DNA of 64,000 nucleotides, taken from positions 46,116-110,115 of the forward strand of contig JAIDOW010000071.1 of the NCBI GenBank assembly GCA_029063085.1. Direction: 5' to 3'. This document shows, piece after piece, positions 1-64,000 of this stretch (positions are counted from its first letter, which is position 1; every line of letters begins with the position of its first letter). The translations under genes and the position numbers were made by a program. The notes under the pieces are model-generated. The model saw only the letters and a program-made list of their open reading frames with translations, searched no databases and was not told the DNA's origin. The stretch is from Lachnospiraceae bacterium. Lineage in GTDB: Bacteria > Bacillota > Clostridia > Lachnospirales > Lachnospiraceae.

Positions 1-194
1 AAATCAGGATTCCATTTGGGAAGCTGCATGGCAGCTAATATAATCTCCTTTTTCCCTTTGAATTTCCGAAATATAGTACACTCATTGACACCTGCCTGTC
101 TGGCAATATCCTTTGTTGTAGACGCCGAATATCCACGCTCCATAAGCAATTCCATGGCTGCCTCAATGATTTTATTCTGGGTTTCATCTAACAT
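1..194 (-). CDS. TetR/AcrR family regulator, N-terminal part (cut by window start)
   Basis: Manual minus-strand translation MLDETQNKIIEAAMELLMERGYSASTTKDIARQAGVNECTIFRKFKGKKEIILAAMQLPKWNPD, classic TetR HTH; open to window edge. Confidence 0.9.
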   Translation of the reverse strand, partial: MLDETQNKIIEAAMELLMERGYSASTTKDIARQAGVNECTIFRKFKGKKEIILAAMQLPKWNPD

Positions 195-430
195 AACATT
201 CTCCCTTGCAAGTGATTACTTGCATTATAAAAAAGAAAAATGAAGATGTCAAGATGAATTTTTAGTAACAGCACGCAGGCGTTCTCTTGATTTTGCAAAA
301 AATTTTTTATATAATATTCAATATACAATCTTTTAACGAATCATCAAATTTTTACGGATAAACAGTGTAAAGTAGATTATGAAAATCTATGAGACGGAAA
401 TTAGTTACACTTATACAGAGGGTATGGAAA

Positions 431-1144
431 ATGTTTAAGATAGGAATTTGTGACGATGAGGATATGTTTATTAACGTATTAAAAGAAAATCTGGAACGAT
501 ATGCCAAGGAGACCAATCAGGAGTTTTCTTTTTTTGTCTATCATGACGGCAGTGAGCTTCTGCATGAATATCAGACAGATTTTGACTTGATTTTTATGGA
601 CATCAAGATGGAAAAACTGAATGGTCTGAAGACCGCAGAAGAAATCCGCAGGATGGACAGCACGGTAGGGCTTGTCTTTCTGACCTCCCTAAAGCAATAT
701 GTTTGGAAGGGTTATGAATATAATGCTGTCAATTATCTGTTAAAACCCATAAAATACGGTATCTTAAAAATGGAACTGGACCGCTATTTTGAACGCTATC
801 AGGGCAAGAATGAACCATATATCAGTTTCGCCAATGCTAATGGCAAATATAAGGTTTTATACAAAAACCTGTGTTATGCCGAAACAGATAAACGTAACGT
901 AATGCTGCATTTTGAAGGGCAGAAACAGATTATTTATAAGAGTATGAAAGAAATTTCCACTCTGCTTGAAAAGCAGCCGCAGTTTGCCCGCTGCCATCAA
1001 AGCTTTATGGTAAATCTTTCCTTTGTAAAAGGGATAGAAGGATTAGAGCTTATCCTTACCACAGGCGATCGTCTTCCTATCAGCCAGCCCAAGCGCAAAG
1101 AATTTATGATAAAAATGACGGATTACTGGGGGGATATGCTGTGA
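431..1144 (+). CDS. LytTR family (AgrA-type) response regulator
   Basis: MFKIGICDDEDMF receiver, LIFMDIKM phosphoacceptor, C-terminal LytTR (FARCHQSFMVNLSFV); start 431 preferred over 389 by SD position. Confidence 0.9.
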   Translation: MFKIGICDDEDMFINVLKENLERYAKETNQEFSFFVYHDGSELLHEYQTDFDLIFMDIKMEKLNGLKTAEEIRRMDSTVGLVFLTSLKQYVWKGYEYNAVNYLLKPIKYGILKMELDRYFERYQGKNEPYISFANANGKYKVLYKNLCYAETDKRNVMLHFEGQKQIIYKSMKEISTLLEKQPQFARCHQSFMVNLSFVKGIEGLELILTTGDRLPISQPKRKEFMIKMTDYWGDML

Positions 1145-2442
1145 TGGAACTGATCATTCATGTTCTGGATATATTTGCTGAACTTATTGGATTTATATGT
1201 TCAATTATCATCTTTTTAACACTGTCTGCTTTTATTGAACCTAGAAAGCACTGGATTTTAAAGCTTTTGGCAATTATACTGCTTCGTGAAACTGCAATGT
1301 CTATCATATATTTAAATGACCCTGTAAACATATCCGCTTCTTTTCTTCTTTTTATTGTATATATGATCATTTTCCACAAAGGAAAATGGATTAAAAAGAT
1401 TACATCTGTATTCATTTTTTATCCGATGTGCATTGCGGTAAATTTCCTACAGCAGAATGTTTTTAGCGATTTCTTTTTTGCTGTCAGCGGAGCATCATCG
1501 GATTCCACGAACTGGCCTATAGAAACACTGCTGTTTAGCACAGTACTCTGGTCATGTTCCCATGTCACACGTCTATTATTCTGGATTGGTACACTGCTGT
1601 TTTTACGCAAATACAATTATCTCCTGACCTCTGAAAAAATCAGCAGGCAGACATGGCTGATAGCAGATTCCATGATGGGGATTTCCGTGATTGCCGTGTA
1701 TACCTCCATACTTTTTGTTTCGTACAATAACCTTGTTGTATATCCACTATGCATAGTTACGATCATTGCCGGTTTTGGTGGAATTGCCCTGGTGGCATAT
1801 ATGAGCCGCTCCGAACAGATTGCTATCGAAGCGAGAAGACTACAAATGCAGCATGCCTATTATCTGGAAAAGCTAAAGGATGAGGAACGGGTACGTGCTG
1901 CTTATCACGACATGAAAAATCATCTGCTTATATTAAAACAGCAGGGAAACTCCGCAGAGACTGCACAGACCATAGAAAAATTACAGGCACAGATTATCCA
2001 GTATGAGGATTACATACATACCGGTAACGATATTTTGGATATTATCCTGAAAGAAAAATCCCGGCAGGCGAGAGAAACACAAATTGACTTTTCCGTAGTT
2101 GCAGACTTTACCGGAATCGATTTTATGGAATCACTGGATATCAGCACTATTTTTGGCAACGGTCTGGATAATGCCATCGAGGCAGCCAGTAAATTGTCCA
2201 GGGAGCATCGGGTCGTTCTTTTAAAGGCCGGCAAAGTCCAAAACTTTCTCTCCATTCTCATTGAAAACAACTGCAACGAGGAAAACCGCCCACCAAAAGG
2301 CGGTACTACAAAACAGGATAAATTTTTTCATGGATTTGGTATCATGAATATGCAAAAAGCTGTTGAAAAATACGGTGGTCAGTTAAATGCAAGTTATCTG
2401 AACAGTAAATTTTTTCTTAAAATCCTGATACCGATTCCGTAA
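1141..2442 (+). CDS. GHKL-domain (AgrC-like) sensor histidine kinase
   Basis: N-terminal TM helices, H-box YHDMKNHLL, N-box IFGNGLDNAIEA, G-box GFGIMNMQKAVEKYGG; overlaps upstream RR by 4 nt. Confidence 0.9.
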   Translation: MMELIIHVLDIFAELIGFICSIIIFLTLSAFIEPRKHWILKLLAIILLRETAMSIIYLNDPVNISASFLLFIVYMIIFHKGKWIKKITSVFIFYPMCIAVNFLQQNVFSDFFFAVSGASSDSTNWPIETLLFSTVLWSCSHVTRLLFWIGTLLFLRKYNYLLTSEKISRQTWLIADSMMGISVIAVYTSILFVSYNNLVVYPLCIVTIIAGFGGIALVAYMSRSEQIAIEARRLQMQHAYYLEKLKDEERVRAAYHDMKNHLLILKQQGNSAETAQTIEKLQAQIIQYEDYIHTGNDILDIILKEKSRQARETQIDFSVVADFTGIDFMESLDISTIFGNGLDNAIEAASKLSREHRVVLLKAGKVQNFLSILIENNCNEENRPPKGGTTKQDKFFHGFGIMNMQKAVEKYGGQLNASYLNSKFFLKILIPIP

Positions 2443-2446
2443 CGAT

Positions 2447-2474
2447 GCATCCACTTTTAAGTGGGTGCTTTTCT
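2447..2474 (+). terminator. Rho-independent terminator after histidine kinase
   Basis: GCATCCAC-TTTTAA-GTGGGTGC followed by TTTTCTT. Confidence 0.7.
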
Positions 2475-2641
2475 TATGCTGTTTTTTCTTTTTTATCTTA
2501 AATTTTGCACTGTGGATATTAGAATCCGCATTTTCTATTGTATATTTCCCCCAATAGAATATGATATGCCTATCACATCAAAAAAAGCCGGCAAACAAAG
2601 TTTGCTTTGCAAAATTGGTTACAAGATAGGAGGAAATGATC

Positions 2642-3322
2642 ATGAACATATTAAACGCACTGCATTTAAAAAAATATTATGGCAAAGAGGAAAGCCTGGT
2701 AAAAGCATTAGATGACGTGAATTTGTCTGTGGAAAACGGACAGTTTGCTGCCATCATCGGCACATCAGGCAGCGGGAAATCCACTCTTTTGAATATGCTT
2801 GGAGGCTTGGATATTCCTACATCCGGCAGTATACAGGTAGAAGATAAGAGCATTGAAAAAATGAGTGAAGAACAGCTTACGGTATTCCGCAGGCGGCGAA
2901 TTGGGTTTATCTTCCAGAACTATAACCTGATTCCTTATCTCACCGCATACGAAAATATCGTGCTCCCCGTCCGCTTAGACGGTAAAACCGAGGACAAAGA
3001 TTTTCTTGACCAGATTGTACATTTTTTGGAATTAGACGGCAAACTGCAAAACTATCCAAGCCATCTTTCAGGTGGTCAGCAGCAAAGAGTGGCGATTGCC
3101 CGTGCATTGGTATCAAAGCCTGCCATCATACTGGCGGATGAGCCGACCGGGAACCTTGACAGCCGTACCAGCGATAAGGTAATCGATCTGCTGAAAATGA
3201 CAAGTGAACAATTCAAACAGACGATTGTAATGATCACCCACAACCCTGAAATTGCTGAAAAGGCAGATGTAAGAATCCGTATAGAAGACGGTAAAATCCA
3301 AGCTGTTGCGACAAGGAATTGA
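2642..3322 (+). CDS. ABC transporter ATP-binding protein (MacB/LolD-type)
   Basis: Walker A GTSGSGKST, signature LSGGQQQRVAIARAL, Walker B IILADEPTGNLD; start 2642 gives proper SD spacing. Confidence 0.93.
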   Translation: MNILNALHLKKYYGKEESLVKALDDVNLSVENGQFAAIIGTSGSGKSTLLNMLGGLDIPTSGSIQVEDKSIEKMSEEQLTVFRRRRIGFIFQNYNLIPYLTAYENIVLPVRLDGKTEDKDFLDQIVHFLELDGKLQNYPSHLSGGQQQRVAIARALVSKPAIILADEPTGNLDSRTSDKVIDLLKMTSEQFKQTIVMITHNPEIAEKADVRIRIEDGKIQAVATRN

Positions 3323-3371
3323 TAAAAGTTTGCAAAGCAAAATTGGTTACAATTAAGAGGAGGTCCAAAAA

Positions 3372-5780
3372 ATGAATCATAAAAAAGTAACTGCGAAAAT
3401 GATTTCGCTGATGTCAAGACAAAGCTTAAAATCAAGCCGTATGCGGAATATCTTTGTAATGGTCACCATTGTACTGGCTTCCGCTCTGCTAATGGCAATC
3501 CTTATGTTTGCCATGGGACAAAAACAGGAAACCAAAAATGAACTGTCCCACAGACAACAGGCCGGATACTATAACCTTACCGCCGAACAGGTAGAAACAC
3601 TGAAAAAAGACGAACGCATTGCCTGCCAGATACAGGTAAAAACAGGCATTCTTTCCGAAATGGAGGGCTTTGATGTCAAACCGTATTATGTGAGTGAGCT
3701 GTCAGATCAAATCCGGATTGGTGAATTGGAGAGCGGCAGACTGCCGGAAGAAGAAAATGAAATCGCAGTACAATCCCAGATGCTTCAGAAGCTTAATATC
3801 TCTCCCGCTGCCGGCAGCAGTGTGACTTTAACCTTCTATGATGGCAGCACAGAAACTTTTATCGTATCCGGCATTTTAAAGGGCAGTGATACTGCAAAGC
3901 AGTTTTCCGTATTTTTTTCCAAAAGCTATGCCGAAAAGGGAAGCCAGCTGAAAAGTATGCCATGGGAAGTTTATACCAAGCTGTATAATGCCACAAATAT
4001 GTATCCAGATACATTTACGGATACTGTATACCTGATTGGTAAAGATGCTGGTATTGAAAGAAAATACATAAACCCGTCAAAAGCATTCATTGACTCCCTT
4101 TCAATCGATACACAGTCTGTAATACTTTGCAGTCTGGTAGGTGCAGTGATCCTGCTTGCCTGTATTCTTGTTATTTACGGCGTATTTTATCTGTCCGTCA
4201 TCGGTCGGATTCATCAGTTCGGGCAGCTCCGGACCATTGGAATGACAAAGAAACAGATGAAAAAATTTGTTTCCCGCGAAGGGCGTATGCTCTTTCTTCG
4301 CTCCGCACCAATAGGAATTGCAATAGGCGGCATTGCCGGATACTGCATGATTCCCAATGGATTTAACATCCTGAACACACTACTGATCATCGCCCTTGTG
4401 TTTATTATTATTTATATCATCACAATGATTTCTGTAAAAAAACCTGCTAAGATAGCCTCAGCTGTTTCACCCATGGAAGCTCTCCGTTATATGCCCCAGT
4501 CCGGCATGAAAAAGGCAGCTAACAAAAAATTCTGCCGCAGGCTGACACCTTTTGATCTGGGCATGATGAACTTTTCAAAGAACCGGAAAAAAGCCGTTAT
4601 TACAATGCTTTCCCTTGCTCTTGGCGGTATCCTTTTCATGACGGCAGCAACCTATATGTCCTCTTTTGATAAGAAGCAGTTTGCAAGACAGGGTGATTTT
4701 ACAAATGCAGAATTTGTAATCACAATTTCAAATGGTGCTATTGAATTAAACGAACACGGTATGAGCGGCATACAAGCCAGCAATCCGATGAATAAAGAAA
4801 TGATGGACCGTATTGCATCCTTAAATGGTGTAAAAGAAATAACAGCATACAAAAACTTAGGTGTAAAATTTGATGCACCCAACCATGATGAATATGGAAC
4901 TGATGATGCAATTGCACTATTAGATAAGGCACAGATTAACGGACTTAGCCAGTATCTGAAAGAGGGAAGTACGAATTATGACCAATTGATAAGCGGGGAT
5001 TATATACTTGCTGCAGGAAGCAGCACCATGGAAGAAATATACGGCTGGCACTTTCAGGCAGGTGATAAGCTGTCTATTCACTATTTTGACGGTGAAAAAA
5101 TGGCAGAAAAAGAATTGACAGTCCTTGGCATTTTAAATGATGACTTCTACCATGCGAATAGCGGATATGAAGGATGGTTCATCATGCCGGATACCGTCGC
5201 TGATACAATGGTATCGTATGAGAGTTTAAATACAAAATTATGCATCTCAACCAAACCGGAACAAGAATCTGCTATCGGTGAAGCATTACAGGAGATGATA
5301 GAGGCAGAACCGGAGCTTACAATGGATACCCTTGCAGAAAGAACCGTTCTTTACGAAGCAAATGCCAACCAACTGCTCGGTGCCATCATCGGTCTTTCGG
5401 CATTCATTATGATGTTCAGCATTTTAAGCATGATGAATACCCTGATCACTAACATCGTTACACGCAAACAGGAGCTTGCAATGTTAGAATCCATCGGTAT
5501 GGGTAAAAGTCAAATCCACAAAATGCTGCTTGGAGAAAGCCTGCTTTTAGTTATAGCGACCATAGGCGTGACAATGACAATCGGTACATTGTGCGGTTAC
5601 AGTTTGAGCCATACACTTTATCAGATAGGAATTCATTATATGATATTTAAGTTCCCGACAGCATTAGCCCTGGCCTATGCGGGAGTTCTGATACTTGTGC
5701 CGCTTCTCATTACTATTGCAGCTATGAAAAGCTTTTCAAAAGAAATCCTTGTAGAAAGATTGCGGGGCATGGAAAACTAA
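3372..5780 (+). CDS. FtsX-like ABC transporter permease
   Basis: 802 aa with two FtsX-type membrane regions (IGMTKKQMKKF; ESIGMGKSQIHKMLLGE). Confidence 0.9.
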   Translation: MNHKKVTAKMISLMSRQSLKSSRMRNIFVMVTIVLASALLMAILMFAMGQKQETKNELSHRQQAGYYNLTAEQVETLKKDERIACQIQVKTGILSEMEGFDVKPYYVSELSDQIRIGELESGRLPEEENEIAVQSQMLQKLNISPAAGSSVTLTFYDGSTETFIVSGILKGSDTAKQFSVFFSKSYAEKGSQLKSMPWEVYTKLYNATNMYPDTFTDTVYLIGKDAGIERKYINPSKAFIDSLSIDTQSVILCSLVGAVILLACILVIYGVFYLSVIGRIHQFGQLRTIGMTKKQMKKFVSREGRMLFLRSAPIGIAIGGIAGYCMIPNGFNILNTLLIIALVFIIIYIITMISVKKPAKIASAVSPMEALRYMPQSGMKKAANKKFCRRLTPFDLGMMNFSKNRKKAVITMLSLALGGILFMTAATYMSSFDKKQFARQGDFTNAEFVITISNGAIELNEHGMSGIQASNPMNKEMMDRIASLNGVKEITAYKNLGVKFDAPNHDEYGTDDAIALLDKAQINGLSQYLKEGSTNYDQLISGDYILAAGSSTMEEIYGWHFQAGDKLSIHYFDGEKMAEKELTVLGILNDDFYHANSGYEGWFIMPDTVADTMVSYESLNTKLCISTKPEQESAIGEALQEMIEAEPELTMDTLAERTVLYEANANQLLGAIIGLSAFIMMFSILSMMNTLITNIVTRKQELAMLESIGMGKSQIHKMLLGESLLLVIATIGVTMTIGTLCGYSLSHTLYQIGIHYMIFKFPTALALAYAGVLILVPLLITIAAMKSFSKEILVERLRGMEN

Positions 5781-6493
5781 AATCTGTGCCCTGACCGGCT
5801 TCGGCAGTAGTGAATAATCCTGTCCTTAAAACCGATTCCTACAATCCCTATCAGTCCCGTAATCACAAACACGATTAAAGAAATCACCCAGTCGCCATGC
5901 CGCATGGTTGACCCTATCATGGTAGATGTGATAACAGAAGGAATACGGGCAAGTGTAGAAATCCTGATAAATTTTCCTATCTTCATTTCCGTGATTCCTA
6001 CAATATAGGTAAGCATATCCTTAGGAGTCCCCGGTATAAAGAATAAGATAAAGGTTACCATATCACATTTCCTGCTGTCCTGAAGCCATTTCCAGGATTT
6101 TACTTTTTCTTCATTAAACAATACATATAACAGTTTCTTGCCAAACCGTTTTGACAAGGCAAAAATAATTGCAGATGCAAATATGCATCCCGCCAGACAG
6201 ATTACCATTCCTCCAATGGTTCCATATAAAGCCCCGGAAAGAAGTTCTACCGGTTCCCCAGGAATAAAAGCAATGATCACCTGCAAAATCTGAACCCCCA
6301 AAACAATGAACAGACCCTTGACACCCATCTCTCCTACCCACTGTTGCAGTCTGACCTGACAATCCGGCTCGGACAGCCTGCGGAAATATGGAAATAGCAA
6401 AACAGAGATTCCTGCAACAAGTCCCACAAACAGTATACAATATAATATGATCCGTATACGGGTCTTTTTTTCCATCTGTATATCCTCCTTCAT
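5777..6493 (-). CDS. TVP38/TMEM64 (VTT domain) membrane protein
   Basis: FIPGEPVELLSGALYGTIGGMVICLAG and FFIPGTPKDMLTYIVGIT motifs. Confidence 0.88.
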   Translation of the reverse strand: MKEDIQMEKKTRIRIILYCILFVGLVAGISVLLFPYFRRLSEPDCQVRLQQWVGEMGVKGLFIVLGVQILQVIIAFIPGEPVELLSGALYGTIGGMVICLAGCIFASAIIFALSKRFGKKLLYVLFNEEKVKSWKWLQDSRKCDMVTFILFFIPGTPKDMLTYIVGITEMKIGKFIRISTLARIPSVITSTMIGSTMRHGDWVISLIVFVITGLIGIVGIGFKDRIIHYCRSRSGHRF

Positions 6494-6827
6494 TTGTACC
6501 GGTTATATATACAAAATTCGCAAGATACTTTTCTAATCCCCTATCACAAGTTATTTTGTAATCTTATCATATTCTTTACCGGTCTTTCAAGGCTTATGGA
6601 CACCGAAGCATCTTTTTTAAGTAAAAATTAAGAGACTTTGCATTCTTTTATTTACTATACTATTCTCTATTTTTTATCTATTTTTTATCTATTTTACTCT
6701 TATTCCTCCATTTTCTATCTCAATCATCACATAAACTCAAAAAACTGTTGCTTTTTCTTAAAGATTATAGTAGATTAGCTTTTATCACACTTTAAATGAA
6801 AGAAAAATATACAGCAGGTGAAAGAAA

Positions 6828-8231
6828 ATGAAGACAAATAAGACAACTGTTTTTTCCCGCCTGATTGGCGATAAACAATTTTATAAGATGGTACTAGCTG
6901 TCGCCGTGCCCATTATGCTGCAAAATGGAATCACCAATTTTGTAGGACTTCTTGACAATATCATGATCGGCCAGATTGGAACAGAACAGATGTCCGGTGC
7001 TGCCATTGTAAACCAGCTGATCTTTGTGTACAATTTATGCATTTTCGGCGGTGTATCCGGTGCCGGGATCTTTACGGCCCAGTATTTCGGTCAGAAGGAC
7101 ACCGAAGGTGTACGCAATACGTTCCGCTTTAAACTCTGGATGGCACTGGCTCTTACAACAATAACCATTGTGTTATTTTTAACGGCCGGAGAAGCTTTGA
7201 TTCATATGTATCTAAAAGGAGAAGCAAATTCTACCGACGCAGAAGCAACCCTTATGTACGGCAAACATTATCTGTTGATCATGCTTGCAGGGCTGCCTGC
7301 ATTTATGCTTGGACAGGTCTATGCCAGTACCCTCCGGGAATGCGGTGAAACCGTACTTCCAATGAAGGCAGGCATCACTTCCGTCATAGTCAACCTTATA
7401 TTTAATTACCTTTTAATATACGGAAAATTAGGATTTCCTGAACTGGGTGTGCGGGGAGCTGCGATTGCCACCGTGATTTCCCGTTATGTAGAGGTCTTTG
7501 TCATCGTCTTTTGGACACACCGCCATACAGAAAAGAATACGTTTGCAGAAGGACTTTACCGCACCCTGAAGGTTCCCGGTTTTCTTATACAAAAAATTCT
7601 GTTAAAAGGAACTCCCCTTCTTTTAAACGAAACCCTTTGGGCTGCCGGTATGGCAATGCTGACACAATGCTATTCAGTCCGCGGACTGAATGTTGTGGCA
7701 GGGCTTAACATTTCCAACACCATTAACAATGTGTTTAATATTGTATTTATCGCACTGGGGGATTCCGTAGCCATTATCGTAGGACAACTACTTGGTTCCG
7801 GAGATATGAAGAAGGCAAGAGATACTGATAACAAAATGATTGCTTTTTCCGTAGCCTGCTGTAGTGCAGCAGCACTGATCATGCTCATAATGGCTCCTCT
7901 TTTTCCGAGGTTTTATAATACCAATGCAGAAGCAAAAGTCCTGGCAAAGCAGTTCATCATGGTTACTGCTATTTTCATGCCGCAGAATGCTTTTCTGCAC
8001 GCATGTTATTTTACACTGCGCTCCGGCGGTAAGACCATGATAACTTTTCTGTTTGACAGTGTCTTTATCTGGTGTGTCAGTGTAGTGATAGCCTTTACAC
8101 TGAGTCGTTTTACTGTACTTCCGGTTATTGCAATCTATACCCTCGTACAGATCGGGGATATGATAAAATGTCTGGTAGGATTTATTCTGGTAAAAAAGGG
8201 AATCTGGCTGCAAAACATTGTATCACAATAA
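6828..8231 (+). CDS. MATE family efflux transporter
   Basis: VAVPIMLQNGITNFVGLLDNIMIGQIGTEQMSGAAIVNQ, about 12 TM. Confidence 0.93.
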   Translation: MKTNKTTVFSRLIGDKQFYKMVLAVAVPIMLQNGITNFVGLLDNIMIGQIGTEQMSGAAIVNQLIFVYNLCIFGGVSGAGIFTAQYFGQKDTEGVRNTFRFKLWMALALTTITIVLFLTAGEALIHMYLKGEANSTDAEATLMYGKHYLLIMLAGLPAFMLGQVYASTLRECGETVLPMKAGITSVIVNLIFNYLLIYGKLGFPELGVRGAAIATVISRYVEVFVIVFWTHRHTEKNTFAEGLYRTLKVPGFLIQKILLKGTPLLLNETLWAAGMAMLTQCYSVRGLNVVAGLNISNTINNVFNIVFIALGDSVAIIVGQLLGSGDMKKARDTDNKMIAFSVACCSAAALIMLIMAPLFPRFYNTNAEAKVLAKQFIMVTAIFMPQNAFLHACYFTLRSGGKTMITFLFDSVFIWCVSVVIAFTLSRFTVLPVIAIYTLVQIGDMIKCLVGFILVKKGIWLQNIVSQ

Positions 8232-8251
8232 GGACTCACTAAAGTTTTCAC

Positions 8252-8288
8252 AGGTCATCAACCTTTACCCCGGTTGGTGACCTTTTAT
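8252..8288 (+). terminator. Terminator after MATE gene
   Basis: AGGTCATCAACC...GGTTGGTGACCTTTTATA hairpin. Confidence 0.65.
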
Positions 8289-8316
8289 ATATTTATTTAC
8301 CTTTTCCGGTAGTGAC

Positions 8317-9015
8317 TTATCCGTTCAGCCCAGTAATACCATCAACCGGCAGGGACAATACAATACCATTCGCCTCACTCTGCATTCCAAACTGCTTTCC
8401 GATAACCTGCATAATCGCACGCTTATCTTCCTTTCTGGCAATGATCAGTATGATTTCCCTCTCCTGCTGTACACTGATTCCCCAGAATTTCATCGCTTCT
8501 TCACTTCCAATCCGTCTGCTGTGGAACACCGTCCCGCCGGAAGCACCCATAGGTCTTGCGGCATCCATAATCTCTTCGCTAAATCCCTGATTTACAATTG
8601 CCATAATCATGCTATATTCACTTTCCATCATTTCCACCTCATCCCTTTCTAAACACATCCTGCTGTTTTCCGGCTGCAATGTCTCCATTAATTTGATCAT
8701 ATAACCGTTACAACCGGACATCGCTATGGTAAATGCGATACCACTGTTCGGCATTCCAAGATGCAGCTTTCTGTGAAGCTTTACAAGCATTTCATCGGCA
8801 AACATTTTCGGCATCATACTCATGAGAATACTCTTTTCCCCTCCATCAAGTCCCAGTGTATTCATTATCTCACTTGATGCCGTACCTTGTGCCCGGAAGT
8901 GATACTGTACCGGAACGCGTCCTTCCTTAAACAAATCTACAGCTTTTTTTTCCAGCTTTGGTGTTGTAATGAGAAACAACATGCGAAAAACCATTTGACT
9001 ATGGTTATTTGTCAT
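8317..9015 (-). CDS. PII-like (GlnB-fold) regulatory protein
   Basis: Two PII-like halves (LFLITTPKLEKKAVDLFKEGRVPVQYHFRAQGTA; EREIILIIARKEDKRAIMQVIGKQFGMQSEANGIVLSLPVDGITGL); translationally coupled to upstream DUF1538 gene. Confidence 0.75.
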   Translation of the reverse strand: MTNNHSQMVFRMLFLITTPKLEKKAVDLFKEGRVPVQYHFRAQGTASSEIMNTLGLDGGEKSILMSMMPKMFADEMLVKLHRKLHLGMPNSGIAFTIAMSGCNGYMIKLMETLQPENSRMCLERDEVEMMESEYSMIMAIVNQGFSEEIMDAARPMGASGGTVFHSRRIGSEEAMKFWGISVQQEREIILIIARKEDKRAIMQVIGKQFGMQSEANGIVLSLPVDGITGLNG

Positions 9016-10546
9016 TTTCATATCCCTCCTCAAAGTCATAAATTTCATCCTCAGCATCCACAAAAGGAGCTTCCTGTAATGTCGTTTTTTCCATTTTCTT
9101 CAGCTTATATTGATATTGCAGACCCATAATCTGTATTGCGATCAATGGCGTCAGGGCAACTAATGCCACTACACCAAATGCATCTGTCATAATATTCCCG
9201 CCCACAGCTTCACAGGCTCCGATGCTTAAGGGAAGCAGGAATGTCGTGGTCATAGGTCCGCTTGCCACACCACCTGAATCAAATGCGATTCCCACAAACA
9301 TTTTGGGAACAAATCTTGTAAAAATAAGGGCGATCACATAACCCGGTATGATAATCCAATGAATGGGAAGACCTGTCAGCACCCGCAGCATGGAAAGTCC
9401 CACACTGACCGATACTCCGATAGACAAACACCGGTTCATAGACTTGGCAGATACTGCACCATTGGTTACACTCTCTACCTGATGATTCAATACCTGTATC
9501 GCAGGCTCAGCCTTTACTATATAATACCCAATCAGCATACCGATTGGCACTAACAGCCATTCCCAGCTCTCGGCAGCAACTTCTTTTCCCAGAAAGGAAC
9601 CCACAGGAGCAAATCCGGCATTTACCCCACAAAGAAATAAAACCAACCCTATGTAAGTATATCCAAATCCTACTACGATACGCTTAACCTGATTCCTCTG
9701 ATAACGACGGCTGATTATTTGGAAAATAACAAACACTACAGCTACAGGAACCAGCGAAACAAAAACTTCTTTTACATATAGCGGCAGACTGAATAAAAAT
9801 TCCCGAATGACATCACGGGTAGTATCCACATCCGCCACTTCAATTTTTGTATATGCCGCTTCGGTGGGATTAAAAAAACAACCTAGAAGCATGACAGCAA
9901 GAATCGGACCGATACTGGAGAGTGCCACCAGGCCAAAACTGTCATCCGCAGCATTTCTATCACTTCTGACGGAAGCGAGACCGACACCCATTGCCATGAT
10001 AAACGGTACAGTCATAGGACCCGTGGTTACACCTCCTGAATCAAATGCAACTGCCAGAAAATCCTTCAGCACAAAAAATGACAGTCCCAGCAATACCGTA
10101 TATATCACAATCAATATAGTTGAAAACTTGATCTGAAATAAAATTCTAAATATCGCCATTGCAAGAAATATTCCCACTCCCACAGCCACAGTCAGAATCA
10201 AAATATGGTTTGGAACCGACGGAACCTGCCCCGCTAATACCTGTAAATCCGGCTCAGAAATTGTTATAATCGCACCCATTGAGAATCCAATAAACAAAAT
10301 AAGAGGAATTTTGCGGGTTTTGGATATCTGGACACCAATTCCTTCTCCCAAAGGTGTCATTGACATCTCTGCTCCAAGCTGGAAAAATCCCATTCCCACC
10401 ACCAGCATAACCGCACCGGTAAGGAACATTACCATAGTCCCCAGTTCTACCGGAATCAGGATAATGCTGATAAGCAGGACGATTCCCGTTATGGGCAAAA
10501 CGGCCGAGAGCGATTCCAATATTTTTTCTTTTAATTTTAAGTTCAT
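9005..10546 (-). CDS. DUF1538 membrane transporter-like protein
   Basis: Two internal repeats around AFDSGGV(T/A)(T/S)GPMT and DSFGLVALSSIGPILAV / DAFGVVALVALTPLIAI. Confidence 0.85.
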   Translation of the reverse strand: MNLKLKEKILESLSAVLPITGIVLLISIILIPVELGTMVMFLTGAVMLVVGMGFFQLGAEMSMTPLGEGIGVQISKTRKIPLILFIGFSMGAIITISEPDLQVLAGQVPSVPNHILILTVAVGVGIFLAMAIFRILFQIKFSTILIVIYTVLLGLSFFVLKDFLAVAFDSGGVTTGPMTVPFIMAMGVGLASVRSDRNAADDSFGLVALSSIGPILAVMLLGCFFNPTEAAYTKIEVADVDTTRDVIREFLFSLPLYVKEVFVSLVPVAVVFVIFQIISRRYQRNQVKRIVVGFGYTYIGLVLFLCGVNAGFAPVGSFLGKEVAAESWEWLLVPIGMLIGYYIVKAEPAIQVLNHQVESVTNGAVSAKSMNRCLSIGVSVSVGLSMLRVLTGLPIHWIIIPGYVIALIFTRFVPKMFVGIAFDSGGVASGPMTTTFLLPLSIGACEAVGGNIMTDAFGVVALVALTPLIAIQIMGLQYQYKLKKMEKTTLQEAPFVDAEDEIYDFEEGYENDK

Positions 10547-10677
10547 ATTCTATTACCTCTTAAAATATCCGGGAATCCCCAAATATCATTCACATTTTTC
10601 TGATATGTTATATGATATGATAGAAAAAAGAAAAAAGCAATAGCAATGTGCATGTTGTCTGATTTAAGCTTTTACAT

Positions 10678-12768
10678 TTATCTTTCCTCTATATTCCGCT
10701 TAAATCCCACATAAGTTACGATAAAATAGACCAGATAAATTCCAAAAAACAGCAAAATACTTTTTAGAAAAAAGCTTCCCGCAAATACCGGCACTCCTGT
10801 TGATATTACAAACAATCTGCTGACAAACAAAATCATTTTTCCACTGATCACAATTGCCAGTATGGCAGGACAAAGGTAATAAGCAGTTAACTGTTTTAAG
10901 ATTAACTGATGAATCTCCCTACGCCAAAGCCCCAGCTTTGCCAGCACATCATACCGGAATCTGTATTTGGCAGAATCACTCAACTGCTGTACCGATAACA
11001 CGGTTACCGCCACACTGACAAAAACCAGCCCGATATAAAATAGTGGTATGATAATAGAAGCCAGCATATATTTTACCTCTGGAATCAGATTCTCCCTTAC
11101 CATGCTGACTACTACATAAACAATAATATTGTCAGAACCACAACGGATATCATCTTCCACTGTATCATCGTTCAACTCATCAGACATATCCGTTCTTTCT
11201 TCCTCCGTCAGATCACTCAGCTTCCGCTGTAAATCTACCGGAATCTCTCCTTCCATATCCACAACCAGTTCCTTATAAAAAGGCGTCATCCGCTCCAAAA
11301 CCGCATCCGGCACTATAATTATATAGTCCGCACCGTTATGTCCGTCCTGGGAAAAAGAATCAGAAACAATCCCTGCAAAAGAGAGCAGATTTTTTCCTGA
11401 TGCATCCCCAATCTGCAAATCTTTCCCGATTTCCTGCACCTCTTCACACAACCGCGCTTTAACCTGAACCAGATATTCGTCAGGATTGATAGTTATTTCC
11501 TTATATCCCAGCATCTTCCGCAAATAGTTATAATCTGATATCCCCATATATGTGTCATACTGATAATACACATTTTCATCTTTTAAAAAAGCTTCAATCT
11601 CTGGCATATTGGGACTTCCATCCGCATTACGGTACATTGTTCCCCAGGCATTCAAATGCGTCAGCATCCAGGTATTAACCTGATCATCCTGATCCGTATA
11701 AATATGATAGGAATAATACTCCGACGGTGTACCGTTCTCATCAATCACTGCCCTTTCATCAGCGAAATCATCTTTTATATTTCTGCTGTATACCTGCACA
11801 TCAAACGGAAATTTGTCCTCTAAGACCGTATTTTCATACTCACTAAACATCAGGGCATAGGAAGCTCCCATCAGGGCAAGGGTAAATAACGCCGTCAAAG
11901 TACCCATCGTAAACTGCATGGTTCTCACTTTTGAAGCAAACTGCCGCAACAAAAATAAATTCTGTCCTTTATAAATTCCGTTGCCTTTCTTCCGCACATA
12001 GCAGATGATCCATGCAGAAAGTCCTATATAAAAAAGGTAAATCGTAAGCACCAGTCCAATCAGAAAAAGAATGATCTCTAACGTATTAGAAAGTGAACCA
12101 AATACTGTCCAGAATAAAAAGATGAAGAAGATGGAAAGAGGAAACAGAAGCCTTTTCATCCCTTCGTGCTTTTCCTTTATCTCCTCATTCTGCCGCTTTG
12201 CATTCATGAAATCATGTATGTTCATTTTCTTAAATTTGCGCCTGCACTTAAAAAGTGCTATTCCGTAACAGCCTGCATAACAGAGTACCGTCATCAGAAT
12301 CGTTCCCTTATGAAATGCAATATGCAGATGATATTCCATCCTCACCATAGCATACATAATAGAGAGCAATACCTGTTGAAACAATACTCCTAAAATGAGT
12401 CCAAAGAAAAAAGCCACACCGCCCAAAAGAATATTTTCCCGGATATAAAGCCTGGAAACCATTTTCTTTTTTATTCCAAGAAGCAGATAAATTCCGAATT
12501 CACTGCTCCTTTTTTCCAGCATGAACCGCACCATGTAATTGATCAGCCAGGCAACAATCAACATGATAAACACCGTTGCAAGACCAATCATTACCTCCAT
12601 CAATCCCTCTACTTCAAAATGAACAGAAAGCCCATTTTGAAAAATGAGACTGCTGAATGCATACATCAATGCCGTGACCACTGTCATCGTAAGGATATAT
12701 ACCAGATAATCCTTAGCAGACCGTTTCATATTACGAAAGGCAAGCTTACTTAACATCGGACAGTTCAC
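10678..12768 (-). CDS. BceB-type FtsX ABC permease
   Basis: MNCPMLSKLAFRNMKRSAKDYLVYILTMT N-terminus, about 10 TM, large extracellular domain, adjacent BceA/RS-like genes. Confidence 0.88.
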   Translation of the reverse strand: MNCPMLSKLAFRNMKRSAKDYLVYILTMTVVTALMYAFSSLIFQNGLSVHFEVEGLMEVMIGLATVFIMLIVAWLINYMVRFMLEKRSSEFGIYLLLGIKKKMVSRLYIRENILLGGVAFFFGLILGVLFQQVLLSIMYAMVRMEYHLHIAFHKGTILMTVLCYAGCYGIALFKCRRKFKKMNIHDFMNAKRQNEEIKEKHEGMKRLLFPLSIFFIFLFWTVFGSLSNTLEIILFLIGLVLTIYLFYIGLSAWIICYVRKKGNGIYKGQNLFLLRQFASKVRTMQFTMGTLTALFTLALMGASYALMFSEYENTVLEDKFPFDVQVYSRNIKDDFADERAVIDENGTPSEYYSYHIYTDQDDQVNTWMLTHLNAWGTMYRNADGSPNMPEIEAFLKDENVYYQYDTYMGISDYNYLRKMLGYKEITINPDEYLVQVKARLCEEVQEIGKDLQIGDASGKNLLSFAGIVSDSFSQDGHNGADYIIIVPDAVLERMTPFYKELVVDMEGEIPVDLQRKLSDLTEEERTDMSDELNDDTVEDDIRCGSDNIIVYVVVSMVRENLIPEVKYMLASIIIPLFYIGLVFVSVAVTVLSVQQLSDSAKYRFRYDVLAKLGLWRREIHQLILKQLTAYYLCPAILAIVISGKMILFVSRLFVISTGVPVFAGSFFLKSILLFFGIYLVYFIVTYVGFKRNIEER

Positions 12769-13519
12769 CTCCCGTCAAAGACAATACATCTAAAATCTCC
12801 TGTAAAAAGAACTTCCGGCTCTTTTCTCCTCTCACCAGTTCATGAAAAATCTTTCCATCCTTTAAAAATAAAATCCTCCCACAGTAGCTTGCCGAAAAGG
12901 CATCATGGGTCACCATGAGAATAGTTGCCTCCATGCTCTGATTCAACCTTGTAAATGTTTCTAATAATGTCTGTGCCGCATTGGAATCCAGTGCTCCGGT
13001 AGGTTCATCCGCAAGCAGTAATTTGGGGTGGTTTACCAATGCCCTGGCACAAGCACACCGCTGTTTTTGTCCTCCCGATACCTGATACGGGAATTTTTCC
13101 CTGATATCCGCAATCCCCAGTAATTCCAGAATTTCACTGCAATTTTCCTTAATTTCCCTTTTCATTCCCCCCTGTAAGGTCAATGCCAGAATGATATTTT
13201 CTTCAATGGTCAGGGTATCTAAAAGATTGTACTCCTGAAACACAAAACCCAGATTATCCTTTCTAAATTCAGAAAGTGCATCCTCTGACAGCTCCGTAAT
13301 ATCCGTATCTTCATAATAAATATGCCCGGCAGTCACGGTATCTATCGTTGCCAGCATGTTTAACAGCGTGGTCTTTCCAGAACCGGAAGCTCCCATCACA
13401 CCGATAAATTCTCCCTTTTCTACATGGAAGCTGACCCTGTCAACTGCCTTTGTCACATTGGACTCATTTCCATAGTATTTTTCCACATCACATACCCGGA
13501 TATAATCTTTCACGTCCAT
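12746..13519 (-). CDS. BceA-type ABC ATP-binding protein
   Basis: MGASGSGKTTLLNML, VSGGQKQRCACARALVNHPKLLLADEPTGALD. Confidence 0.93.
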   Translation of the reverse strand: MDVKDYIRVCDVEKYYGNESNVTKAVDRVSFHVEKGEFIGVMGASGSGKTTLLNMLATIDTVTAGHIYYEDTDITELSEDALSEFRKDNLGFVFQEYNLLDTLTIEENIILALTLQGGMKREIKENCSEILELLGIADIREKFPYQVSGGQKQRCACARALVNHPKLLLADEPTGALDSNAAQTLLETFTRLNQSMEATILMVTHDAFSASYCGRILFLKDGKIFHELVRGEKSRKFFLQEILDVLSLTGGELSDVK

Positions 13520-13663
13520 CACTCCTCGCCTATCATATATAGTGTGCATTTGCGAAACTCTGCTGTTCAAGATCTTCGCCTCACAGTATAATACTTTATT
13601 ATATCCTCTTATATTTTCATATAAAAATAGATTAAAGTTATCTTAAGATTTCATAAGATAACT

Positions 13664-14713
13664 TCAATCCATTTCCCCTCTGCTTATATAATTGCTAATC
13701 GGAAACTCCAAAAACATCCTGGTTCCTTCCCCATATTCCGATTCAGCCCAGATCCCGATTCCCAGCTTGTCGCAAAGCCTCCTGCAAAGGTACAGTCCCA
13801 TACCAGTGGATCTTTCATGATTTCTTCCGTTGCTTCCGGTAAATCCTTTTTCAAAGATACGAGAAAGCTCCTCTGCCGGAATCCCTGTCCCATTATCTTC
13901 AAATACTAAAATCACACCGTTTGTTTCTCTCCTTGTATAAATATGAAATACCGGCATTTCCCTTTGATATTTTACACTGTTTTGTATCATCTGGTTCAAA
14001 ATAAATGCAATCCACTTCTGGTCTGTATACGCTTTATCTTTACAATCCACATCAGCATTTACGTGATTTTGAATCAGCAGCAGCCGGTTCTTCATAAGCA
14101 CCTTGGACACCACTTCGTCAAGGCTTGTCTCCTGAATCAGATAATCTTTATATACATTTTCCGAACGGGCATAGTAAAGTGCCATATCCACATAGTTTTC
14201 AATCTTCTGATTTTCAAGGGTGATCGTATAAAAATCCTCCAATATCCCTTTGCTGTCTTCTGCCGGCAGGGAATGCCGCCGGTTCTCGCAAAGCAGGGAA
14301 ATACTCGTAATCGGTGCCTTGATCTCATGTACCCAGCTTTCAATATATTCCCTATAATCCTTCCACTCATCCTCCATCTGCCGGATTCGTTCTATCACGG
14401 ACTTATTCGATTTTCGAATCATTTCCCGATATAATCTGTCCTCCAGCCGGAAAGAATCCGGCATCAGTTCCCCTAACAGATATCTCTGATCCACTTTTTC
14501 CAGAATCTGTTCCATTTTATAGAAATATTTTCTTCTCTGCAAATAAACAGCCATCAGCCAGGCTACCAGCAATAGAATCCAAAAAATCAAAATAAGCACA
14601 ATATTGGTCCTGCCATAACCAGTCACATTTAGAAAACCTGCCGCTACACACATGCACACCAGATGAAGAAGCAAAAGCAGACCCCTATCCCTTAAAAAAT
14701 TCATCAGCTTCAT
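13664..14713 (-). CDS. BceS-like intramembrane-sensing histidine kinase
   Basis: Two short N-terminal TMs, WVHEIKAPI H-box, FEDNGTGIPAEELSRIFEKGFTG. Confidence 0.92.
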   Translation of the reverse strand: MKLMNFLRDRGLLLLLHLVCMCVAAGFLNVTGYGRTNIVLILIFWILLLVAWLMAVYLQRRKYFYKMEQILEKVDQRYLLGELMPDSFRLEDRLYREMIRKSNKSVIERIRQMEDEWKDYREYIESWVHEIKAPITSISLLCENRRHSLPAEDSKGILEDFYTITLENQKIENYVDMALYYARSENVYKDYLIQETSLDEVVSKVLMKNRLLLIQNHVNADVDCKDKAYTDQKWIAFILNQMIQNSVKYQREMPVFHIYTRRETNGVILVFEDNGTGIPAEELSRIFEKGFTGSNGRNHERSTGMGLYLCRRLCDKLGIGIWAESEYGEGTRMFLEFPISNYISRGEMD

Positions 14714-15378
14714 ATGCGATAACCAATCCCTCTCTTTGTTTCAATAAAATCCTGCACACCAATGGATTTTAATTTCCTGCGGATTCCCGTTATATGCACA
14801 CTCAGTGTATTGTCATCAATAAAAATCTGATTCTCCCACAGATATTCAATCAAATCCATTCTTGCAACAAATTCTCCTGAATGCCGGAACAAAAAATGCA
14901 AAATTTTCATCTCGTTTTTCGTCAGTTCCACCTTCTGCTCCTGAAAGATCAGGCAGCATTTTGAAATATCCAGCTGCACACCTTTTTTTTCAAGCAGAAT
15001 TGTCTCTTTTATTTCCATGCCCTTCGTACGCTTTAATACTGCTGCAATCCTTGCCAAAAGAATCGGTGCCTGATACGGCTTTGCAATATAGTCATCCCCA
15101 CCTTTAAGGATTCCGTTTAATTCGTCCATGGAATCCGTTCTGCTGGTCAGAAATATAATTGGTATTTCTGTCTGTTCCCGAAGCTGCATACAGATATCAA
15201 ATCCGGAAATTTCCGGCAGATTGACATCCAAAAGCACCAAATCTGGTTTCTCCTCTTTTATCTGGTACACAGTATTTTCAAAGGTATCTGGTGCCGTCAC
15301 CTGATACATCGCATTTTCCAGCAATACTTTTAATTCCCGCCTTATGGTTTTCTCATCTTCTACCACAAATATATGCAT
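14710..15378 (-). CDS. BceR-like OmpR-family response regulator
   Basis: Receiver LVLLDVNLPEISGFD plus winged-helix KNEMKILHFLFRHSGEFVARMDLIEYLW; overlaps kinase start by 4 nt. Confidence 0.93.
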   Translation of the reverse strand: MHIFVVEDEKTIRRELKVLLENAMYQVTAPDTFENTVYQIKEEKPDLVLLDVNLPEISGFDICMQLREQTEIPIIFLTSRTDSMDELNGILKGGDDYIAKPYQAPILLARIAAVLKRTKGMEIKETILLEKKGVQLDISKCCLIFQEQKVELTKNEMKILHFLFRHSGEFVARMDLIEYLWENQIFIDDNTLSVHITGIRRKLKSIGVQDFIETKRGIGYRI

Positions 15379-15404
15379 TATCTCTGCTCCTGTTTTTCTA
15401 TTGA

Positions 15405-15441
15405 AAAAGCATACCGGACAATGGAATACCGATATGCTTCC
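15405..15441 (-). terminator. Terminator downstream of candidate toxin gene
   Basis: Minus strand GAAGCATATCGG...CCGGTATGCTTTTTC. Confidence 0.6.
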
Positions 15442-15471
15442 CTACTACATCTCATGTTAAAATTTTCATGA

Positions 15472-16095
15472 TTATACTCTTTCCCATCCTTCATCTGGTA
15501 TTAACGGTTTAAAATATCCTTTAATACAGTTAGGGTTTCTAATACATATTTGGACATGCGTCTTTTCCATTATGCCAGATTTATCATATACAGGCTTTCC
15601 CTCAATAAATATACCTCTTACACTATCATAACTTCTTTTACTATTCTCTTTGTTATATTGATGTAGCCGTTCAATTACAGCACAATCTAATTCCCTCAGC
15701 AGCAAATCATTGCTTCCTCGTACATCTCGATTAATCGGCATATCTTTTTCAAGCACGGAAAGTTCAAATGACAATATATCATAGCCTGTTTTTAAAATCT
15801 GGGAACTTCCATAATCTGTCAAATCCAAGCAATGTCCTAAACTAATAACTGCTCCTATCACCGCCGGTCGTTTCGATTCCTCGTTCGGATGTTCTCTATT
15901 GTATCTTTTGCAATATGATACAGCCCATTCTTCAGCTCTGGCTAAGCTGTTTTCCCAAAAATAAATCCCATTTCCCAACCAATCATATGAATTATTACTC
16001 GGTAATAACTGCTCATGATGATATAAAACTTTTTTGAAAGTTATTTCATCACAGCCATGAAATGCCAGCGTCAGATTTGGTAAATTACTATACAT
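15472..16095 (-). CDS. ADP-ribosyltransferase-like protein (candidate toxin)
   Basis: MYSNLPNLTLAFHGCDE...YDWLGNGIYFWENSLARAEEWA: FHG and G.GIYFWE motifs resemble the H and Y motifs of PARP/DUF3990-like ART folds; SD-like CAAGGGG. Confidence 0.55.
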   Translation of the reverse strand: MYSNLPNLTLAFHGCDEITFKKVLYHHEQLLPSNNSYDWLGNGIYFWENSLARAEEWAVSYCKRYNREHPNEESKRPAVIGAVISLGHCLDLTDYGSSQILKTGYDILSFELSVLEKDMPINRDVRGSNDLLLRELDCAVIERLHQYNKENSKRSYDSVRGIFIEGKPVYDKSGIMEKTHVQICIRNPNCIKGYFKPLIPDEGWERV

Positions 16096-16099
16096 AATT

Positions 16100-16306
16100 C
16101 TACCCCTTGTTTTGTGAACTGATTCTGCTAAATCTATAACGCTCCGAAAACTCCCCATCATCCTGAATAATTTGGGATTTTATCAAATTCTCATGAGATA
16201 GTTTTTTAGCATCTTTATCTGACATTTTTTTTAGAGAATTTAGATATTCCTGCATTTCCTTAACATAGGTTACTTTTTCACGCTCTATCAATTCAATAGA
16301 TGACAT
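16100..16306 (-). CDS. Small charged protein, candidate cognate antitoxin
   Basis: 68 aa MSSIELIEREKVTYVKEMQEYLNSLKKMSDKDAKKLSHENL...; strong AGGAGGTG SD; stop codon 4 nt before toxin ATG. Confidence 0.5.
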   Translation of the reverse strand: MSSIELIEREKVTYVKEMQEYLNSLKKMSDKDAKKLSHENLIKSQIIQDDGEFSERYRFSRISSQNKG

Positions 16307-16475
16307 GATATTCACCTCCTTATCTTTTGTCAAACCGTCTTCTATTATTTTATCTCTCACAATATAATACATCTCCTTTATAGATGAACTTATATTATGA
16401 ATATTAAAAAAAATGTAGAAACTTAACGTATTGTGACTACATTATAGAACATATTCCAAGAAAAAACAACAAAAT

Positions 16476-16860
16476 TCACTTTTTTAAATTTTGTATATAC
16501 CTATTGGCATTGGCTTCTATTTTCGTTCCATTCAAAAAGTAATTTTGCAGTTTTATGTATTTTTTCTCAAGGAAAAGTTTGATAACTTCGTAGAAAATAT
16601 CCTCTATGATATCCATCATGTCCAGACGAAAACGGTTGATGGTTCTAAAATCTGGTTTGTTGCCTCCGGCAATCCACATGAAATTTATACTTTTCGTAGC
16701 ACTTTTGCAATCTGGCGGGAAGAGTATGTTTTCTGGGAGAATAAATAAATCATGACCTTCAGCATCATCCTTGGATGATACGCAAGGCAGCCGCCCCCTT
16801 TATATCTGTCGTAGAGTAGTTCCAACTCCAGATTGTCCACAACTGTATTTACGCCCCCGC
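16476..16860 (-). pseudogene. Degenerate IS1182-type transposase fragment
   Basis: VVDNLELELLYDRYKGGGCLAYHPRMMLKVMIYLFSQKTYSSRQIAKVLRK [frameshift] FMWIAGGNKPDFRTINRFRLDMMDII...DGTKIEANANRY-like; two frames, truncated. Confidence 0.8.
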
Positions 16861-16954
16861 ACCAGATGGTTTTTTAGGAGCGAAATCTTTAAATTACAGT
16901 GGTGATTGTAACTGATCCATAGTATAACCTTTAAATGCAGGAATACCTTATTAT

Positions 16955-17033
16955 ATCATATGTCACCAGTTTTCAAAGAAAATTGATGACTTGCTTGCGC
17001 ATCAGCGCAATTCATCATATCACATAGTGAGGT
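16955..17033 (-). repeat. Dispersed intergenic stem-loop repeat, copy R1
   Basis: ATATCATATGTCACCAGTTTTCAAAGAAAATTGATGACTTGCTTGCGCATCAGCGCAATTCATCATATCA. Confidence 0.8.
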
Positions 17034-17089
17034 AGAAATGGGGAACGGCATGGTAACCGCTCTCTATTTTTTTGCAGAAAGAAAGAGGG

Positions 17090-17130
17090 TAATCCCTCAA
17101 GCCACTTCATGACTTTTGGGACACCCTCAT
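17090..17130. mobile_element. Possible IS1182-family terminal sequence
   Basis: Minus strand GAGGGTGTCCCAAAAGTCATGAAGTGG, resembling IS1182-family ends, next to the transposase remnant. Confidence 0.4.
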
Positions 17131-17215
17131 AATACCATTTAGATTTCCTATATATATCCTATTTTCAATTATACAATCATCAAAATAATTCTATAACCGT
17201 AACATATAACAGATT

Positions 17216-17758
17216 TTAATAATTCTCTGCCCTAAGTTTGAAGTAGCTCTGTGGATGTGCACAAACCGGACACTCTTCCGGTGCCTGAGGTCCTACATGA
17301 ATATGACCGCAGTTCGCACACTCCCAGATCATATCTCCATCTCTTGAAAATACAAGACCTCCTTCTACATTTTCCAACAGTTTCTTATATCTCTCCTCAT
17401 GTGCCTTTTCAATCTCTCCAACCATCTCAAAAGACTTTGCAATATCCTCAAAACCTTCTTCTCTTGCTGTTGCGGCAAATTCCTTATACATATCCGTCCA
17501 TTCATAATTCTCACCTGCTGCCGCATCCTTCAGATTGGTAACGGTATCTGGAACTGCCCCTCCATTTAAGAGCTTAAACCACATTTTGGCATGCTCTTTC
17601 TCGTTATTAGCTGTCTCTAAAAAAATATCAGCAATCTGATTATAACCATCTTTTTTTGCTTTGCTTGCATAGTAAGTATACTTATTGCGTGCCTGGGACT
17701 CTCCTGCGAATGCTGCCTGTAAATTAGCCTCTGTCTTTGTTCCTTTTAAGTCTGCCAT
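17216..17758 (-). CDS. Rubrerythrin
   Basis: [22 protein letters not shown] diiron domain and C-terminal rubredoxin-like [29 protein letters not shown]. Confidence 0.95.
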
Positions 17759-17920
17759 GTTTTCATCCTCCTGATCTTCTTTTCCTAATAATAAACTCCT
17801 GTTTATATTACCCGGCTGTTCATACAGCCATATCATAAATAGGAATCATTACTATTTAGTAATTCTATCAGATAAGTTCACATATCGCAATCCCTTTTAT
17901 ATAAAAAACTTAAAATATTT

Positions 17921-18247
17921 TTAAACTTCTTTCTTCTTTTTAATCTTCCGCTCCGGCAGCTCTGTATACATTGCATCCACCATCTCCTGCAATAACTGTT
18001 TATTGTCTATAATGGTAACCGGCAGCATCGGTTTTGCACCTTCATATGGTGATTCCGGTTCGCTGTCCGGCATATACCTCCTGCCGGCCTTCGTATCCTT
18101 TATCATAAATCCGTTTTCATAAATCCCACCAAAAATCCGCTCCCGGTAATAGAAAATATAACCTCCCATCATCGGAATATTGCGGATTTCTCCCAATTCC
18201 GATAATTGTTCCATAATATATGCTGCAAGTTCCTTGTTATCTGCCAT
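17921..18247 (-). CDS. TfoX/Sxy family N-terminal domain protein
   Basis: IPMMGGYIFYYRERIFGGIYENGFMIKDTKAGRRYMP. Confidence 0.8.
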   Translation of the reverse strand: MADNKELAAYIMEQLSELGEIRNIPMMGGYIFYYRERIFGGIYENGFMIKDTKAGRRYMPDSEPESPYEGAKPMLPVTIIDNKQLLQEMVDAMYTELPERKIKKKKEV

Positions 18248-18260
18248 CGTACTCCTCCTG

Positions 18261-18542
18261 TCATATTTCTTTTAATGCCTTCATCCTATTTTGAACATTT
18301 TCTTCAAATTCTTCATCCGTAAATCGAGGATCTCTGGTTTCTTTCCATATGGAACACGGAATCTCCTGACACTTCCCACAATTATTCATCCCTTTTTGGT
18401 TTACAACACAATCATAAATTGGACATGCTTTTCCATCCGGAGCATGAAAGACCTCCCCTTTGCATTCATTACAGCCTTTGCAAAGATTTCCATAGCATCC
18501 ACATTTACTGCAATCCGTTCCGCAACAGCTTAATCCATTCAT
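18261..18542 (-). CDS. DUF3795-like Cys-rich protein
   Basis: MNGLSCCGTDCSKCGCYGNLCKGCNECKGEV...CPIYDCVVNQKGMNNCGKCQEIPC. Confidence 0.75.
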   Translation of the reverse strand: MNGLSCCGTDCSKCGCYGNLCKGCNECKGEVFHAPDGKACPIYDCVVNQKGMNNCGKCQEIPCSIWKETRDPRFTDEEFEENVQNRMKALKEI

Positions 18543-18576
18543 TTGTATATGCCATCCTTTCGTTTTTTCTATATTT

Positions 18577-18711
18577 ATCATATGTCACCAATTTTCGGAG
18601 AAAACTTCGTTTGCTGCGATAGTCGCCAAATGTATATACAAGTATCTACGCTTGACCCATTATCCGCACAAATGATGACCTGCTTGTTCATCAGCACAAT
18701 TCATTATATCA
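18577..18711 (-). repeat. Dispersed intergenic repeat, copy R2 (long form with internal core)
   Basis: Same outer ends as R1 plus core TTTGCTGCGATAGTCGCCAAATGTATATACAAG shared with 19716 and 41489 regions. Confidence 0.8.
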
Positions 18712-19617
18712 AAATGTCAGATCTGATATTGTAAAAAAACGACTTGTTTCACATATTTCGTTTTGGGGCAGACTGTTGCCATGTTTGAACGCATATTCCC
18801 TTGCCTCCTTTATGTTCATAGTGTGAAACCTTTTAAAATCATGGAGAAGATGTGCCTGGTCTGTATATCCGTACTGATGTACCGCATCTAAGACCTGAAA
18901 CTCTGGCTGAAACAAAATGTCATTCCATAAATACTGATACCTGACTAAAGAAGCCAGACGTTTCGGAGAAATCCCAATGTTTCCCTGAAACAGCCGTTCC
19001 AGATGCCTGCTGCTCGTATGAATATCCTTTGCCAGCTGTCCAATTTCTACATTTCCTTTTCGTTTCAACATTTCAAAAACCGCATCAGTTAAAACCGTAT
19101 TCCTTCTCTCTGGATGAATATGTTTCATCAGGTATTCTTCCGCCAGCCGGATCCTGCTTTCCATATCGGTAATATCAAACAAACATGGAGATATCACCCT
19201 TTGTAGCTTGGAAAAATGATGCCCCACCTCAAAAAAAGCATTTCTCGTGTTCGACATGGATTCTTCCGAAAAAAGAACAGCACACCATGCAAAAAAACGG
19301 ATTGCAAATATGGACACCACTTTCTCCTCATCATTAGCATCATATGTCGTAAATGTCCTGTCATCAATTCCACAGAACCCTCCGTCAATCCGGTTATTAG
19401 TAAAATCTACCGTAAAAATAATATCTACGCAGGTGTCCGGCGTCACAATCCCCCTCGTTGGTATATCTGTTTTCCTATGCCTGTATGGCTCTTTTGTTCC
19501 CCAGAAACATTTTATATACGGTTTTAACGCTTCACATGGTGCAAATTCCATATAGGATTCATTATGTGCAAAAGGCGTAGCGGTAATTGGATGATAAAAA
19601 ACTCTCATTTCCGACAT
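18709..19617 (-). CDS. AraC family transcriptional regulator
   Basis: C-terminal HTH: IGQLAKDIHTSSRHLERLFQGNIGISPKRLASLVRYQ...YTDQAHLLHDFKRFH. Confidence 0.85.
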   Translation of the reverse strand: MSEMRVFYHPITATPFAHNESYMEFAPCEALKPYIKCFWGTKEPYRHRKTDIPTRGIVTPDTCVDIIFTVDFTNNRIDGGFCGIDDRTFTTYDANDEEKVVSIFAIRFFAWCAVLFSEESMSNTRNAFFEVGHHFSKLQRVISPCLFDITDMESRIRLAEEYLMKHIHPERRNTVLTDAVFEMLKRKGNVEIGQLAKDIHTSSRHLERLFQGNIGISPKRLASLVRYQYLWNDILFQPEFQVLDAVHQYGYTDQAHLLHDFKRFHTMNIKEAREYAFKHGNSLPQNEICETSRFFTISDLTF

Positions 19618-19715
19618 CTCCCATCTAACGTAGTAATTTTTATATAAAACTGTCTGTCTTCATACCATGACAACACTTACAATCGTTCCAAATCTGATTT
19701 CCAAAGTCAACAACC

Positions 19716-19782
19716 CTGCGGCAGTCGCCAAATGTGCATGCAAACGCGCACACTTGGCTCGTCCTCGCGGGAATCAATATTT
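19716..19782. repeat. Core-only copy of the dispersed intergenic repeat
   Basis: CTGCGGCAGTCGCCAAATGTGCATGCAAA...CACTTGGCTCG parallels CTGCGATAGTCGCCAAATGTATATACAAG...CGCTTGACCCA of R2. Confidence 0.65.
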
Positions 19783-19899
19783 TCTGGTATTGATACTATA
19801 TTCGTGTTATGATGGCTATAATATAGTTATAGTAATTTTACAATAATTTCAGATATCAGACAACTTATCCATGATTACCGAAAGAGAGGGATAGAATAA

Positions 19900-20967
19900 A
19901 TGAAACAGAAACATAATGATTACATTGCCATTCCGGCATTTTTAAAGGTAGAAAACGGTGCACTTGACAGAATTGGCACTTATTTAAAAGATAGTGACAT
20001 TCAAAAGGTTGTTATTTTCTTCGGAAACGGATTAATTGATATGTTCGGAAGTACCGTTATGGAATCCCTGCTGCATGCAGACATTGAAGTTTTGGAATAT
20101 CAGGAGTTAGACTCGGTTTGCTTAGAAGATATCACAGCCCTTGCTTTCAGTCTTCCGAGTAAAACACAGGCGGTGATCGGTCTCGGCGGCGGCAAAGTCA
20201 TTGATGCCGCAAAATACAGCGGATTTTTACGCAAGCTTCCTTTTATCAGTGTGCCCACTTCCGCTTCCAGCGACGGATTCTCCAGTGCCAGTGCATCCAT
20301 TCTGATCGATGGCAGGCGAAATTCCGTTCCTGCCAGAATGCCCTATGGCATCATCGTGGATACTGCGGTAATCAAAAGTGCACCAAAACACTTTCTGTAT
20401 TCCGGTATCGGGGACATGGTATCAAAAATCACCGCACTATACGACTGGCAGTATGAAGAGGATAACGGTTATGCGGAAGTAAATGATTTCGCCATGATGA
20501 TTGCAAAAAAAGCAGTCAACAGCTTCGTCAGGACTCCTTTTTCCGATATCCGGGATGATTTATTTTTAAAAGAATTACTGGATTCTCTGGCCATGAGTGG
20601 CGTTGCAAACGAAATTGCAGGAAACAGTGCTCCTACCAGCGGCAGTGAACATTTAATTTCCCATGCCTTGGATAAAATACTGGAAGTTCCCCAGCTTCAC
20701 GGCATTCAGGTAGGCATTGCAACATATCTGATGAGCGTCGTGCAAAACCACCGCTTTAAACGGGTGCATACCATTTTTACGGATACCGGATTTTTCGATT
20801 ATGTGGAAACTCTGGCATTGGATGTAAAAGATTATGAAAATGCCATTGACCTTGCCCCTTCCATCAAACCATTCCGACATACTTATATCCACGAGGAAAC
20901 ATACAGGCAACAGGCAAAAGAACTGCTTTATCACGATAGCACTTTAAAACAACTCTTCCATGTCTGA
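19900..20967 (+). CDS. sn-glycerol-1-phosphate dehydrogenase-like (AraM/EgsA family)
   Basis: IGLGGGKVIDAAKYSG, SVPTSASSDGFSSASASI, SGSEHLISHALD motifs. Confidence 0.85.
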   Translation: MKQKHNDYIAIPAFLKVENGALDRIGTYLKDSDIQKVVIFFGNGLIDMFGSTVMESLLHADIEVLEYQELDSVCLEDITALAFSLPSKTQAVIGLGGGKVIDAAKYSGFLRKLPFISVPTSASSDGFSSASASILIDGRRNSVPARMPYGIIVDTAVIKSAPKHFLYSGIGDMVSKITALYDWQYEEDNGYAEVNDFAMMIAKKAVNSFVRTPFSDIRDDLFLKELLDSLAMSGVANEIAGNSAPTSGSEHLISHALDKILEVPQLHGIQVGIATYLMSVVQNHRFKRVHTIFTDTGFFDYVETLALDVKDYENAIDLAPSIKPFRHTYIHEETYRQQAKELLYHDSTLKQLFHV

Positions 20968-21011
20968 AAAACCAGCCTTTCGTAAGCAGCAGAGATATCA
21001 ACACCGTTATC

Positions 21012-21662
21012 TTAAAATCCATATAGCAGCTTTGCCATGCCTAATTCATTATAGAAGAAAAACCGGCATAAAAACATAACTGCTATATAGATAACCGCTT
21101 CATATTTGCAATACTCTACTGGCATTATATCCTTTTTGGTTATAGAAACATATAACCGGAATATTAAAAATCCCAGTATCGCTCCAGCAGTGTTTGCAAT
21201 CAAATCATCAATATCTGTACTCCTGATATTTAAGAGCTGACTGATCTCTACCAGCAGGGATAATGATATTCCTGCAATCAAAACAGATTTTATTTTGTTT
21301 AACTTTGACCAGATTAATGGCAGTAAAAATCCAAGCGGCATAAACAGCACTATATTGAGCCAATAATATAGTACATAGTTATAATATTCCACATATTCAT
21401 TTTTAATATCGGAAAACGGAATCAAATTTAACCTGTCTGGATGAAACTCCATCCCATACTGTTTAATGTGAAATATCGTGCCCGCACCCGTAACATAAAA
21501 AACACCAAACAGATACACTGCAAAAACAGCCAGCAATAATATATGTCCACCTGTTTTTTTCATATTTCTTCTCTTATACATCAGACCATATATCACTATC
21601 ATTATCGCTGCCGGTATCATAATTACCAAAAATTCATATCCTGTCATTATCAAATCTTCCAT
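21012..21662 (-). CDS. VanZ-like family protein
   Basis: NLIPFSDIKNEY...LNIVLFMPLGFLLPL...SLLVEISQLLNIRSTDIDDLIANTAGAILGF. Confidence 0.88.
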   Translation of the reverse strand: MEDLIMTGYEFLVIMIPAAIMIVIYGLMYKRRNMKKTGGHILLLAVFAVYLFGVFYVTGAGTIFHIKQYGMEFHPDRLNLIPFSDIKNEYVEYYNYVLYYWLNIVLFMPLGFLLPLIWSKLNKIKSVLIAGISLSLLVEISQLLNIRSTDIDDLIANTAGAILGFLIFRLYVSITKKDIMPVEYCKYEAVIYIAVMFLCRFFFYNELGMAKLLYGF

Positions 21663-21906
21663 AAGTAAACCTCCACTTCTCACTGTCATAACAGACATTA
21701 TAACATAACCCATCTCACTGTTTTTTTATTATTTATGAAAAAATCCTTACAAAAAATCTTTAAAAACTTAAGGAATCTTAAGAATTTTTCTATTGATATT
21801 GAAAAGAAACTATGATAACTTGAGTTTTGTGAAATTTATGTGTAATTATAATTTTAAAAGAGGAACAGCGACAGAAGTCTGCTTTGTTCCATAGATGGAG
21901 GCAGAT

Positions 21907-23442
21907 ATGAATAACGTTTTAGAATATCTTGAGGCAAGTGCGGCGGCCTTTCCTGATAAAATCGCTGCAAGAGATGACAAAATCTCATGTACCTACAAGG
22001 AACTGCTCTCCGATGCAAGGCGAATCGGCACAATGCTTACGACGAAAACAGATATCAGAAAACCGATCGCTGTTTTTATGGATAAGAGTGTTGCCACACT
22101 AAAATACTTTATGGGTATCCTTTATGCCGGATGCTTTTACGTACTGGTAGACCCTTCTTTTCCAACAGCGAGAATCCGACAGATTCTTGATGTATTAGAA
22201 TCCGATATCGTGATAACGGAGCATTCTAATGAGGAAAAGCTTAAAAGTACCGGATACGACAAAGAAATAATATATTTCGAGAAACCATTAAAGGATACAT
22301 CCATACAGGAATCCAACGAACAGCTTATGGCTGTGCGGCAAAGACTGACAGATACGGACCCTGTTTATTGTAATTTCACATCCGGTTCTACCGGCGTTCC
22401 AAAAGGTGTTTTAATATGCCACCGCTCTGTCATCGATTTTATTGAACAGTTTACAAAAACATTTGACATTACCAGTGAGGATATAATCGGCAACCAGGCT
22501 CCATTTGATTTTGATGTATCCGTAAAGGATATATACAGTACACTGAAAACAGGAGCGACTTTAGTTATTATTCCAAGGTCTTATTTTATGTTTCCTAATG
22601 CAGTAGTTGATATGTTAGATGATAATGAAGTGACCACTTTGATATGGGCAGTATCGGCTCTTTGCCTGTTAAACCGTCTCCACGGACTAAAGCATAAGGT
22701 TCCGTCCAATATTAATAAGATTTTATTCAGTGGAGAAATGATGCCAATCAAACAGTTGAATGTATGGCGTTCCTATTATCCTAATGCCATGTTTGTCAAT
22801 CTGTACGGACCGACCGAAATCACCTGCAACTGCACATATTATATACTGGATAAAGACTTTTCAGAGGACGACAGGCTTCCGATGGGACAGGCATTTGCAA
22901 ACGAACGGGTTTTTTTACTGGATGATACTGATAACGAGATTTTGGCAGGACAAATAGAAAACTCCGGTGAGGTATGCGTAGCCGGCACTTGCCTTGCCCT
23001 TGGTTATTATAATAACCCTGACGCATCCAAAAAAGCATTTACCCCTAATCCATTACAATCCAAATGGTCTGAAACCATATACAGGACCGGCGACCTTGCA
23101 TATTACGGTGCTGACGGGCTGCTTTACTTTGCCGGAAGAAAGGATTTTCAGATCAAGCATATGGGACACCGCATTGAACTGGAAGAAATTGAGAGTGTAC
23201 TTGGGAGTGTCAGTACGGTTGAACATGCCTGCTGCTTCTTTGACGAGAAAAAAAGCAAAATAGTAGCTTTCTATGTAGGGACGGCTGATAAAAAGGAAAT
23301 ACTGGATGAGATGAGAAAAAAGGTTCCTGAATACATGCTGCCCAACGTTCTCCGCCCTCTGGAATCGCTGCCTCTTACCAAAAACGGCAAAACAGACAGA
23401 AAACTTCTGAAAGAAATATATGAAAACCAAAAGAAAGGTTGA
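21907..23442 (+). CDS. DltA-like amino acid adenylation enzyme
   Basis: NFTSGSTGVPKGVLI, NLYGPTEITCNCTYY, YRTGDLAYYGADGLLYFAGRKDFQIKHMGHRIELEEIE, PLTKNGKTDRK; stand-alone A-domain, SD GGAGG. Confidence 0.92.
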   Translation: MNNVLEYLEASAAAFPDKIAARDDKISCTYKELLSDARRIGTMLTTKTDIRKPIAVFMDKSVATLKYFMGILYAGCFYVLVDPSFPTARIRQILDVLESDIVITEHSNEEKLKSTGYDKEIIYFEKPLKDTSIQESNEQLMAVRQRLTDTDPVYCNFTSGSTGVPKGVLICHRSVIDFIEQFTKTFDITSEDIIGNQAPFDFDVSVKDIYSTLKTGATLVIIPRSYFMFPNAVVDMLDDNEVTTLIWAVSALCLLNRLHGLKHKVPSNINKILFSGEMMPIKQLNVWRSYYPNAMFVNLYGPTEITCNCTYYILDKDFSEDDRLPMGQAFANERVFLLDDTDNEILAGQIENSGEVCVAGTCLALGYYNNPDASKKAFTPNPLQSKWSETIYRTGDLAYYGADGLLYFAGRKDFQIKHMGHRIELEEIESVLGSVSTVEHACCFFDEKKSKIVAFYVGTADKKEILDEMRKKVPEYMLPNVLRPLESLPLTKNGKTDRKLLKEIYENQKKG

Positions 23443-23455
23443 AAGAGTGGATTAT

Positions 23456-24688
23456 ATGCAGCAGGATATGTTTCGATCAATAGCTTCTGATTATGAAACA
23501 CCCACATATGTGTTTGATATGCGGGCACTGGCACAACGGGTTGATTTTATTAGAAAACTGCTTCCTAAAGAAACCAAGCTTTGCTTTGCCATGAAAGCAA
23601 ATCCATTTATGGCAGGTGTTCTCGCAGATATGGTGGACAGGCTGGAGGTCTGCTCCCCGGGCGAATATGAAATCTGCATCCGGGAACGGATCGATCCTGA
23701 AAAAATTGTAGTATCGGGTGTAAATAAAACCCTGGCATCCATGGAACGAATCCTATCTTATAGCCACGGTGCAGGCATCTATACGATTGAATCAGAGCTC
23801 CACTACCAGATATTAAAGCAGTGTGCCGGTAGAATAAACAAAAGGCTTAAAGTACTGTTACGGCTTTCCAGCGGCAACCAGTTTGGCATGGATGAGCCCA
23901 CATTAGAACGGGTACTTGCATCCATACAGACTGACAATATCGCAGATATAATCGGAATCCATTACTATGCAGGTACACAAAAGAAGATGTCAAAGCTGGA
24001 AAATGAACTACAACAGTTAGAGATTTATGGTGCAAAACTAAAGGAGAAGTATCACATCTCCGATATGGAGCTGGAATACGGTCCCGGACTGATGGTATCC
24101 TATTTTGAAGATGCCAGTCCATCGGAACTTACCGCATCCGATGCAAAAAAACAACTTGAAACCCTTAATAATCTTTTATCCGACATGCATGCTTACGGAA
24201 ATATTTCTATAGAACTGGGAAGATTCCTAACTTCGGACTGCGGATATTATATGACACAAATTATGGATATCAAACATACCGGTAAAGCCGGATTTATCAT
24301 TGTAGATGGCGGAATTCATCAAATTAACTATTTCGGACAGATGATGGGTATGAAAAAACCATATATACAGCTTGTAAAAGCAAACAGCCATGAATCAGAT
24401 ATATCGGAAAATGCCGGAAAATGGACAATATGCGGTTCCCTTTGTACAGTGAATGATGTACTTGTCCGCCAGATAGAACTGGATTCCTTTGAAACAGGAG
24501 ACTTTCTGGTGTTTGAGCGATGCGGTGCTTATGCCGTAACAGAGGGCATGGCATTATTCTTAAGCCGTGAGCTGCCACAGGTACTTTTAATTGACTTGGA
24601 TGGAAATATCCGTATTTTAAGAAAGAAAACGGAAATCAATATATTAAACAGTAAAATGGAGGAAAACGAATATGGAAAAACTAATTGA
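23456..24688 (+). CDS. Fold-type III PLP-dependent decarboxylase (LysA/BtrK-like)
   Basis: KLCFAMKANPF (PLP Lys), VCSPGEYEIC, GIHYYAGTQ, ELGRFLTSDCGYYM, CGSLCTVNDVL, ERCGAYAVTEGMALF. Confidence 0.9.
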   Translation: MQQDMFRSIASDYETPTYVFDMRALAQRVDFIRKLLPKETKLCFAMKANPFMAGVLADMVDRLEVCSPGEYEICIRERIDPEKIVVSGVNKTLASMERILSYSHGAGIYTIESELHYQILKQCAGRINKRLKVLLRLSSGNQFGMDEPTLERVLASIQTDNIADIIGIHYYAGTQKKMSKLENELQQLEIYGAKLKEKYHISDMELEYGPGLMVSYFEDASPSELTASDAKKQLETLNNLLSDMHAYGNISIELGRFLTSDCGYYMTQIMDIKHTGKAGFIIVDGGIHQINYFGQMMGMKKPYIQLVKANSHESDISENAGKWTICGSLCTVNDVLVRQIELDSFETGDFLVFERCGAYAVTEGMALFLSRELPQVLLIDLDGNIRILRKKTEINILNSKMEENEYGKTN

Positions 24689-24902
24689 GATTTTGGAAGA
24701 GATTTTACCGGGAGAGGATGTGGAAAACTGTACTACACTTGTGGATGACCACATTCTGACTTCCTTTGATATCCTATCTCTCGTATCCGAGATTGAGGAT
24801 GCATTTGATGTGGAGGTATCTCCGGCAGAGCTGACACCCGAGAATTTCAATTCTGCCGCATCACTCTGGGAAATGATTGGCAGATTAAAGGAGGAGAATT
24901 AG
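24672..24902 (+). CDS. DltC-like acyl/peptidyl carrier protein
   Basis: 76 aa, helical carrier fold with Ser in HILTSFDILSLVSEIEDAFDVEV. Confidence 0.88.
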   Translation: MEKLIEILEEILPGEDVENCTTLVDDHILTSFDILSLVSEIEDAFDVEVSPAELTPENFNSAASLWEMIGRLKEEN

Positions 24903-24903
24903 A

Positions 24904-26394
24904 TTGGAGTATCATTTACTGACCTACAGTCTGTTGTTCCTGCCTATCGTTGCTATTTTATATCAGTTTACACCTGCCAGACTCCGCTGGATTGTTCTGC
25001 TTGCTGCTGACTATCTCTTTTTCTGGATGGTCAGCAAATGGCTGATCATTTTCCTGTTCATCGCAACACTTACCACATATGGAACAGGCAGGATTCTAAC
25101 TTACGTAACGGAACACTCCACCGTAAAAGGAAAACAACTGACCAAAAAGAAACGATGTGTTCTTGCACTGGGAATTGCAATCACTCTGGGTATGTTAATT
25201 GTATTCAAATATTTAAAAATATTTGGACTTTCCCTAATTGCACCCATTGGTATATCCTATTACACCCTTCAGACAATATCTTATATGACTGATGTATATC
25301 GCGGAACCATAAAAGCAGACACCAACTTCGCAAAAGTTGCTCTCTACCTAAGCTTCTTTCCACAGATCATGGAAGGTCCCATCAGCAGATATTCGCAAAC
25401 AGCAGATGCTCTCTTTGCAGGCAGAAGCATTGAATACTGCAATCTGACATATGGGTATCAGCGCATTCTATGGGGACTCTTTAAAAAAATGATGGTTGCA
25501 GACCGACTTGCACCTGTTATTTTTAAAATATTTGGAGACTATGAAAAATACGACGGTGCAGCCGTAGCTGTAGCCGTTATCTGCTATACGATTCAGCTCT
25601 ATACGGAATTTTCGGGCGGCATGGACATCATTTTAGGAAGCGGCGAAATATTTGGCATAACTCTTCCTGAAAATTTCCGCCAGCCGTTTTTTGCCAGCAG
25701 TGCTTCTGACTTCTGGCGCAGATGGCATATTACACTTGGAACATGGTTAAAAGATTATATCTTTTACCCTCTATCACTGGCAAAGCCTGTAAAGAATTTT
25801 GCAAAGAAAGTCAAAGCTTCCTGTGGCATCCGTGTCAGCAGGTTTGTGGCACCCACCATTGCCCTGTTCTTTGTATGGCTTTCAAACGGTATCTGGCATG
25901 GTGCAGGATGGACATATTTATTTTACGGTATGTACTATTTTGTACTGATATTTATAGAAAACATAACGGAAGAACCTATCGGAAAACTCATTACAAAATG
26001 GAATATCCATACAGAGAAACTGGGATGGCGGTTACTCACTGCTTTCAGACTCTTTATCATCATCAATGTGGGCGAGCTGTTTTTCCGTGCTCCAAGTGTT
26101 ACACAGGGCTTCGGCATGCTTGGAAGAATACTGACAAACTTCCACATTTCCATACTGAATGCAATGGATTTTGGACTAGATAACTATGATATCCTGCTTT
26201 CCATGGCTGGAATCTTCATTGTTCTCATGGTAGATATTATCCATGAAAAAGGGATTTCTATCCGTGATAAAATTGCTTCCTGCAGGCTGCCGGTACGCTG
26301 GGGATTCTGGTATGCAGTGATTTTCTTTATTATCATATTTGGGGCTTATGGTGCCGGTTATACCGTTGTAGATATGATTTATGCAGCTTATTAG
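24904..26394 (+). CDS. MBOAT family O-acyltransferase (DltB-like)
   Basis: DFWRRWHITLGTWLKDYIFYPL and SNGIWHGAGWTYLFYGMYY (MBOAT His); TTG start. Confidence 0.93.
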   Translation: MEYHLLTYSLLFLPIVAILYQFTPARLRWIVLLAADYLFFWMVSKWLIIFLFIATLTTYGTGRILTYVTEHSTVKGKQLTKKKRCVLALGIAITLGMLIVFKYLKIFGLSLIAPIGISYYTLQTISYMTDVYRGTIKADTNFAKVALYLSFFPQIMEGPISRYSQTADALFAGRSIEYCNLTYGYQRILWGLFKKMMVADRLAPVIFKIFGDYEKYDGAAVAVAVICYTIQLYTEFSGGMDIILGSGEIFGITLPENFRQPFFASSASDFWRRWHITLGTWLKDYIFYPLSLAKPVKNFAKKVKASCGIRVSRFVAPTIALFFVWLSNGIWHGAGWTYLFYGMYYFVLIFIENITEEPIGKLITKWNIHTEKLGWRLLTAFRLFIIINVGELFFRAPSVTQGFGMLGRILTNFHISILNAMDFGLDNYDILLSMAGIFIVLMVDIIHEKGISIRDKIASCRLPVRWGFWYAVIFFIIIFGAYGAGYTVVDMIYAAY

Positions 26395-26426
26395 GAGCGT
26401 TAAAAGGGATATGGAGGAACAGGAAA

Positions 26427-27341
26427 TTGAAGTTAAATAAAAATATATTAAAATGTGCCGGATTTTTGCTTGGTCTTATTATACTGCTTATCGCCACATC
26501 ATACTTTTTCCGCCGCAAGGACGGGCTTTACGTATATGATTCCCTTTCTGTCAGTGTAAAATCCGCAGATATCAAAGCGGAACCTGCTGACAGCTTAGAC
26601 GTCCTTTTTTTCGGTGACAGCGAAAGTTATGCAGCTTTTTATCCCAATTATCTGTATTCAAAATTTGGATACACTTCCTTTGTCTGTGGTACAGCTGCCC
26701 AAAAAATCTGCGATACTTATGCAATCTTAAAAAATGCTTTTGAAACCCAGTCTCCAAAGATCATTGTCCTGGAAACAAACTGTCTTTTCCGGAAACTGAA
26801 ACCAAAAGAGAAAAAACCAGATCTTGCCATGGACTATCTGACAGATACCTTTCCTGCATTTGCAAATCACACAATGTGGAAAGGATGGGCAAGAAAGCTT
26901 CTGCCCAAAAGCAGGGACGTGAAGCGCCGAAAAGAAAAAGGATTTATCGTAAGAGAAAATGTAATTCCCTATAAAGGCGGCAATTATATGCGTAAGACAA
27001 AGAAAAAGTGCAAGGTTCCAAAGGAAATAACCGCTTATCTGGAAAAAATCATTGACCTTTGTGAGGAAAACAATGCCACTCTTCTTTTAGTAAGCACACC
27101 ATCCTCAAAGAACTGGAATTATAAGAAACACAATGGTACAAAGCTTTGTGCAGATACCTATAATATTACCTATATCGATCTCAATCTGGATAAGAGCATT
27201 AACATCGACTGGTCATCTGACACCAAAGACGGCGGCGACCATTTGAATCTTGCCGGAGCCAAAAAAGTAACGAAATTCATGGGCAAATATTTCCGTGAAA
27301 ACTTTGACCTGACAGACAGACGGGATAAAAAAGAAAAGTAA
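26427..27341 (+). CDS. DltD-like/SGNH-type secreted or membrane-anchored protein
   Basis: N-terminal TM, LFFGDSESYAAF block and C-terminal DGGDHLNLAGAKKV; TTG start; last gene of operon. Confidence 0.8.
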   Translation: MKLNKNILKCAGFLLGLIILLIATSYFFRRKDGLYVYDSLSVSVKSADIKAEPADSLDVLFFGDSESYAAFYPNYLYSKFGYTSFVCGTAAQKICDTYAILKNAFETQSPKIIVLETNCLFRKLKPKEKKPDLAMDYLTDTFPAFANHTMWKGWARKLLPKSRDVKRRKEKGFIVRENVIPYKGGNYMRKTKKKCKVPKEITAYLEKIIDLCEENNATLLLVSTPSSKNWNYKKHNGTKLCADTYNITYIDLNLDKSINIDWSSDTKDGGDHLNLAGAKKVTKFMGKYFRENFDLTDRRDKKEK

Positions 27342-27349
27342 TAAATATC

Positions 27350-27394
27350 AAAGGACAGTCACACTAAGACAAATTTTGTGGACTGTCCTTTCTA
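27350..27394 (+). terminator. Terminator of dlt-like operon
   Basis: AAAGGACAGTC...GACTGTCCTTTCT hairpin. Confidence 0.8.
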
Positions 27395-27428
27395 AACCCT
27401 TAAATTCCGCTATATATCATTTTTATCA

Positions 27429-28649
27429 TTAAACAAGCAAAGGTTTCATCTTATCCTCAAAAAATTCTGCAACATCATCCTTGGGACGAATCGTATAATG
27501 TTGAAAATGAAATGCTGCTTCTAATTCATTTCTTTTTTCTGTATCTATATCATACTGTTTCATATGACCAGGGTCGTCTACCTCGATAAATGCAGAACGC
27601 ATAGGAACATAAGAATCTATTATTAAAAAATCTGCTCTGTATTTATGTCTGATTTCCAATCCTCTATAACGATATTGCGGCAATAATAATGGTATTGCCT
27701 CGTATTCTAAAGGTTTATCTTTCAGACTATCTGTAAACTCTAAAAATTTTTCTACAAATAGTCGTTCACTGTATGTTAGCTCACTGTCAAAATAAGAATA
27801 AAATTCTTTCACATCCGTAACATGAATCAAGCGTTCTCTGGGATTCAAATTACCATCATGAATCACAAAACCTGTCTTCAGCAAATGTCCAATAGAAAAT
27901 GGTTTAAATGATACTCTTCGGTTCAGCGCACTATAATTCCCCCATGTCTCTTCCTCTCCTAAGCGTTCTGCCCTCAATCTGGGAGAAATATAGAGTGACT
28001 TTACATTTTCTATTCCAAAGCTGCTGCCATTTTGCCCCATATGCACTTCTCCAATATTTGTTTTTGGGGTAATTCTCGCTTTATACTGCCAATAAAAATT
28101 CCTGCTTAAGAAATTCCATACATATTTCTCCAAAGCACTGCCATTAAAAAAAAGTGCCGCCTTATCATTATTATGTCTAATCTGATTGATACATTCCTTA
28201 AAGCTGTCCCGTCCCTCATCAAACGCAGAAAAGGCACGATGTTCTAGATCTACATTTCCCAATACATGTACACTAATCATCCCATTAAAACTGCTTTTAA
28301 ACTCCGTATCTTTATCGAAGATTTGAGCAAATTCCTTTGCAGCCTCCGCTTCACATTCTTTCATTTCTCTTTCTGCTTTTCGTGCTTTTCCCAAACATAA
28401 AGAAAATGTATCATCTTTTACACCCGTTATGACAATCACATTATCCCCTCTTAATTCACACAAAAATTCGACTTCTGAAACATCTATGTACTGGTATAAT
28501 ATTTTTTTAACATTCTTATCTTTTACAGGATATGCGTTATATACTTTTTGTTCTGTAACCAGTTTACCAACATCAAAAACTGTTTTACAAACTGGAGTAT
28601 CAACACATAACATTCCTCTTATAATATTTGCTTCTTCATTCAATAACAT
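27429..28649 (-). CDS. Hypothetical protein with C-terminal DUF559/Vsr-like PD-(D/E)XK nuclease motif
   Basis: C-terminal YRADFLIIDSYVPMRSAFIEVDDPGHMKQYDIDTEKRNELEAAFHFQHYTIRP. Confidence 0.6.
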   Translation of the reverse strand: MLLNEEANIIRGMLCVDTPVCKTVFDVGKLVTEQKVYNAYPVKDKNVKKILYQYIDVSEVEFLCELRGDNVIVITGVKDDTFSLCLGKARKAEREMKECEAEAAKEFAQIFDKDTEFKSSFNGMISVHVLGNVDLEHRAFSAFDEGRDSFKECINQIRHNNDKAALFFNGSALEKYVWNFLSRNFYWQYKARITPKTNIGEVHMGQNGSSFGIENVKSLYISPRLRAERLGEEETWGNYSALNRRVSFKPFSIGHLLKTGFVIHDGNLNPRERLIHVTDVKEFYSYFDSELTYSERLFVEKFLEFTDSLKDKPLEYEAIPLLLPQYRYRGLEIRHKYRADFLIIDSYVPMRSAFIEVDDPGHMKQYDIDTEKRNELEAAFHFQHYTIRPKDDVAEFFEDKMKPLLV

Positions 28650-28703
28650 ATTGTTTTCGCCTTCATATCATACTTACTATCTATATCAACATAATATAGC
28701 AGT

Positions 28704-29729
28704 TCACTCTTCTTCACTTAACATCCAGATTTGTTTAAGCGGTATCTCTGCCCTAATCGCCGGACTCAGGTTTTCATAGTTTTCAAACAGTTCCCTGATT
28801 ACATCATTGGAATCCCACAAGCGGATCCTGAAAAACTGTTTTGCTTCTTCCCTTGCCACACTATCCTTGAAGCCACTCCATGATACCAGCAGACCATACT
28901 CCGCATTTACGTTATTCATGACACCTCCAAGCTGGTCTAATGTGGGGCGGTCTATCGGTGCATCCTGTGATTTTACCTGAACACAAATTTTAGGCGAACC
29001 AAAACCCATCTCTCCTCCGGCTGCCAGCAAGTCTTTTCCACCGTCTGCCCCCGGCTTGCTATGATATACTGTAAAACCTTTTGCCATTAATATTTCTTCA
29101 ATCAGATCTTCCATCTTATATCCCTGAAACTTCTGAATAATATACTTTGCGATGGAATCATAGATTGCCTCCTCCAAATCCGTCTGGGAATCGGAATCTG
29201 TATCATCTGCATCTCCAAATGAGACCACATTTCTTGCCGGAACCTTCCAGTTATTTTCCGACATTGCACGAATCCGCCTTTCAGCATCATTTCTGGTAAT
29301 CTTACAAACCGTCATAAATGCTCCAAAAGAATATAAAATATCCTGGTCAAAATTATTTCTCGGAATATCCTTTGCAAACCAGTCTACTGTTCTGTAATGA
29401 TAGTACGGACTGCCGTTCTCCTCTGCATACTGATATTCTCCCATTATCTTCCCAATATGTATCGTATTGGTACGCTTGCTAGGCAGAACAACCCAGTCCC
29501 CAACTTCCACCCGATGAGCAATCGGATAAATCTGGGACGCCCAGTTCTTTAAGGTATTCATCTTTTCCGAAGGATATACCTCCTGTAATTTTTGCAAAAG
29601 CCTCTCCCTGTTTTTATATTGGTTCAAATCAATATTCAGATGGTTCCATGTAAGATAAATCCTGCCATCTGCCAAAAACTTTTCTTCAAACTGTCCTCTT
29701 TTTCCTGCTCTGAATAACCAGATTCCCAT
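28704..29729 (-). CDS. Mrr-like restriction endonuclease
   Basis: MEDLIEEILMAKGFTVYHSKPGADGGKDLLAAGG...ICVQVKSQDAPIDRPTLDQLGGVM (G-D-QxK Mrr core); strong SD for start 29729. Confidence 0.88.
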   Translation of the reverse strand: MGIWLFRAGKRGQFEEKFLADGRIYLTWNHLNIDLNQYKNRERLLQKLQEVYPSEKMNTLKNWASQIYPIAHRVEVGDWVVLPSKRTNTIHIGKIMGEYQYAEENGSPYYHYRTVDWFAKDIPRNNFDQDILYSFGAFMTVCKITRNDAERRIRAMSENNWKVPARNVVSFGDADDTDSDSQTDLEEAIYDSIAKYIIQKFQGYKMEDLIEEILMAKGFTVYHSKPGADGGKDLLAAGGEMGFGSPKICVQVKSQDAPIDRPTLDQLGGVMNNVNAEYGLLVSWSGFKDSVAREEAKQFFRIRLWDSNDVIRELFENYENLSPAIRAEIPLKQIWMLSEEE

Positions 29730-29994
29730 TGGTATCTCCTCCTTTTTATCAATTGCTCTGCTTAGGTAATTGGGAACGCTCAATTTTCCCTGCTAATAAC
29801 TGTATCTGACATATAATCAAAACATTTATATCCCTGCATCTCCTCTTAACTACTTTGTTTTTAGACGTTTACAAACGCCACAAGCCGCATAAATACGGCA
29901 TGTTTTTGTTGCAAATTAAAATATCTCCTCACGGTTTATGGTATAATAGAATTACTATAAACTAACTACCAATCCCCGAAAGGAGACATTTATA

Positions 29995-30269
29995 TGATAC
30001 CACATAAACAATTAAACTTGGCAGATTTTTTTGAAGATTGTCAAAATATTTTTGAAGAAGACAAACCACAGTTCCTTTCTTTGCTTGAGAAACACATTGA
30101 TCTCTACAATTACATTCCTCTAAGGAAATCATAAAAGACGGATTGTACTGGTTTCCCCGCCTTATGCGTTGGCAGACCTTAAAAGGTGAAGTTTCCCCTG
30201 TGTTTGAAGATAACAGGATTGAGGGCTACTATTACCGTCTGAAATCCTTTATGGATATCCAAAAGAAAT
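29995..30269 (+). pseudogene. Transposase N-terminal remnant and adjoining ORF fragment
   Basis: MIPHKQLNLADFFEDCQNIFEEDKPQFLSLLEKHIDLYNYIPL then frame break; followed by IIKDGLYWFPRLMRWQTLKGEVSPVFEDNRIEGYYYRLKSFMDIQKK*. Confidence 0.6.
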
Positions 30270-30335
30270 GATACAGCCGGAAATCAAGCCGGAATTTCCA
30301 TTCCTGAAAACTCCCTTAAAACAAGTCCTCAAGCC

Positions 30336-30566
30336 TTAAAATTGGTCAAGCATTTTTTTGCAACTTTCTATTGTTTCTTTTGTTATTCGCTCTATTTCTT
30401 CTTCTGTATGAATATAATAAAAGGATGGCGGAAACAATCCCCAACAACTACCACCCATGTACTCCCACAAGTTGTCCATTTCCCATAGTTTTATTTTGAT
30501 CATTACTTTGTGTTTCATTTTTTTCAGTGTGTTAGTACATTTCCTTGCAACTATCATTATCCGCAT
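30336..30566 (-). CDS. Hypothetical small protein
   Basis: 76 aa ORF only. Confidence 0.3.
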   Translation of the reverse strand: MRIMIVARKCTNTLKKMKHKVMIKIKLWEMDNLWEYMGGSCWGLFPPSFYYIHTEEEIERITKETIESCKKMLDQF

Positions 30567-30647
30567 TAGCCTTTATTCCTTTCTTTTCTACTATGCTCCA
30601 ATTCCCACTTTTTCCGCAAAGTATTCTCTTTTTGCCATAATTGCTTC

Positions 30648-30857
30648 CTAATCCTGCCAATCCTTTTCAAGCTTGACTATTTCACTTTCCAAAAACTGAA
30701 GTTTTATTTCTATATCGTCTTCGGAAGTGGTGGTAACCGCAAGCTGCAAGATTTCTTTTTCGTTCCACCCATTAACTTTTTCATAACACTTTGCCAAAGC
30801 CAACAGCCATTCCTGTTGCTCGTCCTCGATCATGTACGTGATTTCATAAAATTTCAT
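30648..30857 (-). CDS. Hypothetical small protein
   Basis: 69 aa MKFYEITYMIEDEQQEWLLALAKCYEKVNGWNEKEILQLAVTTTSEDDIEIKLQFLESEIVKLEKDWQD; plausible SD. Confidence 0.5.
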   Translation of the reverse strand: MKFYEITYMIEDEQQEWLLALAKCYEKVNGWNEKEILQLAVTTTSEDDIEIKLQFLESEIVKLEKDWQD

Positions 30858-31001
30858 TTAATGCTTTTTCTCCTTTCAAACTATGCAGCATATACATTTA
30901 ATTTTTCCTACTCTCTTAGTATATTCGTCTTTGCGAAGATATTCAAGTATCAGAATATGTTTTAGTCTATTGTTAAAGATACTATTGAAGGGGGACTGAA
31001 T

Positions 31002-31220
31002 GTGATTGATTATTCCCCATTTTGGGAAACTTTAGAAAAATCAGTTGAAAACTGGTATACTCTGACGAAAAAGCATCGTATGTCAGACAGTACGCTCAAC
31101 CGTTTGAAACATAACAAAGATGTAACCACTAAAACGCTGAACGATTTATGCCGAATATTAGGCTGCGACATAAAGGATATTGTCCGATATATTCCCTCTG
31201 ACAAAGACCAAAAATTATAA
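31002..31220 (+). CDS. Small XRE/Cro-like HTH protein, paralog 1
   Basis: MSDSTLNRLKHNKDVTTKTLNDLCRILGCDIKDIVRYIPS; GTG start with GGGGG SD. Confidence 0.8.
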   Translation: MIDYSPFWETLEKSVENWYTLTKKHRMSDSTLNRLKHNKDVTTKTLNDLCRILGCDIKDIVRYIPSDKDQKL

Positions 31221-31440
31221 ACTGGCGATAGCAATTTTCACTGATTGCTGTCGCTTATATTTATTTTCTATATGATTTTCCCTTGTCTGCTTTCTCCGTT
31301 CTTTCTTTTCCTGCGTCAAACTAAAAGCACATATTCAATTTTGTTCCTATGTCCTCCTATATTCGCTCTTGCGAAGATATTTAAGTATCAGAATATATTT
31401 TATTCTATTGTTAAAGATACTATCGAAGGGGGCGTAAAAT

Positions 31441-31659
31441 GTGATTGACTATTTTCCGTTTTGGGAAACTTTGGAAAAATCAACTGAAAATTGGTACACT
31501 TTGACAAACAAACATCATTTATCACATAGCACACTCCACCGTTTGAAGCACAACAAAGATGTATCAACTAAAACGTTGAATGACTTATGCAGAATTTTAG
31601 ACTGTGACATAAAAGATATTGTCCGATATATTCCTTCTGACATAGACCAAAAGTTATAA
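31441..31659 (+). CDS. Small XRE/Cro-like HTH protein, paralog 2
   Basis: LSHSTLHRLKHNKDVSTKTLNDLCRILDCDIKDIVRYIPS; near-identical to paralog 1. Confidence 0.8.
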   Translation: MIDYFPFWETLEKSTENWYTLTNKHHLSHSTLHRLKHNKDVSTKTLNDLCRILDCDIKDIVRYIPSDIDQKL

Positions 31660-32300
31660 ACTGGCGATAGCATTTCTCACTGGTTGCTGTCGTTTAAATT
31701 TATCTTTAACATCATTTCTCTTGCCTGCTCTCTTTGTTCTTTACTTATCCTTCTTGGTTTCGGTAATTAACGTATGATTTCGTCGCATAATTAGAAATTA
31801 CATCAAGAAAGCGCATAAAAACCAACAATCCTGAAGTGCCAATTTTGTATAATGAATGTTCGGAAATAATCAATGTTGGCTATGTTATTGCTAAAATATT
31901 AGAACAACTGAAAAAAATGGTCTAATTAGTGAATATAGTTCTCTAAGCATAGATTTTACTATGAGATTATATTTGGCAAGAGCTGGGATGGAATATTTTG
32001 ACACCCACAACTTGATAGAAACACTGCATCCATAATTAAACAGACGTATTATTACCAGAATTGTAGTGTTAGAATAATACAGGTAACAATAATATAAACA
32101 CACAGAATATTCAAGGAAATAATATAGATAAATTGAAAAAGATGATGTTGGACTTTTTGAATTCTCAAAATATGCAGGACGATGAATTAAAAGAGGAAAT
32201 GCAATCTATTTTGGAGGATATTGAAGCTATTAAGGTATCTGAGAAACAAAGTGAGAAATGAAGATGAATAAATTAAGTATAATCGCCACTTTGGGAATCA

Positions 32301-32492
32301 CTGCATGTAAGTTGGCTCCATCTTCGGCTAATAAAACCAGTTCATCATCAAAATATAATCAGCTACATAATCTTGAATACCATTTGCCCCATAATAAGGA
32401 TATTTTCCTTCTTTTCCATTAAATGCAGTTATCGGAATACGCTTAGAGTCCAATATTTCACAGCATTCTTCCAGCAACATTTTTCCCTACAA
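32301..32492 (-). pseudogene. Type I restriction specificity subunit (HsdS) fragment, frameshifted
   Basis: Minus-strand reading CCEILDSKRIPITAFNGKEGKYPYYGANGIQDYVADYI [frameshift] DDELVLLAEDGANLHA, typical HsdS target-recognition domain start. Confidence 0.75.
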
Positions 32493-32614
32493 ATCCAAAT
32501 CATCCTTGCAATCAGAGCGTATGTTCGCCATAATATATATGGTGCTACCATACTTGGTAGGCGGTTAGTCTTCTACGGAGGAATGTGCCCCCCTTTTACA
32601 TAGAAATCCATTAT

Positions 32615-32746
32615 ATGGAAATCTGCATTCAGAAGGATTTTACCAATGCAACCATTGCAAGCCTCATTACAGTTATCAGTCTATGCATTAGCTGTTTCGG
32701 TCTTGGTTATACCATTGGTAGAAATAGCAATTCACATAAAAAATAA
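32615..32746 (+). CDS. 43-aa single-TM peptide, candidate type I toxin
   Basis: MEICIQKDFTNATIASLITVISLCISCFGLGYTIGRNSNSHKK; stop codon embedded in terminator stem. Confidence 0.5.
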   Translation: MEICIQKDFTNATIASLITVISLCISCFGLGYTIGRNSNSHKK

Positions 32747-32784
32747 CCGCCTCAAGCCTTCATAACTGAGCGGTTATTTTTTAA
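32738..32784 (+). terminator. Terminator overlapping end of the small TM peptide gene
   Basis: AAAAAATAACCGC...GCGGTTATTTTTT. Confidence 0.75.
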
Positions 32785-32908
32785 CTAAACATTATCCAGG
32801 CTAACCGTCTATCGGTAGCACTTCCTATAAATAGAATAACATTCCTCTCCATTTCTGTCAAGACACCATATTTTATTATCACAATATGGTTCCCCTACAA
32901 ATCGTAAT

Positions 32909-33487
32909 TTATTGAAATGTAATTCTCAAAAGGCAAAAATCAAATCCTTGCCGTATGCTTTGCACAATTTCTACATAGACAGTTTTTTCAAAAACAAGCT
33001 CAAATAATTTTTTGTTATATCCAGCAGTGCAGTGACACCATGTTAATGAATTTGAATTTTTTGCTTTTTCTAACATAGGACATTCACAAGAAAACATTTT
33101 TGTATATAATTGATTATCTTTAATAAACCAACCGGCACCATTTTCATTCAGAGCATTGACAAATCTATGCAAATCCTTATCCAAAGAGAGATAGAGTTGT
33201 TTCAAGTTATTTGCTGTATCTTCTAACCTACCATTTTCATTACAATAGCACTCTTGGCGAATGTTTTTTACCGTTTTTTTATCAAATCTATTTTCAAGAA
33301 TAGCAGATAGCTTTTCTACCCACTCGGCTCGAATGTCTGGTGTTGAATTTATAGATAATGGAATTTCCTTTATTATGCTTTCTGCAACTTCCCTTGATAC
33401 ATTCTTTTCCAAACTATGTTTCAACCTCATTAACTCATCTATTTCTAATGTCGGAGAAACTTGCTCTGGCATAGAAAAATTTTTCAT
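32909..33487 (-). CDS. Hypothetical Cys-rich protein (DUF6144-like)
   Basis: ECYCNENG..., KMFSCECPMLEKAKNSNSLTWCHCTAGYNKKLFELVF. Confidence 0.55.
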   Translation of the reverse strand: MKNFSMPEQVSPTLEIDELMRLKHSLEKNVSREVAESIIKEIPLSINSTPDIRAEWVEKLSAILENRFDKKTVKNIRQECYCNENGRLEDTANNLKQLYLSLDKDLHRFVNALNENGAGWFIKDNQLYTKMFSCECPMLEKAKNSNSLTWCHCTAGYNKKLFELVFEKTVYVEIVQSIRQGFDFCLLRITFQ

Positions 33488-33792
33488 ATTCTTTCTCCTT
33501 AAATTCCGATTTGTAAGGTTCTAATATGGTATGAAGAGGAGGATTATTTTTGTATGATGTAATAAACATAAAAAAGAAGCGAGTACGCCGCTTGAGTCAA
33601 ATTGACTGTACGGTAAAAAACCGCTTCTCTAAATGTTAAGATAGCATAGAAAATAAGAAAAGTCAAGTATCAGAAAGCGCAATTTGGGGTTAGGGAGAAC
33701 AGGGAATATATCACAACACCTTTCTCTGATTATCATTCTCCAATAGTTTTTCCAATTCAGGCATTTGCCTGTTAATTTCCTTCTCTAAATCC

Positions 33793-34671
33793 TTAATCAG
33801 ACTCTGTGCATATCCCCCACCGCTCATATTCAGTCAAAATCATATCTGCACTAGTATCATCTACTAAAAAGCCATAAACTTCTCCTTTCGTCACAATATG
33901 GATCATAGTCTGTTCTATTATATCCCCTTTGCCATAAAACCCCGGCACCTTAACATTCCGCACAACCTTTTTTACCCTTAAAATATCTTTATTTAAAACA
34001 ACAAAATAACCTTTTAAAGAAAAATAAGTGGTGTAATGAAACCCGATATTCACAAAACCTCCCACTGCAACAATCACTGTACCCTGCATAAAATCTTCAT
34101 TGACTTCATATAAATCATAGCCAAGGTTTTCAATCATATGACGTAACTGTTTTACCGGATTACCTGCCATCTGCTTTATAAAATATATGCCCACTACAAC
34201 CGTAACCACAATCCATAGCAGAAAGAGAACAATAATTGGGATACCATCATACTGTTTCCAAAGCAACAGACATACAAGCAGTGAACACAGATATATAATG
34301 CCACCTGCCACTATCTCTAATTCTATCGCAAATTTTTTGCACATCTGAAACATATCCTTACTATGCTTTAATTCTTTCTGTGCAGTTTTCCTCCGCTTTT
34401 CTGTTATTCTTCTTTGTCTATCCCTATTTGAATCCTTTTGTTTTTCATTGGATGTCCTATCACGTTTTAATTGGATTATTCCATATATTCCAAAGAACAG
34501 CATAAAAAACATTGCACTCAAGACTATAAACCAATCTCCTATATCATAATCATTCCATCCGTCTCTTATCCCGAAATAAATCGTTGCACCGCCAAATATA
34601 AAAGCAGTCAAAAAACATGAAATAATCAATCCAACCGCTTTTCTTCTTTCGCTCTTCCTATCCTCTTTCAA
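33793..34671 (-). CDS. Hypothetical membrane protein
   Basis: 292 aa, paired TM helices, C-terminal soluble domain. Confidence 0.6.
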   Translation of the reverse strand: MKEDRKSERRKAVGLIISCFLTAFIFGGATIYFGIRDGWNDYDIGDWFIVLSAMFFMLFFGIYGIIQLKRDRTSNEKQKDSNRDRQRRITEKRRKTAQKELKHSKDMFQMCKKFAIELEIVAGGIIYLCSLLVCLLLWKQYDGIPIIVLFLLWIVVTVVVGIYFIKQMAGNPVKQLRHMIENLGYDLYEVNEDFMQGTVIVAVGGFVNIGFHYTTYFSLKGYFVVLNKDILRVKKVVRNVKVPGFYGKGDIIEQTMIHIVTKGEVYGFLVDDTSADMILTEYERWGICTESD

Positions 34672-34732
34672 TCTTTACCCCTCTCTCTTTAAATATGCAA
34701 CCCCTGTAGTTCAAATGCTGTTTCCTTCACAA

Positions 34733-34765
34733 AAGACCAGAGACTTGCTCCCTGGTCTTTGATTT
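34733..34765 (-). terminator. Terminator after AIM24-family gene
   Basis: AAAGACCAG...CTGGTCTTT hairpin. Confidence 0.65.
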
Positions 34766-34808
34766 CCACTAAATTATTACGCTTCACTCCTGCTTCTTAA
34801 AATAAGCA

Positions 34809-35561
34809 TCACACTGGAGCCATCAGCACTTTTCCTGTCCCGCGATATACATTTACCAGTCCTTCGCCACCTGCCGCAGAACCAATCAATGTTTTAGTAG
34901 AACGCTCTACTGTAAATGCAAGACTTCTGCTCCATGCAATAGCAAACGGTCCATCTACCTTTAATTCATCATCCTTTAATTCAATCTCAATCAGTTCTTC
35001 TCTTGGGCAATTGCACTCCAATACTGCATATCCCTGACCGGTGAGACAGCTGTTAAACAGTCCTTCTCCCCCAGCCACAGCAGAAGATAGCGTTTTTCGG
35101 GCAACCGTCTTAATATCAATGCCAGCATCACAGGCATAAAAGAGTCCGTCCTCAATCACCATACCATCCCATGATCCTACATCCTCAATAATAATATATT
35201 TATAAGTCGGTTCCAGCACCAAAACACCATTTCCCTTGTATAACGGCTTAATCGCAGACTCATTGGTCACCTTGGAACTCACCAGCTTCTTCGCAAAATC
35301 ACCAACACCCTTCACATTCGTTCCGCTTTGCACCTGCCCGGCTGTCCACTGCATAGCTCCCCGCTGAATAATAGCAGAATGGTCATCATCCAGATCAATC
35401 ATAACCTGACGTTTCCTGATATTCATCTGTGCCGCATAGTAATTCTGCATAGCTACAGACGGATTATTACTCATATCATGATCATACTCAAAAACCGTAA
35501 AATTCCCCTTTCTCTCAATAATCTTTCTTAGATTCGATTCCTGCATGTTTGTTTTAATCAT
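34809..35561 (-). CDS. AIM24 family protein
   Basis: KPLYKGNGVLVLEPTYKYIIIEDV, AGGEGLFNSCLTGQGYAVLECNCPREELIEIELKDDELKVDGPFAIAWS. Confidence 0.85.
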   Translation of the reverse strand: MIKTNMQESNLRKIIERKGNFTVFEYDHDMSNNPSVAMQNYYAAQMNIRKRQVMIDLDDDHSAIIQRGAMQWTAGQVQSGTNVKGVGDFAKKLVSSKVTNESAIKPLYKGNGVLVLEPTYKYIIIEDVGSWDGMVIEDGLFYACDAGIDIKTVARKTLSSAVAGGEGLFNSCLTGQGYAVLECNCPREELIEIELKDDELKVDGPFAIAWSRSLAFTVERSTKTLIGSAAGGEGLVNVYRGTGKVLMAPV

Positions 35562-35629
35562 ATGTATATCCTCCTTTATTTGGTAAGCAATTTTGCAAAG
35601 CAAAATTGTTTATCTGCCATCTATGACCT

Positions 35630-36601
35630 TCAGTGTGCCTGCTCCTTCGTCTGGTAAATCAGTACATCCCCGGTCATAATCTCAATGCTGTCCACGGGCA
35701 CGATCACCGCTCCACTGCGGATAAATGCCACAATATCAATACTGAATTTCTCCTCGGCTGATTTCACTGTCCTTCCTGCAAAGGGACTTGTCTCATCCAC
35801 AGTAACGCTCACGGTCCCTCTGACATTTCCACCAGTATTATTCTGATTCTGTAATTGGGTATACTGCTCCACAAAACCTGCGGAAATGATACCGGTTGGT
35901 ATTGCCACTGCACCTACCCCCAAAAAAGAAATGACCATCGCCATGATCCGTCCCAATATGGTAACCGGATAAATGTCCCCATATCCAACAGTCAGTATCG
36001 TAGACATGCTCCACCAGATTCCCGAAAAAGCATTTTGAAACACCTCCGGCTGGACCTCATGCTCTGCACTATACATGCAAAGGGAAGATGCCATCATCAA
36101 TATCAGAATAATAAAAACGGATGAAATAATCTGATTCTTTTTCTCAGACAGAACAGAAGTAATTACATTGAAAGAATCATAATAAGCATTAATCCGAAAC
36201 AAATGAAAGATTCTCACTACCCGAAGCATCCTTAGAGCAATAAATCCTGATAAAAAGAAAAACGGTAAAATCGTACACAGGTCAACAATCCCATCAAAGG
36301 AAACAAGAAACCGCAGGATTGCTTTTCCTCTGTTTTTTTCCGGATACAGATATTCCGCTGTCCAGATTCGCAGCAGGTACTCTATTCCAAATATCATAAT
36401 GGTGACCATTTCCACTAATCGTAAAACTTCGGCATATTCTGCTGCTGCGTCAAAAGTCTCTATGAACAGAACCGCTATATTGACAAAAATAACTACTACA
36501 ATAAACAGATCAAAAGCACGGCTAACAAAATCCTCCCGCTTTCCAATCTGTATAATATCAAAGATACGCTTCTTCTTTTCCCTGCTTATAAACTGTTTCA
36601 T
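35630..36601 (-). CDS. Voltage-gated potassium channel-like ion transporter
   Basis: Six-TM, S4-like ALRMLRVVRIFHLFRI, selectivity filter STILTVGYGDIYPV. Confidence 0.92.
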   Translation of the reverse strand: MKQFISREKKKRIFDIIQIGKREDFVSRAFDLFIVVVIFVNIAVLFIETFDAAAEYAEVLRLVEMVTIMIFGIEYLLRIWTAEYLYPEKNRGKAILRFLVSFDGIVDLCTILPFFFLSGFIALRMLRVVRIFHLFRINAYYDSFNVITSVLSEKKNQIISSVFIILILMMASSLCMYSAEHEVQPEVFQNAFSGIWWSMSTILTVGYGDIYPVTILGRIMAMVISFLGVGAVAIPTGIISAGFVEQYTQLQNQNNTGGNVRGTVSVTVDETSPFAGRTVKSAEEKFSIDIVAFIRSGAVIVPVDSIEIMTGDVLIYQTKEQAH

Positions 36602-36912
36602 AATCTTTCCCTTTTCTTAAACCCGTTTGACATTACATACAATCTGCAAATATTGAGTCCATGCTAGTGCATCTATTTAGCCATTACCATCATCAAGACA
36701 ATTATCTCATTCTGATTTTTAATTTTAACACAGAACCCTTAAATCAACCACAAGAATTTGCAAGTCCGCAGGAATCATAACCTTACAAACGAAAACCGGA
36801 TTTTAAAAAATACTTATGGAAAAACAACATATTTTTTGATAGAATAACTTATATCTGAAACTTTATCATTTACTGCCCTTTATGGGGTTACTGACTGGAA
36901 ACGGAGGCGCAT

Positions 36913-37776
36913 ATGAAAGCAAAAGTATATTTTACCAAAACAATCACTCCTGATAAAGTACTGGAACTTTACAAAATGAACGGAAAAGCTTTAACCGGCA
37001 AAACTGCCATCAAACTACATTCCGGTGAAGTTGGAAACCAGAATTTCTTAAAACCAGATTTTTGGAAGTCGGTAATCGAGCATGTTGGCGGCACGGTTGT
37101 AGAATGCAATACTGCCTATGACGGTGAGCGCAATACGACGGAAAAACATTTAGTTACCATTGAAAAACACGGCTGGAACAAATACTTTGATGTAGACCTG
37201 CTGGATGCGGAAGGTCCTGATTTAGAGCTTAACATTCCAAAGGGAAAACAAATTCAGAAAAATTATGTCGGAAAGAATCTTGCAAATTATGATTCCCTGC
37301 TGGTACTTTCCCATTTCAAAGGACACCCAATGGGTGGCTATGGCGGTGCCTTAAAGCAATTATCCATCGGTATTGCTTCCTCTTATGGCAAAGCTTATAT
37401 TCATGGTGCCGGTGTTCCTGAAGAAATCTGGACTGCTGACCATGATTCCTTCTTAGAATCCATGGCGGATGCAGCAGCTTCTATCACGGATTATTTCAAA
37501 GAAAATATCGTATACGTAAATGTCATGAAAAATATGTCTGTGGACTGCGACTGTTGTGCAGTAGCAGAAGATCCCTGCATGAAGGATATCGGAATCCTTG
37601 TTTCCTTAGACCCTGTTGCCATTGATCAGGCATGCATTGATCTGGTATATGCATCTGATGATCCGGGAAAAGATCATTTAATTGAGCGTATTGAATCCCG
37701 TAACGGCATTCATACAATTGAAGCCGCGGCTGCTTTGGGATTAGGCTCCAGAGAGTACGAGCTGATTACGGTATAA
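36913..37776 (+). CDS. DUF362 domain protein
   Basis: KTAIKLHSGEVGNQNFLKPDFW, LSHFKGHPMGGYGGALKQLSIGIASS, DCDCCAVAEDPCMKDIGILVSLDPVAIDQACIDLV. Confidence 0.85.
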   Translation: MKAKVYFTKTITPDKVLELYKMNGKALTGKTAIKLHSGEVGNQNFLKPDFWKSVIEHVGGTVVECNTAYDGERNTTEKHLVTIEKHGWNKYFDVDLLDAEGPDLELNIPKGKQIQKNYVGKNLANYDSLLVLSHFKGHPMGGYGGALKQLSIGIASSYGKAYIHGAGVPEEIWTADHDSFLESMADAAASITDYFKENIVYVNVMKNMSVDCDCCAVAEDPCMKDIGILVSLDPVAIDQACIDLVYASDDPGKDHLIERIESRNGIHTIEAAAALGLGSREYELITV

Positions 37777-37819
37777 GAAAACTGCCTGTCATATCAGGCT
37801 ATATTATGTCAGACACTGA

Positions 37820-37870
37820 AAAACACAGACATATGCGGTTACATTTTACGCTATGCCTGTGTTTTTTGTA
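37820..37870 (+). terminator. Terminator downstream of DUF362 gene
   Basis: AAAACACAGACAT...GCCTGTGTTTTTTGT hairpin. Confidence 0.5.
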
Positions 37871-37980
37871 TTATTTTATAATCTGGGTATGTTTCATATT
37901 TTTCTTTCCGACTTTGGTAATTTCCACCTTTACTCCATCACAAGAGAATCCTTTCATCCCCCATTTTCAAAGTAAAATAT

Positions 37981-38208
37981 TTATGCTGCTTCTACAATAA
38001 TTTCATTAATGCTGACATTCAACAGTACCGAAATCGCATACAAATTATCTAAAGATGGCAAAGTCTCTCCTCGAAACCAGCGATAAATACTATTGGTATT
38101 GGTCATTCCCAAATATCTGCTCAATGCACGAACTGTAATTCCATGTTCCTTCCTTAACCTTGCAATATTTCTACCTGTTGCAGAAATATCAATCAACGGA
38201 TATTCCAT
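37981..38208 (-). CDS. XRE-family HTH regulator
   Basis: ISATGRNIARLRKEHGITVRALSRYLGMTNTNSIYRWFRGETLPSLDNLYAISVLLNVSINEII. Confidence 0.9.
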   Translation of the reverse strand: MEYPLIDISATGRNIARLRKEHGITVRALSRYLGMTNTNSIYRWFRGETLPSLDNLYAISVLLNVSINEIIVEAA

Positions 38209-38371
38209 TTTTTCACCTCTTTTCTCTACTGGATTTTACTAGTACGTGTGATGAGATTTTCTGCTGCTCTGCCAACTGTGCTACACACGTTTACCAGCTC
38301 GGGAGGAATTGAACCCACAGCATTTTGTGTATAAAATAGATATTCCTCCATATAAATCACTTCACTAAAAT

Positions 38372-38443
38372 CGTGAAGGCAGGAATCGAACCTGCGACAC
38401 ATGGCTTATAAGGCCACCGCTCTCACCGCTGAGCTACTTCACG
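38372..38443 (-). tRNA. tRNA-Ile (anticodon TAT)
   Basis: Minus CGTGAAG TA GCTC AGCGGTGA GAGC G GTGGC CTTATAA GCCAT GTGTC GCAGG TTCGATT CCTGC CTTCACG; full cloverleaf. Confidence 0.88.
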
Positions 38444-38485
38444 TTTTCTCCTCTATCTGAACAAATCTTAAAAATCTTCCATAAT

Positions 38486-38522
38486 GCAAAAAAATACCAC
38501 ACATCGAACACCGATATGTGGT
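38486..38522 (-). terminator. Terminator upstream of tRNA, downstream of small ORF
   Basis: Minus ACCACATATCG-GTGTT-CGATGTGTGGT-ATTTTTTT. Confidence 0.8.
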
Positions 38523-38554
38523 AATCATATATTTCTATCATTAAGAATAGACAT

Positions 38555-38674
38555 TTATGATATATCGTTCTCTCCACAATTTAACGGCACCCGAATAAAC
38601 CCAGTCATTTGCTGTTTCTGAAACTGAGCTATCTGTATGTTATTAAATTGCTGTATAGATACTAAATATAACAT
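38555..38674 (-). CDS. 39-aa peptide ORF
   Basis: MLYLVSIQQFNNIQIAQFQKQQMTGFIRVPLNCGENDIS; GGAAAGAG upstream and strong terminator downstream; coding potential unproven. Confidence 0.3.
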   Translation of the reverse strand: MLYLVSIQQFNNIQIAQFQKQQMTGFIRVPLNCGENDIS

Positions 38675-38792
38675 GATTTCTCTTTCCTTTCATACAGGTT
38701 AATCACCTGCAAATTATTGTATCGTTATATTAACATGAATCTTAATGACCTGCAAGTAACGTTATAGATTACACTCTTGCCTAAACGGACTA

Positions 38793-39443
38793 TCAATACA
38801 AAATTCCGTCATAATACTGCAGCAGAAGCTCTGTCACACGGTCATAGCTGGCAATTCCATCCTCTACACCGTATAATTTCAAACTAACATCTGTCGCTTT
38901 CTCACTGATCTGTGTTATATTATCTACATTAAGAAAAGACTCTTCACCTCCGCAATAAATCTCTTCCTCTGCTTCCTCACTTAACCATTGCATATTGTCA
39001 ACAGTCGCCAGATAATTTAAATCCACTATTTGATCAGATAAAAGCAGCTCAAGATATTGGTCATCTCCCACACTTTCAAGATACGCATCTTCAACATAAA
39101 GATAAACGGACAAATATCCGGAATACTGAAAAAAGATATCATCACTTCCTATACAGGCCAAATATGCGATAAAATTTGCCTCATCCTCGTATATATATCC
39201 CTTTAAATGTGCATATTCATGGCAGATTACCGAAGGATACTCCTTCATACACATTTCCCTATTATAATTGGCCTCCAACGAAAAGGGAAACAGAGCCGAA
39301 AATCTTCCGTATGTATTTATCCATATCGGAAATATATGCACCACATACCAATCACAAAAGCCATGAAACCTTCCTGCCATATTCAGTATAAGAATAAGGA
39401 TAAGTCCACATACAATCACTTTCCAATATATTTTCTTTAGCAT
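38793..39443 (-). CDS. DUF3810-like putative zinc metalloprotease
   Basis: N-terminal TM, VICHEYAHLKGYIYEDEANFIAYLACI (HExxH). Confidence 0.8.
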   Translation of the reverse strand: MLKKIYWKVIVCGLILILILNMAGRFHGFCDWYVVHIFPIWINTYGRFSALFPFSLEANYNREMCMKEYPSVICHEYAHLKGYIYEDEANFIAYLACIGSDDIFFQYSGYLSVYLYVEDAYLESVGDDQYLELLLSDQIVDLNYLATVDNMQWLSEEAEEEIYCGGEESFLNVDNITQISEKATDVSLKLYGVEDGIASYDRVTELLLQYYDGILY

Positions 39444-39566
39444 ATTTCCTCCTCGTATAGCGATTACTTTTCCATCTCTAAATTATATCCCCCTAACTAG
39501 AAAATTTGACATAGCAGATGTGCGATTGGGCAAGTAGTTTCACCTGATTATCAACTAGACAAAACA

Positions 39567-40604
39567 CTAATCCTGACAGATCAACTCCTCCCACTCAGCA
39601 TTTCCATCCATATAGCCAAAGGTTTCCCGGTCCGAAAAACATTTCAGCAGATTATTGCGAAGCCTCTTCTCAAACGTTTCCGAAATTTCCTTAAATTCCA
39701 TATGCGCATACAGCCACGAATTGGCAAAACCTCCTATTGTCGGAATGGAATCCCGTATCTGCTTCACAAGCAAAAGTGTTTCCTCTGCATTCTGTTCCTG
39801 TACCACCGATTCCAGCCTGCATGAAACCTCGCTATATTTTCCCATTTCCAAAAGACATGACAAGCTGCTTTCTTTCTCAATATATTTCCGTGCCTGTACC
39901 ATATCACCAGCTTGGGCAGACAACATATACAGACTATGAAACACCATATTCAAAACCTGTCCTTCAGAAAATAATATTTCCTCATAAGCCTTATATGCTT
40001 CCTCTATCCGGTTGGTCTTACTGTAAATGACCGCCTGTATCCGTTTTCGCTCTGTATCTTCTTCAGAAAAATAATGCAGGTATTCCTCTGCTTTATCATA
40101 CATTTCCTTTCTTATATAGTATTGGATCAGCGAATTAGCTGAGTTTCTTTGTACCTTTGCATCTGTGCTCTCCAAGGCTCTTTGATACCATCTAAGAATC
40201 TGTTCTTCATAAACGTCTGCATTTTCAACTTCGTTCGTAATGTGTCTGGCATCCAGAATCAGTGCCATCTGCCAAATCAATTGATGGCAATTGGGATATT
40301 CCTGTATCCTGTTTGACACATATTGAAATACCTCCTCATAGCTTTCACGCTCAAACCTTTGGTCAACCTCCATAACCAGCCTGCCAATCTCGTCCCCTGT
40401 CAACTCCTCATGAAATGATAAAAGTGTTTCCAATGTAATTCCAAGCAGTCTGGCAATGGGAGCCAGTAACATGATATCTGGCTGTGCTACACCTTTCTCC
40501 CATTTATTTACAGCAGGGGCGGTTACTCCCAATCTTCCTGCCATCTCTTCCTGTGTCATATTTCTATCTTTTCTATACTTACGAATCACTTCTCCAATCT
40601 GCAT
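39567..40604 (-). CDS. XRE-family regulator with TPR-like C-terminus
   Basis: IRKYRKDRNMTQEEMAGRLGVTAPAVNKWEKGVAQPDIMLLAPIARLLGI. Confidence 0.9.
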   Translation of the reverse strand: MQIGEVIRKYRKDRNMTQEEMAGRLGVTAPAVNKWEKGVAQPDIMLLAPIARLLGITLETLLSFHEELTGDEIGRLVMEVDQRFERESYEEVFQYVSNRIQEYPNCHQLIWQMALILDARHITNEVENADVYEEQILRWYQRALESTDAKVQRNSANSLIQYYIRKEMYDKAEEYLHYFSEEDTERKRIQAVIYSKTNRIEEAYKAYEEILFSEGQVLNMVFHSLYMLSAQAGDMVQARKYIEKESSLSCLLEMGKYSEVSCRLESVVQEQNAEETLLLVKQIRDSIPTIGGFANSWLYAHMEFKEISETFEKRLRNNLLKCFSDRETFGYMDGNAEWEELICQD

Positions 40605-40830
40605 AAGGCATCCTCCTAAACATAATTTACGTAAAATCTTTTACTAAAACCATCCTATCAGAAAATGTCTTCCTGCACAATTGAAGGGAATTTAACTTTT
40701 ATTCAAATAAATTAACCATGTGTTAATGGCAGATAACCTATACTATCTGCATATTTACTGTCCATGTACATGCATTCTTGACAATTCCGGCTCATTATCA
40801 CCCTGAACATACTACAAAATTCTTCTTTTA

Positions 40831-41439
40831 CTAAACTTCGTCATCTTCCAAGTTACTATTCCCGGAGGAATATATCCATTTGATTTTATATTGTTTTCCG
40901 ATAATATTCCCAATATTATTCACATAATCTTCCAATAATTTCTGTGCCCTCCTCTGGGCATTGGATAATAGCGCCGCATCTTCTGATGCACTTTTCTCCA
41001 TATTGCTTTGTGCCGCCCGAAAAGCGGCTGTCTGATCCTGTGCATCAATATCTGCTGATTTTTTATCAATAATAAATGATTCTTCTGAAAGTGTATTCTC
41101 ATCTACCTTACACCCCAGCACTCTTGCCGGAGGTACTGTTATCGTTACCTGTTCGTCTTTCACTTCTAACTCTATCAATGATGCATCAATTCCTATCGTC
41201 ACAACTCCGGCATATTCAATCCAGAAATGCTTATCTTTCTTCCAAAAAAGAATTCCCTCTGCATCTTCCTCTTTATACCTTGCAACATTATGATAATAAC
41301 ATTCCATTGTTGCCAGTTCACAGATTGATTTCATTTCAGATACCTGCGGTTCCATGACTATTGTCTGCTTTTGTGCATTCCCACAAGAAGAACACAAAGC
41401 TGCCAGCAATATTAAGGATAATATAATAAACTTCCTCAT
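40831..41439 (-). CDS. DUF4230 lipoprotein
   Basis: Lipobox LAALCSSCGN, ELATMECYYHNVARY, ITVPPARVLGCKVDENTL. Confidence 0.75.
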   Translation of the reverse strand: MRKFIILSLILLAALCSSCGNAQKQTIVMEPQVSEMKSICELATMECYYHNVARYKEEDAEGILFWKKDKHFWIEYAGVVTIGIDASLIELEVKDEQVTITVPPARVLGCKVDENTLSEESFIIDKKSADIDAQDQTAAFRAAQSNMEKSASEDAALLSNAQRRAQKLLEDYVNNIGNIIGKQYKIKWIYSSGNSNLEDDEV

Positions 41440-41589
41440 TTCTTAACCTCCTGACTCTTGTAACCAAATTTGCTTTTCAAACTTTGTTTGCTGCGATAGT
41501 CGCAAATATATATACAAGTCATCTACTCTTAGCCCGTTATTCACACAAATTGGTTGCCTGCCTTGCAGATTTTCATAATCTACTTTGCA

Positions 41590-42201
41590 TTACCTGACTT
41601 CTAAGGTATACTCTTCATCCAGCTGTTTCAAAAAAGGGGTGATAAGTGCTTCTATTATATTTTTTGCATTCTGCTCTGCAAGCTCATAAATCCTGTTTTC
41701 CCTTGCACTTTCATTGGTGACATCCTCTATCGCTGCCTTGTATGCCTCCTGTGATACAGTCTCTGTATTAGCCCTCTCATTTTCAAAAATATAATCCAAT
41801 GATGCTATATCTACATTTATATCATTTATTTTAATCTCAGGAATCGTAACAGAAATCTTCTTCAGCTCATTGTCAATATCAACCTCTACCTTTTCAAAAT
41901 CAATTCCCGCTTTTACCTTTGCTTCATAATATACATAATAGTCTATTTTTTCCGGATGCTCTTTGTTCATGACTTCCGTAATGCCATTATAAACCGCCTC
42001 AAACGTAGACAGCTCATCTACATCAATCACTTTTTCCAATGTAGCCTCCGTAATGATTTCTCTGTTCGTTTTCCTGCCAAAACGACCATATAAAAAGACA
42101 ATTCCTATCAGCACTGCTGTCAGAATCACCAGCACACATACTTTTTTAATACCGGCAGGTATCAAATATTTCCTTTTCTTTTCATCATTTCCGATATCCA
42201 T
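41590..42201 (-). CDS. DUF4230 membrane-anchored protein
   Basis: N-terminal TM, DELSTFEAVYNGITEV...ISVTIPEIKINDINVDIASLDYIF. Confidence 0.75.
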   Translation of the reverse strand: MDIGNDEKKRKYLIPAGIKKVCVLVILTAVLIGIVFLYGRFGRKTNREIITEATLEKVIDVDELSTFEAVYNGITEVMNKEHPEKIDYYVYYEAKVKAGIDFEKVEVDIDNELKKISVTIPEIKINDINVDIASLDYIFENERANTETVSQEAYKAAIEDVTNESARENRIYELAEQNAKNIIEALITPFLKQLDEEYTLEVR

Positions 42202-42215
42202 GGCTTCTCCCCCTA

Positions 42216-43010
42216 CTATTTTTCAATATCTGCCTTCCGGGAATGGCTGTCACTTTCCACCAGTCCATAATGCGCTGTAAACACTTTTTCATATTTGTTT
42301 AATTCCTCTTTGATACGATGAAGCGTCTCTTTTGCCTGTTTTCTATCCATTGTATAGGGATGAAGCAAAATACGACCTCCCGCTGTTTTAAATGCATCTC
42401 CGGTAAACAGATACTTCTCATCCACCACATACATGGCTGATCCCTTTGTGTGCCCTGGAGCCGGAATCATGCGTACCTGGTGTTTACACAAGGCATCCTG
42501 CTGATGCCCATGTGTTTCATCAACACCTCCCCCGCTCCAATTGGTAACTGCCTCTATCATCTTATATTCTGACAGATATACAATTTTATTGGAATCACTC
42601 AATTGCGGCAGCCTGTTTTTCTTGAAAATCTGCCGGTAAGTGCTTCCATCTATCATCTGTTTTTCCTGTTCATTCATATAAATTGCTGCATTCGGGAACA
42701 AAACAATAGACGCCACATGATCATAATCCGTATGGGTCAGAAAAACTGCCTTTACCCTGTCCCCATCAATGGACATCCGTTTCATTTCCCGCTTTACCGC
42801 CCCTGCATCAGAGCCGGCATCAATGACTATCCAGTCTCTGCCTTGGGGAATAAAAAATAAATTATTGATCCGGTTTTTAACTGTAATGATATCCGTTCCT
42901 TCTATTTTTCCACTGGCTAGCGGATGCATCGTACACATAGGAAACACATAAAGAAAAAATAAAATGACTGCTGCCACTAAAAATATTCCAATTAAAATTT
43001 CAAAAAGCAT
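42216..43010 (-). CDS. MBL-fold metallohydrolase
   Basis: VFLTHTDYDHVASIV (HxDH), PAPGHTKGSAMYVVDEKYLFTGDAF. Confidence 0.92.
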   Translation of the reverse strand: MLFEILIGIFLVAAVILFFLYVFPMCTMHPLASGKIEGTDIITVKNRINNLFFIPQGRDWIVIDAGSDAGAVKREMKRMSIDGDRVKAVFLTHTDYDHVASIVLFPNAAIYMNEQEKQMIDGSTYRQIFKKNRLPQLSDSNKIVYLSEYKMIEAVTNWSGGGVDETHGHQQDALCKHQVRMIPAPGHTKGSAMYVVDEKYLFTGDAFKTAGGRILLHPYTMDRKQAKETLHRIKEELNKYEKVFTAHYGLVESDSHSRKADIEK

Positions 43011-43061
43011 ATTACAAGTCTCCTCCTTACAGGTAAACTCTTATTTCGTTATTACAATCAT

Positions 43062-43125
43062 ATGTCACCAATTTTCGTAGAAAATTAATGACCTGCTTGT
43101 GCATCAGTGCAATTCATTATATTAT
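43062..43125 (-). repeat. Dispersed intergenic stem-loop repeat, copy R3
   Basis: CATATGTCACCAATTTTCGTAGAAAATTAATGACCTGCTTGTGCATCAGTGCAATTCATTATA upstream of MBL gene. Confidence 0.8.
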
Positions 43126-43187
43126 GATAAGATACCGCCTTAGAAAAAGCAACCTTTTAATGACAAGCATCACCAATTAAAAAAACG

Positions 43188-43236
43188 CAAAAAATCATAT
43201 CCTTCTCATTTCTGGTACTTTTGAAAAGGATATGAT
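43188..43236 (-). terminator. Terminator after MerR gene
   Basis: ATCATATCCTT...AAGGATATGAT, T-run on minus strand. Confidence 0.7.
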
Positions 43237-43302
43237 CGTAAGAACCTTTTTAGAAATTTGTACAATAAAATAACATTTGTATATTGATTATCTTAAAGTC
43301 CA

Positions 43303-44037
43303 TCAATTACCGCAGTAAATCTGTATAGCCTGAGAAACAAACTCTGCGGTTCCCGCTCCACCGGCACGGTCAATATTATTCGTAAACTCACCGCCACCTG
43401 CATACATCTGTCCAAGGCTAAACAAGATATCCTTCGAGCATTTGTAAAAATGTTCCGTAATATAATCCTGTAATTTCCTAACATGCTCTTGAACATCAGC
43501 AGATTCTGGTGCAGCATCCTTTAATTTCCCAAAGTCTGCAAATAACTGCATAAAATTTCCCATTACAGCCTGATCTTCTTCTTTGCTCCTTTCTTGAGAC
43601 TTTTGCTCAAATTCCTTGTATTCGTCTGTTTTTCCCCATTGCTCCTTTGCCTGTCTGGCATATTCCTCCATCTTCTTTGTGTCAAATACAGAAAAATCCA
43701 TTGTATTCACTCCCATCAATTGTATTCCACGGGCAAAGCAAATCAAATTCTCCAGATGCTCTTTTTTCATTGTAAGCAGAGTAATCTGCTGTTCCAATGC
43801 CTTATTTTTGTCAAAATCCGGTCTGGATAAAATTTGTTTGATTTCTTTTAAAGGAAATTCCAGTTCTTTTAACAATAAAATCTGTTGCAGCATTTCCAGT
43901 GCTTTTTCATCATACAACCGGTATCCGGATTCCGTATACATAGCCGGTTTCAGTAATCCGATTTTATCGTAATATTGCAGAGTGCGTATACTCACTCCGG
44001 TTAATTTACTCACTTCTTTTACTGTCATCATTGTCAT
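43303..44037 (-). CDS. MerR family regulator with TipAS-like domain
   Basis: VKEVSKLTGVSIRTLQYYDKIGLLKPAMYTESGYRLYDEKALEMLQQILLLKELEFPLKEIKQIL. Confidence 0.92.
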   Translation of the reverse strand: MTMMTVKEVSKLTGVSIRTLQYYDKIGLLKPAMYTESGYRLYDEKALEMLQQILLLKELEFPLKEIKQILSRPDFDKNKALEQQITLLTMKKEHLENLICFARGIQLMGVNTMDFSVFDTKKMEEYARQAKEQWGKTDEYKEFEQKSQERSKEEDQAVMGNFMQLFADFGKLKDAAPESADVQEHVRKLQDYITEHFYKCSKDILFSLGQMYAGGGEFTNNIDRAGGAGTAEFVSQAIQIYCGN

Positions 44038-44090
44038 TTCCTCCACCGTGTAAGTATACCATAAACTATTACGCAACGTCGGAGTCAACA

Positions 44091-44570
44091 TCAAATTTTA
44101 TAATTATACATCATAATATATTCTTCTTCATTTTCACCTATAATTTCAAATCCAATTTTTTGATACATTCTGGCAGCATAATTCCTTTTTTGTACAGATA
44201 ACGATGCCTTTTTATATCCCCGTTTTTTAAGCTCTTCCAACATTCTTTTCATCAGTTCCGTTCCAATTCCATATCCCCGATATTCTTTATATAAGGAAAT
44301 GGCAAACGATGGAACACCATCTTCGATATGCCCATAGTCATTCATATCACGCACCCAGACAGCTCCTATAATACGGTTATTCACTTCAGCAACAAAGCAC
44401 AGGTCATCTTTCTTATCTCCAAAATCAGCTACATACACCTGTAGCTCTGGGGTGTATATGATACTTCTGCCTGGTGCTTCCATCCCTTCTGGAATAAAAA
44501 TCGCCTCATACAAAAAATCACTTAAAACATGCCTCTCCTGTTTTTTCAACTCTCTAATCGTATAGTCCAT
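44091..44570 (-). CDS. GNAT family N-acetyltransferase
   Basis: SLYKEYRGYGIGTELMKRMLEELKKRGYKKASLSVQKRNYAARMYQKIGFEIIGENEEEYIM. Confidence 0.9.
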   Translation of the reverse strand: MDYTIRELKKQERHVLSDFLYEAIFIPEGMEAPGRSIIYTPELQVYVADFGDKKDDLCFVAEVNNRIIGAVWVRDMNDYGHIEDGVPSFAISLYKEYRGYGIGTELMKRMLEELKKRGYKKASLSVQKRNYAARMYQKIGFEIIGENEEEYIMMYNYKI

Positions 44571-44587
44571 GATAAAATATCTCCGGT

Positions 44588-45349
44588 TCACAAATATTTT
44601 TCTATTGTTCCCTGCTCTACAACCTTTTTCCCCAGTAAAGTAATTGCCTGCTTCGGACAAATGTTTATACAGCGATAACACATTGTACATCTATCCTGTG
44701 CCTTAGCCAAATCGTACTCAAGACTCAAATTCTTCATTGGACACAGCTTTGCACATTTTCCACAGCCTATGCACTTTTGTGTATCAATTTTTATTTTGTT
44801 CGTGTATCGCTTCGTTTTATTATAAAAATACAGCCGCTGTCCCAACAAGCCTGCTATATGACATAACAAGCCGATTCCCTCCTGTGGTGGATTTCCATCT
44901 TTTATACGCCGGACTGCATTGTCAATCTTTTTCTCTGCTTTCTTCACCAGTTCTTTATTTTTTTCTACAGAACGTTTCAATGCCTTTTCATCCGATATAC
45001 TGTCTGGCATCCTCAAGTGTAAGCCGCCTGTAATCTGTGCACCATACCTATGCAGTCTGCGGGCCAGAATGCCTGCTCCATCCCCGCTAAACAGTCCCAT
45101 CGTTGCAATCACAAAGATTTTTTTACCCCGCCACAAATCCTGATATTCGTCTATAAAATCCTTTAACATTTTAGGAATATTGCTATACTGTACAGAATAA
45201 CTGAAAACAATCTCTTCGTTGTCTTTTATATAACCGGCTATGTTCTCATTCTCTATGGCAGAGATTTTCGCCATCTTATCATATTTGCCCAGAAAAACCT
45301 CCAATGCATATCTGGAATTTCCTGTTCCGCTAAAATATATTCCAAGCAT
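44588..45349 (-). CDS. EFR1-type flavodoxin/4Fe-4S ferredoxin fusion
   Basis: MLGIYFSGTGNSRYALE plus CIGCGKCAKLCPMKN and CTMCYRCINICPKQAI. Confidence 0.9.
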   Translation of the reverse strand: MLGIYFSGTGNSRYALEVFLGKYDKMAKISAIENENIAGYIKDNEEIVFSYSVQYSNIPKMLKDFIDEYQDLWRGKKIFVIATMGLFSGDGAGILARRLHRYGAQITGGLHLRMPDSISDEKALKRSVEKNKELVKKAEKKIDNAVRRIKDGNPPQEGIGLLCHIAGLLGQRLYFYNKTKRYTNKIKIDTQKCIGCGKCAKLCPMKNLSLEYDLAKAQDRCTMCYRCINICPKQAITLLGKKVVEQGTIEKYL

Positions 45350-45408
45350 TTCATATCCCCCTACTCGTTCAAGTTGGTGTGACACCCTGATATGCCGTCT
45401 TAATTTAT

Positions 45409-45825
45409 TCAGATTTCAAAGTCTACAGACTTAAAATTGCTGTAATACCGCCCTTTTACTGCCGTGAATTTCAATACGCAATAATCCGGATCTGTAACGC
45501 CTTCTTTATAGTACATGGTATCACCTTTTTGCCATATTCTCTCTTTTGCTTCAGGTGTTTCCAATACCTCTACCGTCCCCACCAGGCTGACACCACGAAA
45601 AAATCTCCTATCAACAAAATATATGCTTCCCTTGTTATTCCGCTTAAAATATTTTACCTTATTGGAAGATGTATTCGTAGAAAACCAAAATGTTTTGATT
45701 CCCTCCCTTTCCCGCGGACTTAACATCGCTTTTGTAATAGGGAAGCCATCACTATCTACATATGTAATAAAACTTGTTTTTGATTTATCAATCATTTTTC
45801 CAATGGTTTCTTCCTGATTTCTCAT
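45409..45825 (-). CDS. Pyridoxamine 5'-phosphate oxidase family protein
   Basis: SFITYVDSDGFPITKAMLSPR...TFWFSTNTSSNKVKYFKRNNKGSIYFVD. Confidence 0.85.
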   Translation of the reverse strand: MRNQEETIGKMIDKSKTSFITYVDSDGFPITKAMLSPREREGIKTFWFSTNTSSNKVKYFKRNNKGSIYFVDRRFFRGVSLVGTVEVLETPEAKERIWQKGDTMYYKEGVTDPDYCVLKFTAVKGRYYSNFKSVDFEI

Positions 45826-45891
45826 ATATGCAACTCCTTTTATCTTATATTATAAAGCTTTGCCATATTTAGTAAGTCATTCTACAGCTTA

Positions 45892-46293
45892 CTACTTCCG
45901 TTCCACTGCTTTCCTTAAATCATCAATGTAACATGACTGCTGTTTTTTCAGATACCCTTTTACAAACGGTTTCATAAAGATTTTTTTCACGGCCACATCC
46001 TCAATAAATTCAATGCGGACCACATCACCCTGCTGCGAAAAGATACCTGTCCAATGCCCCGACATATTCCCGTTATCCATATCAAATTCATACCGCTTGT
46101 ATTGTTCAAAAGCAGTAATCGTAAATGTGGTAACATATCCATCTTTTGTATGTTCCTCAAACTTCTTCCCTTGATCTATGACAACAATCCTGCTAATATC
46201 GCTCCGCCATGAACAATCCTCCAATGATGTAACTATCTCCCAAATCTTTTTTATATCACAATGAAATTCCGCCTTTATATTTGAAATTGCCAT
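45892..46293 (-). CDS. SRPBCC/START-like protein
   Basis: IWEIVTSLEDCSWRSDISRIVVID...HWTGIFSQQGDVVRIEFIEDV. Confidence 0.8.
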   Translation of the reverse strand: MAISNIKAEFHCDIKKIWEIVTSLEDCSWRSDISRIVVIDQGKKFEEHTKDGYVTTFTITAFEQYKRYEFDMDNGNMSGHWTGIFSQQGDVVRIEFIEDVAVKKIFMKPFVKGYLKKQQSCYIDDLRKAVERK

Positions 46294-46469
46294 TTTCATC
46301 CTCCAATCTTTTGTAACCAATTGGCTGCAATTGATTACCTACTTACATGATATCACGAAATGATTATCATACACGTGATACCTCAGATAAGTGATTTTTA
46401 ATGCGGGCAATTCCCATCTCATAGATTTTCATAATCTACTTGACACTATACCCGCAAATCCCAACTTAT

Positions 46470-46730
46470 CTATTGAACATTTTTATATAACGAATAATAA
46501 TCAACTTCCATATTTTCCACTTGTTCTTTTAACCAACGCATAGAGTCGTCCAACGCCTTATTATAAACAATTGGTGCTAAATGCTCGCAAAATAAATCAA
46601 GCAGCTGCTGTTCCTCAATCATTCCGATTTCTTCTCCTCGAATATCCAGATAAAATGCTTTTATTTCGGTGGCGAGCTGATGCTTTTGCTTATCACTCAA
46701 CTGAATTACTCCGTTCAAATTTCTTCTCAT
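46470..46730 (-). CDS. DUF2164-like protein
   Basis: IQLSDKQKHQLATEIKAFYLDIRGEEIGMIEEQQLLDLFCEHLAPIVYNKALDDSMRWL. Confidence 0.7.
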   Translation of the reverse strand: MRRNLNGVIQLSDKQKHQLATEIKAFYLDIRGEEIGMIEEQQLLDLFCEHLAPIVYNKALDDSMRWLKEQVENMEVDYYSLYKNVQ

Positions 46731-46797
46731 AATGCTTCTCCTCCTAAATATCGATCGTGTCCCCCATTCAGTTCCTGCAATAAACCAAAAGCCGCCG

Positions 46798-47415
46798 CTA
46801 TTTGTTATATTCAAGTTCTGTAGGCAGATCATCCCAAAGTTCTGTCCTCGTCTTGTTTTTTCTCAGTTTTTCCAATATCTTTCTATCAGGGTCAGGATAT
46901 ACGATAAAGCTGTCAGTTTCTCCCATCTTCGGACGTATTGGAAACGCAAGCTGTTCCGTTTCTACTGAAAACTGTGCATTCACACCAGTTTTATTTCCTC
47001 TTGCGTCAAGTCTTATCCATTTTTTTAATTCTTTAATATATACGCCATTTAGACCGTGATAAATTAAGACAGGCGCTGTGTCATCATCTAATATCAACTT
47101 TTGATAACAAAAACCTGTTGGAACAGATTTACAGCGTAATAAAGCCGCCAGCAAGTACGATTTCGCAAAGCAGATTCCATGACCAGCTTTTAACACTTCC
47201 GAAGCCCTGCATGTAATCATATCTTGGTTTATATCTGCCGAATGTGAAACATTATCTCTGACAAATTCATAAGCTGTTTTAATAAAATTCAACTCATTAT
47301 CCGCTTTTTGAAATAATGTATCCGCCACTTCTGCAATGGCTTCATTGTCATAATCAATCACATTGTCATGCTCTAAATATTCATCCATTTTATTCGAGTA
47401 TAAAATTATATTCAT
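46798..47415 (-). CDS. Transglutaminase-like protein
   Basis: AYEFVRDNVSHSADINQDMITCRASEVLKAGHGICFAKSYLLAALLRCKSVPTGFCYQ. Confidence 0.85.
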   Translation of the reverse strand: MNIILYSNKMDEYLEHDNVIDYDNEAIAEVADTLFQKADNELNFIKTAYEFVRDNVSHSADINQDMITCRASEVLKAGHGICFAKSYLLAALLRCKSVPTGFCYQKLILDDDTAPVLIYHGLNGVYIKELKKWIRLDARGNKTGVNAQFSVETEQLAFPIRPKMGETDSFIVYPDPDRKILEKLRKNKTRTELWDDLPTELEYNK

Positions 47416-47453
47416 ATATCCTCCAATCTCACAAATGGAAAGTTGTGAAATTT

Positions 47454-47651
47454 TTAAAGAAGCTCCAACGCTCTTTTATATAATGGGTCTAATTCACACC
47501 CACAACTTCCACATTCTTTATCAGCCTGATTAATTGCTGATACTAAAGCGTCCTTATCAGATTTCCCGTCTAACCATTGCTGCGCTGGAACAGCTATTAA
47601 ATCCCAACCAGACGCAACAAACTTCTCCATAATAGATTTTAATTCTTCCAT
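47454..47651 (-). CDS. Hypothetical small protein
   Basis: 65 aa MEELKSIMEKFVASGWDLIAVPAQQWLDGKSDKDALVSAINQADKECGSCGCELDPLYKRALELL. Confidence 0.6.
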   Translation of the reverse strand: MEELKSIMEKFVASGWDLIAVPAQQWLDGKSDKDALVSAINQADKECGSCGCELDPLYKRALELL

Positions 47652-47816
47652 AATGCTACTCCTCTATAATGTCATTCCATATTTTAATCATCTTAGGCAG
47701 ATCTTTTCTTCATAAGCTCTTATTCCAATTTTCATCATGATTATTTCTTTTCAAATTTTATGTATACATCTCTTACATTTCATTTTTATCTAGATGATTG
47801 CGAAACTCAATTATTT

Positions 47817-48431
47817 CTATTCAGTTTCGCTCACGTTTTCTTTCATAGCTTTTCGTATTCTGCTTAATGATTCGGGGGCTATTCCGAGATAAGTTGCTAT
47901 ATGGCGCTGTGCGACCTTGCTACATATTTTGGGATACAGTTTTTTGAAATGAACGTATCTTTCGGTCGCATTTTCCACCAGAAAACCGTTTTCTCTGTAG
48001 ATTTTATACCGAAGGGCATTTTCAAGAAGATATATATATGCATTTTTTATATCGTCATTTTCATGAATGATCTTTTTAATATCATCTGTATTGAAGATCA
48101 TAAGCGTAGTTTCTTCAAGAGTTTCCCACTCACATAAGCTTTCATTATAACCGAACATACCTTCATCCATACAAAGGGTTCCCTCTATCGAAAAGCCTCT
48201 GGTTATATCATTTCCGTCATCATCTATGTAGTAGCATCTTATGATTCCATCAAGAACAAAGGCGGCATTCAGAGTTTTTTCTCCGATATGCTGGACAACA
48301 GTTCCCTTTTCCACTATGCGGAAAGAAGACATATTCACTATTTTTCCGAGTACCTCGGCATCAATGTTCATCTTGTATTTTGACGACATAGCCATCAGAA
48401 GTTTTACAAGATATCCCTTATCCATAAACAT
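47817..48431 (-). CDS. Crp/Fnr-like cyclic nucleotide-binding regulator
   Basis: VQHIGEKTLNAAFVLDGIIRCYYIDDDGNDITRGFSIEG and C-terminal HIATYLGIAPESLSRIRK. Confidence 0.9.
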   Translation of the reverse strand: MFMDKGYLVKLLMAMSSKYKMNIDAEVLGKIVNMSSFRIVEKGTVVQHIGEKTLNAAFVLDGIIRCYYIDDDGNDITRGFSIEGTLCMDEGMFGYNESLCEWETLEETTLMIFNTDDIKKIIHENDDIKNAYIYLLENALRYKIYRENGFLVENATERYVHFKKLYPKICSKVAQRHIATYLGIAPESLSRIRKAMKENVSETE

Positions 48432-48435
48432 TCCC

Positions 48436-49119
48436 TCACGATGTAATAATATAAAAAACTACCGAAATAAGATTCATTCCTCCGTGTGCTATCATCGGTA
48501 CTATCAGATGTCCGCTTTTCTTATAACCCCATATCCATAAAAAACCCACAAGGAATGAATGTCCCATATTGAACCAGTCAAGCATACCGAACAGAACATT
48601 AATTATCAGCAGAGAAGCAGTTTCTCCCCAGACGCTTCCGCAGAAATTTTTCGCCAGACCCCGGAAGAAAATTTCCTTGCATATTCCGCTGACAAAGCCA
48701 AGTGACAATATCATTAAGAATATCTCACCGACCGACAGTTGTCCCCAGCCCTGAAAAGCAAGCTCCGTCCTTCCTTTTGAAACAAACACTGAAAGCAGAC
48801 TGATAACGGCAGATACGACTGCAAGAACAATTCCCATAAAAATATCTCTGCCAAGATTTTGTCTGTCATATATTTCGTTTTTCAGGCTAATCCCACTTTG
48901 CTTATAAAGCATTAGTGCCTGAGGAAGAAGTATCATATTTGCAAGTATCAGCACCAGACAGTATGTATTCAGATCGGCAGTTGCATAACTTGCAATATCA
49001 AGGAGATTCATACCTTCTCTGTAATTCCGACAAGAACGCAGGAGTTCATATCCCGATACGATGAGTGTCAATGCAGTTGTAATTTTCAATGCTTTTTCGG
49101 CGTTAGTTGTATTATTCAT
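48436..49119 (-). CDS. CPBP family intramembrane metalloprotease
   Basis: GICKEIFFRGLAKNFCGS (ExxxR-like), GHLIVPMIAHGGMNLI. Confidence 0.85.
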   Translation of the reverse strand: MNNTTNAEKALKITTALTLIVSGYELLRSCRNYREGMNLLDIASYATADLNTYCLVLILANMILLPQALMLYKQSGISLKNEIYDRQNLGRDIFMGIVLAVVSAVISLLSVFVSKGRTELAFQGWGQLSVGEIFLMILSLGFVSGICKEIFFRGLAKNFCGSVWGETASLLIINVLFGMLDWFNMGHSFLVGFLWIWGYKKSGHLIVPMIAHGGMNLISVVFYIITS

Positions 49120-49270
49120 AATCATCACCTCTGTAATGATTGTAATACCTTTATTTATTAAGTACATTGACTTTTGTTAAGAAAATATAATTTATTCAGT
49201 TCGATAAATTCCGATTTTCTTTTTGTCAACTTCCAGTCAGACAAGAATTTGAGCTATTCACAAAATCAAT

Positions 49271-49906
49271 TCATACTTCTTTTAAAACAAGCTCTATATA
49301 GTCTCTTAATTTTTGTGTAAGTAAATTCCAGTCATATTTTTGAATTGGAAAAATACTATCTTCTTCCAGCACCCTTTGTACTGGGAGTGATATTCCTGTA
49401 TTCCATTCAGAATTATAGGGAATTGTCTTACATTGAATGGTATCTAAAGCATTTGCTATCGTGTCATTTACCATTGCTTTATAACTCTTTAATGCCCAAT
49501 CAGAAGCTCCACCATGCGAAATAATCCCCGTAGGTACTCCGTTTACTTCAGACTTATATTTATTGTCTTTCCACCAATGCAAAAAAGTGATTTCTTCCAT
49601 TTTTTCTAATATCATAATTAATTTTGCAGGAATCGGAGCATAATGCGGAGAAACAAAGAAAAGGGCATCTGCTTCTATAACTTTTTCATAAATTATATTA
49701 AAATCAGTATCATTACAGCATCTTTTACTTTTAAAACATTTTCCGCAACCAATACATGGATGTAACATATAATCTCTTAAATCCATTATTTCACACATTA
49801 TTTCTTTTTCTTTTAAAATTTCTGATATTTTAGAACAAAGCATTAGCGATATACTATTTTCTTTACTATGTAAAATATTTGAAGCTGATATACATAATAC
49901 TTTCAT
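49271..49906 (-). CDS. Flavodoxin/NADPH-dependent FMN reductase family protein
   Basis: MKVLCISASNILHSKENSIS, CIGCGKCFKSKRCCNDTDFNIIYEKVIEADALFFVSPHYA. Confidence 0.9.
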   Translation of the reverse strand: MKVLCISASNILHSKENSISLMLCSKISEILKEKEIMCEIMDLRDYMLHPCIGCGKCFKSKRCCNDTDFNIIYEKVIEADALFFVSPHYAPIPAKLIMILEKMEEITFLHWWKDNKYKSEVNGVPTGIISHGGASDWALKSYKAMVNDTIANALDTIQCKTIPYNSEWNTGISLPVQRVLEEDSIFPIQKYDWNLLTQKLRDYIELVLKEV

Positions 49907-49969
49907 TTGTTCCTCTCCCTAAATCAATTTCTCAAATCTCAATTGGTTTTTTATCAAATGTAAAAGATT

Positions 49970-50097
49970 TCATAATTGTTATATTTTGTTCTGTAAATTG
50001 CTCTAACCATTGAAAACACTAAATTTGTACAAGTGAATTTTCCCTTAGACTTTCTCTTATGTTATTTCATCTCCCCTGCTTTTACGAACCCTAATAA
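49970..50097. repeat. Long intergenic direct repeat, copy 1
   Basis: GTTATATTTTGTT...ATTGCTCTAAC.ATTGAA.A.ACTAAATTTGT.CAAG..GAA.TTTCCCTTAGAC shared with 53780 copy. Confidence 0.8.
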
Positions 50098-50104
50098 GGG
50101 GAAG

Positions 50105-50476
50105 TTACCTCTTCTCTTCATATGCGTATCCAAAATTAATAGGGGGTGCTGTTACTGAAACATATACAAATTCAGTATTTCCATCATTTAATAATCCATG
50201 AACATCTTTATCTGCAAATCGAACTACATCACCTGCTTTAAATTCCTTTTCCTGATCATCTGCTAGTAAAAGCTTTCCTGAACCCTTTGTAGCGTACCAA
50301 ATTTGTTCTGATGCATCATGTGTGTGTCCTGGTTGGCTTGCCCCCATTGCTAATGAACTTCTGTTATTGTTACCCTTTTACTTGTAGAATTTTCAGGATT
50401 TAACAGTTGTCTTGATACAACCCCTGGATTTGCCAACTCCTTGATATCATTTTTATCAATAAATTCCATATTCATA
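50105..50476 (-). pseudogene. Cupin-domain protein split by a frameshift
   Basis: MNMEFIDKNDIKELANPGVVSRQLLNPENSTSKRVTITEVH* then MGASQPGHTHDASEQIWYATKGSGKLLLADDQEKEFKAGDVVRFADKDVHGLLNDGNTEFVYVSVTAPPINFGYAYEEKR; one base missing near 50359. Confidence 0.75.
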
Positions 50477-50833
50477 AACCTCCATAATTTTGTTTCATCA
50501 TTCTAAGCTATATAAACAGTATACCATGCTGATTAATATAATTCCACATTTTCCCAACTCCGCACTTCCATACAAATATACTATTGGCAACAAGTATTAC
50601 CAGTAGAGCCCTCTGCTTATCTACCCCGTACTGTGATTTTTTTCATCTCTTTTAAGTGCTTGTGTTGTTGACGGTACCAACGTCTTTTGCTACAATTCAC
50701 TCAACACATATTTCTTAATTCTGGGATGTGTAAAGCAGATAATCAATTGCTTTGCAATTGGTTATAATAAGTAGATAAGCGGGCAAGCAATTTTGCTTTG
50801 CAAAACTGGTTACAAATTCAAGGAGGTAAAATT

Positions 50834-52006
50834 ATGAATTTTTATAAACGGGCACTGGAACTGCGTGAGGAAACAGTCACCCACCGCCGCTGGCTGCACA
50901 GCAATGCGGAGGTGGGTCTGCATATGCCAAAAGGACAAACCTACGTCATGGATCAGTTGAGAGGCTATGGCTTAGACCCTCGTCCCTGCGGACATGGAGT
51001 AACCGCAGAATTGGGTAGAGACGGGGGCAGGACAATCCTGCTCCGAGCGGATATGGATGCACTGCCCATGCCGGAGGAAAGCGGTGAAAGCTTTGCCTGC
51101 CCAACCGGCACGGAAGCTCATACCTGCGGTCATGATTTCCATGCAGCCATGCTGCTGACAGCGGCAAAGATACTAAAAGAAAATGAATCCATGCTGTCTG
51201 GCAGGGTTCGATTTATGTTCCAGTCTGCGGAAGAAACCTTTGAGGGTGCGAAGGATATGATGGCAAACGGGATACTGGAAGGTGTGGATGCGGCTCTGGC
51301 CTATCATGTCGGTTCCGGCAGGATGCCGGTGGGCTTGTTCATGTACAACAGCGGTGGAACCATGATGTACTCTGTAGATGGTTTTCGAATCACGATTCAG
51401 GGGCGGGGTGCCCACGGTGCATATCCACACAGTTCCATTGATCCAATCAATATCGGTGTCCATATTTACCTTGCCCTGGAATCGCTGATTGCCCGGGAGG
51501 CAGACCCCAGCAAAGCCTGTGTACTGACCATCGGCAATTTTTCCGCAGGCTCGGCGCCCAACATAATCCCTGACACTGCCGTCCTCCAAGGGACTCTCCG
51601 TACCAATGACAGAGCCAGCCGTGAAAAACTGGTCCAGCGGCTGAAGGAGGTTGCTCAAAAGACAGCAGAGGTATTCGGGGGATCGGCAGAAATCGAGATG
51701 ATCTCTGAAGTTCCACCACTGGTCTGTGATCCTGCCATGACTGACGAGATGGTTGGCTATATGCAAGAACTTCCGATTCCCGGTCTGACTCCTGTTCCCG
51801 ACACGTCAGCCAGTGCTTCTGAGGACTTTGCAACTATTGCGGAGAAAGTACCCAGCGTATTCATGTATCTTTCGGCGGGGTATATGGATGAGCGGGGAGA
51901 CGCCCCTGCCCACAATCCAAAGGTTCGGTTCAATGAGAATGTCTGTCCAATCGGCTCCGCATGTTTGGCGCACTGTGCAGTCCGCTGGCTGGAAGAGCAT
52001 CAATAA
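50834..52006 (+). CDS. M20 family amidohydrolase
   Basis: HRRWLHSNAEVGLHMPKGQTYV, RADMDALPMPEESGESFACPTGTEAHTCGHDFHAAMLL, QSAEETFEGAKDMM. Confidence 0.95.
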   Translation: MNFYKRALELREETVTHRRWLHSNAEVGLHMPKGQTYVMDQLRGYGLDPRPCGHGVTAELGRDGGRTILLRADMDALPMPEESGESFACPTGTEAHTCGHDFHAAMLLTAAKILKENESMLSGRVRFMFQSAEETFEGAKDMMANGILEGVDAALAYHVGSGRMPVGLFMYNSGGTMMYSVDGFRITIQGRGAHGAYPHSSIDPINIGVHIYLALESLIAREADPSKACVLTIGNFSAGSAPNIIPDTAVLQGTLRTNDRASREKLVQRLKEVAQKTAEVFGGSAEIEMISEVPPLVCDPAMTDEMVGYMQELPIPGLTPVPDTSASASEDFATIAEKVPSVFMYLSAGYMDERGDAPAHNPKVRFNENVCPIGSACLAHCAVRWLEEHQ

Positions 52007-52132
52007 ATAAACACGGTCCCCCTGTTGGAAACGGTAATCATTCAGGCATTTGTACCCAAACAGCAATTTTATCCAAGCTTATTTCTTTTTTCCTCCTTAA
52101 AATAAATATATCAAATAAAAAGGAGGAGAATT

Positions 52133-52522
52133 ATGAATACTGATTTATTTGAAGCATTTAATAACGGCTCACTGAAGCTGCCGGCAAAAACCATCCATTT
52201 TGCAGACATTATCTGGTCGAAGCACCCCACCTTTGAAGGTGTGGAACTCAAACACATTGTTACGGCTAACGATACGGATGGACAGTTCAGTTACCACCTT
52301 GTCCGTATTGCACCAGGCAAAAGCATTAAAACCCATATCCACGAAACACAGCTGGAAACGCATGAGGTAATTGCCGGTTCCGGTATCTGTGTCAATGAGG
52401 GCATCTCTATTCCCTATGAAACCGGAACCCTCTCCATCATGCCCGCCGGCCTTCCCCATGAAGTCCACGCAGGAAATGATGGCCTTTATCTCTTTGCAAA
52501 ATTTATTCCGGCATTGTGCTAA
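52133..52522 (+). CDS. Cupin domain protein
   Basis: LVRIAPGKSIKTHIHETQLETHEVIAGSGICVNEG...GTLSIMPAGLPHEVHAGNDG. Confidence 0.88.
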   Translation: MNTDLFEAFNNGSLKLPAKTIHFADIIWSKHPTFEGVELKHIVTANDTDGQFSYHLVRIAPGKSIKTHIHETQLETHEVIAGSGICVNEGISIPYETGTLSIMPAGLPHEVHAGNDGLYLFAKFIPALC

Positions 52523-52535
52523 TATGATGAATAGC

Positions 52536-52568
52536 TAACACCCCCGTTGCTTACAGCGGGGGTGTTGG
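52536..52568 (+). terminator. Terminator after cupin gene
   Basis: ACACCCCCG-TTGCTTACA-GCGGGGGTGTT. Confidence 0.7.
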
Positions 52569-52598
52569 AATAGGTAGACAATTAAACAATTAACACAT

Positions 52599-53228
52599 CT
52601 ATTCATTATCATTCTGTGCACCAATAACCTTCTTATACTCACTTGGTGTCAGCCTGACGATTTTGCGAAAACACCGATCAAAGTGGCTTTGGTCACAAAA
52701 CCCAGTGGCATAAGCCGCTTCGGTGATGCTGATTCCTTTTTCCAATAATTTCTGTGCGTTCCTGACCCTGCACTGTATCTGAAACTGGTGCGGTGTCAGA
52801 CCGCAGACAGACTTAAACTGCCTTATCATATGGTATGGACTTAACCCCACATTTTTTGCCATATCTTTAATTCGTAATGTATTCTCCGGCATCTCTAAAA
52901 TTATCTGCTTCAATTCTTTTAAGCAGGTATCTGCATTTTCTGATTCATCTTCTGTTTTATCAGCAAATATACAAATACAGATCATTGAATAGGTTATCCC
53001 GTTTATCTGTTCCACTGCATGGGGAGTGTCCGGCAAAATATAATAATACTCACCCGCATGATATAAACAAGACTCCTCATTACATATAATACGAACTGCT
53101 CCCTCTAAAATATATCCCAGCACAATATGCCTCGCATGTGTATGCATTGGATAGGACTGTGTAGAATTCTGATAAAATATGTACTCAAAGCCATCGTCCT
53201 TCCGGTAATACATAATATTGTTTTCCAT
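52599..53228 (-). CDS. AraC family regulator with N-terminal cupin
   Basis: HTHARHIVLGYILEGAVRII; LRIKDMAKNVGLSPYHMIRQFKSVCGLTPHQFQIQCRVRNAQKLLEKGISITEAAYATGFCDQSHFDRCFRK. Confidence 0.93.
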   Translation of the reverse strand: MENNIMYYRKDDGFEYIFYQNSTQSYPMHTHARHIVLGYILEGAVRIICNEESCLYHAGEYYYILPDTPHAVEQINGITYSMICICIFADKTEDESENADTCLKELKQIILEMPENTLRIKDMAKNVGLSPYHMIRQFKSVCGLTPHQFQIQCRVRNAQKLLEKGISITEAAYATGFCDQSHFDRCFRKIVRLTPSEYKKVIGAQNDNE

Positions 53229-53307
53229 ATTATTTTTTCCATCTCCAATCCCCTCTGAGGTTTATTTGCACTTGCCAAACTGGAAGTTGTATGATTCGAC
53301 AGTAACT

Positions 53308-53721
53308 TTACTTTCTGTTTGGCTTTCTTTTGATTCTCAACAGTCTAATAAAATCATTAAACAAAGAAGTATCCACTGGCTCAAACATTATCCATTTCCC
53401 ATCATGGTAAGTTTGAGCTGCGTCATATATTTCTTGAACTTCTTTTGAGTAATTTTCTCTATCTGTTTCAAATTTTAACCGTTCTTCTTTCCCTAAGATA
53501 ATCATAAAACCCACACAGTTTTCTCTTGCATATAATGCACACAGCGTTTTACCACCCCGACGATATTTATATTCATATTTCCATGCTTTACCGCCTTTAT
53601 TCCATGAACAGTCCATGTCATATTTTTCATCAATTAAAGCACATAACTTATTCCATACATCATATAGAGATTTTCCGAGTAGAGACGCCATTCTCTCTTC
53701 GTTAGGTATCGTATCAAGCAT
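53308..53721 (-). CDS. DUF3788-like protein
   Basis: YDVWNKLCALIDEKYDMDCSWNKGGKAWKYEYKYRRGGKTLCALYARENCVGFMIILGKEE. Confidence 0.75.
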   Translation of the reverse strand: MLDTIPNEERMASLLGKSLYDVWNKLCALIDEKYDMDCSWNKGGKAWKYEYKYRRGGKTLCALYARENCVGFMIILGKEERLKFETDRENYSKEVQEIYDAAQTYHDGKWIMFEPVDTSLFNDFIRLLRIKRKPNRK

Positions 53722-53771
53722 ATTAGACCTCCTATATAACTTCCAATTGTATTTTTACAAAATCTAAGGGA

Positions 53772-53899
53772 TTTAATAACTGTTATATTTTGTTATCGTA
53801 TATTGCTCTAACTATTGAAGATACTAAATTTGTGCAAGATGAACTTTCCCTTAGACCTTTCCTTTTTCTTCTCCCCTACTGTTACAAACCATAATAAAA
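53772..53899. repeat. Long intergenic direct repeat, copy 2
   Basis: See copy 1 at 49970. Confidence 0.8.
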
Positions 53900-54106
53900 G
53901 AAAAATTGTGGGAAAAGAAAACTTACAGTTCATTATAACACAAAATGATTATGGCGTAGAAACTGTTTTCTTTTTCCTACTCTCCCAGACTTTCTGCTAA
54001 ATAATCCTTTTCTAATTTGAGTCTCATTCCACTCCATGTCATCACAAACACTACTCTCTATTAAAATAAATCACTTCTGCTTTTGAATAAGCTCACCACA
54101 TTGAAA

Positions 54107-54559
54107 TCACAATTTGTACTGCATGAAATTCCCATTCTTCACGAATCCAAAATCCGTATACAGCAACACTCCCATATCCGATGCAGTAATCTGGACTGTA
54201 CCACACCCATATTCCCTTGCCTCATTTACCACTCTGGATAACAGTTCCTTTGCAATTCCCTGTCTGCGATATTCCTTCGATGTAAACATGCTGGAAAGCA
54301 ATCCCATTTTCCCGCTTGGGCACCCAAAATAAGGCGGTTTCTCAACAAATGACATTCCACTTGTACCGATAATCTTCTCACCGTCTACCGCAAGCCATGC
54401 TACAAAAGTCCCGTCTTCCATATGCCGGCTGTAATAATCCTTCAAAGCAGGCTTTAAGTCTATATTTTCCTTTGCACCCTCTTCCCGCAATTGGTTAATT
54501 CTCATTTCAATAAATATAAATAAATCCTCTTTTGTTAATTTTCTGTACTCTACTGCCAT
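54107..54559 (-). CDS. GNAT family N-acetyltransferase
   Basis: LSSMFTSKEYRRQGIAKELLSRVVNEAREYGCGTVQITASDMGVLLYTDFGFVKNGNFMQYKL. Confidence 0.92.
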   Translation of the reverse strand: MAVEYRKLTKEDLFIFIEMRINQLREEGAKENIDLKPALKDYYSRHMEDGTFVAWLAVDGEKIIGTSGMSFVEKPPYFGCPSGKMGLLSSMFTSKEYRRQGIAKELLSRVVNEAREYGCGTVQITASDMGVLLYTDFGFVKNGNFMQYKL

Positions 54560-54629
54560 ATAGATGCCTCCATTCACCATTTACTGTCTGTTTCATTAAT
54601 TTCTTTACTGATTATTCTATATATTCCAT

Positions 54630-55118
54630 TTAACACGTTTCGTTCACTTCCCTATAATGGTTGATATGAATTCCAATATGTCCGATTCCCAATATAACTG
54701 TGGCTGCCATCAGCAATGGATTTTTTCCATACACGCCCAGCAGAAAAAAAGCGCATACCGGCAAAGTGGCTCCCGCTACCGGAACACCCAGAAGACTGCT
54801 GTAAAAATCCTTTAATGTCTTCGGGCTTTTAAAGTAACGAATCCAATAGCACTCATACAGAATCATGATAATAAAAGATGTCAATAACCACAACGACCAC
54901 ACCGAAATCCCTTTTATATTATAATCCGAAAATATCAGAACCAGACAGCATAGCAGCATCTCTCCGGTTCTCTCAAAAAACAGCAGCACTTTATTTTCAT
55001 TTACTACATATTTTTCATAATCCTGCGGCTGGTTCTTTGTCCAAAATATATTGGGTATAAAAAGCATCAGCAAATAAATGAAACCTATATAAGAAAATCC
55101 AAAATTCATCTTATGCAC
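54630..55118 (-). CDS. Hypothetical membrane protein
   Basis: 162 aa with about 5 TM. Confidence 0.65.
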   Translation of the reverse strand: MHKMNFGFSYIGFIYLLMLFIPNIFWTKNQPQDYEKYVVNENKVLLFFERTGEMLLCCLVLIFSDYNIKGISVWSLWLLTSFIIMILYECYWIRYFKSPKTLKDFYSSLLGVPVAGATLPVCAFFLLGVYGKNPLLMAATVILGIGHIGIHINHYREVNETC

Positions 55119-55126
55119 CCCCTCTT

Positions 55127-56428
55127 CTACATTTTTTTCGCCAAAATCTCTTTTTTTGTCAATCCACCAAACATCGCAGCAAAATCATCAAATGCTGCAT
55201 CTGCCTTCAATCCAAGACATGAAAACAGTGCCATTCTCATTTCTATATTGATATCATTTAACAAATTTCCTTTATACTCAAATGACTTCTTCTGTATAAG
55301 CTCTGGATAAATTCCTACAGCTACTCCACCATGTGGAGAACGGTAATCTTTCAAGTATTCCTGTAGTTTCTCGGAAATCCTTTCAAATGGCAGTATCGTT
55401 ACTGCTGTTCCCCACTCGACATATAAGTGAAAAGACTCAGGGTATTCTGCCATACCATCCGACACAAACATATCATATGTATGCACAGGCAAATCCAGAC
55501 TCACATTCTCTATCCGATAACAGACAAGGTTGAACTCAATATCATCCTCATTCAGTTCTTTATGCCCCACAATTGTATGTGTCCCCCAAATAATATCATT
55601 GTCACCACATATAGTTACTCTCCCTAACGGATATTGTGCCAATTCCTCTGCTGACAAATCTGGATTATCAGTTCTCACATCATAGTATCGAACCATAATC
55701 GGAACCATCATAAGTGATTGCAGGCTGTGCTTTTGGGGTAATTCCTTCCATTTCTGAATTTTACGGATTTGTCCGGTAATCAAGCCATAACAATAATGAA
55801 AACGATCAGCTTCCACCCTGAAAATATCCCCTGTCTCATACTTCACCGTTTTATAACTGCTATGTTTCAACCGTTCCATACGCTGAAAATAATCCTGCGG
55901 ACAGCTTTCCATATAATATTTCATAAATTGGTGAAAATCTGCATCATTCCGAATTTTATTTATCTTTTCATGCTCCCCTGTCGCAATCCTCTGATTATTT
56001 CTCTTATTACATATAGACATGCTTGTAGAAACAATGTTTTGCATATCTAAATGAAAATGAAATGTACACCCCAATGGGGTAATTGCCAAAACATTCGTTG
56101 CCGTTACCTTTTTCTTCTTTCCACGATTTGTTAGCGGTAACAACCATTCCCGGTTTTCAGTTGACAAATTCGTGTCATCTTCCTGAATACTATGATAGGT
56201 AATCCTATTATCAGGAGAAACTACCCTTTTTTGTTCGACAATTACTTTCTTTATTACATTTCCTTCCCAGAAAACAGTAGTCCTTTTGTGCCAGAGATTC
56301 GTTTTACTATAAAACTGCGTAATGTCCCACTCTTCCATAATAGGTTCTAATCCAAGATACCTGCGTTCTTCATTTGTTATTTCAATATAGTATTCTTTTC
56401 CAAACAATTCATCCCATTTTGTACTCAT
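55127..56428 (-). CDS. Hypothetical protein with Imm26-like segment
   Basis: 433 aa; YETGDIFRVEADRFHYCYGLITGQIRKIQKW resembles Imm26-type immunity domains. Confidence 0.5.
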   Translation of the reverse strand: MSTKWDELFGKEYYIEITNEERRYLGLEPIMEEWDITQFYSKTNLWHKRTTVFWEGNVIKKVIVEQKRVVSPDNRITYHSIQEDDTNLSTENREWLLPLTNRGKKKKVTATNVLAITPLGCTFHFHLDMQNIVSTSMSICNKRNNQRIATGEHEKINKIRNDADFHQFMKYYMESCPQDYFQRMERLKHSSYKTVKYETGDIFRVEADRFHYCYGLITGQIRKIQKWKELPQKHSLQSLMMVPIMVRYYDVRTDNPDLSAEELAQYPLGRVTICGDNDIIWGTHTIVGHKELNEDDIEFNLVCYRIENVSLDLPVHTYDMFVSDGMAEYPESFHLYVEWGTAVTILPFERISEKLQEYLKDYRSPHGGVAVGIYPELIQKKSFEYKGNLLNDINIEMRMALFSCLGLKADAAFDDFAAMFGGLTKKEILAKKM

Positions 56429-56680
56429 GTTCTTACTCCCTGGTTAATAAACCCAGAATTTTAACCTGCATTCTAAACCGGAAAAATCAATGTCCTTTTA
56501 TATTACCTTCAAATGGGGCTGCTGTATTTAGATAAAATAAATAATTCCCATCATCTGTTTTATCCAGAAAACAACTCCATTCCCTCCAAATCCAGGTTCA
56601 TAAATTCCATCTTTTACATTTTATGATAAATAGAATTTCACCCTACCATTTATAGTTCAATATCAATTTGATATTCATCA

Positions 56681-56767
56681 TCAATATGGGGATTTGTATT
56701 TTTCAAGTAATTTTTGAGCAAGTACTGTTTTCCCTGTGTGAGATGCCCCCGTTATCAAAATAATCAT
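56681..56767 (-). pseudogene. P-loop ATPase N-terminal remnant
   Basis: MIILITGASHTGKTVLAQKLLEKYKSPY* (Walker A GASHTGKT) ending after 28 aa. Confidence 0.65.
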
Positions 56768-56846
56768 TCCATTACTCCTCCAATCCTATCATACTGCACT
56801 TTCCTTTTTCTTTTCCATTGCGACTCCCAAACAAATTTATTGTGAT

Positions 56847-57266
56847 TTAAATTTCTTTAATCATAATCAATTCCATTGGTTGATTGTATTTTGGAATATC
56901 AATAATAAATCCGCCACAATCTTTATATCCCAACTTTCTGTAGAAATGCTGTGCCTCTTCGTCAACCTGCGTAGAAGTCAGCAACATTTCGTATCCTTTG
57001 GATTTCATATCCTTTTCCCAATACTCCATAAAACGCCTTCCGTAACCCTTATTTTGATAGTTCCAATCAATAAAAAGCATTGTACAAAATGGAGTATTAT
57101 CCCAAAAAAGATTATATCTCAGCAATCCTATCGGCTTGTTATCTTCCAATAAAACATAGCCCCTTTGGTCACGAACCTTATTCAAAAATTCTTCCTCCGG
57201 CAAATGCTTATCAAGACTGTACCAAAACGCTTTATCATTTATTTGCATATATCTAATTTCTAACAT
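56847..57266 (-). CDS. GNAT family N-acetyltransferase
   Basis: MLFIDWNYQNKGYGRRFMEYWEKDMKSKGYEMLLTSTQVDEEAQHFYRKLGYKDCGGF. Confidence 0.9.
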   Translation of the reverse strand: MLEIRYMQINDKAFWYSLDKHLPEEEFLNKVRDQRGYVLLEDNKPIGLLRYNLFWDNTPFCTMLFIDWNYQNKGYGRRFMEYWEKDMKSKGYEMLLTSTQVDEEAQHFYRKLGYKDCGGFIIDIPKYNQPMELIMIKEI

Positions 57267-57461
57267 GATAAATTTCTCCTTGTATATGGCTGCCTACAAA
57301 TGGTATTCCAAACTTACAATCATACGGCTCAGCTTCCACATAAGCCTGGTTATAAACCACTGCTTCAACAAATTCATACCATTTCAAATCCCAATATATC
57401 ATTTCCCTTAAACTGACTTTTGTTCCTCACCATTCTTTTACATTTTCTCGCCAAAACCTTT

Positions 57462-57893
57462 TTAAGACACCCACAATACCTTGTCATTACAAAGGGAGAT
57501 GGTATTTTCCTCCTGCATTAATTCAAACCGGACACCCCTTGCATATCTTGGTCCAAAAGATATATTCAGATATACCCAATAATTATCTGTATCAAAAGAA
57601 AAATCGAAATATGCTTCGGAATAATACATCCCACTTCTCTGCTCCAGATTCCTCTCTCTTGTCATATCTGTTTCTTCCAGACACCCATTTTCATAGAGCC
57701 ACTTTTTCTGAATATCCGTAATTTGATATCCTATTTTCTTCATCTCGCCCAATCCATAAGCTATAATAGCTGTTTTCGGCGGTTTTCCATAGTTGATACC
57801 ATTTGGGAGAAAATCAACTTTTTGTTGTTCCAGCTCAAATAGTTCTATGCATTTTTGTATCACCAAATCTATGATTTCGGAAGTGCTTTCCAT
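57462..57893 (-). CDS. Hypothetical protein
   Basis: 143 aa ORF, no recognised motif. Confidence 0.55.
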   Translation of the reverse strand: MESTSEIIDLVIQKCIELFELEQQKVDFLPNGINYGKPPKTAIIAYGLGEMKKIGYQITDIQKKWLYENGCLEETDMTRERNLEQRSGMYYSEAYFDFSFDTDNYWVYLNISFGPRYARGVRFELMQEENTISLCNDKVLWVS

Positions 57894-58056
57894 AACAGTC
57901 CTCCTAAAAAATTAATAAACTTATATACTATATAAAATCCCAATCAGGATTCATTTCATCGGTAGTCTTCCAGTCAATATTGTATTTTTCCTTTAAGATT
58001 TTCTGCTTTTCTTTTTCAACAAACATGCTTCTTCCATATCGAATATTCTTATCAAC

Positions 58057-58275
58057 TTAAGCTTCTGCTTCTTTGTTTACCATATCCACAATTGATCTGT
58101 ACTCTTTGGTTTCTTCACCAGGATCATGTTTTATTTCTATCCTACCACCCTCTCCAACAAGAAATTTATCTAAACAAAAATATCTTTTCCATTTCATTCT
58201 ATCCCAATCGTCATCTATTAATAAAACATAAACATAAGCAGGTCCCAATACATATGTAATAAAATCGAAATCCAT
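58057..58275 (-). CDS. Hypothetical protein
   Basis: 72 aa ORF, acidic. Confidence 0.45.
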   Translation of the reverse strand: MDFDFITYVLGPAYVYVLLIDDDWDRMKWKRYFCLDKFLVGEGGRIEIKHDPGEETKEYRSIVDMVNKEAEA

Positions 58276-58570
58276 ATATTTTTGCTTTTTATAAATGTCC
58301 AGCTAAAAATAATACTCAGAATAATAATGCTCAGAAAACCCATAGTTTGTGTAATACGGTTCTCTCAAATACGCCCACTGCCGCATTGCCGCTCCCCCTT
58401 AAAGTCAAAATCGCTATTTTATGAACACTATTTTACTATATTCTACATAGAATGTCAGCATTTTTCAGGTGTTATAAACAATCTTGTCATCTGTCATACA
58501 TACTATAATTTTTTATCAAATTTTCTTTGCTATGTCTTTTCTCCTGTCAAGTTTTATATACCTGATAGAA

Positions 58571-58811
58571 AGATGCGTTTAATGAAATGATTCCCAAAAT
58601 CAAAGCGGCAGACTGTATTGTATTTGCATCCCCATTATATTTTGGGACTGTGTCCTCCAGAATAAAGGCATTTATTGAACGTTTCCCCGATTTCCCGCTG
58701 TGTGTAATGTCCGAAAAAGTAAAGGAAATTGATTTTCCGGTTCTTCTCCAGCAGAGAGAACAGAGCGGTGCATGGTTTACAGTCGCATTTTATAATCTAA
58801 AAGGTCGGTAG
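58571..58811 (+). pseudogene. Duplicated fragment of flavodoxin-family gene
   Basis: AAAGATGCGTTTAATGAAATGATTCCCAAAATCAAAGCGGCAGACTGTATTGTATTTGCATCCCCATTATATTTTGG nearly identical to the segment of the intact gene at 60669. Confidence 0.85.
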
Positions 58812-58860
58812 TACCTAGGCTATCACCCCTTCAATTATTTTTTAATGACTATTTTCAATT

Positions 58861-59625
58861 TCATAATGCACTATCTACACTTAAAAACTTTTGAACTAAA
58901 TGTGAAAATTCTTCTGCATTTGTTGATATAGCCGGATGTCCTCCTTTATTGAAAATATAAACTTTTGCATTAGGAATAACCGTTGACATTTGCTTGTATT
59001 CCTCTTCAAGATTGGGTCTACACATTTCGTCTTTTTTGCTTCCAACCAATAGGATAGGCACTTTTAATTCGTTTAAAGATTTATGGAATAAAGGACGTTT
59101 TTCTTTCGCACATTGCAACAGTGCTTCGGTATCAAGGTCAACAACTTTTTCCCAATCATCACCTTGACACCATTCGTAAAACTGTCTCGCATACAAATCG
59201 TTTTTTGCCCTTGTTCTTTCTGAAAGCAAATTATCAGAAAAATTATCATTAAGTGTCCGTCCGTCAAAACTATCAGCTATAATCGAATGAATTAAATCTG
59301 GACGTTCTAAAGCGGCATTAACAGCTACCCATGCACCGCCACTCGTTCCAATCAAATCAACCTTTCCACAATTCAAATGTTCAATAAGCGCAATCGTCTG
59401 TAACGCTTCATCATACCACATATCCGGTGAAAATCTCTTGATTCTGTCTGATTGTCCGTTGCCTAAAAAGTCAATAAGAATACATCTGAAATGTGTAGCG
59501 TATAACGGCATAAGAGCTTCAAACATTTTGGAAGAAGCTGTATTCCCATGTAAAAAAATAAGAGGTTTACCTTGTCCGTATTCTTCATAAAAACAACGTT
59601 TCTCTTTATAATTAAAATATGGCAT
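58861..59625 (-). CDS. Alpha/beta hydrolase
   Basis: KPLIFLHGNTASSKMFEALMPLYATHFRCILIDFLGNGQSDRIK, LIGTSGGAWVAVNAAL, VYIFNKGGHPAIST. Confidence 0.93.
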   Translation of the reverse strand: MPYFNYKEKRCFYEEYGQGKPLIFLHGNTASSKMFEALMPLYATHFRCILIDFLGNGQSDRIKRFSPDMWYDEALQTIALIEHLNCGKVDLIGTSGGAWVAVNAALERPDLIHSIIADSFDGRTLNDNFSDNLLSERTRAKNDLYARQFYEWCQGDDWEKVVDLDTEALLQCAKEKRPLFHKSLNELKVPILLVGSKKDEMCRPNLEEEYKQMSTVIPNAKVYIFNKGGHPAISTNAEEFSHLVQKFLSVDSAL

Positions 59626-59706
59626 TTTTATTACCCCCTGATTTTGTATATTGAGTTAATTATATCATGCAAATCCTAATTAAAAACCTCATGTTCTTTC
59701 TTAAAA

Positions 59707-59744
59707 TAAAAATGTGCCACGTATGTTTCGTGACACATTTCTAA
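59707..59744 (-). terminator. Terminator between CD3324-like and hydrolase genes
   Basis: AAATGTG.CACG...CGTG.CACATTT with T-run on minus strand. Confidence 0.7.
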
Positions 59745-59745
59745 G

Positions 59746-60015
59746 TTACATTTTTTCCTGCCTAAGTATTCTTTGTATGCTTTTCTCCGTCAAAAAATAT
59801 TTTTCCGATAACCGTTTTATAGTCATTCCATTTTGATGTTCTAAACAGATTCGGGAATTACGTGAAGCTAAAGCTTGTTTGGTATCTGTGTTTTCGCCCC
59901 AATGTTTTTTATTTATCTGCTTTTTAGGAATATAAATTACTTTACCGTCTACATATTCTTGAATTTGTTCGATTAACTCCTTCGGCAGTAGATTTGTTAA
60001 ATTCTGATAGTCCAT
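59746..60015 (-). CDS. CD3324-like HTH protein
   Basis: MDYQNLTNLLPKELIEQIQEYVDGKVIYIPKKQINKKHWGENTDTKQALASRNSRICLEHQNGMTIKRLSEKYFLTEKSIQRILR. Confidence 0.8.
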   Translation of the reverse strand: MDYQNLTNLLPKELIEQIQEYVDGKVIYIPKKQINKKHWGENTDTKQALASRNSRICLEHQNGMTIKRLSEKYFLTEKSIQRILRQEKM

Positions 60016-60370
60016 TTTGAACCTCCTAAATTATTGCTTTAGGATTAGCAAAGGTTACTATCACTCAAAAACCTTTTTACGTGCAATAGCCTTTGCTATG
60101 CACAAAATTTAATTCCCATAAATTGACGCTCCTTTCTACTGGTCAAAGATTTTCTCTACCGTCCTCGTATTAAGTTCAATAGAAAGTCTGCATTTATATT
60201 ATATACATTTCAGCAGATAATAGCAATCGCCTTTAAAAATAGGGGAATGAATAGGATTCCATAGCCTGTTATGCACATTTCCATAATGCTTGTCTTTTGG
60301 TCTTTATACTTGTACTGCATTTTGAGTTATGCTAAACTGAAATCCAGTAACCAGACATTAAGGTAATATA

Positions 60371-60437
60371 ACATATGTCACCAATTTTTGAAAAAATTGG
60401 TGACCTGCTTGCACATCAGCGCAATTCATTATAACAT
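60371..60437. repeat. Dispersed intergenic stem-loop repeat, copy R4
   Basis: CATATGTCACCAATTTTTGAAAAAATTGGTGACCTGCTTGCACATCAGCGCAATTCATTATA; 13-bp perfect palindrome arms. Confidence 0.85.
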
Positions 60438-60481
60438 ACATTTGCACAACAAAGTCAGTTAACCAATCGGGAGGGATGGAA

Positions 60482-61066
60482 ATGAAGAATATTCTGGTCA
60501 TACAAGGCGGTGGCAGATACAAAGGAAATACAGAACAGTTAATCGAATTTTTCGTAAAAGGTGCAACCGAAGCAGGACATTTTGTTGAGGTGATTTCTCT
60601 TATCAAAAATGAAGTAAAGGGCTGTTTGGGCTGTAATGCCTGCCGCTATGGAAAACCGTGCATTCAAAAAGATGCGTTTAATGAAATGATTCCCAAAATC
60701 AAAGCGGCAGACTGTATTGTATTTGCATCCCCATTATATTTTTGGACGGTGTCCTCCAGAATAAAGGCATTTATTGAACGTTTTTATTGTATTGCCAAAG
60801 AAGATCCGGCACCACCTCTCGGTCGGTACGAAAAATATCCCATTAAGGATTGTGCCCTGCTTATGACCTCAGCAGATGATTTTTTCTGGACATTTGAACA
60901 GGCAGTATCCTATTATAAATTTGCACTGATAAATTACATCGGATTTCAAGACAGAGGTATGCTCCTCGCCGGTGGCTGCGGTGACACCAACGGAAAACCC
61001 AAAATTGGTGAAACACAGCATTTGGCAGAAGCATACGAGTTTGGAAAGAACATTTATGATGATTAA
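60482..61066 (+). CDS. Flavodoxin/NADPH-dependent FMN reductase family protein
   Basis: MKNILVIQGGGRYKGNTEQLIEFFVKGATEAGH, CLGCNACRYGKPCIQKDAFNEMIPKIKAADCIVFASPLYFW. Confidence 0.92.
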   Translation: MKNILVIQGGGRYKGNTEQLIEFFVKGATEAGHFVEVISLIKNEVKGCLGCNACRYGKPCIQKDAFNEMIPKIKAADCIVFASPLYFWTVSSRIKAFIERFYCIAKEDPAPPLGRYEKYPIKDCALLMTSADDFFWTFEQAVSYYKFALINYIGFQDRGMLLAGGCGDTNGKPKIGETQHLAEAYEFGKNIYDD

Positions 61067-61082
61067 CGTTTGGGATGGCTAT

Positions 61083-61547
61083 TTACTGTGGCAGCTCCAT
61101 TTCATCATTCATTTTCACAAATCCAAACTTTTCGTACAACGGTTTCCCCATATCCGTTGCCTCAAGAGAGATTGCTGTGACACCTCTTTCTTTTACATCT
61201 GCCACCAGCAGCTTTAATGTTTCATAGGCAATTCCCTTTCTGCGATATGTAGGATTTGTGTACATATTCATGATATATGCCTTGTTGCCACTGGGATTAT
61301 GATAGGTTGGCATTACCCGGAAATAGCTTACGCCCCCTGCTCCTACAAATCTGTTTTCATCAAAAACAAGATATGCCGTATGCGTACCATTGGACAATGC
61401 CTCCTTATAATAGGCATACGACTGCTCTTCTACCTCGGTCATATCGACTGTTTCTGCCAGCTTATTTGCTGCCCTCAACACCTCGATTCTTGACTGAACT
61501 AATATATCTATGTTCTCTATTGTTGCCTTTTTATATATTAATTTCAT
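61083..61547 (-). CDS. GNAT family N-acetyltransferase
   Basis: IMNMYTNPTYRRKGIAYETLKLLVADVKERGVTAISLEATDMGKPLYEKFGFVKMNDEMELP. Confidence 0.92.
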   Translation of the reverse strand: MKLIYKKATIENIDILVQSRIEVLRAANKLAETVDMTEVEEQSYAYYKEALSNGTHTAYLVFDENRFVGAGGVSYFRVMPTYHNPSGNKAYIMNMYTNPTYRRKGIAYETLKLLVADVKERGVTAISLEATDMGKPLYEKFGFVKMNDEMELPQ

Positions 61548-61557
61548 TTCACTTCTC

Positions 61558-62811
61558 CTACAACTCTAAACTGTTCTCCTTCAACAGGAAATCATAAATA
61601 CTCATTGTTGTAATTCCATCCTCATCTCTTGTAACATTTATAACATCCTTAACAAGAATAATCTTCTTAAAAGAATCATTTACATTCACAAGTGAAGCCT
61701 TCTCCTGCATCCGCTTCTCTTCTGTCGGCATACTAAATGCAGACTGAATGTAATAGCGCTTGCTCCCCAGATTCGCTATAAAATCAATTTCCAAATAGGT
61801 TCTCTCTGTTTTCCCTTCCTGATTGAAACCTCTTTTTTCCACAACACCTACATCCACAGAATAACCTCGGCTGCGCAATTCATTATATACAACATTCTCC
61901 ATAATATGTGTTTCTTCAATTTGCCGAAAGCCCAATCTTGCATTTCTAAGACCTACATCCTCGAAATAGTATTTCAAGGGAGTGCCAATGTACTTTCTAC
62001 CCTTTACATTATAGCGATTGGCTTTGTTTATGACAAAAGCATCTTCCAAATACTCAATATACTGTCTAATCGTATTTGCACTAATATTTGACTGTATTAC
62101 ACTCTTAAAAGTTGCCTCAATCTTAGGCACATTTGTAAGTGAGCCAATTGCAGATGCCAAAACATTAACCAGGTCTTCCAATTCCTGAGACTTTTCTATA
62201 TGATGTCTTTCAATAATATCCTTTAAGTAAGTTTCCTCAAATAGCCTCGTTAAATAATTTATCTTCTGTTCTTCCGTCTTCATTGTCACAGTAAGCGGCA
62301 AACCTCCATATATGACATACTCCGCCCAGCCGTGATACATATCGCCTTCATATGCCTGCATAAACTCCTTAAAGTTTAATGGAAAAATATGAATTTCATC
62401 CCCTCTGCCTCTAAATTCTGTAATAACATCCTTTGAGAGAAATTTGGAGTTGCTTCCGGTTACATACATATCTGCATTTTTAATGTGAAGCAATGAATTC
62501 AATACTTCCTCAAAATCCTCTAACAGCTGTACCTCGTCCAATAAAATATAATACTGCTTATCATCTACAATACAGGATTCTATATACTCTAAAATAACAT
62601 CTGGATTTCTGAATTTCTTATCTTTTCTTTGATCCAATTCAATGGAAACTATATGTGCTTCGTCAACGCCTTGTTCTAATAAATATTTTCTAAAAATCGT
62701 AAAAATCAGATATGATTTTCCACATCTTCTTATACCGGTCACAACCTTAATCATTCCATTGTGCATCCTGTTAATTAAGTCATTCAAATACTTATCTCTT
62801 TTTATATCCAT
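61558..62811 (-). CDS. ATP-binding protein (AAA + DUF4143)
   Basis: KVVTGIRRCGKSYLIF, YYILLDEVQLLEDFEEVLN, VTGSNSKFLSKDVITEFRGRGDEI, C-terminal DUF4143 nuclease-like. Confidence 0.93.
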   Translation of the reverse strand: MDIKRDKYLNDLINRMHNGMIKVVTGIRRCGKSYLIFTIFRKYLLEQGVDEAHIVSIELDQRKDKKFRNPDVILEYIESCIVDDKQYYILLDEVQLLEDFEEVLNSLLHIKNADMYVTGSNSKFLSKDVITEFRGRGDEIHIFPLNFKEFMQAYEGDMYHGWAEYVIYGGLPLTVTMKTEEQKINYLTRLFEETYLKDIIERHHIEKSQELEDLVNVLASAIGSLTNVPKIEATFKSVIQSNISANTIRQYIEYLEDAFVINKANRYNVKGRKYIGTPLKYYFEDVGLRNARLGFRQIEETHIMENVVYNELRSRGYSVDVGVVEKRGFNQEGKTERTYLEIDFIANLGSKRYYIQSAFSMPTEEKRMQEKASLVNVNDSFKKIILVKDVINVTRDEDGITTMSIYDFLLKENSLEL

Positions 62812-63023
62812 TCCGCAGCCCCTCTGTTGAACATTTTTGACATTATTGACACTTTTATTCAAATTGATTATATATCTTTACGTATTAAATATCAATCTTT
62901 CATTGAATATTTTTGACATAATTGACAGTTTTATTCACAAGTTTACCTGTACTTTTTGAAAAACATAAAACTTCCCAATCCCCTCATAACAATCTTTTTG
63001 CAGGTTTTTCCCATATTTTTCTT

Positions 63024-63650
63024 TCATTCTTCATCCTGTCCAACAACATATACTCTTTCTCCCTCTATTGTCGTAGTATAACCATCCAGACCTTCCACTC
63101 CCATTTCCACTGACGACAACAAAAATACCTTTCTCTCTATCGTATGCGTTGCATAATCCCATTCATCATATGCCGTCAAATCGGTTACCTCTATGCTGGT
63201 ATCTGCTATACAAGACCTTACAGGCTCCACAAGTCTCTCCAAAAACTCCTGATTTAAATAAGCATCCAGACTACTCTGCTCATAGTATGAACCATACTCA
63301 TAATGCCCTCACAAATCACTATGCTCTTTATATTGCATTAATTCCGGCAGCACCTGTTCTCTTAATAATAAAACTTTTCCATCATAGTTATCAGAAAGTA
63401 CCAGATACGGAACATATTCCCCCTGCTCCTCAAGATATACCTTCTGTACCTGCCTCTTTTTTGCAAGAGCTTTTAAAGTTTTTGCCTCCCTAGTGCCACA
63501 TACCATTAGCAATAAAACAATGATTGTGATTAGACCCATACAGGATCCCCATTTTATAGTGTTCATGATTTTTCCTTTTCTATATTTTATAGTGGCAATG
63601 ATTATTCTTCCCAATTCCCTAAATAGACAAGAGTTAATTTCCTGCCACAA
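63024..63650 (-). pseudogene. DUF6273-like secreted/lipoprotein gene interrupted by in-frame UGA
   Basis: Two ORFs in the same minus frame (63650-63309 and 63242-63024) joined by open reading except one UGA: ...LPELMQYKEHSDL*GHYEYGSYYEQSSLDAYLNQEFLERLVEPV... Confidence 0.75.
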
Positions 63651-63768
63651 AATGGACAGTTTTCTACATTAAATTTTCTCGTATACCTAAGACATTACTT
63701 TAACAAAATATCTATTTTTTCTAATCCATATTGAAAATTTAAAATGGAAAAAAAATGTTTTGCCTCTT

Positions 63769-64000
63769 TTACCATTTCTTGAATAAATATTTTTTCGGAA
63801 AGCACTTACTTTTATCTCCTACTTCAAAAATTAACCATTCCTCATTTTTATTGGTCATTTTAACCTTTAGAGCTTGATCCGGAAAGTAAAATTCTACATA
63901 CTCTTGTTTTTTTAATTGAATAAAAGCATTAATAAAATATAACCATAATTGATCCACTAAATCCCATTCATTCTCTCCTAGTATTTTCTCCCCATTATAT
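63769..64000 (-). CDS. Hypothetical protein, 3' part (5' end outside window)
   Basis: Frame open to window edge: YNGEKILGENEWDLVDQLWLYFINAFIQLKKQEYVEFYFPDQALKVKMTNKNEEWLIFEVGDKSKCFPKKYLFKKW*. Confidence 0.6.
   Translation of the reverse strand, partial: YNGEKILGENEWDLVDQLWLYFINAFIQLKKQEYVEFYFPDQALKVKMTNKNEEWLIFEVGDKSKCFPKKYLFKKW

Follow-up and report, generated by a model that had tools for sequence, protein, structure and literature searches.

Two nuclease-like genes, side by side on one strand of a Lachnospiraceae contig, raise the question of whether they form a joint anti-phage system or are neighbours by accident. The window analysed here is a stretch of 64,000 nucleotides, in which both genes are intact open reading frames on the same strand with a gap of 54 nt, as the original prediction had placed them (Table 1). 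The translation of gene 1 starts at an ATG at 29729, with a ribosome site (AAGGAGGAG) upstream. Our preferred answer, and in our judgement a reasonably probable one, is that two defence-type nucleases were acquired separately and lie adjacent and co-oriented by chance: a type IV-like Mrr orphan and a stand-alone PD-(D/E)XK protein.

Table 1. Coordinates of the two genes, their domains and the hsdS remnant within the window.
Feature	Position	Strand	Details
Mrr-type restriction endonuclease gene (gene 1)	28704..29729	minus	341 aa; Pfam Mrr_cat and PADLOC PDC-S02
N-terminal domain of Mrr protein	29265..29729	minus	residues 1-155; common to McrB-like AAA_5 ATPase beside McrC
Mrr_cat nuclease domain	28794..29138	minus	residues 198-312; GADGGKD...QVK intact
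Companion gene (gene 2)	27429..28649	minus	406 aa; divergent member of an uncatalogued ~360-aa family
N-terminal extension of companion	28398..28649	minus	residues ~1-84; most family members lack it (alignment A2)
C-terminal PD-(D/E)XK-like nuclease domain	27429..27773	minus	residues ~293-406; fold order predicted, matches weak
Frameshifted hsdS remnant	32349..32474	minus	tblastn E 7e-8, 48% identity to HsdS of L087

The Mrr core proposed for gene 1 was borne out by Pfam, in which Mrr_cat (PF04471) matched with an E-value of 1.3e-22 and 80.5 bits, against a cut-off of 21. Residues D229, Q251 and K253 are invariant in alignment A3, and the GxDxGxD...QVK pattern is kept in homologues of 46-76% identity, the nearest being 76% identical. 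The PADLOC model PDLC04815, one of those for the single-gene phage defence candidate PDC-S02, matched the protein with an E-value of 4.7e-148 over its full length (residues 1-340 of the 341, paired with positions 1-344 of the model's 346), with no profile-level difference. Gene 1 is already on the list of candidate anti-phage genes under this name; experimental validation of the PDC-S02 candidate was not found in the literature searched. PDB sequence searches with the Mrr protein and its profile returned nothing significant.

The original prediction had also described the N-terminus of gene 1 as unlike that of classical Mrr and possibly EVE/PUA-like. Pfam gave no match for this domain and an McrB-like protein also carries it, which upholds the first part; the EVE/PUA identity is unproven, and the EVE profile (PF01878) found no match in the Mrr protein (E up to 10) or anywhere in the genome. 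Residues 19-153 align with the N-terminal part of a protein encoded on a Rhodococcus plasmid (L107:3953-6127; blastp E 4e-19, and 1.2e-24 by hmmsearch with a profile of the domain). That protein contains AAA_5, and the next gene encodes McrC (McrBC, PF10117). The best evidence on the role of the domain is this occurrence on an McrB-like AAA+ ATPase beside McrC, from which we infer that it is probably a reader of modified DNA of the McrB type. Domain sharing with the McrB-like protein likewise suggests that gene 1 encodes a type IV-like (modification-dependent) restriction enzyme. On the Rhodococcus plasmid (L107 3953-7286), an McrB-like ATPase with the PDC-S02 reader domain is followed by McrC, apparently as an McrBC variant that has this reader.

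The neighbourhoods of gene 1 homologues point to a possible origin. Type I restriction-modification genes adjoin the Mrr homologue in 8 of 16 inspected loci (L068, L075, L077, L078, L079, L081, L087 and L088), as called by Pfam HSDR_N in five of the eight and by record annotation in the other three. Such genes are not visible in the remaining eight, with several loci lying on short contigs or at contig edges; L073 and L074 look like one locus in two related genomes. In the genome studied here, HSDR_N and Methylase_S gave no matches, and the one N6_Mtase match lies on another contig. In place of a complete type I system (HsdR, HsdM and HsdS), the window holds just an hsdS fragment, 2.6 kb from gene 1. 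Of the neighbouring remnants that had been predicted, this decayed hsdS piece is real; its Pfam Methylase_S value (0.0094) is below the cut-off, and its match in L087 comes from a viral-collection contig on which the Mrr homologue adjoins a type I operon. The transposase fragment fared less well: the open stretch MIPHKQLNLADFFEDCQNIFEEDKPQFLSLLEKHIDLYNYIP (~29990-30140, plus strand) has what we take to be the look of an IS1182-type transposase N-terminus, and Pfam returned nothing for it, leaving that identity unconfirmed. Given the type I neighbours in half of the inspected loci, the lack of HSDR_N matches here and the broken hsdS piece nearby, gene 1 probably once belonged to a type I restriction cassette and was left as an orphan. 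A different setting was seen in L070 (5118-11034), where a GmrSD/DUF262-like gene lies on one side of the Mrr homologue and a helicase carrying DUF2726 at its C-terminus on the other, possibly another defence cassette.

Two further features flank the pair. Two near-identical tandem genes for 72-aa Cro/C1-type HTH proteins (31002-31220 and 31441-31659, plus strand) apparently reflect a recent duplication, and the first matches HTH_26 (E 5.3e-11). The five genes at 21895-27341 (plus strand) resemble a dlt-type operon, presumably with an AMP ligase, a carrier protein, an MBOAT protein and a secreted DltD-like protein; the added fifth is a PLP-dependent decarboxylase/racemase-like gene (Orn_DAP_Arg_deC). 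The flanking AIM24 gene, followed in four same-genus genomes, left the insertion site undefined, with no other window gene nearby there.

The companion belongs to a widespread family that is unnamed in the libraries searched, as no family exceeded its cut-off in Pfam, PADLOC-DB 2.0.0 or NCBIfam. PDB sequence searches with the protein and its profile found nothing significant. A search with an alignment of five sequences recovered 47 genome loci at 25-34% identity, spread over about ten phyla and strikingly uniform in length (~360 aa), and distant homologues (27-28% identity) occur on plasmids. Within this family the window companion is an outlier. Its end branch in the tree is 5.8 (median 0.24), it has ~85 extra N-terminal residues and a shorter C-terminus that lacks the usual tail, and, of 55 positions with at least 90% conservation among the other members, it has the identical residue at only 30. 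No close relatives appeared in single-sequence pattern scans of genome and viral contigs, and no homologue was found in viral contigs by a profile-guided scan or in phage records. Among 397 genomes of the same bacterial family, three have companion homologues, one of them broken. The broken gene of a same-genus genome (G009, L009 ~7557-8117) is split over two frames, and its surroundings include conjugation-type, GmrSD-like and methyltransferase-like genes.

Among the 135 neighbours within two genes of family members, we found GajA, Old, pAgo, HerA and Cap4, as well as GmrSD, N6_Mtase, SLATT, DUF3800 proteins and several resolvases; these matches are a presence list and not a measure of enrichment. 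No single partner gene recurred frequently across the companion loci. Overall, the companion looks like a gene that stands alone within defence and mobile islands.

The original prediction had likened the companion's C-terminus to DUF559/Vsr nucleases. The sequence cited for this (RADF...FIEVDDPGH) is present, and the likeness holds as far as a probable PD-(D/E)XK domain; DUF559 proper failed at the sequence level, with no Pfam match (PF04480) and weak hhalign scores against a set of six DUF559 sequences (E 0.003-0.011, probability 4-11%). AlphaFold2 gave a confident model for a canonical family member (pLDDT 89.4) and a moderate one for the window companion (71.9), in which residues 1-80 are of low confidence (27-56). 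In both models the chain finishes with a helix, three strands, a helix, a strand and a helix, which gives the alpha-beta-beta-beta-alpha-beta order. The window companion gave no meaningful match in a fold search of the PDB, and the canonical member was therefore folded instead; its PDB matches were not significant (best E 0.43), with Can2, TnsA and MunI in the list. Viral fold matches reached Foldseek probabilities of up to 0.93 with E-values of about 0.1 to 2. Names are missing from many of the top viral rows; where given, they are mostly those of nucleases, of head-completion, DUF2726, VRR-NUC, mismatch, restriction and TnsA types. These predictions suggest that the companion probably ends in a PD-(D/E)XK nuclease domain.

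The model of the window companion places D340 on the second strand, with E356 where the third one ends. D340 is invariant in 46 of 46 aligned sequences (A2), the window protein keeps the H335xxR338 motif, and the glutamate of FEL is more than 90% conserved in the rest of the family. E356 stands one residue out of register with this family glutamate in A2; a one-residue gap would align them, which is our own reading and not the result of a tool. We propose E295, D340 and E356, with D358, as the putative catalytic residues. A nuclease fold need not cut, and the companion might instead use an inactive one for binding, for example as a sensor or regulator. In place of the usual E-x-K or E-x-D, most family members carry E-x-S, and a central region (WIGQxNxxYGLLIxPR, WENDxSEIR or WENDKSEIR, and YWTIGH) is about as conserved in A2 as the nuclease region, both of which would suit a binding role. 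However, the conservation of D340 and of the FEL glutamate is what catalysis would require, and we regard a purely binding companion as very unlikely.

Decay could also account for parts of the locus, with the Mrr gene a roleless remnant of a disintegrating type I cassette and the companion on its way to being lost as well. The frameshifted hsdS piece and the missing HSDR_N would fit such erosion, as would the companion's departures from conserved positions, its absent tail and the broken homologue in a same-genus genome. Both frames are fully open, however; the Mrr protein has kept its catalytic and invariant positions, along with 76% identity to its nearest homologue, and the companion retains D340, H335xxR338 and, if the one-residue shift is allowed, E356. 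We consider this explanation unlikely.

We return to whether the two genes belong together. No terminator-like site was found between them on the coding strand, and they would be transcribed together across the short gap. This arrangement and the nuclease-like character of both products speak for a joint anti-phage system of two genes, whose Mrr protein would read modified DNA and whose companion would be its partner nuclease or regulator. The distribution of the genes argues against it. Within five predicted genes of the companion, a homologue of the window Mrr (blastp E <1e-6) was found at 0 of 52 loci, some with truncated flanks, and none of the inspected Mrr homologues (46-76% identity) has a companion beside it. 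In a sample of 291 genomes of the same class, Mrr is present in ten and the companion in one, and the sole overlap is the genome studied here. This comparison uses distant companion homologues, as no close relative of the window companion's subfamily was found. The original prediction of a two-gene module was to be given up if the genes did not co-occur elsewhere, and the co-occurrence survey found them together in no independent genome; we accordingly rejected the module, and give a functional pair little credence. Since the companion loci, the inspected Mrr loci and the other same-class genomes sampled all lack the combination, the adjacency is best taken as local.

Under the preferred reading, of two independent nucleases, gene 1 would be an accessory nuclease that came with a type I restriction cassette and has since been orphaned. 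Its McrB-type reader would recognise a modified base or another non-self feature in incoming DNA, which the Mrr domain would then cut. In the companion, the helical N-terminal and central region would sense or bind a target, and the C-terminal domain would cleave nucleic acid; either protein may thereby restrict phages. More tentatively, and as a possibility that we would not yet lean on, the companion may represent a new family of stand-alone anti-phage effector nucleases, found in about ten phyla and missing from PADLOC-DB 2.0.0, whose conserved central sensing region would gate a C-terminal PD-(D/E)XK cutter. Should the companion prove to be a defence nuclease, the loci that carry it are being missed at present. 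For PDC-S02, the Mrr reader domain can now be linked to McrB-type readers and the homologues to type I cassettes, a starting point for experiments.

The companion resembles PD-(D/E)XK proteins of the DUF559, Vsr and TnsA types in its predicted C-terminal fold order, the window protein also has an ExD...H signature, and its weak viral fold matches include DUF2726, DUF559, VSR, TnsA-N and VRR-NUC. It differs from them in lacking a Pfam match, in belonging to a family that mostly has ELS rather than ExD, and in its own long, highly conserved N-terminal and central region with no known relative. Gene 1 shares the Mrr_cat nuclease and the D...QxK motif with the type IV enzyme Mrr of E. coli, whereas the N-terminus of EcoKMrr is a winged helix (PMC12707154) and that of gene 1 is the one shared with an McrB-like protein. 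With McrBC, gene 1 has in common a homologous reader-like N-terminal domain, borne there by an McrB-like AAA_5 ATPase beside McrC; in contrast, the gene 1 protein has neither the AAA+ motor nor McrC, and its nuclease is fused directly.
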